The notes under the pieces: generated by a model
Told to the model about the DNA's origin: nothing
Database searches by the model: none
What the model saw: only the letters and a program-made list of their open reading frames with translations
Program-made: the position numbers and the translations under genes
Shown: piece by piece, positions 1 through 64,000 of the stretch
How positions within the stretch are numbered: position 1 is the stretch's first letter
Layout: each line of letters begins with the position of its first letter
Assembly (NCBI RefSeq): GCF_014904695.1
Contig: NZ_JACXXN010000005.1
Coordinates: 186,001 to 250,000, forward strand
Source: Nostoc sp. MG11
Lineage (GTDB): Bacteria; Cyanobacteriota; Cyanobacteriia; Cyanobacteriales; Nostocaceae
Length of the DNA stretch: 64,000 bases
Reading direction: 5' to 3'

Positions 1-881
1 AAACGTAAGCGTTCTTGTGCTAGAGCCAGTTCTGTTTTTTGGATTTCGTTCAGTAAGCCTTGATAACGAGTAGACTGACTAAGACGAGAAGAAACTAGAG
101 CGTTTTGTGGAGAACGGTTAAGTTGTTCTTCCAAAGATTTTTGACGTGCAAAAGCCTCTTGATACTGAGAACGAGTTGTCTGTCGCTCTTGCTCAATAGT
201 ATTTAAAGCTGTCTCAATTGCTTTAGCTTGTGACTCTGGATCGATTAAATTTTGGTTTCTGCGAAAACGTTGTAAGTTTGCCTCAGACGCGTTTACTTCT
301 TCACTAGCTTTACTCAACTGTTCCCTGATAATTTGCAGACCTTTCTGCAAACGCGAATCCTGCTGTTGTTTGTTGTATTCTAAATAAACTTGCCGAATTG
401 CATTCAGAACTTTTTGTGTCTTCTCTGGATCTATATCGATATATTCAACTTGAAATATTTTAGTAACGACATTATCTTCTTTAGTTCTTAATTGATTTAA
501 GACCAAAGAACTTTTAATTTCAGCTGTTGTTATATTCGGATAGTCAGACTGAAGCTTATCAACCGCTTTTTGAATAAGTCCAGAACTCTGCATCAAGTTA
601 AGCTGGGTCGCCGTATCAATTACAACATTAGAGTCGGTAAACTGATTTTCTGGCCCAATTCCTTCTTTCTTCCCTTGATAATTAGGTTCTATTAGCAGTT
701 GCATCGAACTTTTATAAGTAGGATGTGTCCTAGAAGTTACTATACCTGCAATAGCAATTGAACTAATAAATACTGCTAAAAACCAGGGAAATCGCCGCAC
801 AAGTATTGCAAATAATTGTCCGTAGCCTGGTTCAGTTTCGGGGGCTGTAGTTATATGTGGATTTAGACTATTTTGAATCAC
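1..881 (-). CDS. Wzz/GumC-type polysaccharide chain-length determinant (5' part, cut by window edge)
   Basis: An open frame of 293 codons starts at a GTG (881-879) and runs off the left edge, so only the N-terminal part is visible. The product begins with a short cytoplasmic tail, then a membrane helix near residues 25-45 (FLAVFISSIAIAG), followed by a Wzz-like periplasmic section and a long Gln/Glu/Arg-rich coiled coil. This is the layout of Wzc/GumC-family polysaccharide co-polymerases that set chain length during Wzy-dependent export. The C-terminal tyrosine-kinase part found in many family members would lie outside the window. It is the last visible gene of the minus-strand glycan cluster, about 110 bp after the glycosyltransferase at 995-2095, which supports a role in assembling the same polymer. 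Confidence 0.75.
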   Translation of the reverse strand, partial: MIQNSLNPHITTAPETEPGYGQLFAILVRRFPWFLAVFISSIAIAGIVTSRTHPTYKSSMQLLIEPNYQGKKEGIGPENQFTDSNVVIDTATQLNLMQSSGLIQKAVDKLQSDYPNITTAEIKSSLVLNQLRTKEDNVVTKIFQVEYIDIDPEKTQKVLNAIRQVYLEYNKQQQDSRLQKGLQIIREQLSKASEEVNASEANLQRFRRNQNLIDPESQAKAIETALNTIEQERQTTRSQYQEAFARQKSLEEQLNRSPQNALVSSRLSQSTRYQGLLNEIQKTELALAQERLR

Positions 882-994
882 TTTTATTATCCTTCTCTTC
901 TCTTTGTGACGCTGCCGAAGTTCTGAGCGGAGGCTTCTACGGCTCAGACTTCTGTTTGCGTAGCTTGCTTTGCCGTAGAGGTACACCCAATAAA

Positions 995-2095
995 TCAAAT
1001 GAATGACTGATGCACGCCACGCGTTTGACCAATAATTTTCTCGACTTTACTAAAGAATGCTTTTTCAGAAAAATTTGTCACTGCATGATTACGGATATGA
1101 TCGTAATTCCAAGTGATTTTTCCTGCTTCTAGTAAAGCAGCTTGCAAAGATTCGGGTGTCTGTCTTTTAAAGAAGACCCCTGTTTCTCCAGGTATTTGAG
1201 TATCTAATACTCCACCTGCGCCATAGGCGATGACTGGTGTTCCACTAGCATTAGCTTCTACTGGAACTAAGCCATAGTCTTCTAAAGCTGCAACGATAAT
1301 AGATTTAGCTTTAGAAAATAAGTTTTTGCGTGTTCCATCACTTACGTGTCCTAAGAATTCAATGTTATCTAATGCTTTGGACTTTAACCGTTCTTGTTCT
1401 GGCCCGTCACCTGATATTAATAACCGCCACCCTAACCAATTAAAAGCTTCGATGATTATATCAAGACGTTTATAGCTAATCATTCTAGCTGAGGCCAGAT
1501 AATATTCATCTTTTATATCCGAAAAAACAAAGTTACTAGTATCAATTGGATAGTTGACTACAATTGCGGGTTTACCATAAATACTTTGAATGCGCCGGGC
1601 GACAACACTCGAATTAGCTATGTACAAGTCAGGTTCCTGAGCATAAGTCAGGTCTACGTTTCTCATTAATTGGAAAATATATTCGATTAAAGGAGCAAAG
1701 TATCGATAGTCTCCGTATTCCCGTAAATAAGTTTCTGTGTCCCACAAAAAACGGGTGACATTATGACAAAAGCAAATGTGGCGGGCATTTGGGCGTTTGC
1801 GTACTGCTTTTGCGAAGCTGGTACTACTACTGATAATCAAATCGTACTCTTGCAGATTCAATGCTCGAAAAGCCGGGAAATATAGGGGAGCAATCAGCCT
1901 GAAATACTTTGCTGCACCTGGAATCTTTTGCAGAAAAGTTGTGTTAACTACACGCTCACCTACATCAATAGTTTTTTGGCGATCATACAAAGATGTGAAA
2001 ATATCGGCTTCGGGGTAGCGCTTACATAGCAATTCAAACACGCGCTCTGCCCCACCGAGCTGGGTTAAATAATCATGGACTAGAGCAATTTTCAT
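995..2095 (-). CDS. GT4-family glycosyltransferase
   Basis: 366 aa from ATG. It has the two-Rossmann GT-B layout: an N-terminal acceptor domain opening with KIALVHDYLTQLGGAERV, and a C-terminal nucleotide-sugar domain with SGDGPEQE near residue 230 and the E-x7-E motif (EDYGLVPVE) near residue 272, followed by SGTPVIAYGAGG. These are hallmarks of retaining GT4 enzymes that move a sugar from a nucleotide donor to a lipid-linked glycan on the cytoplasmic face. The first 40 residues resemble the WbaZ/mannosyltransferase-like branch, but the sugar cannot be read from sequence. It sits between the SAF-domain dehydrogenase and the chain-length protein, so a role in building the cluster's repeat unit is inferred. 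Upstream is a 713-bp gap with a dispersed repeat. Confidence 0.85.
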   Translation of the reverse strand: MKIALVHDYLTQLGGAERVFELLCKRYPEADIFTSLYDRQKTIDVGERVVNTTFLQKIPGAAKYFRLIAPLYFPAFRALNLQEYDLIISSSTSFAKAVRKRPNARHICFCHNVTRFLWDTETYLREYGDYRYFAPLIEYIFQLMRNVDLTYAQEPDLYIANSSVVARRIQSIYGKPAIVVNYPIDTSNFVFSDIKDEYYLASARMISYKRLDIIIEAFNWLGWRLLISGDGPEQERLKSKALDNIEFLGHVSDGTRKNLFSKAKSIIVAALEDYGLVPVEANASGTPVIAYGAGGVLDTQIPGETGVFFKRQTPESLQAALLEAGKITWNYDHIRNHAVTNFSEKAFFSKVEKIIGQTRGVHQSFI

Positions 2096-2301
2096 TAATC
2101 TTACCTAAAGTTATAATAAAGCTTTTTTGAAAGTTATCCAATAAGTTACTATCAACAAATTTAGTATTGATTAGAATAACTTTCTCAGAAGTAGATGTAA
2201 TTAAACTTTGTTTGTAACGAGCAATTTATTGCTCTAGATAAGGTTTGAAAGAGTTAAAACTCTTCCTACTAGCTCTCGTTTAATTCAGCACTTTTACTTA
2301 T

Positions 2302-2467
2302 TAGACTTCTTGCAAAATTCCGAAAATTATTAGTGTCATTCTGACCAGAACGTAGCGGAGGGTATCCCTACGCTTAAGCAAGCTAAGCCTTGGTTCCGCA
2401 GGAAGGAATCTCCGAGATGTTTTGCTCCGCTCAACATGACAATTTAAGCATTGATGCAAGAGGTCTA
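2302..2467. repeat. dispersed palindromic repeat (166 bp), copy 1
   Basis: The ends are inverted repeats (TAGACTTCTTGC on the left, GCAAGAGGTCTA on the right, one mismatch) and an inner inverted pair (GTCATTCTGA / CTCAACATGAC) follows. A second copy at 34662-34788 is 127 bp. This copy is longer by about 39 bp because of an extra segment in the middle. No protein-coding frame is apparent; it is a small non-autonomous mobile or palindromic repeat. It lies in the 2096-2808 gap, where nothing else is recognisable. Confidence 0.7.
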
Positions 2468-2808
2468 TTCTTTAGGAGGATATTTGAGAAGTAACAAATA
2501 TTTCTTAGATACCCACAATCAATTTAAAAATGAGGGTTAATAGATTATCAAAGCATTTGGTGTTTTACCAGCAACTTTTCAAATATCCTCTAAATCTTGC
2601 TAGAAATACCTACACTGGTACTATAAAACATTCACAATCTATTGATGATTGAGACCAAAATATTAGATAATAGTAGTAAACCCTTTTCTGAGGATAATGA
2701 CATCATAAGTTTTTGATAAACTTGTTCTGATTTGAGAGCAGGTAGTTAACTCTTGTGATGACCACACATGAAAAATAGTTACTACTAATATCTATAAAAG
2801 TCTAGAAT

Positions 2809-4122
2809 TTACCCAACTGCTGCCAGAATTTTTTCTGAAGCAAAATAAGCGTTTTGCTCAGTTCGTAGTTGGTCACAGAGTCTACCTTTGGGCAATTCTA
2901 CATCTTCGTAAGTGAGGACTTGATCCTTAAGAATATCTCGCTTCAAACGACATCCTTCAGCTAAACCAATTGGTAGAAGATTTTGTTCTTGGACGATGTG
3001 GGAATTTTCACATTGTCCGTAGGTCATGTAGTAACCGATGCCGTCTAAGGTTTCCTCTGCTTTTAGGTCGATTTTGGCAGTGGTGACAACATCCACGAGA
3101 GGGCCAGCCAATGGAGACATAACAGCATCTTGGAACAGGACAGCACGCGCGACAGATAGTGGAACTTCAAAATGACAGAGGTGATAGGGAGTATAGAAGC
3201 TGTAAAGAGGGCCTTCACCTAGTTTGTACAAGTTGAGGTAGTGGCGTTGCTTGGGGTCATCGTGAGTAGCAAATACATACACGCCAGGCCCAGGTTTTGC
3301 TCCAACTACATAATCGACGATACCGCCTAGTTGCTTGAGTTGTTCAACATCGTACAGATGGGTCATTTCTTCAACATAACCGCTGAAGTCATATCCCAGC
3401 ATCCCGCGTTTGGCGACTTTCATACCTGTGGCATTGGCAACGATCGCCTGCTCAAAGGAGATTTTTGTTCCGTCGGCAAAGCTAGCTACCATGTGGGGTT
3501 TTTGACCCCAACGCTTGGCAAATGCTTCTTGGGTGGTGGGATTACGATAGGGGTCTTGAAGTCCTTTAATGTTACCGCACAATAGCGGAGTTAAACCAAT
3601 GCTTTTCACAAATCGGTAAAGATTCATTTGCACTCCTGGCTGATCGCCATCACAAGCGCTGAGAATCACTCCAGCTTTATCGGCATACACTTTGAGGATA
3701 GGGCCGATAGTGCCGTCGAGTTCGGCATTCATCATAATCACATGTTTGCGATGGGCGATCGCTTCTAACACGATATGAGCGCCAAACTCTACAGCACCCG
3801 TGACTTCGATTATGGCCTCGATTCCTTCGGCGCGGCAAAGTAAGTTGGCATCTTCTGTGACGGCACACTTGGAAGAGGCGATCGCATCTTCTAGTTCGCT
3901 GACACTAGCAACAACTTGAATCTCCTCAATTCCTGCTTCTGAATAAGCTTGCTTGGCGGCGTCAATCCCACGGTTAGAGATAGCAACTAACTCCATCCCC
4001 GGAACTGAATTGACAATCTGATTGGCAATTCCTCGACCCATAAAGCCAGCACCAATCATCCCTACTTTGATGGGATTCCCTGCTGCTGCGCGGGTTTGTA
4101 AGGCGCGATCGATAATAATCAT
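2809..4122 (-). CDS. NAD(P)-dependent homoserine-dehydrogenase-like oxidoreductase with C-terminal SAF domain
   Basis: 437 aa from ATG. The N-terminal Rossmann fold shows VGMIGAGFMGRGIANQI near residue 19, and the middle contains DGDQPGVQMNLYRF. The C-terminal roughly 100 residues, with GLAEGCRLKRDI and LTYEDVELP, read as a SAF (antifreeze/flagellar-like) domain. This is the arrangement of COG4091, annotated as predicted homoserine dehydrogenase; some relatives act on sugar acids or branched sugars. The true substrate is unknown. Its position between two glycosyltransferase genes suggests it makes or modifies a sugar-derived precursor for the polymer, which is inference. No frame damage is seen. 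Confidence 0.75.
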   Translation of the reverse strand: MIIIDRALQTRAAAGNPIKVGMIGAGFMGRGIANQIVNSVPGMELVAISNRGIDAAKQAYSEAGIEEIQVVASVSELEDAIASSKCAVTEDANLLCRAEGIEAIIEVTGAVEFGAHIVLEAIAHRKHVIMMNAELDGTIGPILKVYADKAGVILSACDGDQPGVQMNLYRFVKSIGLTPLLCGNIKGLQDPYRNPTTQEAFAKRWGQKPHMVASFADGTKISFEQAIVANATGMKVAKRGMLGYDFSGYVEEMTHLYDVEQLKQLGGIVDYVVGAKPGPGVYVFATHDDPKQRHYLNLYKLGEGPLYSFYTPYHLCHFEVPLSVARAVLFQDAVMSPLAGPLVDVVTTAKIDLKAEETLDGIGYYMTYGQCENSHIVQEQNLLPIGLAEGCRLKRDILKDQVLTYEDVELPKGRLCDQLRTEQNAYFASEKILAAVG

Positions 4123-4237
4123 TAACTAAATTCCTTTATAGAACTGTTTGTTGGTATACCAATTCTCTATATCAGTTATCAGTTATCAATTAATTCCTAT
4201 AAATCAAGAAAACTGATAACTGTTTAGTGTTCACTTA

Positions 4238-5482
4238 TTAGCTATAACTACTAACTGATTGTTTGCTAGATTCAGTGAAAGATGCTTGTTGTTTCTGTCT
4301 ATGGTTTTCTATCATTTGCTCCACAGCATTTCGGTAAGCCTCAGCAAACTTTTCTTTGGTATGATTTTCTCTTGCATATTCCCATGCTTTACGGGACATT
4401 AGTTTTAAGTCTTCTCCAGGTAAATTGGCAATTTTTCTAACTGTTGCCTTAATTTCTTCAAGAGAATAGTTCTTTAGAATTACACCAAAATCGTGAACAT
4501 CTACACCAGACTCGTAGGTTAAAATCGGAATTAACCCGGCTTGCAGACTAGTTATTACGGCTCCTGCCTGCCCCTCAGAAACAGAAGGATAAACAAGTCC
4601 TAAACAGTTATTTGTAATTTCTAAAAACTCAGGACTGCTAACATCAACCCAACCATGAGTATGAATATTTGGTGTTTCATACAACTCTTTATAGAATGCT
4701 TTTTCAAATTCTTTGTCGTTACTGACAGGGCCGCAAACCGTTAAGTGGTATTCTGGCATTTGAGCAAAAGCATCTAAAACTAAGTCTAATCCTTTGAGAA
4801 CTAAAGCACTACCACCAAACCACAGAAAACGCTTTCTTATCGCTTCAAAGTCTTTCTTGTCGGGACAGGGATAAACGTGTGACGAAGAAATAGGAATACG
4901 AAACATCGGTTTGTTAGCGTATTTAAATGTATTAACTGTGAAATCGTTGCCCAACACAGTAGCATAATCGGCATATTCAATTCCCAAGTTAGGCGTTTCA
5001 AACCGCTGCGGACGTAAAGTAATACCTCTACGCTGTTGTAGTTCTAAAAGCCTGTTACATTCAGCCGCATTGCGAAACACCATATTAGCAATGTCAACGT
5101 GAAAAATTTTGATGCAATCTTTATTAAGTAATGGTGTAAGTGCTTCTAGCCGATGACGTAAATCAATAAAAAATGCGTAGTCTTTTTGAGGAACGAATTC
5201 ATCATTGTGGAATTGGATAACATCAACGCTATAACCAAGGTCTAAAAAAGTTTGCGCGATGAGCAGACACTCCCAATTCCAACTTTGGTCATTGGGCACA
5301 GGTTGACCTGGTTTTAACAAGAATGGTTCAATTCGATAAGAAAGAAGTACATTTCCTTTAGAAGGTTGGTTTGGTTTTAGGGAAACAACCTGCAACGTTT
5401 TGATGTAATTGATGCGAGTGTTTACCTTTTTGATCAAAGAAGAGATAGAAGTAGCAAGATGAGATATAGTATTGTTTGGCAT
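4238..5482 (-). CDS. GT4-like glycosyltransferase
   Basis: 414 aa. Residues around 215-230 (RFLWFGGSALVLKGLDLVLDAF) and 245-250 (LTVCGPVSND) fit the start of a GT-B C-terminal donor domain. The later segment PSVSEGQAGAVITSLQAG is where GT4 enzymes carry E-x7-E. Here only the first acidic residue is kept, so the enzyme is either divergent or uses other residues. The C terminus is Gln/Ser-rich and probably disordered. The gene lies in the middle of the glycan cluster, 121 bp after the RmlC-like gene in transcription order. Donor and acceptor are unknown. Confidence 0.75.
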   Translation of the reverse strand: MPNNTISHLATSISSLIKKVNTRINYIKTLQVVSLKPNQPSKGNVLLSYRIEPFLLKPGQPVPNDQSWNWECLLIAQTFLDLGYSVDVIQFHNDEFVPQKDYAFFIDLRHRLEALTPLLNKDCIKIFHVDIANMVFRNAAECNRLLELQQRRGITLRPQRFETPNLGIEYADYATVLGNDFTVNTFKYANKPMFRIPISSSHVYPCPDKKDFEAIRKRFLWFGGSALVLKGLDLVLDAFAQMPEYHLTVCGPVSNDKEFEKAFYKELYETPNIHTHGWVDVSSPEFLEITNNCLGLVYPSVSEGQAGAVITSLQAGLIPILTYESGVDVHDFGVILKNYSLEEIKATVRKIANLPGEDLKLMSRKAWEYARENHTKEKFAEAYRNAVEQMIENHRQKQQASFTESSKQSVSSYS

Positions 5483-5603
5483 TTTGTATTTTCCAATTTT
5501 ATTAGACTCAATAAAGAGGATTTAGCAACTGCTTTTCAGTTTTTAATTGCCAAATGAAGATGATAAAAATAGAGGGCGATCGCAAACTATTTAAAAGCTA
5601 TAT

Positions 5604-6161
5604 TTATCTGGAACTTGTACCTCCAACAGTCATCATTCTCAACAAAGGCCAATTTAAATCTTTCTCAGAAATTTCAGTCACATCTAGAGGCCAATCAATA
5701 TTAAAAAATGGGTCGTCATAGCGTAGACCTTTCTCATACCCAGGCGTGTAAAATTCACCCACTTGATAGACAACTTCAGTCTCATCCACGAGTGCTTGAT
5801 AGCCGTGAGCAAACATTTCTGGAACATATAAGGCGCGGTGGTTGTTTGCTGTGAGTTCTACACCGATGTGTGATAAAAAAGTTGGCGACTCAGGACGCAT
5901 ATCAATAATTACGTCATAAATAGCACCTTTAGTACAGCGAATTAGTTTCGTTTCTGCTGCTGGGAGAGTTTGATAGTGCATTCCCCGCAGAGTACCTTTT
6001 TTGTAGTTAAAAGATAGGTTACATTGAGCTACTGTTGGCTTTAACCCGTGTGCTGCAAATTCTTGAGCGCAGAAAGTCCGCGCGAAAAAACCACGGTGAT
6101 CTGGCTTTTCTTCTAAATCAATGATGAATGCGTCTTTGAGTGCGGTTTCGGTGAATATCAT
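5604..6161 (-). CDS. rfbC: dTDP-4-dehydrorhamnose 3,5-epimerase family protein
   Basis: 185 aa from the ATG at 6161-6159; an in-frame TTG at 6170 adds three residues and is less likely. The RmlC cupin signature is clear: GFFARTFC near residue 25, KGTLRGMHYQ with the catalytic-type His near residue 61, and AHGYQAL and EFYTPGYEKGLRYDDP downstream. RmlC epimerises C3 and C5 of a 4-keto-6-deoxy nucleotide sugar. In a cluster with rfbF (CDP-glucose) and a C-methyltransferase, the substrate may be a CDP- or dTDP-4-keto-6-deoxyhexose rather than strictly the dTDP-rhamnose precursor. No rmlA, rmlB or rmlD is present here. Confidence 0.88.
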   Translation of the reverse strand: MIFTETALKDAFIIDLEEKPDHRGFFARTFCAQEFAAHGLKPTVAQCNLSFNYKKGTLRGMHYQTLPAAETKLIRCTKGAIYDVIIDMRPESPTFLSHIGVELTANNHRALYVPEMFAHGYQALVDETEVVYQVGEFYTPGYEKGLRYDDPFFNIDWPLDVTEISEKDLNWPLLRMMTVGGTSSR

Positions 6162-6205
6162 AGATAACAAGGGTTAGTATTAACAAAAACTTGGCAATTA
6201 ATACA

Positions 6206-7048
6206 CTAGCGGCTATTTTCTAGCTGTTGCTTTAACTCTATTCTGGGATAAGTATCATCCCAGTATTGAGTACAAAGGTCTGGGCGTTCTGGAGGATTAG
6301 CTGTATAACAAAAAAATAAAGCTGAGCGGTCTTCTGTGCGTACTGTTCCGTGATGGAAAGCATTTTTTGTATCTACAATAATGACTGTTCCTGCTGGCCC
6401 TGTACAGGATTTCCAAGCTGATTTGGGAATGACTTCTTTTACTTGTTCATCATTAATACCTAAATAGCTTGACTTCAAAAGCTTGTAGTAAATTCGCCAA
6501 TAATTCAAACTAAATAAGGAGGTTAAGGAACGCGGAATGTATTCAAAAGGCCCGGTCTTTTCATCAACATCATTTAAGTAAATAAAGATTTTGATAATCC
6601 GGCGGTCTTCTGCATCACTATGCCAAAGCAGTGTACCAAACTGATTATCGCTCTTGAAATCTTTGCGTAAGTGTACACCGTGAAAAGTAATAGGAAGACC
6701 AATATAATTTTCGATGATGTTGAGTAGTCTTTTCTCCCTTCCCCAGGTAGAGATTTCTGGTAAACCTGTAACTGTGTAAATTTGCGGCCACTTTTTATCT
6801 AGATGTTCGTTATTTAACTCTTCCATCTGAGATAATTGCACGTAAGCAGTTTTGAGCAGTTCGGAAGTAGAATTTAATCCTAATTCGGCAAGTGTTGTGA
6901 TATAAACGCCGTCTTTTTTAAGAGCATTAAGAATTAGGCGATCGCTTTCTTCCAATGCAGGCAAATTAGCAGCATGTTTCAAAACAGCTAATCTATAAAC
7001 TAACTCAGATCCTAGTGAAGCTATTTTGTCTTTAATGTTGTTAAGCAT
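6206..7048 (-). CDS. PhyH-type Fe(II)/2-oxoglutarate-dependent dioxygenase
   Basis: 280 aa from ATG. The iron ligands are readable: WHSDAE (H-x-D) in the middle and FHHGTV for the distal His, followed by EDRSALFF where the Arg would bind 2-oxoglutarate. This matches the phytanoyl-CoA dioxygenase (PhyH) superfamily, which hydroxylates unactivated carbons with O2 and 2-oxoglutarate. In secondary-metabolite and glycan clusters such enzymes hydroxylate acyl or sugar groups; the target here is unknown. The gene is 7 bp downstream of the GT2 gene, so the two are very likely co-transcribed. Confidence 0.8.
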   Translation of the reverse strand: MLNNIKDKIASLGSELVYRLAVLKHAANLPALEESDRLILNALKKDGVYITTLAELGLNSTSELLKTAYVQLSQMEELNNEHLDKKWPQIYTVTGLPEISTWGREKRLLNIIENYIGLPITFHGVHLRKDFKSDNQFGTLLWHSDAEDRRIIKIFIYLNDVDEKTGPFEYIPRSLTSLFSLNYWRIYYKLLKSSYLGINDEQVKEVIPKSAWKSCTGPAGTVIIVDTKNAFHHGTVRTEDRSALFFCYTANPPERPDLCTQYWDDTYPRIELKQQLENSR

Positions 7049-7055
7049 GGTAAAA

Positions 7056-8096
7056 TCACTTTGTTTTTAATGCAGCTTTAGTACCAAAACGTTTATTATT
7101 AGCTCGCATTTCTTGAGTAGATGTTTCACTAGCTTCGGAGATTTTAAACTCTTTAAAAGCCATGAGATCAAATGCTGAAAAGCTAACTAAAGCTAAAAAC
7201 GGAATGACTATTTTAATAGCAGACAAAGGCCATCTTCTTAAAGCACCTAAGAAGACTTTTAAATTTACTTCTTTACCATTTTGCAAAAGCATCCGCCTGC
7301 AAAACTGCTTAGAATATCCACTCTCCTCCAGTTTTAAAATCACTTCCGGTATATGTTTGTATTGCATTAATAGTGCAGACTTGGGTTCTTTCTGCCAATA
7401 ACTCACACCGACAATACATTCCAAATAAGTCTCTTTAGTAACAATTACACTACCATTAGCTGCACAATAACCAGCTAAATAGGCCAAAGATATCCAGTTA
7501 TTCTCAGCATCTTGCCAAATTTGTAGAGCGCGTTTTACTAAGTCGGTGCGGTACACCGTAGCAGTCAAAAATATAACTGCACCAACACTTTTAGAAAAAC
7601 AATGCTCAAATATTGCTTTACCATCACCACAAGCATCTTCGCTATCAACATCAAACCAGCGATTATCAACTATTGTTGGTGGATGTACTGGTTCTCCAGT
7701 AATTTTATTCCGGCCAGAAAAGTTGAGAAACAGTAATGATAAATCTTCGTGTTGCTTGAGTTTGTCGATGACATAACTAACGGCTCTTTCCTGAATTGGG
7801 TCATCATCGCCAATTGTCCAAACGTATTTTGTTGTTGCAGAGTTGAGGCAATAAATAATATTTTTAACTACGCCTAAATTTTTAAAGTTTTTATTTATTT
7901 TAAATGTGATTGAACTAAGTTGAGTTTGCCACTTTTTTATGACATACTGAGTATTGTCGGTAGAACAATTGTCAGAAACCAAAATTTCACAATCAGACTC
8001 AAAACCTTTAATAGCCTGAGTCAGCCATGCTAGCTGTTTATCAAGTAACTCGGCACGATTATAAGTAGGGATGGCAATGGTTAGTAATTTATTCAT
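7056..8096 (-). CDS. GT2-family glycosyltransferase
   Basis: 346 aa. The N terminus LTIAIPTYNRAELL and the DNCSTDNT loop are typical GT-A nucleotide-binding elements, and GDDDP near residue 118 is the metal-binding DxD region of inverting GT2 enzymes. The C-terminal part (ALSAIKIVIPFLALVSFSAF) has one hydrophobic stretch that could anchor it to the membrane. It is packed 7 bp before the PhyH dioxygenase and is part of the glycan cluster. The sugar transferred is not predictable. Confidence 0.85.
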   Translation of the reverse strand: MNKLLTIAIPTYNRAELLDKQLAWLTQAIKGFESDCEILVSDNCSTDNTQYVIKKWQTQLSSITFKINKNFKNLGVVKNIIYCLNSATTKYVWTIGDDDPIQERAVSYVIDKLKQHEDLSLLFLNFSGRNKITGEPVHPPTIVDNRWFDVDSEDACGDGKAIFEHCFSKSVGAVIFLTATVYRTDLVKRALQIWQDAENNWISLAYLAGYCAANGSVIVTKETYLECIVGVSYWQKEPKSALLMQYKHIPEVILKLEESGYSKQFCRRMLLQNGKEVNLKVFLGALRRWPLSAIKIVIPFLALVSFSAFDLMAFKEFKISEASETSTQEMRANNKRFGTKAALKTK

Positions 8097-8343
8097 GGTG
8101 AGAAATAAAAATCAGTTTTTGTAGAGTTCGCTATACTTTGCAGTCAGATGTAATATCTTAATTTTCAATAGAAAAGCATCGTTCATAAACTACTTCATCT
8201 GTTGATGTACTCAGCCAGGAAAAATTTAAAATTAATAGTGCTAAATTACGATTTTTTTAGTTATTTACCAAACAGTTCTTTTATGAATAATTTCAACTAA
8301 AGAAGCAGTGTAAATTTTTACTTACACTGCTTTTATTTGCAAA

Positions 8344-9612
8344 TTACGATACTACGGATAGCAAATCCCGTACAGGTAACGAATAAACTTGAACTTCAGG
8401 AATTGGCACTACAAACTGTCCACCCCACTCGCTAATAAATGCCATTTGTTCCATAATTTCTTCCTTGAGATTCCAAGGTAAAATTAGTACATAATCTGGT
8501 TTAGTTTCGCGGATTGTGTCTGGATGAAAAATGGGAATATGAGTTCCAGGTAAAAATAATCCCTGTTTATAGGGATTGCGGTCTACTGTGTAATCGATGA
8601 AATCTTTACCAATACCACAGTAATTGAGTAACGTATTACCTTTAGCAGGCGCACCATAACCGGCAATTGATTTACCCTTGGCTTTAGCCGCTAGGATAAA
8701 ACTTAACAGCTTGTGCTTTGTCTCTTTGACTTTTTCTCCAAATGTAATGTAAGTTTCTATCTGGTGTAATCCAGCAGCAATTTCTTTTGCTTTGATTTGG
8801 CTAACTCGTTCGCTAATTATGGGATTATCAGCATAGTCATGTTTGGCGTAAATTCTTAAAGAACCGCCATGAGTTGATAATTCCTCCACATCAAAAAGTT
8901 TTAAATTGTGCGCTGCAAAAATTTTTTCTACAGTGAGGAATGAAAAGTAAGAAAAATGCTCGTGATAGATAGTGTCAAACTGATTTTGTTGAATGAGTTG
9001 TAAAATGTGAGGAAACTCCATTGTCAAGATACCATTCGGCTTGAGAAGGAGTTTTATCCCGGCGATAAAATCATTTAAATTTGGAACGTGAGCTAAGACA
9101 TTGTTGCCTACTAAAAGATCAGCTTGTTTTCCTTGTATAACTAGTTCTTTAGCGGTTTCAACTCCAAAAAACTTGTTTATACTAGGAATACCTTTTTCTT
9201 GGGCTACCTTGGCTATATTCGTTGCTGGTTCTATTCCTAAAACTGGGATTCTTTTCTCTACAAAATATTGCAGTAGATAGCCGTCGTTGCTGGCAATTTC
9301 AATAACTTGAGTGTGATGATTTAAACCAAACTTTTCTACTATCATATCGGTGTAAGCCTTGGCGTGTTTTAGCCAAGTTGCCGAGTAAGAAGAAAAGTAA
9401 GCATAGTCACCAAAAATCTGATCTGGAGTTTCAAACTGTTCTAATTGAACCAATAGAGTATCTTCTGAGATATAAGCGTGGAGTGGATAAAATTTCTCGG
9501 CACTATTTAGCTGTTCCGCTGTTAGATAAGCGTTGGCTAAAGGTGACATCCCTAAATCAACAAACGTATGGTGTAAATGTTGACGACTAAAACGACATTG
9601 TGCAATTACCAT
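8344..9612 (-). CDS. NDP-hexose C-methyltransferase-like SAM methyltransferase, zinc ligands mostly lost
   Basis: 422 aa. The three-part layout of sugar C3-methyltransferases (TylC3/TcaB9 type) is visible: a short N-terminal domain, a Rossmann SAM domain with VIEIASNDGYLLQYF near residue 105, and a C-terminal domain with IAGYGAPAKGNTLLNY. The catalytic-type motif YHEHFSYFS is intact near residue 218. The N-terminal domain normally binds zinc through two CxxC pairs. Here the first reads CRFS and the second position reads ISEDT, so at most one of four cysteines remains. The enzyme probably installs a methyl branch on a 4-keto sugar made by neighbours. It is 108 bp downstream of the epimerase gene. 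Confidence 0.82.
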   Translation of the reverse strand: MVIAQCRFSRQHLHHTFVDLGMSPLANAYLTAEQLNSAEKFYPLHAYISEDTLLVQLEQFETPDQIFGDYAYFSSYSATWLKHAKAYTDMIVEKFGLNHHTQVIEIASNDGYLLQYFVEKRIPVLGIEPATNIAKVAQEKGIPSINKFFGVETAKELVIQGKQADLLVGNNVLAHVPNLNDFIAGIKLLLKPNGILTMEFPHILQLIQQNQFDTIYHEHFSYFSFLTVEKIFAAHNLKLFDVEELSTHGGSLRIYAKHDYADNPIISERVSQIKAKEIAAGLHQIETYITFGEKVKETKHKLLSFILAAKAKGKSIAGYGAPAKGNTLLNYCGIGKDFIDYTVDRNPYKQGLFLPGTHIPIFHPDTIRETKPDYVLILPWNLKEEIMEQMAFISEWGGQFVVPIPEVQVYSLPVRDLLSVVS

Positions 9613-9720
9613 AAATTAAAGTCTCGCTAAAGGAAAACAACTTGATAGATGAGATAAATCCGAATCAAATATTGTTGATTCGGAAATTGGCATCTGTTTA
9701 TTTACTACTATTAGGCTACT

Positions 9721-10752
9721 TTAACTACTTTTTTTCCAAAAGAAATCTTGGTCAATTTGCTCAGTACGAATTAGATACTCTAGCTGCTTTAAGCGTGTAA
9801 ATCCTCTAAATAAGAAAGTATCTTCAGCCATATCTATTTGATTGAATAAATCAAATAACTGTTGAGCACCGGACTGGGCATTCCAATCACACTTAAATCC
9901 GGGTAGTGTTGTGTTGATTTTCTCGAAGGAGACTCGATAACTGCGGTTGTCTGCACCGTTGTCACCAAAGGACAATTTGCAATTTGGGAAAATAGCAGCA
10001 ATAATCTCAGCAATTTCTTTGACGCGATAGTTGTTCGCTGTATCTCCCACGTTGAAGATTTGATTATGTACAATATCTCGTGGCGCTTCTAAAGCGCAGA
10101 CTATGGCTTTGCAAATATCCAATGCGTGGACTAATGGACGCCAAGGTGTACCATCACTGGTCATTTTGATTTGTTTTGTAGTCCATGCCAAGCCTGCCAA
10201 GTTGTTTAAAACAATATCAAAGCGCATTCTCGGAGAAGCACCAAAGGCTGTGGCATTCCGCATAAAGGTAGGAGAGAAGTCATCGTCGGCTAATAGTTGG
10301 ACATCCCGCTCTACTAAAGTTTTACATTCTGCGTAGGCTGTTTGGGGATTAATAGGAGATGCTTCTGTGACATCACCTTCGGTAGCAACACCGTAGACAC
10401 TGCACGAAGACATATATATGAAGCGGCGCACACCTATGGCTTTAGCTAGGTTAGCTAGACGAACTGAACCTAGATGATTAATTTCGTAAGTGATATTGGG
10501 TGCTAACTGTCCGGTGGGGTCGTTGGAGAGTTCTGCCATGTGAACTATTGCTTCCACGCCTTGCAAATCTTCCGGTGTGATGTCACGGATATCTTTGTTG
10601 AGGGTTTTGGCTGTCACTTCAGTACCGTTGTACAGCCAACCAACTTTATAGAAACCAGTATCGATGCCGAGAACTTCGTGTCCTCGTTCGATTAACAGAG
10701 CAGGTAATAACGAACCAAGATAGCCTTCTGTTCCGGTTACTAATATTTTCAT
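9721..10752 (-). CDS. NAD-dependent epimerase/dehydratase (extended SDR)
   Basis: 343 aa from the ATG at 10752; an in-frame TTG at 10761 is less likely. The glycine motif TGTEGYLG binds NAD(P), the SSCSVYG serine region and the YAECK catalytic Tyr/Lys pair are present, and RPLVHALDIC is the usual sugar-nucleotide site block. The family includes nucleotide-sugar epimerases, dehydratases and 4-ketoreductases. It stands next to the C-methyltransferase, so it most likely works on the same CDP/dTDP-deoxyhexose. No dedicated rfbG (CDP-glucose 4,6-dehydratase) is found in the window, so this enzyme or a gene elsewhere would have to supply that step. Confidence 0.83.
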   Translation of the reverse strand: MKILVTGTEGYLGSLLPALLIERGHEVLGIDTGFYKVGWLYNGTEVTAKTLNKDIRDITPEDLQGVEAIVHMAELSNDPTGQLAPNITYEINHLGSVRLANLAKAIGVRRFIYMSSCSVYGVATEGDVTEASPINPQTAYAECKTLVERDVQLLADDDFSPTFMRNATAFGASPRMRFDIVLNNLAGLAWTTKQIKMTSDGTPWRPLVHALDICKAIVCALEAPRDIVHNQIFNVGDTANNYRVKEIAEIIAAIFPNCKLSFGDNGADNRSYRVSFEKINTTLPGFKCDWNAQSGAQQLFDLFNQIDMAEDTFLFRGFTRLKQLEYLIRTEQIDQDFFWKKSS

Positions 10753-10802
10753 TGTTGTCAAATTCTCTGTATTGATGAGTTCAATTCCATTCGGCTGAGC
10801 AA

Positions 10803-10928
10803 TTACTCTGCGGGTACACCAGCCGCAATTGAGTAAGGAGGAATGTTTCTATTGATGACTGCTGCGACAAATTGTGGCATCATGTATGGCTTGTTACCCC
10901 ATGACTCCGCTAACTGCAACAAATCCTT
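10803..10928 (-). pseudogene. possible gene tail, sugar O-acyltransferase-like C terminus
   Basis: A 41-codon open stretch ending in TAA reads LAESWGNKPYMMPQF then NIPPYSIAAGVPAE. The last part resembles the tail of left-handed beta-helix acyltransferases, which end in motifs like IPPYxIAAGVPAK. It has no start of its own and breaks exactly at the 29-bp palindromic repeat at 10931, so it would be a remnant. The match is short and could be chance. Confidence 0.25.
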
Positions 10929-10930
10929 TG

Positions 10931-10959
10931 GTAGAGACGTTGCAATGCAACGTCTCTAC
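10931..10959. repeat. 29-bp perfect palindrome, copy 1
   Basis: Two perfect 14-bp arms (GTAGAGACGTTGCA and its complement) flank a single central A. An identical copy lies at 23061-23089. It can form a strong hairpin in RNA or DNA and is a dispersed repeat. The rest of the 10753-11279 gap holds no convincing gene. Confidence 0.8.
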
Positions 10960-11279
10960 AATGGTCTATCTGTCACATACTTTTTTTTAATTGGTATAAC
11001 TTCTTGTGGGAATTTTGTGGGGTCTAATACCAACACCACTACTTTCAATTGAGATATCAGTAATACCGGAAAGTTTCACATATATATATGTCAATGCAAA
11101 CGGTTTTGTATAACTGATAAAAAATTGGAGGATATAGTTACTTTTGCAAGCAGAAATCAGCAGCGATCGCATTTCCTGATAGTGTAGATGTTGAGATTCA
11201 AAGCTGAGTTATTTTGAAGTTGCGATCGCTTGTTCCTAATTCTACTTGCATCCACCCAAGAAGCACAAGCAACTATCTC

Positions 11280-12491
11280 TTAAGCTACTACAGTCTCTAA
11301 ATGTAACGGTTGAGGAATTTGTGCCACAATCGCTTTACCAATTTCTAAAGAAGATGTCGCAGCAGGAGAAGGAGCATTGCAAACATGGATGGAGTTTTGA
11401 CCTTGAACAATCAAAAAGTCATCCACCAAAGAACCATTGTTCATCAAAGCCTGAGCGCGGACTCCCGCATGGGTGGGAACTAAATCCTCTGCTTGCACTT
11501 CTGGAATTAGTTTTTGCAAGCTGCTGACGAAGGCGGCTTTACTAAAAGAACGAATGATTTCCTGAATGCCTTCATCAGCGTGTTTGGCTGCTAATTTCCA
11601 GAAACCGGGATAGGTTATGACTTCCAGAAAATCCCCTAAGTTAAAGTCGGTTTTTTGATAACCTTCGCGCTTCAGGCTGAGAACTGCATTTGGCCCTGCA
11701 TGAACGCTGCTATCAATCATCCGAGTAAAGTGAACACCCAAAAAGGGAAAATCTGGATTAGGAACCGGGTAAACTAGCGTCTTGACTAGATAGCGTTTTT
11801 CTGGGACAAGTTCGTAATATTCTCCCCGGAATGGTACAATTTTCGCTTGAGGGTCAACTTGACCTAACTTGGCTATGCGATCGCTATGCAATCCTGCACA
11901 ATTAATCACAAAGCGCGTTTCAAAGCTACCATTCTTTGTTTCTAGTACCTGATTTTTACCACTTGGGGAGATTTTTAGAACCTTTGTATTGAGGTGTAAA
12001 TCTCCACCTTGTTGATGAATTAACTCAGCGTATTTCAAACAAACTTGCTTGTAATTAACAATACCAGTTGAGAATACTCGAACTCCACCTACACATTTCA
12101 CATGAGGTTCAATTTCTTTGACTTCCTCTGGGCTGATTCTCTGGACTGCTATGCCATTTTCTAAGCCTCGCGTGTAAAGCTTTTCCAGGCGTGGTAGCTC
12201 TTGTTCTTCTGTGGCAACAATTACTTTACCGCAAACTTCATGCTCAATTCCATGCTCTTGGCAGAATTCTACCATCGAGCGACTACCGTCACGACAAAAT
12301 TTAGCTTTGAAACTCCCCGGCTTATAATAAATACCAGAATGAATCACTCCACTATTATTACCGGTTTGGTGAAAGGCCCATTGGCTCTCTTTTTCTAATA
12401 CTAAAATGCGTGCATTGGCATAGCGTTTGCCTAAAGCTAATCCTGTGGAAAGTCCGACTATTCCCCCGCCTATAATCGCAAAATCATACAT
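11280..12491 (-). CDS. lhgO: L-2-hydroxyglutarate oxidase (LhgO family FAD oxidoreductase)
   Basis: 403 aa, close to the usual length of about 400-420. The N-terminal FAD-binding motif is IIGGGIVGLSTGLAL, followed by VLEKE and GNNSGVIHSGIYY, which are characteristic of this DAO-fold family. FRGEYYEL and THAGVRAQAL occur further on. LhgO oxidises L-2-hydroxyglutarate to 2-oxoglutarate and passes electrons to the quinone pool, as part of metabolite repair. It lies 63 bp downstream of rfbF, so it appears co-transcribed with glycan genes, which is unusual. A sugar-acid substrate in this setting cannot be excluded. Confidence 0.85.
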   Translation of the reverse strand: MYDFAIIGGGIVGLSTGLALGKRYANARILVLEKESQWAFHQTGNNSGVIHSGIYYKPGSFKAKFCRDGSRSMVEFCQEHGIEHEVCGKVIVATEEQELPRLEKLYTRGLENGIAVQRISPEEVKEIEPHVKCVGGVRVFSTGIVNYKQVCLKYAELIHQQGGDLHLNTKVLKISPSGKNQVLETKNGSFETRFVINCAGLHSDRIAKLGQVDPQAKIVPFRGEYYELVPEKRYLVKTLVYPVPNPDFPFLGVHFTRMIDSSVHAGPNAVLSLKREGYQKTDFNLGDFLEVITYPGFWKLAAKHADEGIQEIIRSFSKAAFVSSLQKLIPEVQAEDLVPTHAGVRAQALMNNGSLVDDFLIVQGQNSIHVCNAPSPAATSSLEIGKAIVAQIPQPLHLETVVA

Positions 12492-12554
12492 TAGTACTAT
12501 CGCACCTGAAGCCAGAGTATTGAAGTGTTTTATGCAGATAAAATTTACTATTAT

Positions 12555-13328
12555 CTACCATACTTTCCAAGGAGCCTGACTGTTCTTCCATAGCTCCTCT
12601 AGATAGTTTTTATCACGTAAAGTATCCATCGGTTGCCAAAAACCATGATGTTTGAAAGCAGATAGCTGTTCCATATCAGCTAGCTTCTCTAATGGCTCTT
12701 GCTCCCAAATAGTAGAATCATCAGCAATTAAGTTAATTACTTCTGGTTCTAGGACAAAATAACCACCATTAATCCAAGCACCATCACCTTCAGGTTTTTC
12801 CCGAAAGCTAGCAATTTTAGTTTGCTCATTTCCTAAAGAAATAGCACCAAAACGCCCTGCTGGCTGAACTGCGGTGAGTGTTGCCAAGGTATTTTGTTCT
12901 TGATGAAATTTAATTAGTTCTGTGATATTTACATCACTGACACCATCACCATAAGTGAAGCAAAAAGTGTCATTACCAACATGTTCGCTAATGCGCTTTA
13001 AGCGTCCACCTGTCATTGTGTTATCACCCGTATTCACTAAGGTGATTCGCCAGGGTTCAGCATAACCAAAATGTACATTCATCTGATTAAATCGCAAATC
13101 AAAGGTAACATCTGACATGTGTAAGAAGTAGTTGGCAAAATACTCCTTAATTATGTAACCTTTGTAACCGCAACAAATAATGAAATCATTAATGCCGTGG
13201 GCAGAGTAAGTTTTCATTATATGCCATAGAATTGGTTTGCCACCAATTTCAACCATCGGCTTGGGTTTGATACTAGTTTCTTCACTGAGGCGTGTACCAA
13301 GCCCTCCAGCCAAAATCACCGCTTTCAT
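12555..13328 (-). CDS. rfbF: glucose-1-phosphate cytidylyltransferase
   Basis: 257 aa, the standard length. It begins MKAVILAGGLGTRLSEET followed by KPKPMVEIGGKPILWHIM, the nucleotidyltransferase signature with the catalytic Arg and Lys. YGDGVSDVN and QPAGRFGA are further RfbF-typical blocks. The enzyme makes CDP-glucose from CTP and glucose-1-phosphate, the entry point to CDP-3,6-dideoxyhexoses and branched C-methyl sugars. It is the first gene of the minus-strand glycan cluster, and a strong hairpin upstream at 13570-13597 separates it from the kinase operon. Confidence 0.93.
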   Translation of the reverse strand: MKAVILAGGLGTRLSEETSIKPKPMVEIGGKPILWHIMKTYSAHGINDFIICCGYKGYIIKEYFANYFLHMSDVTFDLRFNQMNVHFGYAEPWRITLVNTGDNTMTGGRLKRISEHVGNDTFCFTYGDGVSDVNITELIKFHQEQNTLATLTAVQPAGRFGAISLGNEQTKIASFREKPEGDGAWINGGYFVLEPEVINLIADDSTIWEQEPLEKLADMEQLSAFKHHGFWQPMDTLRDKNYLEELWKNSQAPWKVW

Positions 13329-13569
13329 GCAATTACCTCGGAGATTTGCAGGTAGATTATTATTTGACTTTTACGATATGAAGAGGATGCACTTGGATAG
13401 AGAAAAATTGATTTCTAATTTATTTTTCTCCGTAAATAATCTAACGAAGATTTTATTCAAAATTATGAAGGAATGATAAATTAAAATCTTTTGTCTGTGA
13501 AAGCTTTATAAATATATATAAACCGGAAAATTTTATATTAATTGAAATACAAAATCTATCTCAAAAACA

Positions 13570-13597
13570 ATCAGGGTTAGCTGAAGCTAACCCTGAT
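13570..13597 (-). terminator. intrinsic terminator-like hairpin after the kinase gene
   Basis: Two perfect 13-bp arms (ATCAGGGTTAGCT and its complement) separated by GA. Read on the minus strand, the hairpin lies about 50 bp past the kinase stop and is followed by the T-rich run TTGTTTTTGAG. It would insulate the kinase operon from rfbF. The rest of the 317-bp gap is AT-rich with no gene. Confidence 0.7.
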
Positions 13598-13645
13598 TAG
13601 GACTGATTTTTCTCAATCAAAACCCATATTTACTAGTAACAAAAT

Positions 13646-15826
13646 TTACTTTTTGTTGTTAGCTTTTTCTAACATACTTGAGCTTTGGAATAAACTGTCA
13701 CATTTGTTTTCTACGACTACGCACATATGGCTGAGTGCTTGCTGGTAATTATCCATATCGTCCTGCTCAAGAGAGATTTTAGCAGCTGTTTGTAAATCCT
13801 CAATAGCTTGCGTACGGTTTTGGTTAGATTTAGTGCCACTATATTGTGAAAGTTCATAACGAACCATACCTCGTTTGAGATACACTTTCGCTAGCTTGGG
13901 ATTGAGATTTAGTGCTTGGTTAAAGTTGGCTATTGCTTCTTTGTATTCTTGAGCGTAATCGCTGCTATATTGGGCGATTTGATAATAGGCAACACCGCGC
14001 TGAAAGTAAGCTTCTGTTTTAGAGGAATTGAGGTCTATTGCTTCGGTAAAATCTGCAATGGCTCTTTTATAACCTTTTTGAGAATCACCGCTGTATTTGG
14101 CAATTTGAGCGCGGACAATACCTCGCCTGATTAAAGCTTCTACTTCATTACTGTCAAGGCGTAGGGCATTATTAAAGTCTGCGATCGCCAGGTTATACTC
14201 TTTGTCAGGGTCGTTACTATATTCAGCGAGCATATAGAGAGCATTTCCCCGATTCACAAAAGCTTTTATTTCTTTAGGATTGATTTGTAGAGCTTGGCTA
14301 TAGTCAGTACGCGCTCCTTCATAGTCTTTCAAGTTGTAGCGGGCATTACCCCGATTGACGCGAGCTTTCGCATTTTTGGGATCTTTTTCTATTGCTTGGC
14401 TAAAGTTTTCAATTGCTAGATCATAGTCTCGCACTTTGTAAGCAGCATGACCCTGTTTATAATAATCTGCGAAGCTGAGAAGATCTTTTTTAATTGTTTG
14501 AGGAGGCTTTAATGTTTGTTGAGTATAAGCATTTTGGAAAACAAACGGACGAGTAAATTTAATCATTACGTCCAAATATCCCAAAACACCAAAACCCAGC
14601 AAGCAACAAATAATCGGGTATAATTTTGGTCTTCTGGAAGGTTGATAAGGCGCAACACTTTGGATAATTGGCTGCCAATAATTGACTGCGTGCGTCGGTA
14701 TGCCTGGCTGTGGTGAACGTGGAGTTTGATTGTAGCGTCTTTTCGATTTGATTCGCGGTTGTAGATGTTCTCTACTTTCAATAGCCCGATGGGATGGAAA
14801 GGGGTCACGTCCACCTAATCGCGATGTCCGTTCACACCAGGGACAGCTTTGCAGATGATTGTTGTAGCGATGCTGGGGATTTACAGTACAGCTAATCAGG
14901 CTATCTTCGGCTTCAGCTAGTGCCGATAGCCAGGTTTGAGCGCTGGGGCGCAGGTGTGGGCTGTTATGACTTTCTTCAAAACAACGCACAAATAATTCTT
15001 GTAAGCTGGGATGGAGAATTTCCCAAGCGGGTGCAATTGGGGTAGGCAGGTAAGGTACGCGTCGCTGTTTACTGTAAGTGAAATGTCCAGATGCAATGCG
15101 TGCTTCATAGGGCGGTGGCTCAACAGCGCCTTGAAAAATACCAGAAAATGGGTGCGTGCCTTCCATTAATAGTTGAAATACCAGCACTGCTAACCCAAAT
15201 AAGTCGTGGGAAATTTCGCGATCGTGTTGGGCAAAAGTTTTATTCTGTAGTTCTGGTGGGGTAAACTCTGGTTTACCCACTGAGCAGCGGTAAACAATAT
15301 TGTTGTTTGGGTCGCGTACTTGGAAAGAGTCTGTGTCTACCAAGGTGACGAGTGCTGTGTCGCTGACGAGGATATTTGACTCATTCACATCGCCAACGCA
15401 ATATCCACTAGCGTGTAGAGCAGCGAAAGCCGCCGCTAGGTTCCGAGCCGTGCGGAGTAGGTACTGATAATTGAATAAAGGACAGTGTTGGCGACGGGTT
15501 CTGGGGTTGTAAAAGTCGATGATTGGACGCATCCCCTGAATGCGTGGCATTAAGAATCCGATGACGCCACCGCTGCCATCTGCCGATCGCAATAAAACTT
15601 CTGGCCAAGCGATGGAGATATGCCCTAAACTCGCTGTAGGGTTTTCCGGCGGGTTGGCAAGCATCGCCTGGAGTTTGTCAGCATGGGCAACAGTTGGCTT
15701 GTGATAAATCTTTGCCACCATATTGCTATCGGATGGCAGTGCATAGACACAAGCTTCACCGCCACGCCCCAGACTGACACTGAGGTTGAGAATTTCTTGC
15801 TTAGGAAGACAACGTAGTACCTGCAT
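13646..15826 (-). CDS. protein kinase with zinc-ribbon-like linker, one TM helix and C-terminal TPRs (TerY-triad kinase)
   Basis: 726 aa. The kinase domain covers about residues 15-305: glycine loop LGRGGEA (19-25), Lys39 in VAKIYHK, catalytic loop GDVNESN (145-151, Asp146 and Asn151) and DTDSF (164-168) in place of DFG. Then comes a CxxC-type segment (C313, C328, C331 in CPWC) like the zinc-ribbon seen in this kinase family. A basic linker and one membrane helix (about 402-422) follow, then five or more TPR units (about 450-690). The gene is third in an operon with a PP2C phosphatase (53-bp gap) and a TerY-like vWA protein. That combination is the TerY-phosphorylation triad linked by comparative genomics to Ter stress systems. 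Substrates are unknown. Confidence 0.85.
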   Translation of the reverse strand: MQVLRCLPKQEILNLSVSLGRGGEACVYALPSDSNMVAKIYHKPTVAHADKLQAMLANPPENPTASLGHISIAWPEVLLRSADGSGGVIGFLMPRIQGMRPIIDFYNPRTRRQHCPLFNYQYLLRTARNLAAAFAALHASGYCVGDVNESNILVSDTALVTLVDTDSFQVRDPNNNIVYRCSVGKPEFTPPELQNKTFAQHDREISHDLFGLAVLVFQLLMEGTHPFSGIFQGAVEPPPYEARIASGHFTYSKQRRVPYLPTPIAPAWEILHPSLQELFVRCFEESHNSPHLRPSAQTWLSALAEAEDSLISCTVNPQHRYNNHLQSCPWCERTSRLGGRDPFPSHRAIESREHLQPRIKSKRRYNQTPRSPQPGIPTHAVNYWQPIIQSVAPYQPSRRPKLYPIICCLLGFGVLGYLDVMIKFTRPFVFQNAYTQQTLKPPQTIKKDLLSFADYYKQGHAAYKVRDYDLAIENFSQAIEKDPKNAKARVNRGNARYNLKDYEGARTDYSQALQINPKEIKAFVNRGNALYMLAEYSNDPDKEYNLAIADFNNALRLDSNEVEALIRRGIVRAQIAKYSGDSQKGYKRAIADFTEAIDLNSSKTEAYFQRGVAYYQIAQYSSDYAQEYKEAIANFNQALNLNPKLAKVYLKRGMVRYELSQYSGTKSNQNRTQAIEDLQTAAKISLEQDDMDNYQQALSHMCVVVENKCDSLFQSSSMLEKANNKK

Positions 15827-15879
15827 GGTGAATTACCGCTAACGGGAGTTGTTTAAAATGCCAAACACTAAACTATTGC

Positions 15880-16662
15880 TCATGAGTCGCTCAATGCAGC
15901 AATAATGAGTGTTAAATCGTCATCAGTGCGTTGCGTAATCCGCTCTGAGCGTAAAAAGCTTACCAACTGTTCTTTTGCCACGGTCTTATCTTCAGAATTC
16001 GCTACAAACTCAAACAGAGGAAAAAAGAACGGTTTATGAGGTTCACTAACAACCATATTCAAAGCCAGCATTTGTAGTCCGTCGGTAAGGACACCAACAT
16101 TGATTATGTCTTCACGCCATAATCTCATCTGCGCTGTATCTAAAGCACTGGCCGAAGTCAAAAAAGTGGTTTCGTTGATGTATTCGCCGCTGTCAGGCAT
16201 GGTAAGTGCGAGGAGGTTGCCCATGCTATCTTTGGCTACGGCTAAACCATCACCTATCTGTGCCACAGCCACAACTTCTGGCGTGGCAACCAGAATAATT
16301 AAGGTAGTTGCTAAATCTTGAGGTTGTTTCTGACAAGCAGCCGCCTCATCTTCCACAGCTTTTTTGGCGGCTACCATCGCCTCGCTCAAGAGCGATCGCA
16401 CATTGGTATCATCAGTCAAGAACTTCCGGGTGACTTGTTTGATGGAAATGCTTTCTATTGCTGTTTCCACAGCAACCATCGCCCCCACTTTCCCCTGGCT
16501 GGCTGAACCTGCACCATCTGCTGCCGCTATGACTAAAACATTATCTGATAATATCTGCCAGTGGTGAGCATCTTGACACAACTGCTTGTTCTTTAAGTGG
16601 CTTGTACCACATACAGACGCAGCTACTACCCGCCATTGAGCAATCTGTTTTGATGTGTTCAT
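15880..16662 (-). CDS. PP2C-family serine/threonine phosphatase (triad partner)
   Basis: 260 aa from ATG. The metal-binding acidic motifs of PPM phosphatases are in order: AAADGAGSA near residue 49, AQIGDGLAV near 136, VLTDG near 191 and DDDLTLI near the C terminus. The short size fits the stand-alone PP2C_2-type phosphatases found beside TerY proteins. It probably reverses phosphorylation by the downstream kinase, possibly on the vWA protein. It lies between the vWA gene (52-bp gap) and the kinase gene (53-bp gap), all in one direction, so co-regulation is likely. Confidence 0.88.
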   Translation of the reverse strand: MNTSKQIAQWRVVAASVCGTSHLKNKQLCQDAHHWQILSDNVLVIAAADGAGSASQGKVGAMVAVETAIESISIKQVTRKFLTDDTNVRSLLSEAMVAAKKAVEDEAAACQKQPQDLATTLIILVATPEVVAVAQIGDGLAVAKDSMGNLLALTMPDSGEYINETTFLTSASALDTAQMRLWREDIINVGVLTDGLQMLALNMVVSEPHKPFFFPLFEFVANSEDKTVAKEQLVSFLRSERITQRTDDDLTLIIAALSDS

Positions 16663-16714
16663 AGATTTTATTCCAACAGCCCGCTGTCGTTAACATCAAG
16701 CTGCCATCTTTAAA

Positions 16715-17464
16715 TTAAACAGCCCCCCAGCCAATTGGTGGTAGTGCCACCTGTTCGTCTACCTGTGAGTGAGAAACAGCTGACATACTAGCTGACAGCC
16801 AGACAAACATCTCAATAAAGTTTAGACCTTTGAGTTTTAGAGGAGTACGCACAGTAATTTGATTTAAGCGCGTCATATTCGCATTTTCTACACCGACAGT
16901 AAAAAAAGCTACGCGTTTGTTTGCTTCATCTCCTTGTAGGCGCTGCGCTGCTTGCTCTACCACATTATCTTGCTCACCCTGTGGCTCTCCATCAGTAATC
17001 ATAAAGACCCAAGGACGATAGTAAGCAATGCCGTTAGAACGATACTGAGATTTGCGCTCTTGAATTATGTCCAAAGCTTTATGAATTCCCGAACCCATCG
17101 TAGTTAGTCCCTGTGCTGTCAAAATGGGGGGATTGAATTGATCAGCAGTCACAAAATCTTGCACTACGTTGACATTGCTATCAAAGGTAACTATCGCTAC
17201 CTCTACCCGTCTTGCTGCCAAAGAATTTTTTACTAATTCATCTTTCAGACTCAGCAAACCCTGATTTAAAGCCTCAATCGGCTCTCCTTGCATTGAGCCA
17301 GATGTATCTAGTAGTAGCACGCACGGACAACGCGGTTCTGGATTTTCCGCAAACTCCACAACTTCATCAAGTCTTAATGTATCATGCATAACTTCTTGTG
17401 TTATGTTATAGTCCAAAGCTTTATTGACCTCGTTCTCAAAGTATATAGTTTTTGATGCCGACAC
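16715..17464 (-). CDS. TerY-like von Willebrand factor A domain protein
   Basis: 249 aa if started at the GTG at 17464; an ATG at 17386 (MHDTLRLDEVVEF) is a credible alternative because family members often begin near that block. The vWA MIDAS metal site is complete: DTSGS at residues 53-57, a Thr in TTMGSG and TDGEP further on. It is predicted to be a cytoplasmic metal-dependent protein-interaction module. It is the first gene of the triad operon. Only this TerY-type gene is present; no terB, terC, terD or terZ is in the window. Confidence 0.87.
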   Translation of the reverse strand: MSASKTIYFENEVNKALDYNITQEVMHDTLRLDEVVEFAENPEPRCPCVLLLDTSGSMQGEPIEALNQGLLSLKDELVKNSLAARRVEVAIVTFDSNVNVVQDFVTADQFNPPILTAQGLTTMGSGIHKALDIIQERKSQYRSNGIAYYRPWVFMITDGEPQGEQDNVVEQAAQRLQGDEANKRVAFFTVGVENANMTRLNQITVRTPLKLKGLNFIEMFVWLSASMSAVSHSQVDEQVALPPIGWGAV

Positions 17465-17573
17465 AACTACAGATATGATGTTTGGCAGCAGATACTTTAA
17501 TTTTTATTAAACAGAATATTTTCACAAGAATCTCTACATATTTAAGGAACTCTTAATCACAACTAGACTGCGT

Positions 17574-17702
17574 TTAATAAATAAAGAATTTATCAGGAGC
17601 TAACATTACCTGTTGTAGTGGATCTACCAAAAATTCTATCTCTTCATAACTAGGATACAATAAATACGTAAATTTTCCTAGATAAGTTTTTAAAGATTTC
17701 AT
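17574..17702 (-). CDS. 42-aa small protein, function unknown
   Basis: An ATG at 17702-17700 is preceded by a consensus ribosome site GGAGG nine bases upstream (17712-17716), and the frame runs 42 codons to TAA. The peptide begins MKSLKTYLGKFTYLLYPSYE and ends DKFFIY. It is aromatic-rich with no membrane helix or known motif. It lies in the 674-bp divergent gap between the vWA gene and the PatA-like gene. The strong Shine-Dalgarno match is the main support; conservation is untested. Confidence 0.45.
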   Translation of the reverse strand: MKSLKTYLGKFTYLLYPSYEEIEFLVDPLQQVMLAPDKFFIY

Positions 17703-18138
17703 GTAGTAAAACCTCCATTTTATATAAAAGTAATTAATCCTAATTAAGACTATCAGACTTCAAAGTATACTCACGTAACTGTGTGAACTTTACATCAAAA
17801 TTGCTTAGTAAGTAACTGGGGCGTAAATAAACATAATTGTTAAGGACTTGAGTTAATAGTTATCGTTAGGGAGGGCAACTGACAACTAAACTGACGCCCG
17901 CTGAAATAGTCATGACTAATATTTACATTTTTTGTGTCCACTTAACTTAACTTTTCAGACTTGTTGTCAAACGTGCCGAATGTAACAAAAAAGTTATAAA
18001 AATTATAATTTGTAATATATATACATATTTTAAAAAATAATTTGTGTCTAGAGAAATATTAAAAAGAAGAGAATACTTCATAGCCGATATTTCCCATTTA
18101 CAAATATTTAGTCGCTGATCCGCAAAAAATCGAAAAAT

Positions 18139-19539
18139 ATGAATAACTCAGGTACATTTACTAAATTACGTCCTCAGAGTTTGTTAAAACAGTTATTTAA
18201 TTGTTCTGAGAGTATTTGTTTACAAGTATTTAGCAACTCAGTTTCCTGGTGGATTTATTTAGAGCAAGGCAAAATAATTTATGCTACCCATTCAGTTGAA
18301 CCCTTTGATCGACTAGAACGTCATTTGCGTCGCCTCAGCCATCAAATTCCATCACTTACTAATGAAGTTCGTGTTCAATTACGTCTGATGTTTGAATCAG
18401 ATACACATAGTCAAGTAGTAGAACATGAGAGTAACTCTAGAAATCAGCCTCCTGAATATCAAGCTATACAATGGCTTGTTAGTCAACAATATCTACATTC
18501 TACACAAGCAGCAGTACTGATTCCAGAATTAGTTAAAGAAGTGCTTGAATCATTTTTACTGATCAAAGAAGGTACTTATGAACTAACAGAACCACTTAAT
18601 AGAATGCCAATCATTTGCAGATTGAATGTAGAAAATATTTTAGAACGCTGTCAAGCACGATTAGAGAGTTGGAAGTCTTTCGAGCCTCAAATTTCTTCTC
18701 CCTATCAACGTCCATATCTGTTAATTACTGGTAAACCTGCTAAACAAAACTTACCAGACCTCCAGCCAAATTTAACTAACTGGATGAAGGGTTTCAGCCT
18801 ACGTCATCTTGCTGTGATTATGAATCAAGATGAAATCGAACTTACTCACAATTTATACCCTTACATCATCCAGGGAGGAATTATATTGCATGAGCCAGAC
18901 CCACCATTTGATCAGTTACCAAATACATTGGAAGAATTTGCACAATCTTCTAAATTGATAACATTAGTTAATCAGAAATCAGTTAATGTTGCAGAAGAAC
19001 TAAGTACCGCTAATACCAAAGCTTACCCAGATATTCTTGAAGAGAATAAAATTCCTATTGAGCGAGTACCACAAATTTCTAAATCTTTAAAAGAAAACAT
19101 TCAGAAATTAACAATAACCAATAATATAAATCCTACTCCTGAAAGAGTAACTGCTACTACTGTAACTAGCAAAAAAACCTACAAAATTGTTTCTGTAGAT
19201 GATAGTCCTACAATTCTCAAAGAAATTAGCCGTTTCTTAGAAAATGAAAACTTTTCTGTTGTGACGATTAACGAGCCACTAAAGGCTGTGATGTCGATTA
19301 TTAGGCACAAGCCAGACTTAATTTTGTTGGATCTTAACATGGTAGGAATTGATGGATACGAGTTGTGCCAAATTATACGAAATAACTCGCTATTTAAAGA
19401 GATACCCATTATTTTTGTAACAGGTAACAAGGGGTTTGTAGATAAAGTAAAAGCAAGATTAGTAGGAGCATCTGGATATCTCACTAAACCTTTTACTCGC
19501 GCAGAATTATTAAAAATAGTCTTTATGCATCTGACTTAG
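18139..19539 (+). CDS. PatA-like response regulator (DUF4388 + receiver)
   Basis: 466 aa. The N-terminal 190 residues, with LKQLFNCSESICLQVFS and WWIYLEQGKIIYATHS, match the DUF4388/PATAN domain of cyanobacterial PatA-family regulators. A variable linker follows. The C-terminal receiver (about 345-466) contains VDDSPT with the acidic pocket, LILLDLNM with the phospho-acceptor Asp, IFVTGN and YLTKPF with the conserved Lys. Relatives act in heterocyst patterning and in phototaxis/pilus chemosensory systems, usually without a DNA-binding output. No che or pil genes lie nearby, so the partner kinase is unknown. The long AT-rich upstream gap likely holds its promoter. Confidence 0.85.
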   Translation: MNNSGTFTKLRPQSLLKQLFNCSESICLQVFSNSVSWWIYLEQGKIIYATHSVEPFDRLERHLRRLSHQIPSLTNEVRVQLRLMFESDTHSQVVEHESNSRNQPPEYQAIQWLVSQQYLHSTQAAVLIPELVKEVLESFLLIKEGTYELTEPLNRMPIICRLNVENILERCQARLESWKSFEPQISSPYQRPYLLITGKPAKQNLPDLQPNLTNWMKGFSLRHLAVIMNQDEIELTHNLYPYIIQGGIILHEPDPPFDQLPNTLEEFAQSSKLITLVNQKSVNVAEELSTANTKAYPDILEENKIPIERVPQISKSLKENIQKLTITNNINPTPERVTATTVTSKKTYKIVSVDDSPTILKEISRFLENENFSVVTINEPLKAVMSIIRHKPDLILLDLNMVGIDGYELCQIIRNNSLFKEIPIIFVTGNKGFVDKVKARLVGASGYLTKPFTRAELLKIVFMHLT

Positions 19540-19560
19540 CCCTTTCAAAGTGTAATGTAT

Positions 19561-19726
19561 TTTTCTTGGTGTCTTGGCATCTTTGTGGTTCAAAAGTCAA
19601 TTTTGGAACCACCCTCCGGGTGATGCCTCCGGCACGCCTGCCGTAGGATGCCCAAAGGGCTGTAAGGCGAACACCAGTCGCCTACAGCGCTGGTTCACTA
19701 AGGCACTAAGACACGAAGGTAAACAG
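19561..19726. repeat. composite dispersed repeat
   Basis: The outer arms are inverted copies of a motif (TTGGTGTCTTGGCATCTTTG left, AGGCACTAAGACACGAAGG right) that recurs at 55054-55115. The middle contains GCCGTAGGATGCCCAAAGGG, which recurs at 30701-30720. One dispersed repeat therefore appears inserted in another. No gene is present. Confidence 0.55.
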
Positions 19727-19748
19727 CCGAAAATTCGGGAATATGTAC

Positions 19749-19949
19749 ATGGCTATTAATCTAGAAATCGACGAAAACTTAATTCAGGAAGCCCTCGAAC
19801 TGGGTGGTAATCGTACTAAGCGTGCCGTTGTTGAAGAAGCATTGCGAGAGTATGTGCAGCGTCGAAAGCAACTGAAAATAATAGAACTATTTGGCACGAT
19901 TGAATACGATGATGATTATGATTACAAGCAACAGCGCCAGAGAGGATGA
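19749..19949 (+). CDS. vapB: VapB-family antitoxin
   Basis: 66 aa from the ATG at 19749; a second in-frame ATG six bases upstream is possible. The sequence INLEIDENLIQEALELGG and TKRAVVEEALREYVQRRK is the ribbon-helix-helix-like VapB antitoxin pattern, and the acidic C terminus (EYDDDYDY) would bind the toxin. The stop overlaps the vapC start (ATGA at 19946-19949), the usual translational coupling of toxin-antitoxin pairs. It likely represses its own promoter. Confidence 0.88.
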   Translation: MAINLEIDENLIQEALELGGNRTKRAVVEEALREYVQRRKQLKIIELFGTIEYDDDYDYKQQRQRG

Positions 19950-20350
19950 AAGTCATTGTTGATACTTCAGTTTGGTCTTTAGCTCTCAGACGCGCTAGCA
20001 AAGCTGACGACTCACCTTATATTGCATTGTTTCATGAATTAATTACGGATGGTCGAGTTGCTTTGCTGGGTGCTGTCCGGCAAGAGGTACTTTGCGGAAT
20101 TCGTCACGCTAACCAATACAATCGGCTTAAAAATTATCTCCGCGCATTTCCAAATCTTGACTTAGATATTGAAGACTACGAACTTGCTTCTGAGTTTTAT
20201 AATACTTGCCGACACAATGGCATTCAGGGTGCAAACACAGATTTTCTCATTTGTGCCGCAACCGTTCGGAGAAATTTTAGTATCCTGACTACGGACAACG
20301 ATTTTAATAATTTCAGTCAGCATATTCCCATAACTTTAGTTGAATACTAG
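19946..20350 (+). CDS. vapC: VapC-family PIN-domain ribonuclease toxin
   Basis: 134 aa. The acidic active-site residues of PIN nucleases are in place: DTSVW near the N terminus, EVLCG near residue 49, NTDFLICA near residue 98 and TTDNDF near residue 117. VapC toxins cleave tRNA or rRNA when the antitoxin is degraded. The ATGA overlap with vapB supports an intact operon, and no frame damage is seen. The 240-bp gap to pheT holds nothing recognisable. Confidence 0.9.
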   Translation: MKVIVDTSVWSLALRRASKADDSPYIALFHELITDGRVALLGAVRQEVLCGIRHANQYNRLKNYLRAFPNLDLDIEDYELASEFYNTCRHNGIQGANTDFLICAATVRRNFSILTTDNDFNNFSQHIPITLVEY

Positions 20351-20590
20351 GTTTAAGTTGATCAGATAATTGATACAAGTTATTTTTTAACGTAGACCCA
20401 GAGCGATCGCAGCCTACTGCCAAGACGCCAAAAACCCAACACAAAGATAGCAAACAGAGATTATTCTGGCAGTTCAACGTAGTAGGATTGTTCAAGTGGA
20501 AGGGTGTGTCTTGCGGGATGAGTAGCCATCGATCGCTAATTGACACCCTAAAATTAGAGCAAAAGACGATTTCAAAAACCAGCACACTCC

Positions 20591-23020
20591 ATGCGTATTT
20601 CTCTAAATTGGCTGCGAGAACTAGTAGAGATAAAACTGAGCCACGAAGAATTAGCCGAAACCCTAACAATGGCTGGGTTTGAAGTAGAAGATATTGAAGA
20701 TCGCCGCACTTGGGCAAATGGCGTTGTTGTGGGAAGAGTGGTTGAGCGTCAACCCCACCCCAACGCTGATAAATTGAGTGTTTGCCAAGTAGATATCGGT
20801 GCAAATGAAACTTTAAATATTGTCTGTGGTGCTTCCAATGTGCGGGCAGATATTTATGTGCCAGTAGCAACTACAGGTACTTACCTGCCAAACATCGATT
20901 TAAAAATTAAACCTGCAAAACTGCGTGGCGTCCAGTCTCAGGGGATGATTTGTTCTTTAAAGGAACTCGGTTTACCTACCGATGTAGACGGAATTCATAT
21001 TTTTCCTCAAGAAATGCCATTGGGTAGCGACGTGCGTCCATTGTTGGGTCTAGATGATGTAATTTTAGACTTAACTGCCACAGCTAATCGCGCTGATGCT
21101 TTGAGTATGGTAGGTGTCGCGCGAGAAGTTGCAGCTTTGACAGATGCAAAGTTGAGCATTCCTGAACCGGGTGAGGTATCGATTACCAAAGGTACTGGAC
21201 ATTTAGCTTTAAAAATCTCCGATCCGCAAGCTTGCCCTGCCTATATTGGTACAGTAATTGAACAGATCAAAATTGCGCCATCTCCTGATTGGTTGCAACA
21301 GCGCTTGCGGGCGGCTGGAGTCAGACCAATTAATAATGTAGTGGACATTACTAACTATGTTTTGTTGGAATGGGGACAACCACTACACGCCTTTGATCGC
21401 GATCGCCTAAAATCAGTTGCAGGTGAAAAAAGTTTAACCATCGGTGTTCGCTTCGCCACAGTTGGGGATACCCTCAAAACGCTGGATGGACAAACTCGCA
21501 CCCTCACAACCCAAAATTTGTTAATCACCGCTAATGATCAACCTGTTGCACTAGCAGGAGTCATGGGCGGAGAAGAAACGGAAGTGCATGAAGGTACTCA
21601 AAGCCTAGTTTTAGAAGCAGCGTTGTTTGATTCTGTAGCAATTCGCCGTTCTTCCCGGAGTGTGGGGTTAAGAAGTGAGGCTTCTGGTAGATACGAACGA
21701 GGAGTTAACCGGGCTGAGTTGGAAGTAGCCAATCGCCGCGCCTTGGCGTTGATTAGCGAGTTAGCCCAAGGCGTGATTGTCCAGCAGGAAATTGCCGATA
21801 CCCGCCCCGATCCATCTACCTGGAGTCGTTCCATTGTACTGCGCCTAGACAGAGTTAATCAAATTCTCGGCCCAATCGACTTGGCAGAGGATACAGGAGA
21901 ACTGGAAGCAAAAGATATTGAACGGATCTTGACTGCACTGGGATGTCAGTTAACTCCTTCAGGAGAAGGTACTTGGTCTGTTTCCGTACCGCCTTATCGT
22001 TACCGTGACTTAGAACGCGAAATCGACCTGATTGAAGAAATTGCCCGTCTCTATGGCTATAACAAGTTTTGCGATACCCTACCAGACAAATCGGAAGCTG
22101 GTTATCTGCCTTTAGATCAAGAACTGATTCGCAAGTTACGCGCATACTTGCGGGCGGAAGGATTGACAGAATTAATCCACTACTCTTTAGTTAAACCAGG
22201 GGAAACCGGACAGATAGTATTGAGTAACCCTTTATTTGTAGAATATTCGGCACTACGAACTGATTTAATTGCTGGGTTAATTGATGCTTTTCAATACAAT
22301 TTAGAGCAGGGTAATGGTTCTCTCAATGGCTTTGAAATTGGGCGAATTTTCTGGCAAGAAGACGGTTTACAAGAAGGAGAAGCGATCGCTGCTATCATTG
22401 GAGGCGATCGCACCGTTGGCAAATGGTCAAAAAGTGGTCGTGAGCAACCCCTAAACTGGTTTGAAGCCAAAGGCATTTTAGAAAGTGTATTTCGACAACT
22501 TGGTTTGCAAGTAGAATATCAACCCGATTGCCGTGATGAACGCTTGCATCCAGGATGTACCGCCTCACTCTGGGTAAGAGGTAACAGACTAGGGATTTTT
22601 GGACAACTCCATCCCCAAGTGCGACGCGAAAAAGGCTTACCAGATTCAGTCTACGTTTTCCAGCTAGATGTAGATGTGCTCTTGGATTATATGGAGCAAG
22701 ATGAAATCCTCACTCCGATATTCCATCCTTATTCCACCTATCCAGCTAGCGATCGCGATATCGCCTTCTTCGCACCAGTCAAAATCTCAGTCGCCGAAAT
22801 TGAAAAAGTAATTAGCAACGCTGGTAAAGGACTACTAGAATCAGTGGAATTGTTTGATCAATATCGCGGCGAAAATGTCCCACAAGGACAACGAAGTTTG
22901 GCATTTCGGTTAATCTATCGAGCCAGCGATCGCACCCTCACCGAAGCTGAAGTTGAACCAGTTCACAATCAAGTCCGCGAAGCTTTGGTAGAAAAATTCG
23001 GCGTTAACTTGAGAAGTTAA
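20591..23020 (+). CDS. pheT: phenylalanine--tRNA ligase beta subunit
   Basis: 809 aa, normal length. Domains in order: N-terminal [12 protein letters not shown], tRNA-binding OB-fold with [13 protein letters not shown] (about 40-150), the B3/B4 editing region with [19 protein letters not shown], the B5 region, the catalytic-like core with [20 protein letters not shown], and the C-terminal anticodon-binding FDX-ACB domain with [10 protein letters not shown] (about 715-809). It pairs with PheS, encoded elsewhere, to charge tRNA-Phe and to hydrolyse Tyr-tRNA-Phe. It appears monocistronic here. Frame and domains are intact. Confidence 0.97.
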
Positions 23021-23060
23021 TAGTCACGAGATTTCTAGTTCCCAGGCTGAGATAGACCAT

Positions 23061-23089
23061 GTAGAGACGTTGCAATGCAACGTCTCTAC
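23061..23089. repeat. 29-bp perfect palindrome, copy 2
   Basis: Identical in all 29 bases to the copy at 10931-10959. It lies 41 bp past the pheT stop and could act as a transcript-end hairpin, although no T-run follows immediately. Confidence 0.8.
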
Positions 23090-23132
23090 TCTTAACACAA
23101 TATATTCTTAACTAATAGTACTAACAAAAATT

Positions 23133-23402
23133 ATGACTAAATATATCCTCTGGGGAACTTACTGCGAAGACGTTTTGGAAAAGCGCACCCCTTACCGTCA
23201 AGCACATTTAGATGGATTAGCAAAACAGAAAGAATCTGGTGTGCTAATTACTATTGGCCCTACCAAAGATGTCACCAAAGTTTTTGGAATTTACGAAGCT
23301 GAAGATGAAGCCACCATCCGTAATTTGATTGAAAATGACCCTTATTGGAAAAATGGCATCTGGACAGAATATTTTGTCAAAGAGTGGATTCAGGCTATTT
23401 AA
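23133..23402 (+). CDS. YciI-family protein
   Basis: 89 aa. The ferredoxin-like YciI fold is recognisable from the N-terminal strand, the central RQAHLDGLAKQKESGVLITIGP with the conserved His and Asp, and the C-terminal NDPYWKNGIWTEYFVKEW. Family members include catabolic dehalogenase-like enzymes, but most bacterial ones have no assigned role. It is preceded by an AT-rich leader and stands alone. Confidence 0.85.
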   Translation: MTKYILWGTYCEDVLEKRTPYRQAHLDGLAKQKESGVLITIGPTKDVTKVFGIYEAEDEATIRNLIENDPYWKNGIWTEYFVKEWIQAI

Positions 23403-23623
23403 AAATCATATAGTCCGTTAATCAGCAAAACTTATCAGTCTAGAGATTCTCAAATTCACGCCTTTAGTAGATGCAATTGGAGTTTTATTAGTGTCATCAT
23501 AAGAGTGCTATCAAACAAAAATCGTTGCTGTTATCTAGACTAAAAATCAGATAAGATCATCTGCGATGATCGCAACAACTCCGATTTTTCTCCAAGTGTT
23601 TGAATTTTTAAGAGGGTTCTACC

Positions 23624-24016
23624 ATGAATCGAATTCTAAAACGTGCGCTTTTACCTGGTATCATGGCTGCAAGTTTAGCTGGTGTCACCTTAGTTCCTGT
23701 TAAACCAGCTGCCGCCGATGACCAAGTACTAAGAGATGCAGCCATTGGAGCTGGTACATGTGTGGTAACTGGAGCTATTAGAGGACGTGGCACAGTATTA
23801 CGCAATGCTGCCAAATGTGGCGCTGCTGGCGCTGCTGTTAATGGAGCCAATGGGCTAAGACGCAATCCCAAAAAACGTAGCTTAGGTCAAGATGCCGCAG
23901 TAGGTGCAGGCGCTAGCGCCGCAACTCGTGCTGTCCTTGGTGGTCGTGAAGATACCGCTGGTGATTTACTTGATGGTGCAGCAGCCGGTGCAGTCATCAA
24001 TATCCTCACCAAATAG
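23624..24016 (+). CDS. secreted Gly/Ala-rich (glycine-zipper-like) protein
   Basis: 130 aa. A basic N terminus (MNRILKRALLPG) and a hydrophobic core ending near PAAADD form a signal peptide cleaved near residue 31. The mature part repeats small-residue blocks (AAIGAGTCVVTGAIRGRG, AGAAVNGANG, AAVGAGASAATRAVLGG, AAAGAVINIL), as in glycine-zipper outer-membrane or periplasmic proteins. Two cysteines (in TCVV and KCGA) could form a disulfide. The ribosome site AGAGGG lies about 10 bases upstream of the ATG. Function is unknown; membrane association is inferred. Confidence 0.75.
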   Translation: MNRILKRALLPGIMAASLAGVTLVPVKPAAADDQVLRDAAIGAGTCVVTGAIRGRGTVLRNAAKCGAAGAAVNGANGLRRNPKKRSLGQDAAVGAGASAATRAVLGGREDTAGDLLDGAAAGAVINILTK

Positions 24017-24065
24017 AAAATAATTTGTAATTCCACATTGGGAATTTAAAACCTCCCAAACCTCG

Positions 24066-24086
24066 TTTCCAGTCTATGACTGGAAA
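24066..24086. terminator. hairpin after the Gly/Ala-rich gene
   Basis: Perfect 9-bp arms (TTTCCAGTC/GACTGGAAA) with loop TAT, 50 bp past the stop at 24016. No T-tract follows, so it is only a possible terminator. A second inverted repeat (ACAGATGAAC/GTTCATCTGT, arms at 24141-24150 and 24178-24187) lies further on in the same 271-bp gap. Confidence 0.35.
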
Positions 24087-24287
24087 TGCTCTCTATAAGG
24101 CTCTGCTGCGAATTCAAGAGGCGGAGCCTCGCAAACAAACACAGATGAACGCATATAATTAACCGATGTTTATCAATGTTCATCTGTAGTTCCTTTTTTA
24201 CTTATGCGCATTTTTGCAAGAAGTTTATTAAACACCAATCTCTTTGATTAACTTTCCTGCATATTCATAACGATGTACTGGAATTAG

Positions 24288-24584
24288 CTAAAAATCTAAC
24301 AGTAATCGCGTTTGATAGCGGAGAATATCTAATTGACTATTTAGTGATTCTAATTGTGCTAGTTTCTGCTTGGCATAGCGAGCAATAATTAAAATCTCTA
24401 GCAAATCATACAATTTATTTGTCATTCTATCTCCTAAATTGAATTTATGAGATTTAGGTAGGCGATTGAGAATTGGAACATACCAATGAATCAAATCATA
24501 GGTCTTTTGAATAATCGGTAATTCATCCATTATTGTTTTGGGAAGGCTATCAATTAGAAACTCGGTTTGTTGGATAATTGACAT
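24288..24584 (-). CDS. avd: Avd-like diversity-generating retroelement accessory protein (four-helix bundle)
   Basis: 98 aa from ATG. The sequence is all-helical, with [20 protein letters not shown], then [16 protein letters not shown], then [20 protein letters not shown]. This is the characteristic pattern of Avd proteins (accessory variability determinant), which form a pentameric barrel and bind the DGR reverse transcriptase. It is slightly short compared with the usual 110-130 aa. It lies about 170 bp downstream of a gene that ends in a DGR-type variable repeat, in the same direction, as expected for a DGR cassette. No reverse transcriptase frame follows; the next gene is convergent. It may act with a reverse transcriptase encoded elsewhere, or be a leftover. 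Confidence 0.72.
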
Positions 24585-24754
24585 CCTAAATCAAATGCGC
24601 TAAGCTTGAATAATACATTATACAAAATTAACAAGCAGTAAAAACAAGCTCATAACAACTGCTAACTATTCTCAAAAAAAAATTAGATCGCTCCGCTCTG
24701 CTTCGCTTACAGAGGGCAAAATAAAGAAGGGAAAAAGGGCAAGAGTACAAAGGG

Positions 24755-27700
24755 CTAGTAAGTCCTCGCCGTACCACCGCACACCACCCGAAACCCGATG
24801 TCGTCGTAGTCGATGTCTGGGTTGCCCCTGCCGCGATAAGCAGAACGGCAGTATCCAGGACTGTAGTCCCAAGAACCACCGCGCAGCAGCCGATAATGAT
24901 TATCATTGCTACTACCACTTATTAGCCAACTTAGTCCGTTATTTGGCGCACCCTTGTAACTATCGTGCCAATGGTCAGCACACCACTCCCATACATTACC
25001 GTGCATATCGTATAAACCAAAGGCGTTAGGTGGAAAACTGCCTATTGGCGTCGTTTTACCTAAAGATTGACCTTTTGGTGCAGAGGCGTATGTATTGGTT
25101 CCGTCGTAATTTGCTAACTCCGTCGTAATTGTCTCACCAAAATGAAATGGTGTTGTAGTCCCAGCACGACAGGTATATTCCCACTCGGCTTCGCTGGGCA
25201 AGCGGTACTCGCGTCCTGTCTTCTTGGAGAGTCTTTTACAAAACTCTATAGCATCATACCATGAAACGCCTTCTACAGGAAGGTTATCACCTTTAAAATG
25301 AGAAGAATCTGGTTTAAGTTCCCGCTCGACTTTAGCTAAAGAAGCGACTGCTTTCCATTGGGCTTGAGTAATTGGATATTTCCCCATGAAACAGTCTCTA
25401 ACGCTGACTTGGTGTTGAGGACGTTCATCGTCACTACTTCCTTTCTCATTTTCTGGTGAACCCATCAGAAACGTCCCACCAGGAATAGCAACCATATCCA
25501 ATGCGATACTATTTCCCAAATCTTCAGTGAAATATCTAGCTTGACTATTTTTTCTCTGAGTTTCCTGTCCCTGAGCGTTAACGGTGATAACCTCAAATTC
25601 CAAAAATGGCAGCGCTTTTTCTATTCTACAAACAGCAAATTTTCTAGCTAGTGCAGATAAAATTTCTTTGGTATTTGCAGAAGAATTTGAATACCACAAA
25701 CGAAACAGATACCCTAGTGGCGTTCCCCCTACATTTCCCCAAATACTAATTTGCACCCCCAACCCAAAGCGCCCTTGAGAATATTGCAGCCAAAGTTGTT
25801 CTAAAGTTTGAAGAGATTGACAATCAATCGACTCTATTGCAGCAATATCAAGCTCACGTTCTCTTTCTCGCCTAGCCATTTTAAATATTACTAACTCTGT
25901 TTCTTGGCTGGCTTTTTCCCACTCTGCTGCTGCGAGGTAATTGACAAGCTTGCTGAAATCATTAGGAACTAAAGCTCTAACTATTCGTATACCTTTTTTT
26001 GTGCTGCTTATATCGCTTGCTCCTATCGTCCAACATTCTAATCTCTCTCTAGCTGGATGCTCTTTAACTTCAGTTGCAGTCGGTAATCTATAATAATAAG
26101 CAGCCTTGTTCTCATCTTCATTCCTAATTAGCAATGGAGCATTTACACTGAGCCAAGTGCAAAACTCCAAAGCATTCTGATAGCTAATGCCAGTAATTAT
26201 ATGTTTAGCATTGCCAGACTGGAAACATTTTGTTGAATTTAACTGGTCGTCAAGAAAAAGTTGATATTCAGCATAAGTAATATAATTGCGGTCTATAAAA
26301 CATCTTCCATCAACGTCTAATAACTGATTCAGCCGACTGGATAGTTTGACTTTAGCAGCTATTTGAGCAATTTTTTGGTCTGAAGATTCTAAGCCTTCTT
26401 CTAGGATTTTAGTGAGTTTATTTTTAGTTTCTTTTTCTACTTTATTCGGATTCTCTTGTAAGCAAGAATACGCTAGAGTTAAAGACTTAACTTCTTCTTG
26501 TCCATACTTTTGCCAACGTTGAAGGGCTTCTAGAATCAGTCTAGTTATATTATTTACATCACTCAACCCAGCATAAAGATAAATAGTCTCCGCCCACTGA
26601 GTCACATGGAAATTTTGAATTAAAATATTTTCTTGTTTTAATTTTTCTACCTGAACAGCGGCTAAATATTCTTGAAAACTCAAATGAGCAAATTCATAAC
26701 TCCCCTGTTCTTTTTCGACAAGTAAGCCAACATCATTTTTAATAGTCTCTAGCCATTTTTCAGGGGTAAGCGTATTCCCTGCTTCTTGCTCTAATTTGTC
26801 TTTAATTAGCAATTTACCTGCTTCTAAGGTGAACTTTTGAGTTCCCCGCTGCATCAAATTTAGGGCAATTAACTGGAATATCGACTGATTTTGTTGGGCA
26901 TTGAGAGGCAGCCGAATTCTTTTAACACTTGGTCTTCTACCTAACAAAACATCACAAATTTCTTTATACAGTTCAACTCTTTTGCCTGGCAAAGTATAGT
27001 CTAAGTAGTGAACTGTCGCAATCATCGTCACCAGCAACGGGTTGCTTGCCATCTTGCGGATAGTTGGATTCTGAAGTAGTGCTTCTATTAGCTCGTCCGC
27101 TTCTTGTTGAGCTTCTTGTTGCACCGTCAGCGATTTGCGTCCTTGTTTCTGAATTTTTGTTTGCAAATACCAGCCTTGGATAAATTGCTTCATCTGCGCC
27201 AGAGTAAAAGGCTGGACTTCTAGCACTGTATTCACCTTCTCACCCAAAATTTCGCTCTCGCTTTCATAGCCGTGGCGACGAGAGGTAAGAATAAAGGTAG
27301 ATTTAGGATATTTCCCCATTTGCTGCGTCACCCATCGGCTCACAGTAGAACGTTCGCTATCATTGGCGACTTCATCCAATCCATCCAACATCACCAAACA
27401 CATACCGTTATTTAAGCGGTTCTCGAACCAATCAGTAGGTAAATTGACTTTCGCAAGCAGAGGTAGAAGTTTGATTTGCTCTTGAATGAGTTCGTTAAGA
27501 CTAGGAGGTTCTGGCTTGATGAGCATTTCGCGCACATCCCGCAAACGCAAAAGCACAGGAATCAAGTTAGGAGCTTTATACTTGCGGTAAGCTTTGCGAG
27601 CGTAGGTTAGAGTAATGTACTGTAGGAGGGTAGTTTTACCTGAACCTGATGGTGCAAGTATGGCGATACATCGTTGCTGAGAATTTGGGGTTAAGAAATG

Positions 27701-28039
27701 CCAAATTTCATTACCTTGTTGGGTATCTGGTTGATTTTTTGCAGTAATCCCTCCAGAGATATTCCGGTAGCTTTCACTCGCTACTTTGAGCGGAACAAAT
27801 ACATCTTCTAGATTCGGTGTCGTTGGCGCAAGATTGAATCCTTCAGTTTTCAACGCAATATACTTATCTATTAAGCTTTCATAATATTTGTTCTGAAACT
27901 TGGACAGCTTCCAACGCAGTTTGTTAGGTAACTTGTCAGCTTGTGTCAAAACAAATTTTGCCGTTGTCTTACCGCGTTCATTGACTCCTGCTTCCATTTC
28001 TTGCATGAAGCCTTCGCTGAACTTAGCCCATAGAGACAA
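24755..28039 (-). CDS. NACHT NTPase with C-terminal FGE-sulfatase (C-type-lectin-like) domain; DGR target protein
   Basis: 1094 aa if started at the TTG at 28039. The NACHT P-loop is SGSGKTT (residues 131-137) and Walker B is VMLDGLDE (216-223). A helical region follows, then a degenerate FGE-like block (about 570-690, with TYAEYQLFLDD and YYYRLPTATEV), and a full formylglycine-generating-enzyme-type domain from about 848 to the end (VAIPGGTFLMGSPENE, YRLPSEAEWEY, GLYDMHGNVWEWCAD, LLRGGSW). The final 40 residues form the hypervariable ligand-binding face used by DGR targets. Upstream, the same frame continues to an ATG at 28174 but is broken by TAG at 28135-28133, so the ancestral protein was about 45 residues longer. 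The architecture suggests a STAND-type signalling receptor with a retargetable sensor. Confidence 0.85.
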   Translation of the reverse strand: MSLWAKFSEGFMQEMEAGVNERGKTTAKFVLTQADKLPNKLRWKLSKFQNKYYESLIDKYIALKTEGFNLAPTTPNLEDVFVPLKVASESYRNISGGITAKNQPDTQQGNEIWHFLTPNSQQRCIAILAPSGSGKTTLLQYITLTYARKAYRKYKAPNLIPVLLRLRDVREMLIKPEPPSLNELIQEQIKLLPLLAKVNLPTDWFENRLNNGMCLVMLDGLDEVANDSERSTVSRWVTQQMGKYPKSTFILTSRRHGYESESEILGEKVNTVLEVQPFTLAQMKQFIQGWYLQTKIQKQGRKSLTVQQEAQQEADELIEALLQNPTIRKMASNPLLVTMIATVHYLDYTLPGKRVELYKEICDVLLGRRPSVKRIRLPLNAQQNQSIFQLIALNLMQRGTQKFTLEAGKLLIKDKLEQEAGNTLTPEKWLETIKNDVGLLVEKEQGSYEFAHLSFQEYLAAVQVEKLKQENILIQNFHVTQWAETIYLYAGLSDVNNITRLILEALQRWQKYGQEEVKSLTLAYSCLQENPNKVEKETKNKLTKILEEGLESSDQKIAQIAAKVKLSSRLNQLLDVDGRCFIDRNYITYAEYQLFLDDQLNSTKCFQSGNAKHIITGISYQNALEFCTWLSVNAPLLIRNEDENKAAYYYRLPTATEVKEHPARERLECWTIGASDISSTKKGIRIVRALVPNDFSKLVNYLAAAEWEKASQETELVIFKMARRERERELDIAAIESIDCQSLQTLEQLWLQYSQGRFGLGVQISIWGNVGGTPLGYLFRLWYSNSSANTKEILSALARKFAVCRIEKALPFLEFEVITVNAQGQETQRKNSQARYFTEDLGNSIALDMVAIPGGTFLMGSPENEKGSSDDERPQHQVSVRDCFMGKYPITQAQWKAVASLAKVERELKPDSSHFKGDNLPVEGVSWYDAIEFCKRLSKKTGREYRLPSEAEWEYTCRAGTTTPFHFGETITTELANYDGTNTYASAPKGQSLGKTTPIGSFPPNAFGLYDMHGNVWEWCADHWHDSYKGAPNNGLSWLISGSSNDNHYRLLRGGSWDYSPGYCRSAYRGRGNPDIDYDDIGFRVVCGGTARTY
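24779..24901 (-). other. DGR variable repeat (VR) at the 3' end of the NACHT-FGE gene
   Basis: This covers codons 1047-1087, encoding the segment from LLRGGSW to the final GFRVVC. Codons at lectin-face positions are GAC, TAC, GGC, AAC, ATC and similar: they share a final C and differ only in the first two bases, as expected when AAC template codons are randomised at adenines. Conserved scaffold codons (RGGSW, CRSA, IGFRVVC) lie between them. The GC-rich end just before the stop is where DGRs keep their initiation-of-mutagenic-homing site. No matching template repeat is in the window. Confidence 0.75.
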
Positions 28040-28434
28040 GCCAGCAGTTACCGCCGCTGAGATAATAGCATTTTTGCCTTCACCATTGAGGAGAAAATGA
28101 CCCGTAGTCGCACCAGCAACACCTGTAGGAAACTATTTGACTAATTCAGTAAGCCATTTTGGTGATTGCTGCATTGTTAAACAACCGGGTTAATAAAATT
28201 TAGGAGTGAGCCAGGGTTTTTACCTAAATCAGCCCAAAAATTCGTATATTTACCATATTATAAAGCTAAAGTCTCCATAAACTGCTTAAATAAATATGAT
28301 TGCACTTACCAAAGCTGAGTATTGATCACGGATGTGGAAAATTTGTAATTGATAAAGTGCGTAGTTTACCGCCGTAGGTATTGCTCTCTCAAAACTTTCC
28401 CTAAAACTAAAAATTTCCGAGAAAAATAGACATT

Positions 28435-28468
28435 GTTCGTAGTTAACACTAAAGCGCTAACTACGAAC
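28435..28468. repeat. inverted repeat, GTTCGTAGTTA arms
   Basis: Perfect 11-bp arms (GTTCGTAGTTA/TAACTACGAAC) around a 12-nt loop, 21 bp beyond the end of the 63-aa gene. The arm resembles the GTTCGTAGT start of repeats at 29104-29128 and 63675-63699. It may end the small gene's transcript. The rest of the 28175-28488 gap shows no gene. Confidence 0.5.
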
Positions 28469-28488
28469 CCATCAAATCAACAGTATCT

Positions 28489-28680
28489 TTAGCCCTTCAA
28501 AGCCTTTCTAAAATTTCGACGATAGGATTGATTAGTAATAAACAAAGCTGGCCATAACAAAGATAAACCAATGCGATTAGGCAAACTTGGACTAAAATTA
28601 GTCCGTTCAAACCCACGCCAAAACTTCCAAACGCCACCAAAGTAAACTACTATCAAACCAAAAATAATTAATTTACCCAT
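28489..28680 (-). CDS. 63-aa membrane-associated small protein, unknown
   Basis: Starting at the ATG at 28680 (MGKLIIFGLIVVYFGGV) puts a GGAG ribosome site nine bases upstream; ATG 28686 is an alternative. The N-terminal 17 residues form one hydrophobic helix. A basic, aromatic stretch (WKFWRGFERTNF) and a second moderately hydrophobic segment (IGLSLLWPALFI) follow, with a basic tail. I do not recognise the family; the type is common among small conserved cyanobacterial proteins. It stands alone between the NACHT locus and a repeat-rich gap. Confidence 0.65.
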   Translation of the reverse strand: MGKLIIFGLIVVYFGGVWKFWRGFERTNFSPSLPNRIGLSLLWPALFITNQSYRRNFRKALKG

Positions 28681-28866
28681 TCCCATCAACTCCGTTAGTA
28701 ACTGACAGAATTTAAACTAAGTTTTTCTACACCATACTGAGAAGGCATGGCTAAACCCTTCAGTCTTCGACATCCGAGTCAGTTGACGATACATTCTCCT
28801 AATTCCAGTGTAAAGTAGCCTTACGCATCACAGCCAGTTAGTATTTAATCAACAGAAGTCTCCAGA

Positions 28867-28974
28867 ACTTACGCACTCAGATCCCCCAACCCCCTTAGAA
28901 AGGGGGCTTTAGACGTTCCCCCCTTAAAAAGGGGGGTTAGGGGGGATCGGGGTTTCAGGCTTCAGTGCGTAAGT
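28867..28974. repeat. 108-bp repeat A (intact copy) with 11-bp terminal inverted repeats
   Basis: The ends are ACTTACGCACT and AGTGCGTAAGT. The inside has two GC-rich hairpins (CCCCTTAGAAAGGGG and CCCCCCTTAAAAAGGGGGG). A second copy, inverted and interrupted by two further insertions, lies at 45445-45821. It is a non-coding, MITE-like dispersed repeat. The rest of the 28690-29228 gap holds the 29104 repeat and the tRNA promoter region. Confidence 0.75.
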
Positions 28975-29103
28975 CCTAGTCTCTATCGTCAGCATAGAAC
29001 ACGAGCAAAAGAAAGGCTAATCAGAGACTAAGTAAAAGGGCTTAATTAAATCAGAGCTAGTAGTAAGCGGCTCTAGCCCTTAAGAATCTTATATATAGCT
29101 ATA

Positions 29104-29128
29104 GAGCGATAAATCGCTCACTACGAAC
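29104..29128. repeat. 25-bp dispersed palindromic repeat, copy 1
   Basis: GAGCGATAAATCGCTC followed by ACTACGAAC. The reverse complement recurs with one mismatch at 63675-63699. It folds as a 7-bp hairpin and lies 100 bp upstream of the tRNA gene. Confidence 0.6.
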
Positions 29129-29228
29129 AAAAGTTTTATTTTATCTTAATTTGTAGCTTTGTAATAGCTCTTGACAAATGTCAATAATTTAGTAACAATA
29201 GGAAATTGTCGCTCAAAAACAAATACCA

Positions 29229-29310
29229 GCGGAACTGGCGGAATTGGCAGACGCGCTAGATTCAGGTTCTAGTGCCGCAAGGCTTCCGGGTTCAAGTCCC
29301 GGGTTCCGCA
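29229..29310 (+). tRNA. trnL-CAG: tRNA-Leu (anticodon CAG)
   Basis: 82 nt. The acceptor arms GCGGAAC and GTTCCGC pair fully, with discriminator A. The anticodon arm CTAGA/TCTAG holds the loop TTCAGGT, giving anticodon CAG for codon CUG. A long variable arm (TGCCGCAAGGCT) marks it as a class II tRNA, as expected for leucine. The T arm is CCGGG-TTCAAGT-CCCGG. CCA is not encoded. Confidence 0.95.
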
Positions 29311-29378
29311 TATCAATTTTGGATTTTAGATTGCCGATTTTGGATTAATCTAAAATCTCAAATCCAAAATCTAAAATC

Positions 29379-30164
29379 GTGTTGACCAGTTTACAGAATT
29401 CCCTAGTCAAACAAATCCGCAAACTGCACTCTACCAAAGAGCGGCAGAAACAGCAGTTATTTTTACTAGAAGGGACGCACCTGTTAGAAGAAGCTTGCGC
29501 GGTTAATTACCCGCTAGTAGCGGTGTGTTGTACCCCAGATTGGCAAGCAGCCCATCCCTCACTGTGGCAAGAGGCTTTGAGCCGATGCGATCGCGCAGAA
29601 ATCGTTAGTGAAGAAGTTTTAGATGCGATCGCTACAACAATCCAACCAGATGGTGTAGTTGCAACGGCAAAACGGGATGCTCGCCAAACTCAAGTGCCAT
29701 TTACTGGTATAGTCCTAGCTTTAGAAACTATCCAAGATCCAGGTAACTTGGGGACGATGATTCGCACGGCGGCGGCGGCTGGAGCATCGGGGTTATGGGT
29801 AAGCGAAGATAGTGTAGATCTAGACAACCCGAAAGTTTTACGTGCTTCTGCTGGACAGTGGTTTCGTCTAGCAACGGCGGTAACTGAAGATTTAAAAGCT
29901 ACAGTTGAACAAAGTCGGCAAGCTGGAATGCAAGTAGTGGCAACTATGCCCAGTGCAACTTTGACTTATTGGGAAGTGGACTGGCAAAAACCCAGTTTGA
30001 TTTTACTGGGTAACGAAGGTGCTGGTTTATCGGCAGATTTAGCAGCGATCGCAGACAAGCGAGTAAAAATTCCTCTAAGTCCAGGAGTAGAGTCTTTGAA
30101 TGTAGCGATCGCAGCCGCTTTAATGCTGTATGAAGCCCAGCGGCAAATGACTGCTAAGCAATAA
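29379..30164 (+). CDS. TrmH/SpoU-family RNA 2'-O-methyltransferase
   Basis: 261 aa from a GTG. The N-terminal substrate-binding domain (KQQLFLLEGTHLLEEA) is followed by the SPOUT knot domain with its three motifs: LETIQDPGNLGTMIRTAAAAG, ILLGNEGAGLS and IPLSPGVESLNVAIAAALMLYE. These form the trefoil-knot SAM site, and family members 2'-O-methylate ribose in tRNA or 23S rRNA. The target position cannot be named. It lies 68 bp after tRNA-Leu, separated by a short repeat of TCCAAAATCTAAAAT-type sequence. Confidence 0.92.
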   Translation: MLTSLQNSLVKQIRKLHSTKERQKQQLFLLEGTHLLEEACAVNYPLVAVCCTPDWQAAHPSLWQEALSRCDRAEIVSEEVLDAIATTIQPDGVVATAKRDARQTQVPFTGIVLALETIQDPGNLGTMIRTAAAAGASGLWVSEDSVDLDNPKVLRASAGQWFRLATAVTEDLKATVEQSRQAGMQVVATMPSATLTYWEVDWQKPSLILLGNEGAGLSADLAAIADKRVKIPLSPGVESLNVAIAAALMLYEAQRQMTAKQ

Positions 30165-30181
30165 ATTGTAACTTTTTACTT

Positions 30182-30424
30182 CTATTTAGATTTTGTTTTT
30201 TCTTCCAGATATTGTTCAATATCAGCAACAGCGTCCTCAAAAGCCGCTAGATCAATTTCTGTCAAATTTTCCAATAGTTCGGGATCATTGGTACTATCAG
30301 TATTCAATTCTGGTGTTTCTTCATCCTCAGTCGGATTCTCTTGCAAAATATCCTCCAATTGATCGAGTGACTGAAAAAAATCTTTCGCGGCGGCGTGGCG
30401 ATGTGTTTGCTGACTTTGCTCCAT
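30182..30424 (-). CDS. 80-aa acidic protein, unknown
   Basis: Starts MEQSQQTHRHAAAKDF; the rest is strongly acidic (DQLEDILQ, TEDEETPELN, LTEIDLAAFEDAVADIEQYLEE) and probably helical. It is convergent with the methyltransferase gene, with only 17 bp between stops. No motif is recognised. Length, composition and clean convergent packing support a real small gene. Confidence 0.6.
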   Translation of the reverse strand: MEQSQQTHRHAAAKDFFQSLDQLEDILQENPTEDEETPELNTDSTNDPELLENLTEIDLAAFEDAVADIEQYLEEKTKSK

Positions 30425-30597
30425 AATCTTGGCTTGAGAATCTTGAATTTTATCGCGTAATCTTAATTTGCAGTTCCTACTTGAAATTTTGCATACATAA
30501 CATCATATTCGTAGTTATCTGCAAAGAGTCAGGTACTACTTTATCAACTTTACACACTAAAAGGCTTGACAGCAAAATCAAGAGTCAAGAGTCAAGG

Positions 30598-30980
30598 GGA
30601 GCCAGTGCCGTGGTGTTAGCGTAGCGGTAGCGACTGTGCGTAGCGTCGGCAGTCCGGTCTTCTCCCTTCGCGTAGCGTCTCGTAGAGAAGGGGAGACGCC
30701 CGCCGTAGGATGCCCAAAGGGCTGTAGGGCGATAGCGTTCGCGCAGCGTCTCGTAGAGAAGCGGTAGCGAGTCATCGAGCGTCTGGGGGTTTCCACGCCA
30801 GTTGCTACCCTACGGGAACGCTAAGAGCGAACAAGTCGGCAGAGCCGCAAGGGCGCACTGGCTCCCCAGGAGGAACTGCCGTTAGCGCAGCGGTAGCGAC
30901 GTAGGAGCGTCAAGGTTTCCCGCGCCACTTGCCACAACGGGGGGAACCCCCGCAAGGCAGTGGCTTGACTTGAGGCGACT
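30598..30980. repeat. cluster of dispersed repeats (family B and relatives)
   Basis: Several GC-rich inverted units lie end to end. One runs from ACGCCAGTTGCTAC (30795) to GCGCACTGGCTCC (ending 30865) and matches units at 42305-42395 and 45486-45580. GCCGTAGGATGCCCAAAGGG (30701-30720) recurs in the 19561 repeat, and CTTCGCGTAGCGTCTCGTAG recurs inverted near 45545. Heptamers of AGAGTCA type precede it. It fills most of the 30425-31035 gap; the open frame across it is an artefact. Confidence 0.65.
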
Positions 30981-31035
30981 GACGTTCAAGGGTCAGTAGC
31001 TATTCCCCTTGTCTCTCACCCCCCCACTCCCCCAC

Positions 31036-31461
31036 TCATCTGCCAATATCTGAGTGTTGGATTTGCAAAAATTTGTCTAACATCACACTGGGAATTGGTC
31101 GCGGACGCATTATTTTGGCATCTACCCAAACCCACAACGCCTCAGCAGCGACTAACAAGTCCTCTTGATTGTGTTTGCGAATTTCGTAACGTCGGAGAGC
31201 ACGCGTACCACGCATATCCTTCAACCAGGTAGTGACTTCCAGGGTATCACCTGCCACGGCTGGGCGCAGATAGTCAATTTCTACCCGCCGCATGACAAAT
31301 ACGCCGCCTAATTCTTGGTATACATTCAAATTTAAGCCCAAATATTCTGAGTGTTCAACGGCTGCTTGTTCCAAATAGTTTTGGTAAACAGCGTTATTGA
31401 CATGACCAAGAGCGTCCATTTCATAGTGTCGAACGCGCAGTAAAGTCTTGAATGCTTGCAT
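31036..31461 (-). CDS. 4HBT hot-dog-fold acyl-CoA thioesterase
   Basis: 141 aa. YEMDALGHVNNAVYQNYLEQA carries the catalytic Asp of the 4-hydroxybenzoyl-CoA thioesterase family, and VEIDYLRPAVAGDTLEV is the second typical block. Such enzymes hydrolyse acyl-CoA thioesters. One cyanobacterial member cleaves dihydroxynaphthoyl-CoA in phylloquinone synthesis, but this copy cannot be assigned to it on sequence alone. It stands alone. Confidence 0.88.
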   Translation of the reverse strand: MQAFKTLLRVRHYEMDALGHVNNAVYQNYLEQAAVEHSEYLGLNLNVYQELGGVFVMRRVEIDYLRPAVAGDTLEVTTWLKDMRGTRALRRYEIRKHNQEDLLVAAEALWVWVDAKIMRPRPIPSVMLDKFLQIQHSDIGR

Positions 31462-31549
31462 GGGTTAGTTGGTATGCGGCGCTGTTTCAGTTTATATTAG
31501 TTTTTCTATCTTCGTGTTCTTGCCACGTCTAAATTAGTTCTGGCGCTCT

Positions 31550-31780
31550 TTAAGGGACACACCATTGAGATATTGGTTCAATTCTCGCCTGCTGCATCAA
31601 TTCCAATACTTGCGATTGATTACAACCGTAGGTAGATGTTAACAATTGCTCTCCTTGATTTTTTGCCTCATTAGCAGATACACCAAAGGTGATAATTTCT
31701 TCGTCTTGGTTGCCCGTAATCCTATCAACTGGAATGATACAGATATATTGCGGTTCATTATGTCTTATTTGTTGCACCAT
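31550..31780 (-). CDS. 76-aa hypothetical protein
   Basis: Starts MVQQIRHNEPQYICIIPVDR and continues with EIITFGVSANEAKNQGEQLL, an alternating strand/helix pattern. There is no signal peptide, membrane helix or recognised motif. The size and the isolated position with its own leader resemble small conserved cyanobacterial proteins, but I cannot name the family. Confidence 0.55.
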   Translation of the reverse strand: MVQQIRHNEPQYICIIPVDRITGNQDEEIITFGVSANEAKNQGEQLLTSTYGCNQSQVLELMQQARIEPISQWCVP

Positions 31781-32325
31781 TGCTCACCCACCAATTTTGC
31801 TGAGAATAACCGTTTACTTTCAATATATTCATAACCGCAGATTACAACATTTATGAAAATAAATTTATGTACATCTTGCGTCATTTTGTAATTCGATTAA
31901 TACAAATTTCTTTACAAATTAAGACAACGTTAAGAATCTTTTCAAAATTAGAGAATTTTAGAAGTGTAAACAGTTACTCATGGGAAAATAAAGTTAAACA
32001 TCAACAAATATCTTTTTGTAAATTTCTGTTTTGTATTCAACAAGAGAATGCGCCTATGGAAACGCGTTTTCCATTATGAGATTGATTGATTTAAATGTTT
32101 GTTAATTGGTTTTAAGGTGTGAGTCCGAATAAGTAAACTCGCGGCTACAAGAAATAGGCTTGCGATGGGCTACGCCCCGCCATAGGCGATCGCGCTGCGC
32201 GTATCTTACTACGAGGGGTTTTAAAGTCAAATAGCCTATAGTCTCAAATATTAACTTTACTTTACTTAGTGCAGGCTTGATTAATCGAGTCTTGTACAAA
32301 CTTACTAAAAATTGGAGGTTATAAA

Positions 32326-32463
32326 ATGGCAGTACGAAATAACTTAGTTAGCAATTTATGGCAGAGAGTGCGACAAGATTCTGTGAGTTGGGGATCTTTA
32401 GCTCTTTGGGTTACTTCATTAATTGTACTTTTAGTAATGCTAGCAATGTTTTCTAACGCTTGA
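32326..32463 (+). CDS. 45-aa single-pass membrane peptide, unknown
   Basis: The ATG at 32326 has a perfect GGAGG ribosome site seven bases upstream (32314-32318). The peptide begins MAVRNNLVSNLWQRVRQDS, an amphipathic basic stretch, then has one membrane helix (LALWVTSLIVLLVMLAMF) and ends SNA. The size and topology resemble small photosystem or respiratory-complex subunits, but there is no chlorophyll-binding motif of the HliP type. It is 97 bp upstream of the next gene in the same direction. The 31781-32325 gap before it holds no other gene. Confidence 0.6.
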   Translation: MAVRNNLVSNLWQRVRQDSVSWGSLALWVTSLIVLLVMLAMFSNA

Positions 32464-32560
32464 TCTCAGCAAGATTATTTTAGTTTCTGGGCAGCAGCCT
32501 AGGAACTAAATTCTGATGGACTGTCGTCTCTATAAAACGAAACTTGAGACATATCAACTT

Positions 32561-32872
32561 ATGAACTGCAAAATGGCAACAGTCATAATTTTAGCTATTA
32601 GTGGCTTAGTTTCTTCTGTTAAAGCTCAAGAATCTCCTAATAAGACTCCAGTCAAATCAGATCAAGTTGTGAATGCTTGCGTTCAAAACCATGCCCAGAC
32701 TTTACCAAATCCCTTTAGCGATGTGCCATCAGACCATTGGGCTTTTAAAGCAGTCATGACTATGCACTACTGTGGAGCTTTTCGCCAAGCGACACCACCT
32801 GCTTTACTTGAGAAGCTTCGACCTACCGAAAGCCAGCAGCAACCACAGAGAGAATACAATAACAAAAGATAA
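32561..32872 (+). CDS. secreted short protein with a single SLH-like motif
   Basis: 103 aa from the ATG at 32561 (MNCKMATVIILAISGLVSS), which gives a clean signal peptide ending near VKAQ; an in-frame ATG at 32516 adds 15 residues. The mature part contains NPFSDVPSDHWAFKAVMTMH, the core of an S-layer-homology repeat, but only one copy and no porin barrel. Anchoring to peptidoglycan-linked polymer is suggested. The tail is Gln/Arg-rich. It follows the 45-aa membrane peptide. Confidence 0.65.
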   Translation: MNCKMATVIILAISGLVSSVKAQESPNKTPVKSDQVVNACVQNHAQTLPNPFSDVPSDHWAFKAVMTMHYCGAFRQATPPALLEKLRPTESQQQPQREYNNKR

Positions 32873-33071
32873 AATTTGATTCCTGACTTTGTATAAAAAG
32901 AAGTATTCAAGAAAGATAGAAAAGAATCCACAAATATAGTATCTTGGCTGCGATCGCGTAAATTCAAACGATTAAAAATACTTGTGCAGTTACACAAATT
33001 AGCCGGCTAATTCATCCACAGCTTGGGGTTAGCCGGACTAATCTTCGTATATTCTGTAATCAATAGATCAG

Positions 33072-33818
33072 TTAAGCAACTATCAACTCAGAATCGTTTT
33101 CTGAAGGTACACCATCCTGAACTAAAGAACGGGTTTCGCCGTTGCGTTGGAGAAGACCGCCAACCATTGCTAATAAAGCATTTACTTTGCGAGTACGCCA
33201 CTCATCCACCAATTTTTGCACTTGAGTAGCAGGCATCCGCCGCATCATTGCTTCGTAAAGATAAGCTGCATGACCAGTTTCATCTTGAGCAACACTTAAC
33301 ATTCCTAACTTGAGGTTGCGAGCGGTTGGCTCATCGTCAGGTAACACATTCGCCATACGAGTAAAGTCTTTGCTCGCATCCAACTCCAGAATGTAAGTGC
33401 TAGCCATAAAAACATCCCAGTCAATGGCAGCCGGTTTTAGCTGTTCTGGGGTGTAACCTTGAAAGAATGCGGCAAAGAATGGACTACGCTGCTGTTGTGA
33501 TTTATTTGCAGATGTGGTTTGGGGTTGACGCTTGAAATCTATAACTTGTTTATTTAGCTGTTTTAAGGCGTGGGCAAAAATTTGACCATGCCTAGTTTCG
33601 TCTGATGCATGTTTTGCTAGTTTCTCTGCTAGCCATGTATCGCCTTCGGCGGCGGCGCGATCGCTAAGTGCAGACAAAAACGGCACAGAGCCAGATTCCG
33701 CCAACTGAAACCCCGCCAGAACGTTGGGGCGAGTTTTAGAGTCGCGGATCTGAGCAGCTGAGTAATAAGCCACAGCACCCGAACCTGCTAAATGCATGAC
33801 ATAAGTCAAGAAATTCAT
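33072..33818 (-). CDS. ferritin-like diiron protein
   Basis: 248 aa. Two Glu-x6/7-Glu-x-x-His type pairs are readable: FQLAESGSVPFL with HASDETRHGQ, and ILELDASKDF with VAQDETGHAAYL, as in four-helix-bundle diiron proteins of the ferritin/MiaE-like superfamily. The N-terminal helix (MNFLTYVMHLAGSGAVAYY) is hydrophobic and may touch the membrane. Activity (oxidase, hydroxylase or iron handling) is unknown. It is convergent with the SLH-like gene. Confidence 0.75.
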   Translation of the reverse strand: MNFLTYVMHLAGSGAVAYYSAAQIRDSKTRPNVLAGFQLAESGSVPFLSALSDRAAAEGDTWLAEKLAKHASDETRHGQIFAHALKQLNKQVIDFKRQPQTTSANKSQQQRSPFFAAFFQGYTPEQLKPAAIDWDVFMASTYILELDASKDFTRMANVLPDDEPTARNLKLGMLSVAQDETGHAAYLYEAMMRRMPATQVQKLVDEWRTRKVNALLAMVGGLLQRNGETRSLVQDGVPSENDSELIVA

Positions 33819-34066
33819 GAAAGATTCCCGCTGACTGTTGGAAGTTTACATTTCTTATACTATTCTGCCTTTTCTATTCGGTTAAATTCGGTTATTCAGT
33901 GACGAGATTGTATTTGAATTAGATCTTAAGTAAAACTTTCTGCTTATACAGGTAAAGAACTCTGGCTAACTGTTTGCTAATTATCGGTGGCAGTATGTCA
34001 ACACCTAACAAAAAGATATTTTCATTTTGCTACTATCATCCCTCAGAGGTAGTTTGGTGAGTTTGG

Positions 34067-34639
34067 ATGGAGAAATCAACTAAGCAAGTACAATTTTGGC
34101 TTTGTGCAACTATCATCCTGTTGGGTTTGATAGGCTGCGATCGCCTGGTTGGTAATTCTGGAAACGTGGTTGAGCGAGTTAGTGATGGCGACACTTTGGT
34201 AGTGAGAGACACCAATGGTCAAAATGTCACCGTGCGCTTTGCTTGTGTTGACGCGCCGGAAGTAGCCCATTCTAACAGGGAAAAACAAAGTAGACGCACT
34301 AGCGATCGCAATCAATTTACTTGGGGTGTGAGAGCGCAAGAACGGGTGAGGGAACTGGTGAGACAAGGAGGCGATCGCGTTAACTTGAATATCACAGATA
34401 GCGATCGTTATGGAAGGCAAGTTGCAGAAGTCCGCCTGAGAGATGGGACTCTTGTGCAAGAAGTGTTAGTGCAAGAAGGTTTAGCAAAGGTGTATCGTCC
34501 TTATTTAAATAAATGTCCCAGTAGAACCTTAGTGCAACAAGCAGAAGGTGAGGCGAGACAACAACGGCTTGGTGTTTGGGGTGATTCTAGGTTTGTTAAT
34601 CCTTGGGAGTACCGCAGTTTTAATAAGATACAAAAGTAA
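34067..34639 (+). CDS. thermonuclease-family (SNase) lipoprotein
   Basis: 190 aa. A signal peptide ends in the lipobox LIGC at about residue 24, predicting a membrane-anchored lipoprotein. The staphylococcal-nuclease fold follows: VVERVSDGDTLVV, FACVDAPEVAH with the metal/active-site Asp, SDRYGRQVAEVRL with the catalytic Arg, and WEYR at the end. It should degrade extracytoplasmic DNA or RNA with calcium. It has its own promoter region and no operon partners. Confidence 0.9.
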   Translation: MEKSTKQVQFWLCATIILLGLIGCDRLVGNSGNVVERVSDGDTLVVRDTNGQNVTVRFACVDAPEVAHSNREKQSRRTSDRNQFTWGVRAQERVRELVRQGGDRVNLNITDSDRYGRQVAEVRLRDGTLVQEVLVQEGLAKVYRPYLNKCPSRTLVQQAEGEARQQRLGVWGDSRFVNPWEYRSFNKIQK

Positions 34640-34661
34640 GATGCGTAATGCTTACCATTAT

Positions 34662-34788
34662 TAGACCTCTTGCGAAATTCCAAAAATCAGGAATGTCATT
34701 CTGAGTGTAACGCAGTGGAGAGAAGAATCTCACTCAGATGTTTCGCTCCGCTCAACATGACAATTTAAGCATTTATGCAAGAGGTCTA
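34662..34788. repeat. dispersed palindromic repeat (127 bp), copy 2
   Basis: Perfect 12-bp terminal inverted repeats (TAGACCTCTTGC/GCAAGAGGTCTA) and an inner pair (TGTCATTCTGAG/CTCAACATGACA). It is the shorter form of the repeat at 2302-2467, lacking that copy's 39-bp middle insert. It lies 22 bp past the nuclease stop. Confidence 0.75.
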
Positions 34789-34854
34789 TTGTTTGTAGTA
34801 GGTATTATTCAGATCATACTTATACTATGCGTCACATTTTTTGACGACTTGTGG

Positions 34855-36102
34855 CTATGGTTTTGACGCTGATTTAGAAGCGTTACTAAATAACCAAGAT
34901 ACAAGATTAGGAATTGTTGCAGCCCCAAAAGAAAACAGCGCAATAATTGCATCACGAGGTAAAACGCCATCTAACCAGCTACCCTGGATTCTGGAAACAG
35001 GAAAATCTTGATCTAGACCGATTTGAATCTGTTTTGTTCTCCCAGAAAAGCGGGCTTCTATGCCTTTTTTAGGCACAATTTGCAGATGACGTATTAGTTG
35101 AATATTTAGAGGTGTATCAGGATTTTCTCCCATGACAAATTGATTTTGTTTAATTTCTTGTTCCTGCCCTACCATGCGAATTTTGCCTTCTACAATAGTA
35201 GAAACATCTAAGTCATCTCTGAGATCGCTGCCATTTCTATCTACATCTATAAACTGAACATTTTTGGTTTTTATCTTGCCTCTAAACCATTGTTCTGATT
35301 CATATTTGGCAGGTTTGGCTAAGGTAATATAAATATCGTTATTTTGGGGAATCTCTAAATTGAATTCTTGATTATCTGGATTTAAAATAAATTCTAGAGG
35401 TGTTTGATTATCTAGTTGGTTTTGTAAATTTGAATCTAGTAATTCATAACCTTCTACTATAATTTTGATTGATTGTTCGCCTAAATAGAGTTTTAATAGA
35501 TTCGGGTTGTTTTTTAGGTCTAGTTTAGGGTTTCGCTGTAGCGAAAAAGCCAACTGATTACGATAAAAATCATAATTTAACTCAGTTACTTTTGTATTCG
35601 GTTGTAGCCGCAGTTCATTCAATTCGATTTCGCTCGTTACTTCGGGATTAGCTGGAGCAATAATCCATTTACTTTCGCGGTCTTTGAGTTGGATTTTTAA
35701 CGACTTTGACTGATTAAGTTGGGGTAATAATTGACTTTGAAACTTGCCTGTGAAAGTTAAGGTTTGGATGCCTTCACTTTCCAGTTCTTTGATGCCACGA
35801 ATATTTTCGATAAAACGTTTGGGTTGCTGTCCATTATAGACAAAGCTCATTTCTTGAGAAATGATATTACCTTCAAATGTATGAGTGCCAGGTGCGATCG
35901 CAGCAAAGGTAACGAGAGTCAAAAATAAAAGTAACAGCAATACCAAAAATAATTTTTGATGCTTTGAGATAGTCTTGAGTAAGCGCTTTAACGCTGAAGC
36001 ACTAACTATAAACCCAGCAACTAGATATCTTTTCAGAGAATTCAACCATTGGCGAATCTTGATGAAGTCGGGAAATTGTTTGGCTTTTTGCCGAGATGCC
36101 AT
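34855..36102 (-). CDS. 415-aa single-pass membrane protein, unknown
   Basis: A basic cytoplasmic N terminus is followed by a strong membrane helix (LFLVLLLLLFLTLVTFAAIA, about 50-70). A large mostly beta-strand extracytoplasmic domain follows, and a second hydrophobic segment lies near the C terminus (IIALFSFGAATIPNLVSWLF). No known motif is seen. The start is 3 bp after the stop of the 241-aa gene, which itself follows the TPR-protease gene by 7 bp, so the three form a tight operon. Periplasmic partnership with that protease is inferred. Confidence 0.75.
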   Translation of the reverse strand: MASRQKAKQFPDFIKIRQWLNSLKRYLVAGFIVSASALKRLLKTISKHQKLFLVLLLLLFLTLVTFAAIAPGTHTFEGNIISQEMSFVYNGQQPKRFIENIRGIKELESEGIQTLTFTGKFQSQLLPQLNQSKSLKIQLKDRESKWIIAPANPEVTSEIELNELRLQPNTKVTELNYDFYRNQLAFSLQRNPKLDLKNNPNLLKLYLGEQSIKIIVEGYELLDSNLQNQLDNQTPLEFILNPDNQEFNLEIPQNNDIYITLAKPAKYESEQWFRGKIKTKNVQFIDVDRNGSDLRDDLDVSTIVEGKIRMVGQEQEIKQNQFVMGENPDTPLNIQLIRHLQIVPKKGIEARFSGRTKQIQIGLDQDFPVSRIQGSWLDGVLPRDAIIALFSFGAATIPNLVSWLFSNASKSASKP

Positions 36103-36105
36103 GAT

Positions 36106-36831
36106 TTATTTCAACCAATTTGGGTTATGTTCAAATACAATTCGCCTTTCGATGCGATCAGGATGTTTATCTCTTCGCTCAATCTTAGCAACGTAGTGCA
36201 GTTCATAGCGCCCAGATGGGGCATTACCATCCCAGGTAAAAATAGTTTCACCGTTTTTAAGGTTAAGGCGGGAAGTTCTATAGATTGATTTTTTACCTTG
36301 GGTGAGGATTTCAAAGGTGGTAAATTTGACTCGACTCTCGGAATAAAAGACAAATTCATACTTACCAGAAGTTTGTCCCAGGATGACTGGAACATAGACA
36401 GGTTGAGATCCAAAGCTATAGGATGCCAAAGCACGGAGTTTTTTTGCTGGTATTTGGGCTTGCCTGAGAACGTAAGTATCCCAGCTAAAGCTAAAACGCG
36501 AACCATTATCAGACAGTAACAAGTCATCCATTTGATAGTGATAATTAGCGTCCAATGATTTCACTTTTATTTGAAGGTTTTTACCACTATTTATTTGGGG
36601 AATTTGTAGTGTGAGAGTTTTGCCGAAACTGGCAAGGTTGCGGGTAGCAATAGAAATTAAGCTCAAGCTATTTCCGCTTATTGGTTCTTCTTTGATACCT
36701 TCGCATCGGTCGGGTGATTTGCGGCGGATGTAATCGGTAGATTGGGGGTCCCCTTCAGGGCAATAAGCAGCAGCCGGAAGATGACTGACGCTGAGGATTA
36801 ATAGGCTGGCAAGAATAATTTTATAATTCAT
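36106..36831 (-). CDS. 241-aa secreted protein, unknown
   Basis: The ATG at 36831 is chosen because it gives a signal peptide (MNYKIILASLLILSVSHLPA, cleaved near AAA) and begins 7 bp after the upstream stop; the longer frame would overlap the protease gene. The mature part is beta-rich, with GETIFTWDGNAPSGRYELHYV near the end, which resembles an immunoglobulin-like or PPC-type fold. It is the middle gene of the protease operon. No enzyme motif is seen. Confidence 0.7.
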   Translation of the reverse strand: MNYKIILASLLILSVSHLPAAAYCPEGDPQSTDYIRRKSPDRCEGIKEEPISGNSLSLISIATRNLASFGKTLTLQIPQINSGKNLQIKVKSLDANYHYQMDDLLLSDNGSRFSFSWDTYVLRQAQIPAKKLRALASYSFGSQPVYVPVILGQTSGKYEFVFYSESRVKFTTFEILTQGKKSIYRTSRLNLKNGETIFTWDGNAPSGRYELHYVAKIERRDKHPDRIERRIVFEHNPNWLK

Positions 36832-36838
36832 AGCTTGT

Positions 36839-39511
36839 TTAAGGAATGCTCCAGGTAAGCAGTTGTTTTTGAATTTCAGACATAGGATAAGCGAAATCTC
36901 GGTCTTCACCTTTTTTACGGGCAAAGACAATACCTAAAAGTTGATTTTGCGAGTCAAGCACAGGACTGCCAGAATAACCAGGTGTGAGTGCAGCTTGAGA
37001 TATTTCTAATTGCTGGTTTTGATAGTTACTGATTTGTCCTGATTGCATAGACCAAAATTTATCTTCACGCCTTTCAGCAGAATGACCGATAATCCGAATG
37101 GGCATTTTCGAGGCGATCGCAGTTGAGGAGATGGGTAAAGGCTGGATATCTTCTGGCAGATTATCAGTAACTTCCAAAACGGCTAAATCGAGTTGTTCGT
37201 CAACAGAAGTCACTTTGAACAATTTGGCATCTCGCCGCATTCGCACTCGGTTGGGTGGCGGTGAACTGAAAAATTCAACTTGAATATTTTTACCCTGCTC
37301 ATTGCCATCAAAAATGATATGACGATTGGTGAGGATTAATGTCCGGTTGGCTTCTCGCTTAATAACTATACCAGTACCACGCTCAAATCCCTGGCGTTCA
37401 CGGCTACTAGAAACAGAAAAATCTGCAGTGATAAGTACTACAGAACGCTTAACGGGTACGTTTAGATCATCTTTAGGCAACCATTGGCGATCGTCTTCTA
37501 CACTACCTAGTTTATTCTCTTGCTCTATCAATAACCGCTCTGCTTCTCTATAGTTGTTACCCGAATAGACAAAATTGGAGTCAAGGTTTTCTGCTTTGTC
37601 AAACTGTTCAATGGCTTCTTTTAGTTCTCCTTTTAGTTGGAACACCAAACCCAAGCCATTATGAGCAAGAGTGTGTTCATTTGGGGAAATTGTAGAATCA
37701 TCTTTTGGTAATTTAAGAGCTTTTTGGATGGTAGCTACGGCGGCATCGAATTTATTCTGTCGTAACAGCGAAAGACCTAAACCGATGTAAGCCTTAGCAA
37801 AGTTGGGGTTGAGTTGAATTGCTTTTTGGTAGGCAGCAACTGCTGCATCTAATTTATTCTGCTGGCTCAGGGCATTGCCGAGATTGCTGTAAGCATCAGC
37901 ATAGTTAGGGTTGAGTTGAATTGCTTTTTGGTAGGCGGCAACTGCTGCATCTAATTTATTCTGGTCACTCAGAGCAATGCCGAGATTGTTGTAAGCAGTA
38001 GCATAGTTAGGGTCGATTTGAATTGCTTTTTGGTAGGCAGCAACTGCTGCATCTAATTTATTCTGGTCTTTGAGGGCATAGCCAAGATTGTTGTAAGCCT
38101 TAGCATAGTTAGGGTCGATTTGAATTGCTCTTTGGTAGGCAGCGACAGCAGCATCTAATTTCTTCTGGTCATAAAGCGCAATGCCGAGATTGTAGTAAGC
38201 AGTAGCATATTTGGGGTTGAGTTGAATTGCTTTTTGGAAGGCGGCAACTGCTGCATCTAATTTCTTCTGGTCACTCAGGGCAGCACCAAGATTGTTGTAA
38301 GCATCAGCATATTTGGGGTTAAGTTGAATTGCTTTTTGGAAGGCGGCAACTGCTGCATCTAATTTCTTCTGGTCATAAAGCGCAATGCCGAGATTGTAGT
38401 AAGCCTTAGCATAGTTGGGGTTAAGTTGAATTGCTTTTTGGAAGGCGGCAACTGCTGCATCTAATTTATTCTGGTCATAAAGCGCAATGCCAAGATTGTA
38501 GTAAGCATCAGCATATTTGGGGTTAAGTTGAATTGCTTTTTGGAAGGCGGCAACTGCTGCATCTAATTTCTTCTGGTCTTTGAGGGCAATGCCGAGATTG
38601 TAGTAAGCCTTAGCATAGTTGGGGTTAAGTTGAATTGCTTTTTCGTAGGCGGTTACTGCTGCATCTAATTTATTCTGGTCACTCAGGGCATTGCCGAGAT
38701 TGTAGTAAGCATTAGCATAGTTAGGGTCGAGTTGAATCGCTTTTTGGTAGGCGGCAACTGCTGCATCTAATTTCTTCTGGTCACTCAGGACAGATCCGAG
38801 ATTGTAATAAGCAATAGCATAGTTAGGGTCAAGTTGAATCGCTTTTTGGTAGGCGGCAACTGCTGCATCTAATTTCTTCTGCTCATCAAGCAAATTGCCG
38901 AGATTGTTGTAAGCAAAAACATAGTTAGGGTTGAGTTGGATTACTTTTTGGAAGGCGGCGACAGCAGCATCTAATTTATTCTGATCTTTCAGGGCAATGC
39001 CGAGATTGTAGTAAGCAAAAGTATATTTAGGATCTAGTTGAATCGCTTTTTGGTAGGCGGTAACCGCAGCATCTAATTTCTTCTGGTTACTCAGCACATT
39101 GCCCAGACCGTTGTAAGCAGTAGCTAAGTTAGGGTTGAGTTGCAAGGCTTTTTGGTGAGATGCTAATGCCTCCTCTAATTTACCTTGAGCATTTAGCACA
39201 TTCCCTATACCAACGTAAGCTTCCGCATCATTAGGATTGAGTTCTAACGCTTTCTTGTGCGCTCCTAATGCTGCATCTATTTTCCCCTGTCGCCGCAAAG
39301 CATTCCCCAAATTGTTATAAGCTTTGCCATTATTTGGTTCAAGTTGCAAAACTCTACGCCAAATCGTCTCGGCTTGGGAGTTGTTACCGACGACTTCGGC
39401 AGCTTCGCCTTGTTGAAATAGCTGTTCAATACTATTTTGAGCGACTACAAACTGGGGTGTCGTAGCTAGAGATAGAGTTAAAAATAAAGTAGTAAATATA
39501 CGGTTGTGCAT
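36839..39511 (-). CDS. secreted TPR-array protein with C-terminal trypsin-like protease domain
   Basis: 890 aa. A signal peptide (MHNRIFTTLFLTLSLATTPQ, cleaved near VAQ) is followed by about 18 TPR units (about 28-650). Units 4-16 (130-571) are nearly identical 34-residue copies with NLGIAL and KLDAAVAAYQKAIQLNPNYA cores. The C-terminal 200 residues are a serine protease of the trypsin/HtrA-like fold with all three catalytic residues: His in LTNRHIIF, Asp in LDLAVLE and Ser in PGYSGSPVLD. There is no PDZ domain. Export suggests a periplasmic or thylakoid-lumen protease whose TPRs recruit partners. It heads a three-gene operon. Confidence 0.9.
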   Translation of the reverse strand: MHNRIFTTLFLTLSLATTPQFVVAQNSIEQLFQQGEAAEVVGNNSQAETIWRRVLQLEPNNGKAYNNLGNALRRQGKIDAALGAHKKALELNPNDAEAYVGIGNVLNAQGKLEEALASHQKALQLNPNLATAYNGLGNVLSNQKKLDAAVTAYQKAIQLDPKYTFAYYNLGIALKDQNKLDAAVAAFQKVIQLNPNYVFAYNNLGNLLDEQKKLDAAVAAYQKAIQLDPNYAIAYYNLGSVLSDQKKLDAAVAAYQKAIQLDPNYANAYYNLGNALSDQNKLDAAVTAYEKAIQLNPNYAKAYYNLGIALKDQKKLDAAVAAFQKAIQLNPKYADAYYNLGIALYDQNKLDAAVAAFQKAIQLNPNYAKAYYNLGIALYDQKKLDAAVAAFQKAIQLNPKYADAYNNLGAALSDQKKLDAAVAAFQKAIQLNPKYATAYYNLGIALYDQKKLDAAVAAYQRAIQIDPNYAKAYNNLGYALKDQNKLDAAVAAYQKAIQIDPNYATAYNNLGIALSDQNKLDAAVAAYQKAIQLNPNYADAYSNLGNALSQQNKLDAAVAAYQKAIQLNPNFAKAYIGLGLSLLRQNKFDAAVATIQKALKLPKDDSTISPNEHTLAHNGLGLVFQLKGELKEAIEQFDKAENLDSNFVYSGNNYREAERLLIEQENKLGSVEDDRQWLPKDDLNVPVKRSVVLITADFSVSSSRERQGFERGTGIVIKREANRTLILTNRHIIFDGNEQGKNIQVEFFSSPPPNRVRMRRDAKLFKVTSVDEQLDLAVLEVTDNLPEDIQPLPISSTAIASKMPIRIIGHSAERREDKFWSMQSGQISNYQNQQLEISQAALTPGYSGSPVLDSQNQLLGIVFARKKGEDRDFAYPMSEIQKQLLTWSIP
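37799..39124 (-). repeat. 13 tandem 102-bp TPR-coding repeats
   Basis: Codons 130-571 of the protease gene form 13 in-register 102-bp units with very similar DNA. Stretches such as GCATCTAATTTATTCTG recur many times on the plus strand. DNA-level likeness, not just protein likeness, indicates recent expansion or ongoing gene conversion. Confidence 0.85.
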
Positions 39512-39613
39512 AATAATGCTAATAAGTTCTCAGATTTTACCAGGACTTACCCGAAAATCGCCAAAAACCGGATAAATCTTTGATACATCCGGATAAATCT
39601 TTAATACATACTC

Positions 39614-39886
39614 GTGAATGAACCTCAGAGCTTTGTGAATGAACCTCAGAACTTCGTGAGTGAACCTCAGAGCTTCGTCGATGAACCTCAGAGCTTTGTG
39701 AATGAACTTCAGAGCTTCGTGAGTGAACCTTAGAGCTTTGTGAATGAGTCTTTAAACTCCGTTAATGAGTCTTTGATACTCGTAAATGAACCTCAGAGCT
39801 TCGTCGGTAAACCTCAGAGCTTTGTAAATGAGTCTTTGATACTCATGAACGAGTCTTTGAACTCCGTCGATGAACCTCAGAGCTTC
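39614..39886. repeat. 21-bp minisatellite, 13 units
   Basis: Degenerate units of type GTGAATGAACCTCAGAGCTT(T) repeat 13 times head to tail with no spacers. One frame would read a VNEPQSF heptapeptide, but it is broken by TAG in the sixth unit and has no start or ribosome site. It lies in the 39512-40177 gap upstream of the protease gene; nothing else is seen there. Confidence 0.8.
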
Positions 39887-40177
39887 GTGGACTATGATAT
39901 TTTTCTTAAAGTTTTATTTATTACATCGAAAAGCGATCGCATAAACTAAGATACAAGGTTGGGTTTCATTCCGCTCGTCGAATTTTTACCCCTTCTAGAC
40001 GGGGTTATATGGCTAAATTATTAATTTTTACTAGCCTTGATAATTTCTTCTCTTTCGATTTCTGTTTTCATATTTAAAGCCAGAAATGTTGAATGTAGTT
40101 ACATTCTATTGTAGTGACAGTAGTCTGGGAGCAGGGCGATCGCTACAATTGAGATAGTAGACTTCAGCCACAAAACT

Positions 40178-40462
40178 ATGCACATCCCCTTAACTCCAGA
40201 ACTCGAACAGTTGATTTACGATAAGGTCAACAGTGGTCGCTACCCCTCTGCTGGTGAAGTCATTCGAGAAGGATTAAGATTATTGGATGAACGCGATCGT
40301 CTTGCTGAAAAACGTTTAACAGAACTAAAACAGAAAATTCAAATCGGTATTGAAGAGTTAGATCGAGGTCTAGGAATTGATGGAGATACTGTATTTGTAG
40401 AGTTAGAGTTAGAAATTCAACAAGCAGAAGCGCAAATCCAGTTAACCGAGGAATCTGCATGA
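40178..40462 (+). CDS. parD: ParD-family antitoxin
   Basis: 94 aa. IPLTPELEQLIYDKVNSGRY followed by SAGEVIREGLRLLDERD is the ribbon-helix-helix signature of ParD/CopG-type antitoxins; the remaining Glu-rich helix would wrap the toxin. Its stop overlaps the start of the ParE-like toxin (ATGA, 40459-40462). It is probably autoregulatory. The gene itself is intact even though its partner is frameshifted. Confidence 0.87.
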   Translation: MHIPLTPELEQLIYDKVNSGRYPSAGEVIREGLRLLDERDRLAEKRLTELKQKIQIGIEELDRGLGIDGDTVFVELELEIQQAEAQIQLTEESA

Positions 40463-40757
40463 GTCGGTACATCTTCGCTCCTACCGCCAAGCAGGATCTT
40501 GCAGAGATTAACCGCTATTTGATCAAATTTAGTCCTGCTGCGGCTAGACGGCTGAAAGAGAAAATACAACGACAGTGCAAGCTGCTAGTCGATTTTCCGG
40601 CGATGGGAAAAAGGCTGATAACCTCCAATCAGGGTTAAGAAGTTTTCCTATAGAAGACTATGTAATTTTTTATCGTCCATTAAACAACAACATAGAAATT
40701 GTCCGCATTGTCAGCGGCTATCGTGATTTAGAAGTTCTGTTCTCAAGCGAAGAATGA
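40459..40757 (+). pseudogene. parE: RelE/ParE-family toxin, split by a -1 frameshift
   Basis: Frame 0 from the ATG at 40459 encodes a ParE N terminus (YIFAPTAKQDLAEINRYLIK) and stops at TAA 40636-40638 after 59 aa. The -1 frame carries the rest of the ParE fold (NLQSGLRSFPIEDYVIFYRP, IEIVRIVSGYRDLEVLF) to 40757. The two join exactly at G-GGA-AAA (40605-40611) within a run of five A residues. Either one A was lost (pseudogene or sequencing error), the run is phase-variable, or a -1 ribosomal slip makes the full toxin of about 99 aa. The active-fold residues are otherwise preserved. Confidence 0.8.
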
Positions 40758-40773
40758 TCAATCATCTTCTTAA

Positions 40774-42279
40774 TTACGAATTACGCTTAACCGGATTCAT
40801 CCACACTTCTAAGCGACTAAACGCCTGTGAAGAAAGCACCGTCAAACATAAATAAACCACCGCTACAGCCGCGTAAATTTCAAAGGCGCGATAGTTATCT
40901 GCGACAATTAACTGTCCTTTGCGTACCAACTCTTCAAATCCAATTACAGAAACTAAGCTCGTATCTTTTAACAAACTAATAAACTCATTACCCAACGGTG
41001 GAATCATCCGCCGAAAAGCTTGAGGAAAAATCACGTAGCGCATAGTTTGCACAGAACTCAAACCTAGTGATTCTGAAGCTTCTGCTTGTCCTACTTCAAT
41101 TGATTGAATCCCTGCGCGGACAACTTCAGCAATATATGCAGCGCTATTCAAACTTAAGGCAATTACCCCAGCAGCTAAGCGATCAAAGGTAAAAGTTAAA
41201 CCAAGTTCTTGCAAAATTGCAGGTAATCCAAAGTAAATCATAAAAATCTGCACTAGCAAAGGCGTTCCCCGGAAAAAATCCACATACGCCCGCGCCAGCC
41301 AACGCACAGGTGCAATACGAGAAAGGCGGACAATTCCAATCAAGGAACCCCCAACTAAACCCAGCACCACAGAAAGTATTGTTAATTGCAGCGTCACCAA
41401 AGCACCCTGTAATAGAGCCGGAAGAGACTGCACAATCACGCCAATTGAGGTAAATATTCTAGGTGCATCAGCGCCAGTCTGATTCTCAAATGGCGATTGA
41501 GCTGGTAATGATGGCGGCTCAGCATTAAACCATTTTTGGTAAATTTGGGAATAAGTGCCATTTCCCAGCACCCTATCCAAACCATTATTTATCAGTGCCA
41601 AATAAGGCGAGTCTTGAGCTGTAGCAATCCCATAAAACTCCTCTGTTAGCAGTTGCTCTACTACTTTAATGCCCTTGAGATTGCCCGTATTAATGGCATA
41701 TAAAGTAACTGGTGCATCATTAATTACCGCATCCACATTACCATTGAGCAATTCTTGCAGAGCTAAAGGTGCAGAATCAAAGCTGCGGATTTGCACACCG
41801 GGAATACTCTTAGCTTTTGCAGCGCCAGTTGTGCCAATTTGTACTGCAATTTTTTGATTGTTGAGACTATCAAAGCCAGTAATATTTTGATTATCTGCGC
41901 GGATTGCGATCGCCAACCCAGCCTTAAAATAAGGACGGGAAAAAGCAACAGACTTCGCCCTTTCCTCTGTAATCGTAATCGAACTAATCGCCGCATCTAC
42001 CGTCTTGCCTTGCAAAGCTGGGATAATGCCATCAAAAGGCAGACTTTGAAAATCCACTTTGAAGTTAGCAGCAGTTCCTATTGCATTCATCAAATCAAAA
42101 GAAAAACCCTGCAACTCACCATCTTTACCTTGAAACTCAAAAGGTGGAAAAGCTGGTTCCGTAGCAACCCGCAGAGTCTTCCCTACACTAGAATTCACAC
42201 CACAGCTAACCAATAACAAACAGCTAAAACCTACAACCACAAACCAGCGCAGCCAACACCCAAAACCAAATTTAGCCAT
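40774..42279 (-). CDS. polar amino acid ABC transporter, fused substrate-binding protein and permease
   Basis: 501 aa from the ATG at 42279, which gives a lipoprotein signal with lipobox VSCG. Residues about 35-275 are a type 3 solute-binding domain (TLRVATEPAFPPFEF, GFSFDLMNAI, FSRPYFKAGLAI). After a short linker, about 285-495 form the membrane domain with several helices and the EAA loop (EVGQAEASESLGL). The fusion matches the cyanobacterial BgtB/GlnH-GlnP type that imports glutamine, glutamate and basic amino acids. The ATPase gene is divergent across 170 bp. Specificity is inferred from the family. Confidence 0.9.
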   Translation of the reverse strand: MAKFGFGCWLRWFVVVGFSCLLLVSCGVNSSVGKTLRVATEPAFPPFEFQGKDGELQGFSFDLMNAIGTAANFKVDFQSLPFDGIIPALQGKTVDAAISSITITEERAKSVAFSRPYFKAGLAIAIRADNQNITGFDSLNNQKIAVQIGTTGAAKAKSIPGVQIRSFDSAPLALQELLNGNVDAVINDAPVTLYAINTGNLKGIKVVEQLLTEEFYGIATAQDSPYLALINNGLDRVLGNGTYSQIYQKWFNAEPPSLPAQSPFENQTGADAPRIFTSIGVIVQSLPALLQGALVTLQLTILSVVLGLVGGSLIGIVRLSRIAPVRWLARAYVDFFRGTPLLVQIFMIYFGLPAILQELGLTFTFDRLAAGVIALSLNSAAYIAEVVRAGIQSIEVGQAEASESLGLSSVQTMRYVIFPQAFRRMIPPLGNEFISLLKDTSLVSVIGFEELVRKGQLIVADNYRAFEIYAAVAVVYLCLTVLSSQAFSRLEVWMNPVKRNS

Positions 42280-42304
42280 ATTATTTTCTCTTTCCCTCTG
42301 CGCG

Positions 42305-42395
42305 ACGCCAGTTGCTACAACGCGGAGGCAGCCGCGTGGGCGGGTTTCCCGACTTGAGCGGACTGCCGTGGGAACCCGCGCAACGCACTGGCTCC
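42305..42395. repeat. repeat family B in the divergent transporter promoter
   Basis: A 91-bp unit from ACGCCAGTTGC to GCACTGGCTCC with inverted GC-rich interior, matching units at 30795-30865 and 45486-45580. It occupies more than half of the 170 bp between the two divergent transporter genes, so it may affect their expression. Confidence 0.65.
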
Positions 42396-42449
42396 TCTGC
42401 GGTTCGTTAAAAACACTACAATCAACTCTAGAGCAGCTTGACAGATGCA

Positions 42450-43205
42450 ATGAACAATACCACCCCCGCCATAATTTTTGAAACTATCGAAAAAAACTTT
42501 GGTTCCCTGAAAGTCCTCAAAGGAATCACAGGCGAAATCAATCGGGGAGAAGTCGTTGCAATTATCGGTTCCTCCGGCTGTGGGAAAAGTACCCTACTAC
42601 GCTGCTTCAACCGCTTAGAAACCATTAACAACGGGCGCTTAATAGTCAACGGTATCAACTTATCTCGACCTACAGTTGACTATAGCCAACTGCGGCAACT
42701 GCGGACACAAGTAGGCATGGTTTTCCAGCAATTCAATCTGTTTTCCCATCTTAGTGTCTTAGAAAATATGACACTCGCTCCCCGTAAAGTCCTGGGTAAA
42801 ACACCGAAAGAAAGCGCCCAACTCGCAGGATTATATCTAGAAAAAGTTGGCTTATTTGACAAAGCCTCTAGTTATCCCGAACAACTTTCTGGAGGACAAA
42901 AGCAACGAGTAGCCATAGCCCGTAGCTTGTGTATGAACCCCCAAATCATGCTATTTGACGAACCCACCAGCGCCTTAGATCCAGAACTCGTCGGCGAAGT
43001 TCTGCAAGTAATGCAACAATTAGCAGCCGAAGGCATGACAATGGTGATTGTCACCCATGAAATGCAATTTGCAAAAGAAGTAGCAAATCGGGTGATATTT
43101 TTAGATCAAGGTATTGTAGCAGAACAAGGCCCAGCTAATGAAGTTTTGAGCAATCCGCAAAGCGATCGCCTACGTCTTTTCCTCAGTCGCCTCAACGCCA
43201 GATAG
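42450..43205 (+). CDS. glnQ: polar amino acid ABC transporter ATP-binding protein
   Basis: 251 aa from the ATG at 42450; the TTG at 42438 is less likely. All ABC motifs are present: Walker [11 protein letters not shown]-loop MVFQQFNLF, signature LSGGQKQR, Walker [13 protein letters not shown] and the switch His in VTHEM. The sequence is of the GlnQ/BgtA (PAAT) class. It powers the fused permease encoded divergently next to it. No nitrogen-control NtcA site could be recognised in the shared promoter. Confidence 0.92.
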
Positions 43206-43275
43206 AGGAGCAGGGGGAGCAGGGGGAGAGAATAATTAATAACTCTTGACTCTTGACTCATCACTCAGCACTGAT

Positions 43276-43476
43276 TCAAAGATATTCGCGCAAGAAATCA
43301 AAGGGGTCGTCTTCCCAACATGGTTCAGGTGTCAGCCATAGCAAATTGCTGTTGATGTCGGCTTCAATTTCATCACCGTCGTCCCTGTCAAATAGATCTA
43401 CCAAAACTTTCCAATCACGATCATTCAGGGACATTAACGATGGGGCATATACCTGTAGATTGTTTGAGTAATTCAC
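43276..43476 (-). CDS. acidic 66-aa hypothetical protein
   Basis: A GTG at 43476 (reading MNYSNNLQVYAPSLMSLNDRD if initiated as Met) is preferred; a TTG at 43503 would add nine residues. The protein is very acidic (LFDRDDGDEIEAD, PEPCWEDDPFDFL) and ends FLREYL. No known motif. It is convergent with the transporter ATPase gene. The start codon is uncertain, but the composition is protein-like. Confidence 0.5.
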   Translation of the reverse strand: MNYSNNLQVYAPSLMSLNDRDWKVLVDLFDRDDGDEIEADINSNLLWLTPEPCWEDDPFDFLREYL

Positions 43477-43610
43477 GCGCGAAATTATAGTTGACTGCCG
43501 CAAAAGATTAGTCTCACGGTTTGTAAATCATCATATTCTAGCTTTGACTAAGAAGTAGTCAGGAGCCAAGAGTCAAGTTTCCTTGGCAGATTACTAGTGT
43601 ATGATCGAAC

Positions 43611-43766
43611 AAGGTCATTCGGTTCTGGTGGGGGTCAGTCACCAGAGGTAATGGGGAAAGTTCGGTGCAAATCCGCCGCTGTCTCGCAACTGTGAACCAA
43701 TTTGAGATTTGAGATTAGCGAACTAAGTAATCGAAAATTGAGTAAGTCAGGATGCCCACCGAAATA
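43611..43766 (+). promoter_or_regulatory. cobalamin riboswitch 1
   Basis: The core is present in order: GGGGAAAGTTCGGTGCAAATCCG, then GCCGCTGTCTCGCAACTGTGA, a variable arm, then the B12 box AGTCAGGATGCCCACC. It lies 34 bp before the start of the DUF1636 gene, so B12 should reduce expression of that gene and possibly cobK. The in-frame ATG inside the B12 box (43752) is not taken as a start for this reason. Confidence 0.9.
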
Positions 43767-43799
43767 GACTTATCAGTTCTACACATCTGCGAGGTACAG

Positions 43800-44243
43800 A
43801 TGACTGCTGCTGCAAATATTTCTACAACCAGTTGCTTGGTTGATAGTTACCATAGTTTATTTGTTTGTAAAACTTGTGCCAGTGTATGGGAAAATGGAGA
43901 GCGCTTAGGTGAAAGTGGTGGTCAAAAACTACTACAGCAGCTTCAGCACCTTGCACAAGATTGGGACTTACGAAATAAATTCTTAATTAAAGAAGTTGAA
44001 TGCATGAGTGCTTGTAACCGTTCATGCGTCGTCGCTTTTGCTGCTAAAGGCAAATTAACGTATCTGTTTGGTGATTTGGCAATTGATGGCAGTGCATCCG
44101 CTGTGCTGGAATGTGCTAGTCAATACTATGCCAATCCTGATGGTTTACTGCCTTGGTCAGAGCGACCGGAACTTCTGAAAAAGGGGATTTTAGCCAAGAT
44201 TCCGTCTATACCCGTAGAGAAAGTTAACACAACAGAAATTTAA
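43800..44243 (+). CDS. DUF1636 (2Fe-2S thioredoxin-like) metal-binding protein
   Basis: 147 aa from the ATG at 43800, which has GAGG five bases upstream; earlier in-frame ATGs lie in the riboswitch. Cysteines in FVCKTCASVW and ECMSACNRSCVVAF are arranged like the thioredoxin-like [2Fe-2S] ferredoxins. DUF1636 proteins are repeatedly found with cobalamin genes. Riboswitch control and the cobK gene just downstream support a role in cobalt handling or in a redox step of corrin synthesis. The exact role is unknown. Confidence 0.82.
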   Translation: MTAAANISTTSCLVDSYHSLFVCKTCASVWENGERLGESGGQKLLQQLQHLAQDWDLRNKFLIKEVECMSACNRSCVVAFAAKGKLTYLFGDLAIDGSASAVLECASQYYANPDGLLPWSERPELLKKGILAKIPSIPVEKVNTTEI

Positions 44244-44444
44244 TCAATAAGACTGAGGACTGAAGTAAGGTTGAGGATACACGTTACAGATTATTCCCTA
44301 TCACCTGTAACTTGTCACCTCTCCCTTAATCTCCAATGCCTAATAAACTGCAAAAAAACTTTCATCAATCAAAATGATGAGAAGCACACAGAAGTTATTG
44401 CAGCGGCTTGGGTTATTGCCTCAGTAAAACGCAGAGAAAACATT

Positions 44445-45203
44445 ATGATGCGTGTTTTGATTCTCGGCGGAACGGGAGAAGCAGCAGAACTAGCTGCAAG
44501 AGTGGCTACTATCCAAGGGGTAGAGGCAATCACATCTTTAGCAGGTCGTACTAGTGAACCGTCAGTGCCGTTAGGCGATCTGCGGATTGGGGGTTTTGGT
44601 GGTGTGGCTGGACTGGCTAGCTATCTTCGTCAGATGGGAATCGACTTACTAATCGATGCAACCCATCCTTTTGCTACTCAGATTTCCTTCAATGCGGCGG
44701 CGGCTGCAACTGAAGTTGGAGTACCCCGTCTGATGTTGATTCGCCCTCCTTGGGAAAAGGTAAGTGGCGATCGCTGGATCGAAGTTGACACTATTGAAGC
44801 TGCCGCCACAGCCCTGCAAGACCAAGCACAGCGGGTTTTTTTGACAGTTGGTAGGCAAGAACTAGCTGCCTTCGCACACCTGAAGGCAATTTGGTTTCTG
44901 ATGCGAATGATTGAACCACCTACCCCCGATGCCTTGATACCGCCAGGAGTGGTACTGTGCGATCGCGGCCCCTTTGCCGTCAATAAAGAGAAGGAAATCC
45001 TGATTCACAACAACATTGATACCATTGTCAGTAAAAATAGTGGTGGCAATGCAACTTATGCCAAGATTACCGCAGCGCGGGAACTGGAACTGCAAGTTAT
45101 TATGGTGAATCGTCCAGCCATACCACCAGGTGAGCAGGTGAAGAATATTGATGATGTGTTGGCGTGGCTGCTTGAAAAATTGCACGGCTCGCTTGGAACT
45201 TGA
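44445..45203 (+). CDS. cobK: precorrin-6A reductase
   Basis: 252 aa from the first of two adjacent ATGs (44445); the longer frame includes non-coding leader. It begins MRVLILGGTGEAAELAARV, the NADPH site, and contains LIDATHPFATQIS and VSKNSGGNATYAKI, all CobK/CbiJ hallmarks. The enzyme reduces the macrocycle of precorrin-6A to precorrin-6B. It follows the DUF1636 gene by about 200 bp. Its stop codon sits only 6 bp before a 21-bp tandem repeat array. Confidence 0.92.
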   Translation: MMRVLILGGTGEAAELAARVATIQGVEAITSLAGRTSEPSVPLGDLRIGGFGGVAGLASYLRQMGIDLLIDATHPFATQISFNAAAAATEVGVPRLMLIRPPWEKVSGDRWIEVDTIEAAATALQDQAQRVFLTVGRQELAAFAHLKAIWFLMRMIEPPTPDALIPPGVVLCDRGPFAVNKEKEILIHNNIDTIVSKNSGGNATYAKITAARELELQVIMVNRPAIPPGEQVKNIDDVLAWLLEKLHGSLGT

Positions 45204-45209
45204 AACTTC

Positions 45210-45419
45210 GTGCTCGGAACTCGGAACTTCGTGCTCGGAACTCGGAACTTCGTGCTCGGAACTCGGAACTTCGTGCTCGGAACTCGGAACTTCGTGCTCA
45301 GAACTCGGAACTTCGTGCTCGGAACTCGGAACTTCGTGCTCGGAACTCGGAACTTCATGCTCGGAACTCGGAACTTCATGCTCAGAACTCGGAACTTCGT
45401 GCTCGGAACTCGGAACTTT
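45210..45419. repeat. 21-bp minisatellite, 10 units, abutting the cobK stop
   Basis: Ten nearly identical 21-bp units of type GTGCTCGGAACTCGGAACTT(C) with no spacers. Each can be read as three heptamers, two of them close relatives (GGAACTC, GGAACTT). All three plus frames and at least one minus frame stay open, giving repetitive pseudo-ORFs such as (SELGTSC)n, which I do not consider genes. Confidence 0.9.
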
Positions 45420-45444
45420 TAAAATTTACAAACAAATTACTAGG

Positions 45445-45821
45445 ACTTACGCACTGAAGCCTGAAACCCCGATCCCCCCTAACCCACGCCAGTCGCTCCA
45501 CTTGGGGAGACCCCATCGCATGATTGCGTCTCCCCTTCTCTACGAGACGCTACGCGAAGGGAGAAGACCGCGCTGGCTCCCCTTAAAAAGCTACGGTGTA
45601 CACACAAGTCTTTTAGAGTTGCCCTACAGGCTTTTGATCCCCCCAACCCCCCTTCAAAAGGGGGGCAAAAACCTCTCAAAGTCCCCCTTTTGAAAAGGGA
45701 TTTAGGAGGATATACAACGATTTTGGTTTTGTACACAGATGTGTGTACACCGTAGCCTTAAAAAGGGGGGAACGTCTAAAGCCCCCTTTCTAAGGGGGTT
45801 GGGGGATCTGAGTGCGTAAGT
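45445..45821. repeat. repeat A copy 2 interrupted by two nested insertions
   Basis: The outer ends ACTTACGCACT and AGTGCGTAAGT match the 108-bp copy at 28867-28974, in inverse orientation. It is expanded to 377 bp by a family-B unit at 45486-45580 and a 167-bp element at 45590-45756. Adding the insert lengths and a short duplication to 108 bp gives the observed size. The 45204-45945 gap contains no gene. Confidence 0.8.
45590..45756. mobile_element. MITE-like element with 17-bp terminal inverted repeats and target-site duplication
   Basis: The ends are GCTACGGTGTACACACA and its perfect complement. The direct repeat CTTAAAAA (up to 10 bp as CCTTAAAAAG, depending on where the edge is placed) flanks it at 45582-45589 and 45757-45764. 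It encodes no transposase, so it must have been moved by one acting in trans. Its interior has inverted CCCCC/GGGGG blocks. Confidence 0.8.
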
Positions 45822-45945
45822 TCTGATTACTTATTCTTGATTTGATCCATAAATAAATAATGGTGCAGGTATCTTTTTGTGGAGCTAGATTCTTGCTCTA
45901 TACCCTCATACCCCTATACTCTTACACCCCGTCCAAAGGATTTGG

Positions 45946-47154
45946 TCACTGTTTTACAGCTATCCATTGCGTAACAGGTGTCATTGCTCGCCAGCCCAAA
46001 AATTTACCAATAGGTTCCGCTCTTTGAATGGCAATACGGGTTAAATTGCCTCCAACTTGTTCACGCCATTTAAATAACGTTTGCTCGCCCTCTACTGTCA
46101 CAACATTTGCTACTATACGTCCACCCGATCGCAGTGCTTGCCAGCAGACATCGAGAAGTCCCTCTGCTGTCACCCCACCACCAATGAAGATAGCATCGGG
46201 TGTAGGCAAGTCTTTGAGAGCATTGGGCGCTTTATCTTCAATAATTTGCAGGTTTGGAGTACCTAAAGCTGCGGCGTTGTCAGCAATGTAACCCAGCCTG
46301 GACGAGTTTTGTTCGATCGCGATCGCCCGACACCGGGGATGACTCCGCATCCATTCGATAGAAATGGAGCCGCAACCCGCACCGACATCCCACAGTAGTT
46401 CTCCAGGTGTGGGAGCTAAGGTTGCTAAGGTAATTGCCCTAACCTCGTGCTTGGTTAGCTGTCCATCGTGCTGGTAGGCATTGTCTGGTAGTCCTGGTAG
46501 TCTGGGTAAAGGGACAACCCCAGCATCGGCAATACAATTAACTGCGATCGCATTGAGAGTAGCGAGTTCACCACTCCAGGATACAGCCGTATCTTCAACA
46601 ATCCGTTCCTGACTGCCGCCCATGCGTTCTAATATAGTAATTTTGCTACTACCATAGCCGCGATCTATCAAGAGTTGGGCAACAATTGCGGCTGTATCCT
46701 TACCTTCACTCAAAATCAATAGCCGTGCTCCAGGATAAATGTATGACTGGAGCAAAGAAGGTGGACGACCATTCAAACTTAAGGTTTCCACGTCAGTTAA
46801 AGACCATCCTAATCTGGCACAAGCAAGGCTGAAGGTTGAAGGTGCAGGGACAATCGTCATTTCAGACACAGGAATTCGCCGCGTTAAAGTGACACCGATG
46901 CCGTAGCACATAGGATCGCCGCTTGCGAGTACGCAGATTGACTGACCCCGACGGCGGATGATTTCATCTACCGAGGCGCTAATTGGCGAAGTCCAAACTA
47001 TTTTCTGACGTTGGTCATCTGTGGGCAACATTGCTAAATGGCGATCGCCTCCCACGAGGATTTCAGCTTGAGCAATTAGAGAATGAGCGATCGCGCTCAA
47101 TCCCTGTAACCCGTCTTCGCCAATCCCTACAATAGAAAGCCATTTTCGTGTCAT
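45946..47154 (-). CDS. cobL: precorrin-6Y C5,15-methyltransferase (decarboxylating), CbiE-CbiT fusion
   Basis: 402 aa from the ATG at 47154. The N-terminal CbiE half (about 1-205) has LSIVGIGEDGLQGLS and VLASGDPMCYGIG, typical of class III tetrapyrrole methyltransferases. The C-terminal CbiT half (about 215-400) has LLWDVGAGCGSISIEWM, a class I SAM site, and IFIGGG. It adds methyls at C5 and C15 and decarboxylates the C12 side chain. It runs opposite to the other cob genes. Confidence 0.92.
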   Translation of the reverse strand: MTRKWLSIVGIGEDGLQGLSAIAHSLIAQAEILVGGDRHLAMLPTDDQRQKIVWTSPISASVDEIIRRRGQSICVLASGDPMCYGIGVTLTRRIPVSEMTIVPAPSTFSLACARLGWSLTDVETLSLNGRPPSLLQSYIYPGARLLILSEGKDTAAIVAQLLIDRGYGSSKITILERMGGSQERIVEDTAVSWSGELATLNAIAVNCIADAGVVPLPRLPGLPDNAYQHDGQLTKHEVRAITLATLAPTPGELLWDVGAGCGSISIEWMRSHPRCRAIAIEQNSSRLGYIADNAAALGTPNLQIIEDKAPNALKDLPTPDAIFIGGGVTAEGLLDVCWQALRSGGRIVANVVTVEGEQTLFKWREQVGGNLTRIAIQRAEPIGKFLGWRAMTPVTQWIAVKQ

Positions 47155-47295
47155 AATTAGCAAACTTTTCCCAATAAAAATAGGCAAATTTCACGCATAT
47201 TATCGGAAAAACTTATCAGAATTTAGCTTAACCAAAAAATAATGTAGTATTTGACATCAAACCCGTCCCTGCTAAATTTGTGGAGAAAATTGAGA

Positions 47296-48381
47296 ATGCA
47301 CCTTCGACAAGTTTTTACTCAAGTGTGCCGTACTTTGTTCTTAACTTCGCTACCCCTTACACTTGTAGCTTTTATTCCGTCAGCAGCACAAGCGGCAATC
47401 TTTAGCCGCATATATGCCTTCGGTGATAGTCTTTCTGACACAGGTAATTCCTTTGATATCACCGAGAAGACCATACCAATTACTATTCCTCCCAGCGAAC
47501 TGGGATATTTTAAGGGGCGGTTTGCTAATGGCCCTATATGGTTAGATACTCTAGCAGCTAAATTAGAAATTCCGTTACCCCCAATATCTCGCTCTGTGGG
47601 AGGAGCTAGTCCTACAGGTGTTAACTTTGCTACCAATGCGGCAACCACAGGAGATGAGAACACTTTCCCTCTTCCTCTAGATGGTTTCGTAGGTTTACAA
47701 GAGCAGGTTGCTCAATTTAAACAAGACAACACTACTGTAGATCCCGAAGCGCTTTACGTCTTGTGGGCTGGTGCAAACGATTATTTGGGTGGTGGTGTAA
47801 CAGATCCAACCCAGCCAGTTACAAATTTGTCTAATGCAGTCACGACACTTTTTGACGCAGGCGCTCGCAATTTCTTAGTCGCAAATTTGCCATCTTTGGG
47901 TGCTACACCAATTGGTCTGCGTCGGGGCGACCAAATTTCTAATCAACTGAACCAATTGACTGCGGGGCACAATTCAGTTTTTTCTCAGGCTTTTGGACAA
48001 CTGAGTAACTTACCTGGAATTAACTTAAAAACCCTGGATGTAGGTTCCCTGTTTAATACAGCTATCAAAAAGCCAGCAACTTTTGGTTTTACGAATGTAA
48101 CTTCCCCTTGCTTAGCTAACTCTCCTTTGTTTAATCCCATCTCAGCAGACAACCCGATCTCAGTCTGTGATAATCCAGATGAATATCTGTTCTGGGATGA
48201 TCTTCATCCTACAAGCGCTGCACATAAAGCTCTTGGAAACCTAGCTTTTGAAACCCTGACAAATCAATCTCAGCCTGTTCCTGAACCTTCACTTATATTG
48301 GTTGAGCTAGCATCTGGCGTCTTCCTTGGAACCAAGCTAGTTCGGAAGTGGAAACAAAAAAAAGTAATGGTTCGTTCATAG
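47296..48381 (+). CDS. secreted GDSL/SGNH esterase with PEP-CTERM-like tail
   Basis: 361 aa from the ATG at 47296, with GGAG ten bases upstream. A signal peptide ends near AQAAIF. The SGNH blocks follow: YAFGDSLSDTGNS (nucleophile Ser), ANGPIWLDTLA, WAGANDYL and DDLHPTSAAH with the catalytic Asp/His. The C terminus (VPEPSLILVE, hydrophobic stretch, then KWKQKK) fits a PEP-CTERM sorting signal. Likely a secreted or surface-sorted lipase/esterase. It is unrelated to the flanking cob genes. Confidence 0.87.
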   Translation: MHLRQVFTQVCRTLFLTSLPLTLVAFIPSAAQAAIFSRIYAFGDSLSDTGNSFDITEKTIPITIPPSELGYFKGRFANGPIWLDTLAAKLEIPLPPISRSVGGASPTGVNFATNAATTGDENTFPLPLDGFVGLQEQVAQFKQDNTTVDPEALYVLWAGANDYLGGGVTDPTQPVTNLSNAVTTLFDAGARNFLVANLPSLGATPIGLRRGDQISNQLNQLTAGHNSVFSQAFGQLSNLPGINLKTLDVGSLFNTAIKKPATFGFTNVTSPCLANSPLFNPISADNPISVCDNPDEYLFWDDLHPTSAAHKALGNLAFETLTNQSQPVPEPSLILVELASGVFLGTKLVRKWKQKKVMVRS

Positions 48382-48466
48382 TAAATGGGCGAATGTCCCT
48401 GTAATAGAAACCTATCAAAACTTAGCTTGATTAATAAAGAGAATTCATGCTCAGCTTTAGCTATTA

Positions 48467-48488
48467 GCCTAGGAATTCATTCCTAGGC
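48467..48488. terminator. bidirectional terminator-like hairpin
   Basis: Ten-bp arms GCCTAGGAAT/ATTCCTAGGC with loop TC, between the convergent GDSL gene (ends 48381) and the methyltransferase remnant (ends 48503). An AT-rich stretch (CTATTTTAACTATT) follows on the plus strand. Confidence 0.6.
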
Positions 48489-48502
48489 AGCTATTTTAAC
48501 TA

Positions 48503-48739
48503 TTAATCTGCATTACTCTTGTTTTTAGCGGCATCAATCATTTGTTTTGACTGATCTACTCCATGCCAAACACCATCGTATTTGGCTAAAGCTAAAGTGT
48601 AATTTCCTGTACCACAAGCTACATCTAGATATAAGCAATCTGATTTAAGTTGAAGGTAATCAGCTAATTGCTTAGCAATTTCAGGGTCAGCATGGCGAGT
48701 TAGGTCGTAGCCTTTGCCAATTTGCTCATAAACAGCCAT
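48503..48739 (-). pseudogene. truncated class I SAM methyltransferase
   Basis: 78 aa. It has the normal N terminus of a UbiE/Methyltransf_11-type enzyme: YEQIGKGYDLTRHADPEI, motif I LYLDVACGTGNYTLAL and a motif II-like GVDQSKQMID. It then stops shortly after, where about 120-170 further residues are expected. No continuation is seen in other frames before the hairpin at 48467. It is probably a decayed gene or, less likely, a short domain protein. Confidence 0.7.
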
Positions 48740-48856
48740 TTTTTGAGTCGCTCAAATATTTTCTAATACATATCTTAATTAACAATTAGCTTATCAAGTT
48801 GATTCAAAATATAAAGTGTTCAACGTTCTAACTACCTTCTCATGCTAGATTACTAA

Positions 48857-48945
48857 AGCCTGGTGTTGGGAAACTCCGGTGAAATTCCGGGACTGTGCCG
48901 CAGCTGTGATGGGATTACCCAAGTCAGAATGCCAACCCCAGGGAT
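48857..48945 (+). promoter_or_regulatory. cobalamin riboswitch 2
   Basis: Core motifs in order: TGGTGTTGGGAAACTCCGGTG, AAATTCCGGGACTGTGCCGC, AGCTGTGATGGG, then the B12 box AAGTCAGAATGCCAACCCC. This is a compact cobalamin element upstream of cobG. It ends about 60 bp before the TTG start, so it can control the cobG-cobH-cobI operon by sequestering the ribosome site or by attenuation. Confidence 0.9.
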
Positions 48946-49003
48946 GTCCTAAAGCCATACTCATTGTCTACTCCCTGCGTAGCACGGGGAAGGAGTTATA
49001 GTC

Positions 49004-50539
49004 TTGTTATCTGGTGCCACTTGTCCTGGCTTGTTTTACTCGACACCTGCCGAAGACGGTATATTATCTCGGATCAGAATACCAGGCGGAATTCTTAATA
49101 GTCTACAGTGCCGGGCGATCGCAGATATAGCAGACCATCACGGCGGTGGTTATGTGGACGTGACTAATCGCGCTAACATACAAGTCCGCGAAATCCACAC
49201 GAAAATCAACGCTCAAGTTCTTAAGCATTTACAGGATATAGGACTAGGTTCTACTAATACTGCTGTAGACCACATCCGCAATATAATGACTAGTCCCACT
49301 GCTGGTATCGATCCACAAGAATTGATCGATACCCGCCCTTTTGTTCAAGCCTGGGATAATTATATTGCCGCACATCCTGTCCTATCGGGACTGTCTGCCA
49401 AATTTAGCGTTTGCTTCGATGGTGGTGGCATAGTTTCAGTACGCGATCGCCTAAACGATATCACCTTTGCTGCTGTTTTAGTTGATGGTAGTGTTTACTT
49501 CCGCCTCTATCTCAGTGTAGGTACAAAGGGAGCACTAAGCGATGTGGGAATTTTGTTGCCACCAGAGCAATGTTTGCAAGTTTTGGCAGCTTTGGCTAAT
49601 GTTTATCTGGCTCATATTGACACTACAAGCAAGCGCAAGCAACGTCTGCGAGAGTTGTTGAATACTTTAGGTTGTGAAAATTATCTCCAGGAAGTCCAGC
49701 AAAGTCTGCGTTTTCCTCTTTTTTGCATTCAAGAGTGTCAAAATCAAATCACACCTGCCAAATATCAGCATATCGGCATCCATCCCCAGCGTCAGCAAGG
49801 TTTATTCTATATTGGTGTCGTGCTGCCACTTGGACGACTGGAAAGCGCTCAAATGTGGGGTTTGGCTGATTTGGCAGAAAAATACGGTAATGGAACTTTC
49901 AGACTGACTCCCTGGCAGAATTTGCTCCTCACTGATATTCCTCAGCAATGGGTTGTCGATGTGCAAAGTAAACTTGCTTTGTTAGGATTAGATTCCTCGG
50001 TAACTAACATTAAGAGTGCATTAGTTGCTTGTTCTGGCAACAAGGGCTGTGCCGCTTCTGCCACTGACACTAAAAGACACGCCTTAGCATTAGCAGAGTA
50101 TCTCGAAACACGCCTTACACTGGATCGACCAGTCAATATCCACTTCAGCGGTTGCGAAAAATCCTGCGCCCAGCACACTAAGAGTGATATTACCCTGCTC
50201 GGTGTCAACGTTGAGGTGGATAATGGAACTGTGGAGGGTTATCACGTTTATGTTGGTGACGGTGATAATAACCAGAAATTTGGTCGTGAACTTTACCAGT
50301 ATGTGACTTTTGAGGAACTACCTGCACTATTTGAGCAGATGCTAAAGACGTATGAAATCCAACGCAGGAATTCCGACGAATCCTTTGGGGAATTTGCTAA
50401 TCGGTATGCAATTGCTCAATTAAAACAGTTATTCCCTAGCCAAAATTCTAATTCTCAAATCCAATGCCCGACTACATCCGAGATGCCAATGAAATCTACC
50501 GTAATTCCTTTGCCATTATCCGGTCAGAAGCGAACCTAG
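49004..50539 (+). CDS. cobG: precorrin-3B synthase
   Basis: 511 aa from a TTG at 49004, chosen because AAGGAG lies eight bases upstream and no ATG fits. The protein has the duplicated nitrite/sulfite-reductase fold: PGLFYSTPAEDGILSRIRIPGG, DVTNRANIQVRE, and the [4Fe-4S] ligands in ACSGNKGC (CX5C) and SGCEKSC (CX3C). CobG is the O2-dependent monooxygenase that hydroxylates precorrin-3A, so the aerobic cobalamin route is implied. The 3' end overlaps cobH by 76 bp. The last 50 residues are less conserved. Confidence 0.9.
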   Translation: MLSGATCPGLFYSTPAEDGILSRIRIPGGILNSLQCRAIADIADHHGGGYVDVTNRANIQVREIHTKINAQVLKHLQDIGLGSTNTAVDHIRNIMTSPTAGIDPQELIDTRPFVQAWDNYIAAHPVLSGLSAKFSVCFDGGGIVSVRDRLNDITFAAVLVDGSVYFRLYLSVGTKGALSDVGILLPPEQCLQVLAALANVYLAHIDTTSKRKQRLRELLNTLGCENYLQEVQQSLRFPLFCIQECQNQITPAKYQHIGIHPQRQQGLFYIGVVLPLGRLESAQMWGLADLAEKYGNGTFRLTPWQNLLLTDIPQQWVVDVQSKLALLGLDSSVTNIKSALVACSGNKGCAASATDTKRHALALAEYLETRLTLDRPVNIHFSGCEKSCAQHTKSDITLLGVNVEVDNGTVEGYHVYVGDGDNNQKFGRELYQYVTFEELPALFEQMLKTYEIQRRNSDESFGEFANRYAIAQLKQLFPSQNSNSQIQCPTTSEMPMKSTVIPLPLSGQKRT

Positions 50540-51090
50540 ATGTTCTACCAGTGAATGTAGCAAAAATTGCTGTACGTTTAATTCATGCCTGTGGAATGAC
50601 GGATATTGTTACCGACTTGGGATATTCGCCAACAGCGGTACAGTCTGGGCGGGCAGCACTGGCAGCGGGAGCGCCAATTTTGTGCGATTGCCGGATGGTT
50701 GCCGAAGGCGTTACTAGGCGGCGGCTGCCTGCAAATAACCAAGTTATCTGCACCCTCAACTATCCTGAAGTACCCGAACTTGCTCAGCGTATGGGTACAA
50801 CGAGGTCTGCTGCTGCTCTGGAATTATGGCGATCGCATCTAGAAGGAGCAGTGATAGCAATTGGGAATGCACCCACAGCACTGTTCCGGCTGTTAGAAAT
50901 GCTGGATACGGTCGTGACTAAACCTGCTGTAATCTTGGGCTTTCCTGTTGGATTTGTCGGTGCAGCAGAATCGAAAGCAGCATTGGCAGCAGACAGCAGA
51001 AATGTACCATTTTTAACATTACATGGACGGCGCGGCGGTAGTGCGATCGCAGCAGCAGCAGTTAACGCCTTGGCAACAGAGGAAGAATAA
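50464..51090 (+). CDS. cobH: precorrin-8X methylmutase
   Basis: 208 aa. It begins PDYIRDANEIYRNSFAIIR and carries the catalytic His in RLIHACGM near residue 42, then DLGYSPTAVQSGRAAL and the substrate loop CDCRMVAEGVTR. The GFPVGFVGAAESKAAL block near the C terminus is diagnostic. It shifts the C11 methyl to C12, forming hydrogenobyrinate. Its start lies inside the cobG 3' end, suggesting translational coupling, and cobI follows 2 bp later. Confidence 0.95.
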   Translation: MPDYIRDANEIYRNSFAIIRSEANLDVLPVNVAKIAVRLIHACGMTDIVTDLGYSPTAVQSGRAALAAGAPILCDCRMVAEGVTRRRLPANNQVICTLNYPEVPELAQRMGTTRSAAALELWRSHLEGAVIAIGNAPTALFRLLEMLDTVVTKPAVILGFPVGFVGAAESKAALAADSRNVPFLTLHGRRGGSAIAAAAVNALATEEE

Positions 51091-51092
51091 AC

Positions 51093-51797
51093 ATGAAAAG
51101 CAAAGGTCGTCTCTACGGAATTGGTGTAGGGCCAGGTGATCCAGAACTGTTGACCCTGAAAGCGCTGCGGCTATTACAGGCTGCTCCCGTAGTCGCCTAT
51201 CAATCAGCAACAGACAAAGAGAGTATAGCGCGGGCGATCGTCGCGCAGTATTTAACTGGCCATCAAATTGAGGTAGCTTTCCACCTACCCCGTGCCTTAG
51301 AGCCAGAAAAGGCACAGTCCATTTACGATAAAGAAGTTCAACCAATCGCTGAACATCTCGCAGCAGGGCGAGATGTAGTGGTGTTGTGCGAAGGAGATCC
51401 GTTTTTTTACGGTTCCTTTATGTATGTTTTCACACGTTTATCTGAACAGTACGAAACGGAAGTTGTCCCTGGAGTTTCCTCACTGATGGCTTGTCCGGTA
51501 GCCTTGGGCGTACCCTTCACCTATTACACAGATATTCTGACAGTTCTACCCGCCCCACTACCAGCAGAAGAGTTAATTACACATCTACTAGCAACCGACG
51601 CAGCGGCTATTATGAAGTTGGGTCGCCATTTTACGAAAGTGCGGGATATCCTGCATCAGTTAGGATTAGCATCACGGGCAAGATACATTGAGCGGGCGAC
51701 AATGACACAGCAAAGAATTGTACCCCTGGATGAAGTTGACCCAGCAGCAGTGCCTTATTTCTCGATGATTGTAGTGCCAAGCAAAAATCGACTGTAA
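51093..51797 (+). CDS. cobI: precorrin-2 C20-methyltransferase
   Basis: 234 aa. LYGIGVGPGDPELLTLKALR at the N terminus, VVLCEGDPFFYGSFMY and VVPGVSSLMACPVALGVP are signature blocks of the class III tetrapyrrole methyltransferase CobI/CbiL. It methylates C20 of precorrin-2 using SAM. It is the third gene of the riboswitch-controlled cobG-cobH-cobI operon, with 2 bp between cobH and cobI. A methyltransferase for the following C17 step (cobJ) is not in the window. Confidence 0.94.
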   Translation: MKSKGRLYGIGVGPGDPELLTLKALRLLQAAPVVAYQSATDKESIARAIVAQYLTGHQIEVAFHLPRALEPEKAQSIYDKEVQPIAEHLAAGRDVVVLCEGDPFFYGSFMYVFTRLSEQYETEVVPGVSSLMACPVALGVPFTYYTDILTVLPAPLPAEELITHLLATDAAAIMKLGRHFTKVRDILHQLGLASRARYIERATMTQQRIVPLDEVDPAAVPYFSMIVVPSKNRL

Positions 51798-51916
51798 GGC
51801 TTTGGTGAAACATGAGCATGATTAGTCATCTTAAATATGGTGGCAGCCAAATGAACGCGTCAAAATAGAAGACACAGCCTTTAATAAAGACTGGGTATTG
51901 GTATTACTTGGGTATT

Positions 51917-51972
51917 GGTCAAGGGTCAAGGGTCAAGAGTCAAGAGTCAAGGGTCAAGGGTCAAGGGTCAAG
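51917..51972. repeat. heptanucleotide tandem repeat
   Basis: Eight units of GGTCAAG/AGTCAAG in tandem, a typical short tandemly repeated repetitive sequence of filamentous cyanobacteria. It lies in the leader of putA and makes the frame upstream of the chosen putA start look open (SRVKSQESRVKGQG), which is an artefact. Confidence 0.9.
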
Positions 51973-52063
51973 AGTTAGGAGGCAGAGGGGAAAGACTTAC
52001 TGCAACTTCCCCCAGCTCCCCTGCTCCAATCCCCAGCCCCCAAAATTAAGGAGTTTACTAACA

Positions 52064-55048
52064 GTGGTATTACAAGTACAAACAAGCACCTACGAAGCTA
52101 AAACTCAAGAAATTGCTAAACAACTTCTAGCAGCAACACAAGAAAATCGCTCATTTTTTGCTTCTCTGCGCGATCAAATGCGCTGGGATGATAAATTACT
52201 AGGCTGGGCGATGAGTAATCCTGGGTTGCGGGTGCAGCTATTTCGTTTTATAGACACACTGCCTGCTTTGCATAGCAAATCAGAAATTGCCTCACATTTA
52301 CAAGAATATTTAGGAGATGAATCTGTAGAATTACCAGCAGCTCTGAAGGGAATGCTAAACTTTGCTAACCCGGACTCCATGCCGGGGCAAGTTGCTGCTA
52401 CAACTGTTGGCACAGCGGTAGAGACTCTTGCTCATAAATATATCGCTGGCGAAAATATTAAACAAGTCATTAAGACAGTTGAACGACTGCGAAAGGAAAA
52501 AATGGCTTTCACCATTGACTTGCTTGGTGAAGCGGTGATTACCGAAGCCGAAGCGCAGTCTTATTTAGAACGCTATTTAGAATTGATGCAACAATTAGTG
52601 GAAGCATCAAAGAATTGGTCAACTATCCCGGCTATTGATGAAGCAGATGGCGAACTGCTACCAAAGGTTCAGGTTTCTGTGAAGCTAACGGCGTTTTATT
52701 CCCAATTTGACCCATTAGATGCTAAAGGTAGTGAAGAAAAAGTTAGCGATCGCATCCGTACTCTGTTACGTCGTGCTCAAGAATTAGGCACAGCTGTGCA
52801 TTTTGATATGGAGCAATATGCCTACAAAGATATAACTCTCGGTATCCTGAAAAAACTGTTACTAGAAGAAGAGTTTAAGCAACGTACAGATATTGGCATC
52901 ACAATCCAAGCATATCTGCGTGATAGCGAGCAAGATGCTGAAGATTTGATTGCTTGGTTGAAACAGCGTGGTTATCCTCTGACAATCCGCTTGGTAAAAG
53001 GCGCATATTGGGATCAAGAAACTATCAAAGCAGCACAGAAACATTGGCCACAGCCAGTTTACAATGACAAAGCTGCAACAGATGCTAACTTTGAAACCAT
53101 TACTCAGTTATTGCTGGAGAATCATCAATATGTGTATTCTGCCATTGGTAGCCATAATGTGCGATCGCACTCTCGCGCCATTGCCATAGCTGAAAGTTTA
53201 AATGTCCCCCGTCGTCGCTTTGAAATGCAAGTTCTCTACGGCATGGGCGATAAAATTGCAAAGGCATTGGTTGACAGGGGTTATCGCGTCAGAGTTTACT
53301 GTCCTTATGGTGAGTTACTACCAGGGATGGCTTATCTCATCCGCCGTTTGTTGGAAAATACGGCTAATAGTTCTTTTTTACGGCAAAATCTAGAAAACCG
53401 ACCAATTGAGGAATTGTTAGCACCTCCAATGTTGCAACAGTCTCCCCCTGCTCCCCTCTCCCTTTCTCCCCCTCTTTCCTTCCTCGGTGTGGCGGATACG
53501 GATTATGCGGAGGAGGAAGGGAGAAGGAAGGCGATGCAAGCTTTTCAAGAGGTTCGCCAACAACTTGGTAGAACTTATTTGCCGTTGATTAATGGAGAGT
53601 ATGTTGATACGTCGGCAGTTGTTGATTCTCTCAATCCTTCTAATTTTAGTGAGGTAATTGGGAAAGTTGGATTGATTAGCGTTGGACAAGCAGAACAGGC
53701 TATGCAAGCTGCTAAAGCGGCCTTTCCTGCTTGGCGCAAAACACCAGCTAAGCAACGCGCGGATATTTTGCGGAAAGCCGCTGATTTGATGGAACAACGC
53801 CGGGAAGAACTTTCAGCTTGGATAGTTTTAGAAGTTGGAAAACCAGTTAAGGAAGCAGATGCAGAGGTTTCTGAGGCAATAGATTTTTGTCTTTATTATG
53901 CCGATGAAATGGAACGGCTAGACAAAGGTGTAAATTACGACATACCAGGCGAGACAAACCGTTATATCTACCAACCACGGGGTATTGCTGTGGTGATTTC
54001 TCCCTGGAATTTCCCGTTGGCGATCGCCTGTGGAATGACTGTCGCAGCCTTGGTTACAGGTAATTGTACTCTTCTCAAACCTGCTGAAACATCCTCTGTA
54101 ATTACTGCCAAACTTACAGAAATCTTGATAGAGGCAGGTATCCCTAAAGGTGTATTTCAATACGTACCCGGTAAGGGTTCACAAGTTGGCGCTTACTTGG
54201 TAAATCACCCCGATACTCATGTGATTGCTTTTACAGGTTCTCAAGAAGTGGGATGTAGAATCTATGCAGAAGCAGCAACATTGAAGCCTGGTCAAAAGCA
54301 CATGAAACGGGTGATTGCTGAAATGGGTGGCAAAAATACCATCATTGTGGATGAAAGTGCTGATTTAGACCAGGCGGTTGTGGGAGTGGTGCAGTCAGCA
54401 TTCGGTTATAGCGGACAAAAATGTTCTGCTTGTTCGCGGGTAATTGTGCTGCAACCGATCTATGATGCCTTTGTGCGGCGGTTAGTGGAAGCGACAAAAT
54501 CCTTGAACATTGGAGAAGCAGAGTTACCTAGCACGCAAGTTGGCCCAGTGATTGATGTTAATGCCCGCGATCGCATCCGCGAGTATATTGAGAAAGGTAA
54601 GGCAGAAGCGCAATTAGCACTGGAGTTACCAGCACCAAATCAAGGGTATTTTATCGGGCCTGTCATCTTTACGGAAGTACCGCCAAATGCAGTAATTTCC
54701 CAACAAGAAATATTTGGCCCCGTTGTTGCAGTAATTCGGGTGAAGGATTTTCAGGAAGCTTTAGTAGTTGCTAACGGTACAAACTATGCTTTAACTGGGG
54801 GACTTTACTCCCGCACACCTTCGCACATTCAACAGGCGCAGACAGATTTTGAAGTCGGGAATTTGTACATTAACCGCACCATCACAGGTGCTATAGTTGC
54901 ACGGCAACCCTTTGGTGGATTTAAACTTTCTGGCGTTGGTTCTAAGGCAGGGGGCCCTGATTACCTGCTACAATTCCTCGAACCGCGCACAGTCACAGAA
55001 AATATTCAGCGTCAAGGTTTTGCACCAATTGAAGGTGTAGATTCATAA
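52064..55048 (+). CDS. putA: bifunctional proline dehydrogenase / delta-1-pyrroline-5-carboxylate dehydrogenase
   Basis: 994 aa from a GTG at 52064 with AAGGAG ten bases upstream; the upstream extension is heptamer-repeat coding and excluded. The proline dehydrogenase domain (about 100-430) has VSVKLTAFYSQFDP and AYLRDSEQDAEDLIAW. The aldehyde dehydrogenase domain (about 475-985) has ISPWNFPLAIACGM, the general base Glu in AEMGGKN and the catalytic Cys in GQKCSACSRV. It oxidises proline to glutamate with FAD then NAD. The short Pro/Ser/Leu-rich linker (SPPAPLSLSPPLSF) between domains is unusual. It lacks the DNA-binding RHH domain of E. coli PutA. Confidence 0.95.
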   Translation: MVLQVQTSTYEAKTQEIAKQLLAATQENRSFFASLRDQMRWDDKLLGWAMSNPGLRVQLFRFIDTLPALHSKSEIASHLQEYLGDESVELPAALKGMLNFANPDSMPGQVAATTVGTAVETLAHKYIAGENIKQVIKTVERLRKEKMAFTIDLLGEAVITEAEAQSYLERYLELMQQLVEASKNWSTIPAIDEADGELLPKVQVSVKLTAFYSQFDPLDAKGSEEKVSDRIRTLLRRAQELGTAVHFDMEQYAYKDITLGILKKLLLEEEFKQRTDIGITIQAYLRDSEQDAEDLIAWLKQRGYPLTIRLVKGAYWDQETIKAAQKHWPQPVYNDKAATDANFETITQLLLENHQYVYSAIGSHNVRSHSRAIAIAESLNVPRRRFEMQVLYGMGDKIAKALVDRGYRVRVYCPYGELLPGMAYLIRRLLENTANSSFLRQNLENRPIEELLAPPMLQQSPPAPLSLSPPLSFLGVADTDYAEEEGRRKAMQAFQEVRQQLGRTYLPLINGEYVDTSAVVDSLNPSNFSEVIGKVGLISVGQAEQAMQAAKAAFPAWRKTPAKQRADILRKAADLMEQRREELSAWIVLEVGKPVKEADAEVSEAIDFCLYYADEMERLDKGVNYDIPGETNRYIYQPRGIAVVISPWNFPLAIACGMTVAALVTGNCTLLKPAETSSVITAKLTEILIEAGIPKGVFQYVPGKGSQVGAYLVNHPDTHVIAFTGSQEVGCRIYAEAATLKPGQKHMKRVIAEMGGKNTIIVDESADLDQAVVGVVQSAFGYSGQKCSACSRVIVLQPIYDAFVRRLVEATKSLNIGEAELPSTQVGPVIDVNARDRIREYIEKGKAEAQLALELPAPNQGYFIGPVIFTEVPPNAVISQQEIFGPVVAVIRVKDFQEALVVANGTNYALTGGLYSRTPSHIQQAQTDFEVGNLYINRTITGAIVARQPFGGFKLSGVGSKAGGPDYLLQFLEPRTVTENIQRQGFAPIEGVDS

Positions 55049-55132
55049 ATTTTTTGTGCCTTTGTGCCTTTGTGGTTCAAATTATTTTTACCACAAAGTC
55101 ACGAAGACACAGAGGTGCAAGTAAATCAGAAA

Positions 55133-57292
55133 TCATTTTCTCTCCTCTTCTTCTAGAGCCGCTGAATTTGGCAGAAATAAAGTGAACTGACTACCTTCTC
55201 CCAAAGTCGATGTCACTGTCACATCTCCACCATGCAAACGTGCTAATTTGCGTGTCAAGGCTAAACCTAATCCAGTCCCTTCATACTGACGATTTAACTG
55301 ACTATTAAGCTGTTTAAAGGGTTCAAACAGAAATTGAAACTGACTTGAGTCAATACCAATTCCAGTATCTAAAACTGTAAACGTCATCCCTTGGGCTACT
55401 TTTTTGACTACCAGGGATACGTGACCTACTGAGGTGAATTTAATCGCATTTGTAAGCAAATTGAGGAGCATTTGCTTGATGCGCCGTTCATCGGCGATGC
55501 AAATATCGGCTTCTTTATCAACTTCACACGTGAGTTGCAATCCTTTTTCTGAGGCGCGATCGCTCACTGTTAATATGGCATAATTACATAACTCTGCTAC
55601 TGATACAGGTAACAACAACAGGTCTTCTTTGCCTGCCTCTACCTTAGATAAGTCAAGGATATCGTTAATCAGTGCTAGAAGGTGTTCACCACTACTATAT
55701 ATACAACTTATATATTCTTGCTGCTTGTCATTCAGAGAGCCAACCATTTCTTGTTGTAGCAACTGCGACAAGCCCATGATTGCATTGAGAGGCGTCCGTA
55801 GTTCGTGGCTCATGGTCGCTAAAAATTCACTTTTTGCCCGACTACCGGCTTCTGCTGCTTCTTGAGAAGTACGCAGCTTCAATTCTGTTTGCTTGCGCTC
55901 AGTAATGTCCTCAATCATCGCCAGAAACAACTCCGGTTCACCATTTGTACCTGGAATGACAGAAACAGAAATATGAGTCCAAACCAAGTTACCATCTTTA
56001 TGCAAGCAGCGTCTTTTCATCTCAATACGATTAGCAACAAGCTGCTTTCCATCGCCCTTGGTGTCTCCCCTTGGCAGAAGTTCCGATACTTGGAACCCAA
56101 CCCTTGTACTTTTCTCTGTATCTACACGAATTTCTGATACCAGTTGTTTGTAAAGTTCTAAATCTCCCCTTTGGATTACGATGTAATCTGTAAAGCTTTG
56201 ACCGTATAGTTCTTCTTGGCTATATCCCAGGATCTCGCACAGCGCCGGATTGTTATCAACTATCTGTACTTTCATATCTATAAGTGCAATACCGATAGAG
56301 GAGCGCTCAAAAATCGCCCGAAATTGTGCCTCACTCTGTCGCAGTGCTTCGTGTACAGTCTTTTGCTTGCTTGCTTCTATGGCCAGGGTCACGAAATCTG
56401 CAATCGAGTCAGCAAAGTTCTCTTCCTGCAAAGTCCACTGGCGAAAGTCGCCCACATGTTCATAGCACACTACACCCACCAAACGCTCCCCTAACCAAAT
56501 CGGTACATCTAATAGGGATGTGATGCCTAACACAGAAAGATGAGATTTGGATAATTCTTGAGTCCTGATATCATTTTTGATATCATACACAGCAATATTA
56601 CATTCCTCTTCTAAAGCCTGAAAATAAGTAGGATAACTTGCCTTCAAGAGCGACATACCAGATGTATGCTCTTGAGTACACATATCATACAAATCGATAC
56701 ATTCAATTTTTGAGCGGTCTTCATTATATAACCACACACCAACCCGCTTCACTAAGAGTGTCTGAGCAGCTGTTTCTGTGATTTCTCTTAACGCCGCATT
56801 CAGATTGCCTTGTTGAAATGTCTTGCTCTTTGCAAGTTGTACTAGCGTCTGGCTCTGTTTTCGCCGACTCCGACCATTTTCTCTTATTTGTAAAGCCTCT
56901 TGGGCTTGCTTACGCTCTGTAATATCTCTAACCGCCACCATTTGCATTGGTTGCCCCTGGGAAGAAATAATTTTGCCTTGTAGCTCTACAGGAAAAGTAG
57001 AACTGTCTTTTCTAACTACAATTACTTCATAGGGTTTTTCATAACCGGAAAGTATTTTTTTTCTAAATAAATCTTGTGATTTTAGAACAACGAGTTTTAA
57101 AACCCTCTTACCAATCAGTTCTCTAACTTCATAAGCAGTTATTTTTGCCAAACTACGATTGGCATCTAAAATAATTTCACAGTTATGTAATATGATACCT
57201 TCAAAACCTGCTTCACATAGACAGCACAGGCGGGTTTTAGCATCATACAGGTTAAATAAATGTAAAAACTGTTGTTCGGAACTCCCGTACAC
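55133..57292 (-). CDS. PAS-GAF-PAS sensor histidine kinase
   Basis: 719 aa from a GTG. Domains in order: PAS with PAC (about 25-130, ending VRDITERKQAQ), GAF (about 155-310), second PAS-PAC (about 325-470, with IGIALIDMKVQIVDNNPALCEILGY shortened by me here), HisKA with the phospho-acceptor His in MSHELRTPLNA, and HATPase with LLNLLTNAIKFT (N box), LDTGIGID (G1) and GTGLGLAL (G2). There is no membrane helix, so it is a soluble sensor. Its response regulator is not adjacent. GAF sequence alone does not show a bilin-binding Cys in the expected context, so light sensing is not claimed. The 868-bp upstream gap (57293-58160) holds no convincing gene. Confidence 0.9.
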   Translation of the reverse strand: MYGSSEQQFLHLFNLYDAKTRLCCLCEAGFEGIILHNCEIILDANRSLAKITAYEVRELIGKRVLKLVVLKSQDLFRKKILSGYEKPYEVIVVRKDSSTFPVELQGKIISSQGQPMQMVAVRDITERKQAQEALQIRENGRSRRKQSQTLVQLAKSKTFQQGNLNAALREITETAAQTLLVKRVGVWLYNEDRSKIECIDLYDMCTQEHTSGMSLLKASYPTYFQALEEECNIAVYDIKNDIRTQELSKSHLSVLGITSLLDVPIWLGERLVGVVCYEHVGDFRQWTLQEENFADSIADFVTLAIEASKQKTVHEALRQSEAQFRAIFERSSIGIALIDMKVQIVDNNPALCEILGYSQEELYGQSFTDYIVIQRGDLELYKQLVSEIRVDTEKSTRVGFQVSELLPRGDTKGDGKQLVANRIEMKRRCLHKDGNLVWTHISVSVIPGTNGEPELFLAMIEDITERKQTELKLRTSQEAAEAGSRAKSEFLATMSHELRTPLNAIMGLSQLLQQEMVGSLNDKQQEYISCIYSSGEHLLALINDILDLSKVEAGKEDLLLLPVSVAELCNYAILTVSDRASEKGLQLTCEVDKEADICIADERRIKQMLLNLLTNAIKFTSVGHVSLVVKKVAQGMTFTVLDTGIGIDSSQFQFLFEPFKQLNSQLNRQYEGTGLGLALTRKLARLHGGDVTVTSTLGEGSQFTLFLPNSAALEEEERK

Positions 57293-58160
57293 TTGAGCAA
57301 CAGTTATGTCTTATTCCTGGTGTTGAGACAGTTGTTACTGGATGGCACATAGCAACCTCTGTTGCAATAGTTGAGGTCTTGTCTGGCTTTTGACTGAATG
57401 TTTCTCTGTCTTCAAGCTAACAGTTTGCCAGCCGCAGACTTTATCTTTGACATTATTGATGAGCATAATTACTAAGTTGAGAGCATTGTCACTAATAGAG
57501 TAAAACAGCTTTACAAAAAAGGCTAGGGAAAAAAGCTGTTTCACATGCACCTGATGAAAAACGTATATTCTCCCATAAATGGAAAACAATATTTTATAAA
57601 GCTATAAATTTAGTATAAAAATTAGTCACAAACAACAGTTTGGCAGCTGCCACCACGACCAAGACTATTGCAGGGGAAGCGGGAGTATTTTTTATCCAGC
57701 ATTAAGCATCAGTAGTTAATTAAAAAATTATCTTTATGGATTCAAATATTTTTGTAGTTTTAAAACTCAGAAGTCAAATTATTTAATACTTTAATTACTA
57801 TTCTAACACGAAAATTATTGAAAAACTGAACATTTCATCTTTAAATATTAGTTATTTTAATCTGTGTAATTGCAATAAGCATTTTTTTTAAGCTAACTAT
57901 ACTGCTCAACTTAATGGCATTAGTTTTTCTCTCATCATAAGTTTATGCTAGCTCCAAACAAAAATCCGCAAATATACCATGTGTTCTGTTAGGTATTTAA
58001 TTTTATTCTGGTTATTTAAGAAAGGAAAAAGTGGAAGACAGTGATTGCATGGACGAAGTTGAAAAATCTGATTCTTGAGTTGAGTGAACGGTTAGGATTT
58101 CTACTAAAAAAACTAGCTTGCTAATTGGGCATATATTACAGGAGGATTTGAGGAACAGGC

Positions 58161-60797
58161 ATGTCAGGAAATGAGCGGGAAAAAATACGCCACTTGTTGG
58201 TCGTCCAAGACCCGCAAGGGGAGCGAACTATCCCCTTGAAAGAGGCTACTTATTCTCTTGGGCGGCACAGTGGGAATGCGATCGTCCTCCGTTCCCGGTC
58301 AGTATCTAAGCAACATGCCATTTTATTACGGGTAACTCTTCCACAGACTGACCAATATGGCTTTCGGGTTATTGATGGCAACTTCAACGGCAAAGGGAGT
58401 ACTAATGGCTTATTCGTGAATGGTTCTAAATGCTCCTACCATGACCTCAAACATGGAGACGTTATTGTATTTGGCGATAATCAAGCTCAGGCCAAATATT
58501 ATGCGATTTCTAACCTATCAGAAAAAGCATTTTCTGAATCTTGTCAAGTTGATGACCTATCTGGTTTCCTGTCGGAGCAAGCTAATCCCGTTAATCCTTT
58601 TCAAACCCTAGTTGTCGATCCTAGCTTTGAAGGAGCTAGCGATACAGCCTTAGCTCGCTTAGCATCCTTTCCTGAACTTATCCCCAATGCGATTATCGAG
58701 ACAGATTTAGAGGGGACAGTCACTTATCTCAATCCAGCTGCATCTCTCAAGTTCCCCAAACTTAGGGAAACTGGTAAGCAGCACCCCATTTTGGCAGGAC
58801 TTTTGAGTGCGGTTAAGAATTTAGAAAAAAATTCTTTTGTTCGGGAGGTAGAAGTTGGCACAGAAGTTTTTGAACAATCCGTTCACTACCTTCCTGAAAG
58901 TGATTTAATTAGAACTTTTATTGTTAGAGATATTACTGAGCAAAAGCAAGCTGAAGCAGAACTACATCAGCGCGATCGCTTGCTACAGGCAGTTGCAGAA
59001 GCCGCCAATTATTTGCTGATGGAAATGAATTACGAGACAGCTATTGATAAAGCTCTCGCTACTTTGGGCGAAGCTGCCAAGGTTGATCGTGCCTACTTTT
59101 TCCAGAATCATCCCGATCCTGATACAAGAGAGATGGCAGTTAGCCTGCGATTTGAATGGACGCGTCTATCGATTCAACCTTCTCGTCACCATTGGCAGAA
59201 TCAAGCCTATCAGGTTTCTGGACTAGCTCGCTGGTACACTGCTCTCTCTAGCGGACAGTCCATTAGCGGACTCAGCCAAGAATTTCCCGCAGTCGAACGA
59301 GAACATCTTACCCGCGATGGGATACAATCTCTGCTCTTGGTTCCTCTGCGGTTAGATGACGAGTTTTGGGGTTATATCGGTTTGGCAGACTGTACCTGTG
59401 AGCGTCATTGGTCAAGGCACGAAGAATCCACGCTCTTGACGATGGCCGCTAGTATCATTGGTGCGCGGCAACGTCAACAGGTGGAGGAGAAAATTCGCTA
59501 TCAGGCCCTCCATGATCTGCTTACAGGCTTGCCCAATCGTCTGTTATTTAACGAGATGCTTGCCACAACATTACCCAACGCGCGGCGGAATGGCGACAGT
59601 TTAGCTGTGATGTTCCTCGACTTGGATCGTTTCAAGGTAATTAATGATACTCTAGGGCACACGCTGGGAGATCAATTGTTACAAAGGGTGGCTCAAAGAT
59701 TGAGAGACTCCCTTAGAGGCGGAGATACCCTTGCTCGTTGGGGAGGGGACGAATTCACTATTCTACTGCCGCGAGTGAATCATATCGAAGAGGTAGCCCA
59801 GGTTGCTCAAAGAATGTTACAAGCTTTAGAGAATGTTTTTCCTCTCCAAGGGCACGAACTTTATGTCAGTGCCAGCCTTGGTATTGCATTGCTTGATCAA
59901 AACAGCCCTGATGCCGAAACTTTAATCCAGCACGCAGATGCCGCTCTGTATCATGCTAAGGACAAGGGCAGGAATAACTACCAATTCTACAGCGTTTCTC
60001 TGAGTGCTAAGAATCCCGAACTTTTGACTTTGGAGAAAAATCTGCGCTATGCCTTAGAACGAGCAGAATTAACAGTGTACTACCAGCCTAGGGTAAACAT
60101 TGCCACAGGACAAATTACTGGTATGGAGGCTCTGTTGCGTTGGCAGCATCCTGAGATGGGATTGGTCGCGCCCAATGTCTTCATTCCCCTTGCTGAAGAA
60201 AGTGGATTGATTCTCCCCATCGGCGAATGGGTACTACAGACAGCCTGTCATCAAAATAAGGCTTGGCAAGATGCCGGATTGCCACCTTTGACGATGGCGG
60301 TCAATCTTTCTCTTAAGCAGTTCCGTCAACCCAATTTAGTCGAGACTATAGCCAGAATTTTAGAACAGACGGGACTAGAAGCCCGATTTTTAGAGTTAGA
60401 AATTACAGAAACGACTGCGATCGAGGATTTAAACTTCACCAGAACTGTGCTACAGGAACTAGAGCAGATGGGCGTTTACATCTCCATAGATGACTTTGGT
60501 ACAGGTCACTCCTCCCTCTCACGCCTACAAATGTTGCCACTCCACAATTTGAAAATTGATCGGTCTTTCATTCGAGATTTAACGACAGATGTCAAAGTAG
60601 CTCATATTGTCAAGGCGATAGTTAACTTGGGGCAGAGTTTGGGGTTGAGGCTAACCGCAGAAGGAGTAGAGAAGGAAGAAGAACTAGAATTTTTGAAATC
60701 TATCAACTGCGAAGATGTACAGGGCTTTCTATTCTATCGACCGCTTACTGTCCAGAAAGCTACAGAAATTCTTTACAGTCAAAGTACAAAGCTTTAG
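58161..60797 (+). CDS. FHA-PAS-GAF-GGDEF-EAL cyclic-di-GMP enzyme
   Basis: 878 aa. The FHA domain (about 10-105) has YSLGRHSGNAIVL and RSVSKQHAIL, binding phospho-Thr. A PAS domain (about 165-265) and GAF domain (about 280-430) follow. The GGDEF domain keeps the intact motif in RWGGDEF (cyclase), and the EAL domain keeps MEALLRW, ITETTAIED, DDFGTG and KIDRSF (phosphodiesterase), so both activities are possible. The FHA module would let a Ser/Thr kinase steer c-di-GMP turnover, affecting motility, attachment or polysaccharide. A GAGG site lies near the start. No obvious operon partner. Confidence 0.93.
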   Translation: MSGNEREKIRHLLVVQDPQGERTIPLKEATYSLGRHSGNAIVLRSRSVSKQHAILLRVTLPQTDQYGFRVIDGNFNGKGSTNGLFVNGSKCSYHDLKHGDVIVFGDNQAQAKYYAISNLSEKAFSESCQVDDLSGFLSEQANPVNPFQTLVVDPSFEGASDTALARLASFPELIPNAIIETDLEGTVTYLNPAASLKFPKLRETGKQHPILAGLLSAVKNLEKNSFVREVEVGTEVFEQSVHYLPESDLIRTFIVRDITEQKQAEAELHQRDRLLQAVAEAANYLLMEMNYETAIDKALATLGEAAKVDRAYFFQNHPDPDTREMAVSLRFEWTRLSIQPSRHHWQNQAYQVSGLARWYTALSSGQSISGLSQEFPAVEREHLTRDGIQSLLLVPLRLDDEFWGYIGLADCTCERHWSRHEESTLLTMAASIIGARQRQQVEEKIRYQALHDLLTGLPNRLLFNEMLATTLPNARRNGDSLAVMFLDLDRFKVINDTLGHTLGDQLLQRVAQRLRDSLRGGDTLARWGGDEFTILLPRVNHIEEVAQVAQRMLQALENVFPLQGHELYVSASLGIALLDQNSPDAETLIQHADAALYHAKDKGRNNYQFYSVSLSAKNPELLTLEKNLRYALERAELTVYYQPRVNIATGQITGMEALLRWQHPEMGLVAPNVFIPLAEESGLILPIGEWVLQTACHQNKAWQDAGLPPLTMAVNLSLKQFRQPNLVETIARILEQTGLEARFLELEITETTAIEDLNFTRTVLQELEQMGVYISIDDFGTGHSSLSRLQMLPLHNLKIDRSFIRDLTTDVKVAHIVKAIVNLGQSLGLRLTAEGVEKEEELEFLKSINCEDVQGFLFYRPLTVQKATEILYSQSTKL

Positions 60798-60931
60798 TAG
60801 TCCACTTAGGGAGCTTGGCGAGGTCACGGGTAAAAGGTTATCCTTTGCCCTTTAATGTTTCCGCGCGGAAACTGAGTTTAGGTCAGTTAAACTAAAGATG
60901 CTAGTACTTAATAAGTTTTAATAATTCTGTT

Positions 60932-61522
60932 ATGAGTACGGATTCACCTGTTAATTCTCCCGCAAAGTCTGAATCCATATTAGGAATGCGTGTGAGAAAT
61001 TTCTTAATAGCAATCGTAGCGATCGCCCTCAGCGTTGCTTTATTCTTGGGACTGCGAACTCAAACAACTTCAGTTTCCCTCGCTAAGTTAGATCAGGGTT
61101 CCACACCTTTAGAAGTGGCTGTTAGCAATGGCAAACCATCGTTAGTGGAGTTTTATGCTGATTGGTGTACTGTCTGTCAAAAAATGGCACCAGATATTGC
61201 CCAACTAGAAACACAGTATGCTGACAAGCTGAATTTTGTCATGCTGAATGTGGATAACAACAAATGGCTACCAGAAATGCTGAAATATCGGGTGGATGGG
61301 ATTCCCCATTTTGTATTTTTGGGCCAGAGTGGAGAAACCATAGCGCAAGCGATCGGCGACCAACCCCGCACGATTATGTCTAGCAACTTAGAGGCTTTAA
61401 TTAGCGGTTCGTCTCTCCCCTATGCTCAAGCTAGTGGGCAAGTTTCCAAATTCTCAGCTCCAGTAGCACCAACTGCTAGTCAAGATGACCCCCGCAGTCA
61501 TGGAAACCAAGTGGTAAATTAG
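60932..61522 (+). CDS. txlA: TxlA-type membrane-anchored thioredoxin
   Basis: 196 aa. One N-terminal membrane helix (FLIAIVAIALSVALFLGL, about 28-45) is followed by a thioredoxin domain with the redox site ADWCTVCQKM and the cis-Pro in DGIPHFVF. The layout matches cyanobacterial TxlA and plant HCF164, which act in the thylakoid lumen to reduce apocytochromes and support cytochrome b6f assembly. The C-terminal 45 residues are Ser/Ala/Pro-rich and disordered. Confidence 0.9.
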   Translation: MSTDSPVNSPAKSESILGMRVRNFLIAIVAIALSVALFLGLRTQTTSVSLAKLDQGSTPLEVAVSNGKPSLVEFYADWCTVCQKMAPDIAQLETQYADKLNFVMLNVDNNKWLPEMLKYRVDGIPHFVFLGQSGETIAQAIGDQPRTIMSSNLEALISGSSLPYAQASGQVSKFSAPVAPTASQDDPRSHGNQVVN

Positions 61523-61658
61523 CACCCGTTCATCTATCAGATTAGCTCATCAAATCAAGTACTAGGTACTAGGTACTAAAAAAGTCAGAGTTGTCTACAA
61601 TAGTAACTTTCGCGTGGTACTATAAATAAGTACCAAGTACTAAAGATATTTAAGAGTT

Positions 61659-62186
61659 ATGTCTAAGAATCAAGTGAAGTTTCTCTTAAATGATAAACAG
61701 CTAGCTCAATTTAAGGCACAAGTGGTTGCTTCTGCGTCAACTCAGCAGGAATACATAGTTTCTAAGATACTGACTGAGAGTACACCACCAAGCGCCTTAG
61801 TAGAGATCATCAAATCCCAACAGGAAACAATAGCCAGCCTAACAGAGATACTAAAAGACAAGCAAAGTACCTTAAAGGAAGTAGCTCAGGATAGTTTTAA
61901 AAGTGCTGATGATACTAAATATCAAGATCAGGATTTAGATTCCTCAGCGACTATTAAGGCAGACCAGTCAACCAAAGATGAACAAGAGATAGCCCCTAAG
62001 CCGACTCAGTTGAGCCGAGTAGATCTGATGGAGCGGTATGCTATGAGTGATGGAGACTACAACAAGCTGGTATCCCAAGCTCAAGAGCAAGGTTGGGTAG
62101 AACTAGATGGTATGCGGTGGCAAGTATCTGGTAAGAAGACTAAGGCGGTCTGGACAGTCTTAGAACCCCTGGAAGTTCCGGGATAA
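61659..62186 (+). CDS. 175-aa coiled-coil protein, unknown
   Basis: The N terminus (QVKFLLNDKQLAQFKAQVV) followed by a Glu/Lys/Gln helical stretch (about 40-75) suggests a DNA-binding or oligomerising helix and coiled coil. A charged linker and a compact C-terminal block (LSRVDLMERYAMSDGDYNKL, then WVELDGMRWQVSGKKTKAVW) read like a small winged-helix-type fold. It resembles accessory proteins of cyanobacterial plasmids or integrative elements, but I cannot name the family. Direct repeats of TACTAGG/AGTACT type lie just upstream. Confidence 0.65.
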   Translation: MSKNQVKFLLNDKQLAQFKAQVVASASTQQEYIVSKILTESTPPSALVEIIKSQQETIASLTEILKDKQSTLKEVAQDSFKSADDTKYQDQDLDSSATIKADQSTKDEQEIAPKPTQLSRVDLMERYAMSDGDYNKLVSQAQEQGWVELDGMRWQVSGKKTKAVWTVLEPLEVPG

Positions 62187-62188
62187 AC

Positions 62189-62272
62189 TTGAAGTTACCC
62201 TTTTAGGCAAGGTAGGAAGCAGAAGTAACCAATGCCATCCAGAGCCTTCACGGGTTAGCTAAGGGTCTTCAA
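62189..62272 (+). ncRNA. candidate structured RNA, unassigned
   Basis: TTGAAG-TT-ACCCTT (62189-62202) is fully complementary to AAGGGTCTTCAA (62261-62272) apart from the two-base TT bulge, closing a loop of 58 nt. The loop contains AGG-N10-AGCAG, reminiscent of the SRP RNA domain IV consensus, but the expected tetraloop stem does not pair. A further hairpin (AAAATGAG/CTCGTTTT, 62273-62293) follows. It could be an sRNA or the 3' structure of the preceding mRNA. Confidence 0.35.
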
Positions 62273-62364
62273 AAATGAGGAGGCTCGTTTTCAAGCCTAC
62301 AATTATTTAATTTTTATTAGTTGTTATTCTCAATTAATAACAACTAATAACTAGTAACTAATCA

Positions 62365-63306
62365 CTAACCAATAAACTTCTGCCAAGTTATTGCGCCCAC
62401 AATTCCATCAGCAACTAAACCATTTTGCTTTTGAAATTGCTTAATTGACGCTTCTGTTTGGGGGCCATATACACCATCTACTTCAATACCTAAACGGTGT
62501 TGCAAGTATCTGACAACTGGGCCGCCAGCGTGGTTAGGTCTGACGATTCTTTTCGCTAAAATCAGATTTATTGCATTCCATGTAGTTTGATCAGCATTTC
62601 CCGTTGATTGAATCCCGGCAATAATCTGAAATTTTTGTACAGCAGATTGTGTGCTGGGCCCAATTGAATTATCTTCTACTAATGTCTTACCATTTTTATC
62701 AGTTATTTTTAGTCTATTTAAGGCTTTTTGCAGTCTGAGAACAGTGGTATCTGCATTCTGCTCATCATCTGGTACGGGATTAACAGGTGTACTTGGTACT
62801 TGTCCAGTTAAGCCTTTGACGATCGCATTGGCCATTGCTTCGGCGTTAAAAAGATTCATATCTTTTGCCGAATCGATAAAGCAACCTTCTACTAGAATCG
62901 CTGGCATATCTGTATTTCTCAGAACATACAAGTGGGAACCGCTCTTAACACCGCGATTAAAAAATCCCAACTTGATGATTTCATCTAATACGGGTTTAGC
63001 GATTTTCCTACCCCTCTCGCTAGTCGCAAATACTTCTGTGCCATTAGCTTGCCCGTTGAAAGCGTTAAAATGAATCGACACAAAAATGCCTACATTACTA
63101 GCATTAGCTCTAGCACATCTTTTTGAAAGAGAATCGCGTACGCTACCAGCACCATCTGGTTTACATGCTATTACTTCATGCCCTAAAGCTTTTAACTTTG
63201 CTATAACTCTATTGCCTACATCTAAAGTTAAATTATCTTCAACTTTGATTCCTCTAGCTCCTGTATCTGGTGGACAATTATGCCCGATATCAATTCCAAA
63301 TCTCAT
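62365..63306 (-). CDS. N-acetylmuramoyl-L-alanine amidase with two peptidoglycan-binding domains
   Basis: 313 aa. The Amidase_3 domain (about 1-165) shows zinc ligands His9 in DIGHN and the later SIHFNAF, plus the catalytic Glu in ILVEGCFID. Two PG_binding_1 repeats follow (about 190-245 with LQKALNRLKI; about 250-313 with VRYLQHRLGIEVDGVYGP). No signal peptide is seen, which is unusual for a wall hydrolase and recalls phage-type or lysis amidases. The ribosome site AAGGAG lies just upstream of the ATG. Confidence 0.9.
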   Translation of the reverse strand: MRFGIDIGHNCPPDTGARGIKVEDNLTLDVGNRVIAKLKALGHEVIACKPDGAGSVRDSLSKRCARANASNVGIFVSIHFNAFNGQANGTEVFATSERGRKIAKPVLDEIIKLGFFNRGVKSGSHLYVLRNTDMPAILVEGCFIDSAKDMNLFNAEAMANAIVKGLTGQVPSTPVNPVPDDEQNADTTVLRLQKALNRLKITDKNGKTLVEDNSIGPSTQSAVQKFQIIAGIQSTGNADQTTWNAINLILAKRIVRPNHAGGPVVRYLQHRLGIEVDGVYGPQTEASIKQFQKQNGLVADGIVGAITWQKFIG

Positions 63307-63674
63307 TTTTTTCTCCTTAAGATATTGTCAGAATAGTTAAAACCTTTTTAGGCTCTTAATAAAAATTTCTATTAATCATTTTGTGGGAGTATTTTTTCGC
63401 AATTGGTAATAGGTAATTAGCGTATTGTATGACTCATTATTATTTTAATATATAAAATCTCAATATAAGTAAAACTAATTATTGGTTTTACTATGATAAA
63501 GTTTGATTTTTCAAGTAACTATTGTAACAGAAAAGCAAAATTAGCAATATTTATCAGCATTCTAAAGCATCTAATTATTTTTCTATAACTGGAAATGCAG
63601 CGATCGCAATTATTCTTCAGATAATAACTCTTCGTAAAAATAGGTAGGTATAATTAACATAAAATAAAATCCTA

Positions 63675-63699
63675 GTTCGTAGTGAGCGATTCATCGCTC
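63675..63699. repeat. 25-bp dispersed palindromic repeat, copy 2
   Basis: GTTCGTAGT followed by the hairpin GAGCGATTCATCGCTC; it matches the reverse complement of 29104-29128 with one mismatch. It lies in the 63307-63949 gap. The remainder of the gap is AT-rich with a GC-richer leader before the next gene. Confidence 0.6.
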
Positions 63700-63949
63700 A
63701 AAACAAGGATTATCAGGACTAAAGTCCCCATTACAAACTTTAATTTATTTACGCCTAGCTACCTATAATCAAAAAGGGTAACTAAGTACTGGGCAATATT
63801 TAATACGCAACTATCTAAATCACTGGGCTGGATACGAGAGGAGCCTGATGAAAAGGAGCGGCTGGCCTGAATCTGTAGGTAGATATTTAACAATCAGCCT
63901 GAAAGCATGTTTAAAATCTAAGTGAAGAAATATTTCTTGGCTTACGGGC

Positions 63950-64000
63950 ATGAAACGCATCGTCTTGATTGCTGGATTTGAATCGTTCAACGCTGACTTG
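63950..64000 (+). CDS. CobN/ChlH-type chelatase large subunit (first 17 codons only)
   Basis: The ATG at 63950 opens a frame reading KRIVLIAGFESFNADL up to the window edge. GFESFNADL is the start of the DUF3479/chelatase H-subunit N terminus shared by magnesium chelatase ChlH/BchH and cobaltochelatase CobN. With a cobalamin cluster 12 kb away CobN is favoured, but 17 residues cannot separate the two. No clear ribosome site is seen. Confidence 0.6.
   Translation, partial: MKRIVLIAGFESFNADL

Follow-up and report, generated by a model that had tools for sequence, protein, structure and literature searches.

A former NACHT-GUN4-lectin target of a diversity-generating retroelement in Nostoc sp. 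MG11, most likely a relic

A stretch of 64,000 nucleotides from Nostoc sp. MG11 (the window) carries what are, with a probability of roughly 85%, the remains of a cyanobacterial-type diversity-generating retroelement (DGR) cassette, in which a former NACHT-GUN4-lectin DGR target is now most likely a relic whose diversification has stopped. The features concerned are listed below, with G, C and L numbers used as handles for genomes, contigs and loci, respectively.

24223–28239, no strand assigned: segment of about 4.0 kb with the variable protein gene and avd, absent from the syntenic site in G003 and also missing in G002
24755–28039, minus strand: NACHT-GUN4-FGE (C-type-lectin) gene, the DGR variable protein; open reading frame as listed, TTG start
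28172–28174, minus strand: ATG where the family has its conserved start (MQQxPKW...), judged by N-terminal sequences of relatives including L150, L151 and L158
28133–28135, minus strand: in-frame TAG stop, the 14th codon counted from the conserved ATG; relatives L150, L151 and L158 are open here
27170–27667, minus strand: NACHT NTPase domain, residues 125–290 (Pfam)
25991–26299, minus strand: second, degenerate stretch resembling FGE; approximate position, carried over from the relative L154
25721–25963, minus strand: GUN4 domain, residues 693–773 (Pfam)
24782–25498, minus strand: FGE-sulfatase/C-type-lectin domain, residues 848–1086 (Pfam and 2y3c match)
24779–24889, minus strand: variable repeat (VR), 37 codons, LLRGGSW to VVC, from adenine versus non-adenine differences to the L088 template
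24288–24584, minus strand: avd (DGR accessory protein), 98 codons (NCBIfam and Pfam)

Pfam recognises FGE-sulfatase (4e-65), GUN4 (5e-18) and NACHT (6e-10) domains in the target protein, the NACHT NTPase scoring 39.6 bits against a curated cut-off of 26.7. An earlier, sequence-only reading had proposed a lectin fused to a NACHT NTPase, and had regarded the FGE-type C-lectin fold as typical of DGR targets; both points hold, the latter through a match to the solved DGR target TvpA (2y3c, E 5e-24), and the GUN4 domain placed between NACHT and lectin is a correction to it. PADLOC returned a single match for the protein, PD-T4-6, which covers the GUN4 part only (residues 680–774) and does not establish a role in defence. 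For the lectin, an AlphaFold model from the single sequence reached a pLDDT of 34.8, and nothing is drawn from it. The family of NACHT-GUN4-lectin proteins also has a degenerate second FGE-like domain between NACHT and GUN4; it was matched by the Pfam FGE model in L154 (residues 659–762, E 1e-6) and transferred to the window by eye via the alignment, the window protein itself giving no separate Pfam match there.

The ancestral gene probably did not start at the TTG at 28039, as relatives begin at an ATG corresponding to 28172–28174, which is followed here by the in-frame TAG at 28133–28135. The 45 N-terminal codons severed in this way are still recognisable in several relatives. Past the first stop, the frame of 1094 codons is intact, so that a shortened protein may still be produced.

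On the evidence of its sequence, the end of the gene, about 37 codons, is a genuine DGR variable repeat: adenine-directed substitutions lie at the 3′ end of a C-lectin gene, as judged by a foreign template and an upstream control. The pattern had been proposed for the last 40 codons, at 24779–24901, and is present over the slightly shorter interval listed above. Codons ending in C make up 15 of the 27 after GGSW, compared with 149 of 1050 upstream in the target gene (Fisher 1e-6), and any upstream stretch of 27 codons holds a maximum of nine. Template comparisons, in which differences at template adenines were counted against those at other bases, drew on 34 template repeats and 58 target repeats from genomes of the family, the own genome and two plasmid records, gathered with regex scans that divergent repeats may escape. 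Most targets show 0–4 non-A differences from the template of their own locus. The window VR is best fitted by a template from another genus of the family (L088 in G063; L089 in G093 has the same letters), and VR and template disagree at 14 of 31 adenines compared with 5 of 80 other bases (Fisher 5.9e-6, an optimistic value as L088 is the best of 34 templates tried); the second best, L181 in G008, gives 15/32 and 6/79. Across 245 aligned upstream lectin codons of the window and the G063 target, by comparison, there is no adenine bias (59/223 adenines and 151/512 other sites differ). Third positions agree at 30 of 35 between VR and foreign template, and at 101 of 165 at identical residues of the upstream lectin. 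Together, the confinement of the adenine bias to the VR and the third-position agreement indicate that the repeat was most likely written from a template of the G063 type and had not merely drifted along with its gene. The proposal that all variable codons derive from AAC stands as regards adenine-directed change; an origin from AAC only does not, the G063 template having some AAT or GAA.

It has to be considered whether a DGR was ever involved, as selection on the lectin loops or a local bias for C-ending codons could in principle yield such a pattern, and the GGSW...GFR frame is common to FGE domains, including those of at least four genes of this genome (L023–L026) outside the two DGR-type ones. 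This is very improbable, being contradicted by the restriction of the adenine bias to the VR, by the third-position figures, and by the adjacent avd together with the template match.

The avd gene adjoins the NACHT gene on its 3′ side and was overlooked in the sequence-only reading. It exceeds the curated cut-offs of both NCBIfam NF033474 (DivGenRetAVD; 97.9 bits, cut-off 80) and Pfam PF22296 (bAvd; 53.1 bits, cut-off 40), and is the sole avd match in the genome. It terminates at an in-frame TAG (24288–24290), and homology carries on to about 24228. The target-avd order agrees with that of intact cassettes, that of G063 running target, avd, reverse transcriptase (RT), template. Of the 48 fetched loci in which an Avd was matched, those nearest to the window Avd are L090 and L181 (85% over 80 residues), followed by L087, L092 and L072 (84%), and L097 and L093 (81%). 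The templates of all seven start LLRGGSWNNNP[E/Q]NCRSA, the type best fitting the window VR. G063, which supplies the best template, has an Avd that ranks lower at 78%, and a single foreign DGR behind both Avd and VR was thus rejected. That the best VR template (G063) and the best Avd matches (G031, G008) come from different genomes counts against the relic reading.

Neither of the remaining parts of a complete cassette, an RT and a same-genome template, was found in the own assembly, which comprises 8.41 Mb in 238 contigs, is 99.86% complete, and includes the window on contig C194. Classification of RVT_1 profile matches, and a search with a cyanobacterial DGR RT as query, returned no DGR RT. 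The match on C194 is a group II maturase over its cut-off, that on C128 lies nearest the group II model (296 bits, cut-off 300) beside a Cas1 gene, and that on C175 is a broken piece nearest the same model. The cyanobacterial query reached 31% identity at best, with the C128 gene, and these RTs were rejected as DGR RTs, being group II maturase or group II-like. The C128 gene (L002:122-2322, minus strand) is a stand-alone group II-like RT gene adjoining cas1. BLAST with the VR and with the foreign template, and a template-RNA covariance model, likewise found no template fitting the window VR in the assembly. The covariance model located one template RNA in the genome, on C119, with a template of another type that was rejected as donor, 28 of 86 non-A bases mismatching the VR. 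A genome-wide search for an A-rich template copy of the VR and a DGR RT, as the sequence-only reading had proposed, therefore yielded neither in this assembly, and its claim of a rapidly retargetable sensor is not supported, given these absences and the stops in target and avd, which together make a relic the most likely state of the former target. The stop codons could be sequencing errors.

With 238 contigs, the RT and template may lie on a missing piece of the genome, and the gene could then still be an active remote DGR target, served in trans from a replicon missing from the assembly. Action in trans was the best explanation reported for some Thiohalocapsa loci in the text available from PMC10907252, and on C119 both template and structured RNA are still intact and fresh. 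Such a state is nonetheless improbable: none of the five genomes of the genus has a DGR RT among the matches listed, neither the two BLAST queries nor the RNA model gave a template matching the VR, the C119 template mismatches it as described, and both target and avd carry stop codons.

The preferred reading, that of a relic, was also considered against the other four genomes of the genus. G003 joins window position 24222 to 28240 with 19 bases overlapping, so that the segment is absent at this site, and the neighbouring flanks are 91–94% identical in G003 and 94–97% in G002. The avd stop sits near the segment edge, the sequence shared with G003 starting at 24222. For G004, alignment of the stretch fetched was limited to the downstream flank and 30-base matches, and the flank gene was unmatched in G001. 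A DGR RT is absent from all four among the matches listed, which extend down to about E 3e-14, so that short RT fragments may escape. No match to the NACHT part was found in them among the best four candidates scored per genome, a limit that undercounts relatives and makes the absence weak, and a related-locus search of genome contigs confirmed no relative.

Further relatives came from 27 NACHT loci of the family, picked from the better matches (four candidates per genome scored). A C-terminal FGE domain is found in 11 of the 27 (the GUN4 of L169 is below threshold, and the L158 gene is spread over two frames). In G005:C14 a NACHT-GUN4-FGE gene, avd and a truncated DGR RT lie side by side, showing that this architecture has been a DGR target in cis. 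Three loci of one genus (L152, L153 and L169) share 88–93% nucleotide identity before the lectin, 83–86% in the lectin upstream of the VR, and 70–73% in the VR. Ordinary third-position divergence among relatives, which the sequence-only reading had named as evidence against itself, is not what these three pairs show: relative to the body of the gene, their VR differences favour codon positions 1 and 2 (p 5.7e-4, 2.2e-5 and 9.1e-5). The fourth pair, L150/L151, whose VRs align with gaps, has no such excess (p 0.17) and counts against. In six genomes, the own included, no fetched template fits the NACHT VR, each having at least 11 non-A mismatches; this check covered two of three template-RNA matches of G083, and recognised none in L265, L266 or L188 that could serve as template. 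Template RNA is lacking from the window and the 11 fetched FGE-bearing loci, and an avd neighbours one of these 11 (L163). Orphaning may thus be the rule for this type of receptor.

These comparisons bear on the main alternative, in which the shortened NACHT-GUN4-lectin, made from a downstream start, is a receptor that no longer diversifies but still functions, retained for a single useful specificity. This overlaps the preferred explanation, differing only in that the gene still works, and is a real possibility, though one held with less than even confidence. The 1094 open codons speak for it, as do the VRs of relatives, likewise without a fitting template among those fetched, and the freezing of favourable variants has been proposed for cyanobacteria in the portion of PMC7517822 consulted. 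Against it stand the loss here of 45 N-terminal codons recognisable in several relatives, the missing gene at the syntenic site in G002 and G003, and the lack of a congener match among the best four candidates per genome. The gene is probably decaying in this genome.

The events leading to this relic can be modelled as follows. The original cassette would have held target gene, avd, RT and template RNA, with mutagenic homing rewriting the last 37 codons of the C-terminal C-lectin. The segment was probably either acquired by this genome, presumably by horizontal gain, or retained only here within the genus. The RT and template would have been lost at the 24222 edge, and stop codons gained in avd and the target N-terminus, ending diversification, although these steps may have followed another order. 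As for STAND proteins, sensing would be the task of the lectin and switching that of NACHT. The intact protein was most likely a STAND receptor, in which the variable lectin would bind a ligand, GUN4 would perhaps gate the response via tetrapyrrole binding, and the NACHT oligomerisation module would be switched.

Downstream of cyanobacterial DGR templates lies a conserved RNA with covarying helices, for example at L170:7080-7218 (plus strand). Its alignment of 23 sequences has 30 pairs, with 98.4% of cells paired and 16 pairs changed on both sides; it beats all of 500 shuffles on four of five measures, and 3/500 reached the fifth. Rfam gave no match in the four loci tested. The covariance model, run with Infernal's stricter filters, finds the RNA in 125 of 217 family genomes at E 1e-3. 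For 59 of the 102 strong carriers (E 3e-17 or better), the matches listed include a DGR RT or a fragment of one (at least 55% identity); for the other 43 they do not. A regex scan, which divergent repeats may escape, recognised no repeat upstream of the RNA in 7 of 43 RNA loci. In several genomes (L036:6394-6531 and L248:801-938, both minus strand, and similar) the RNA comes immediately after the repeat of the target, as though recombination had joined this repeat and the template; in G104 (L248) the end of the target gene is the N-rich template sequence itself.

The C119 locus (G000:C119:68340-68960; L022:8341-8961) belongs to these cassettes, with a caspase-FGE gene followed by a template repeat and the structured RNA, and no RT seen beside it. 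Target and template differ at 14 of 25 adenines and none of 86 other bases; this restriction to adenines suggests recent activity of some DGR RT in this lineage or its donor, which counts against the relic reading. At 13 loci, one of them C119, the starts of target repeat and template are 312–324 bases apart, too close for avd and RT to lie between them; beyond the RNA, 0.8 kb was covered at these loci. In all 13 pairs chosen among 16 loci, the template is more alike than the target gene and spacer, and similarity falls to 31–44% past the RNA. The G013 pair differs at 14 adenines and one other base in a genome without a PF00078 match, and non-A differences have accumulated to 13 in G161 and five in G188. 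Some genomes with C119-like loci do have a DGR RT elsewhere. Draft assemblies may conceal RTs, and fresh pairs may also be explained by recent RT loss. A wider view can be offered only tentatively, and is rather unlikely as it stands: NACHT-GUN4-lectin receptors would move among cyanobacteria as frozen, ready-diversified, template-less variants, and the RT-less cassettes of the same genomes (target, template repeat, structured RNA) would be non-autonomous DGRs, rewritten only when a passing DGR RT arrives in trans.

The window thus holds a clear example of a bacterial NLR-like receptor that was diversified and then lost its diversifier, with relatives in a similar state. This raises the testable question of whether DGR receptors are kept as fixed specificities once diversification stops, and the RT-less template-RNA cassettes suggest that cyanobacterial DGR activity may be supplied in trans, and may come and go.

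NACHT-lectin DGR targets, GUN4-containing targets and RT-less remnants have each been published separately, as far as the text drawn on here from PMC10907252 and PMC7517822 goes; in the open-licence literature no description was found of a NACHT-GUN4-lectin with avd left alone, nor of template-RNA loci without RT across the family. The VMAP ternary systems (Kaur et al. 2020, PMC7159879), in the part consulted, similarly tie FGS/C-lectin to DGRs and combine FGS domains with GUN4, which is interpreted there as a tetrapyrrole sensor; no MoxR-vWA or VMAP partner was noticed among the open reading frames listed beside the window locus. Treponema denticola TvpA (PDB 2y3c) aligns with the FGE/C-lectin through its variable C-terminus, but its 294-residue chain matches the lectin part only, and it belongs to another bacterium and another DGR. 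Closer are the NACHT/STAND antigen sensors of multicellular bacteria (Dore et al. 2024), where, in the sections of PMC10907252 used, NACHT is fused to diversified C-lectin (their DGR 3), the lectin is likewise proposed as sensor and NACHT as switch, and disrupted DGR loci and action in trans are reported. GUN4 is not mentioned in that main text, and the window locus differs in being orphaned in its own assembly. The cyanobacterial DGRs of Vallota-Eastman et al. (2020; PMC7517822), in the extracts consulted, have C-lectin targets fused to signalling domains, GUN4-like ones included, and remote targets; a paralogue in Nostoc PCC 7120, all3226, retains remnant TR-VR homology with no proximal RT, and Anabaena sp. 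90 has a degraded cassette. NACHT is not mentioned in the main text of that report, and compared with the systems it describes, the window locus has lost RT and fitting template from the whole assembly, whereas avd remains. In the cultured relative Nostoc punctiforme, active A-specific mutation is reported in the accessible part of PMC12691664, which makes such activity testable.
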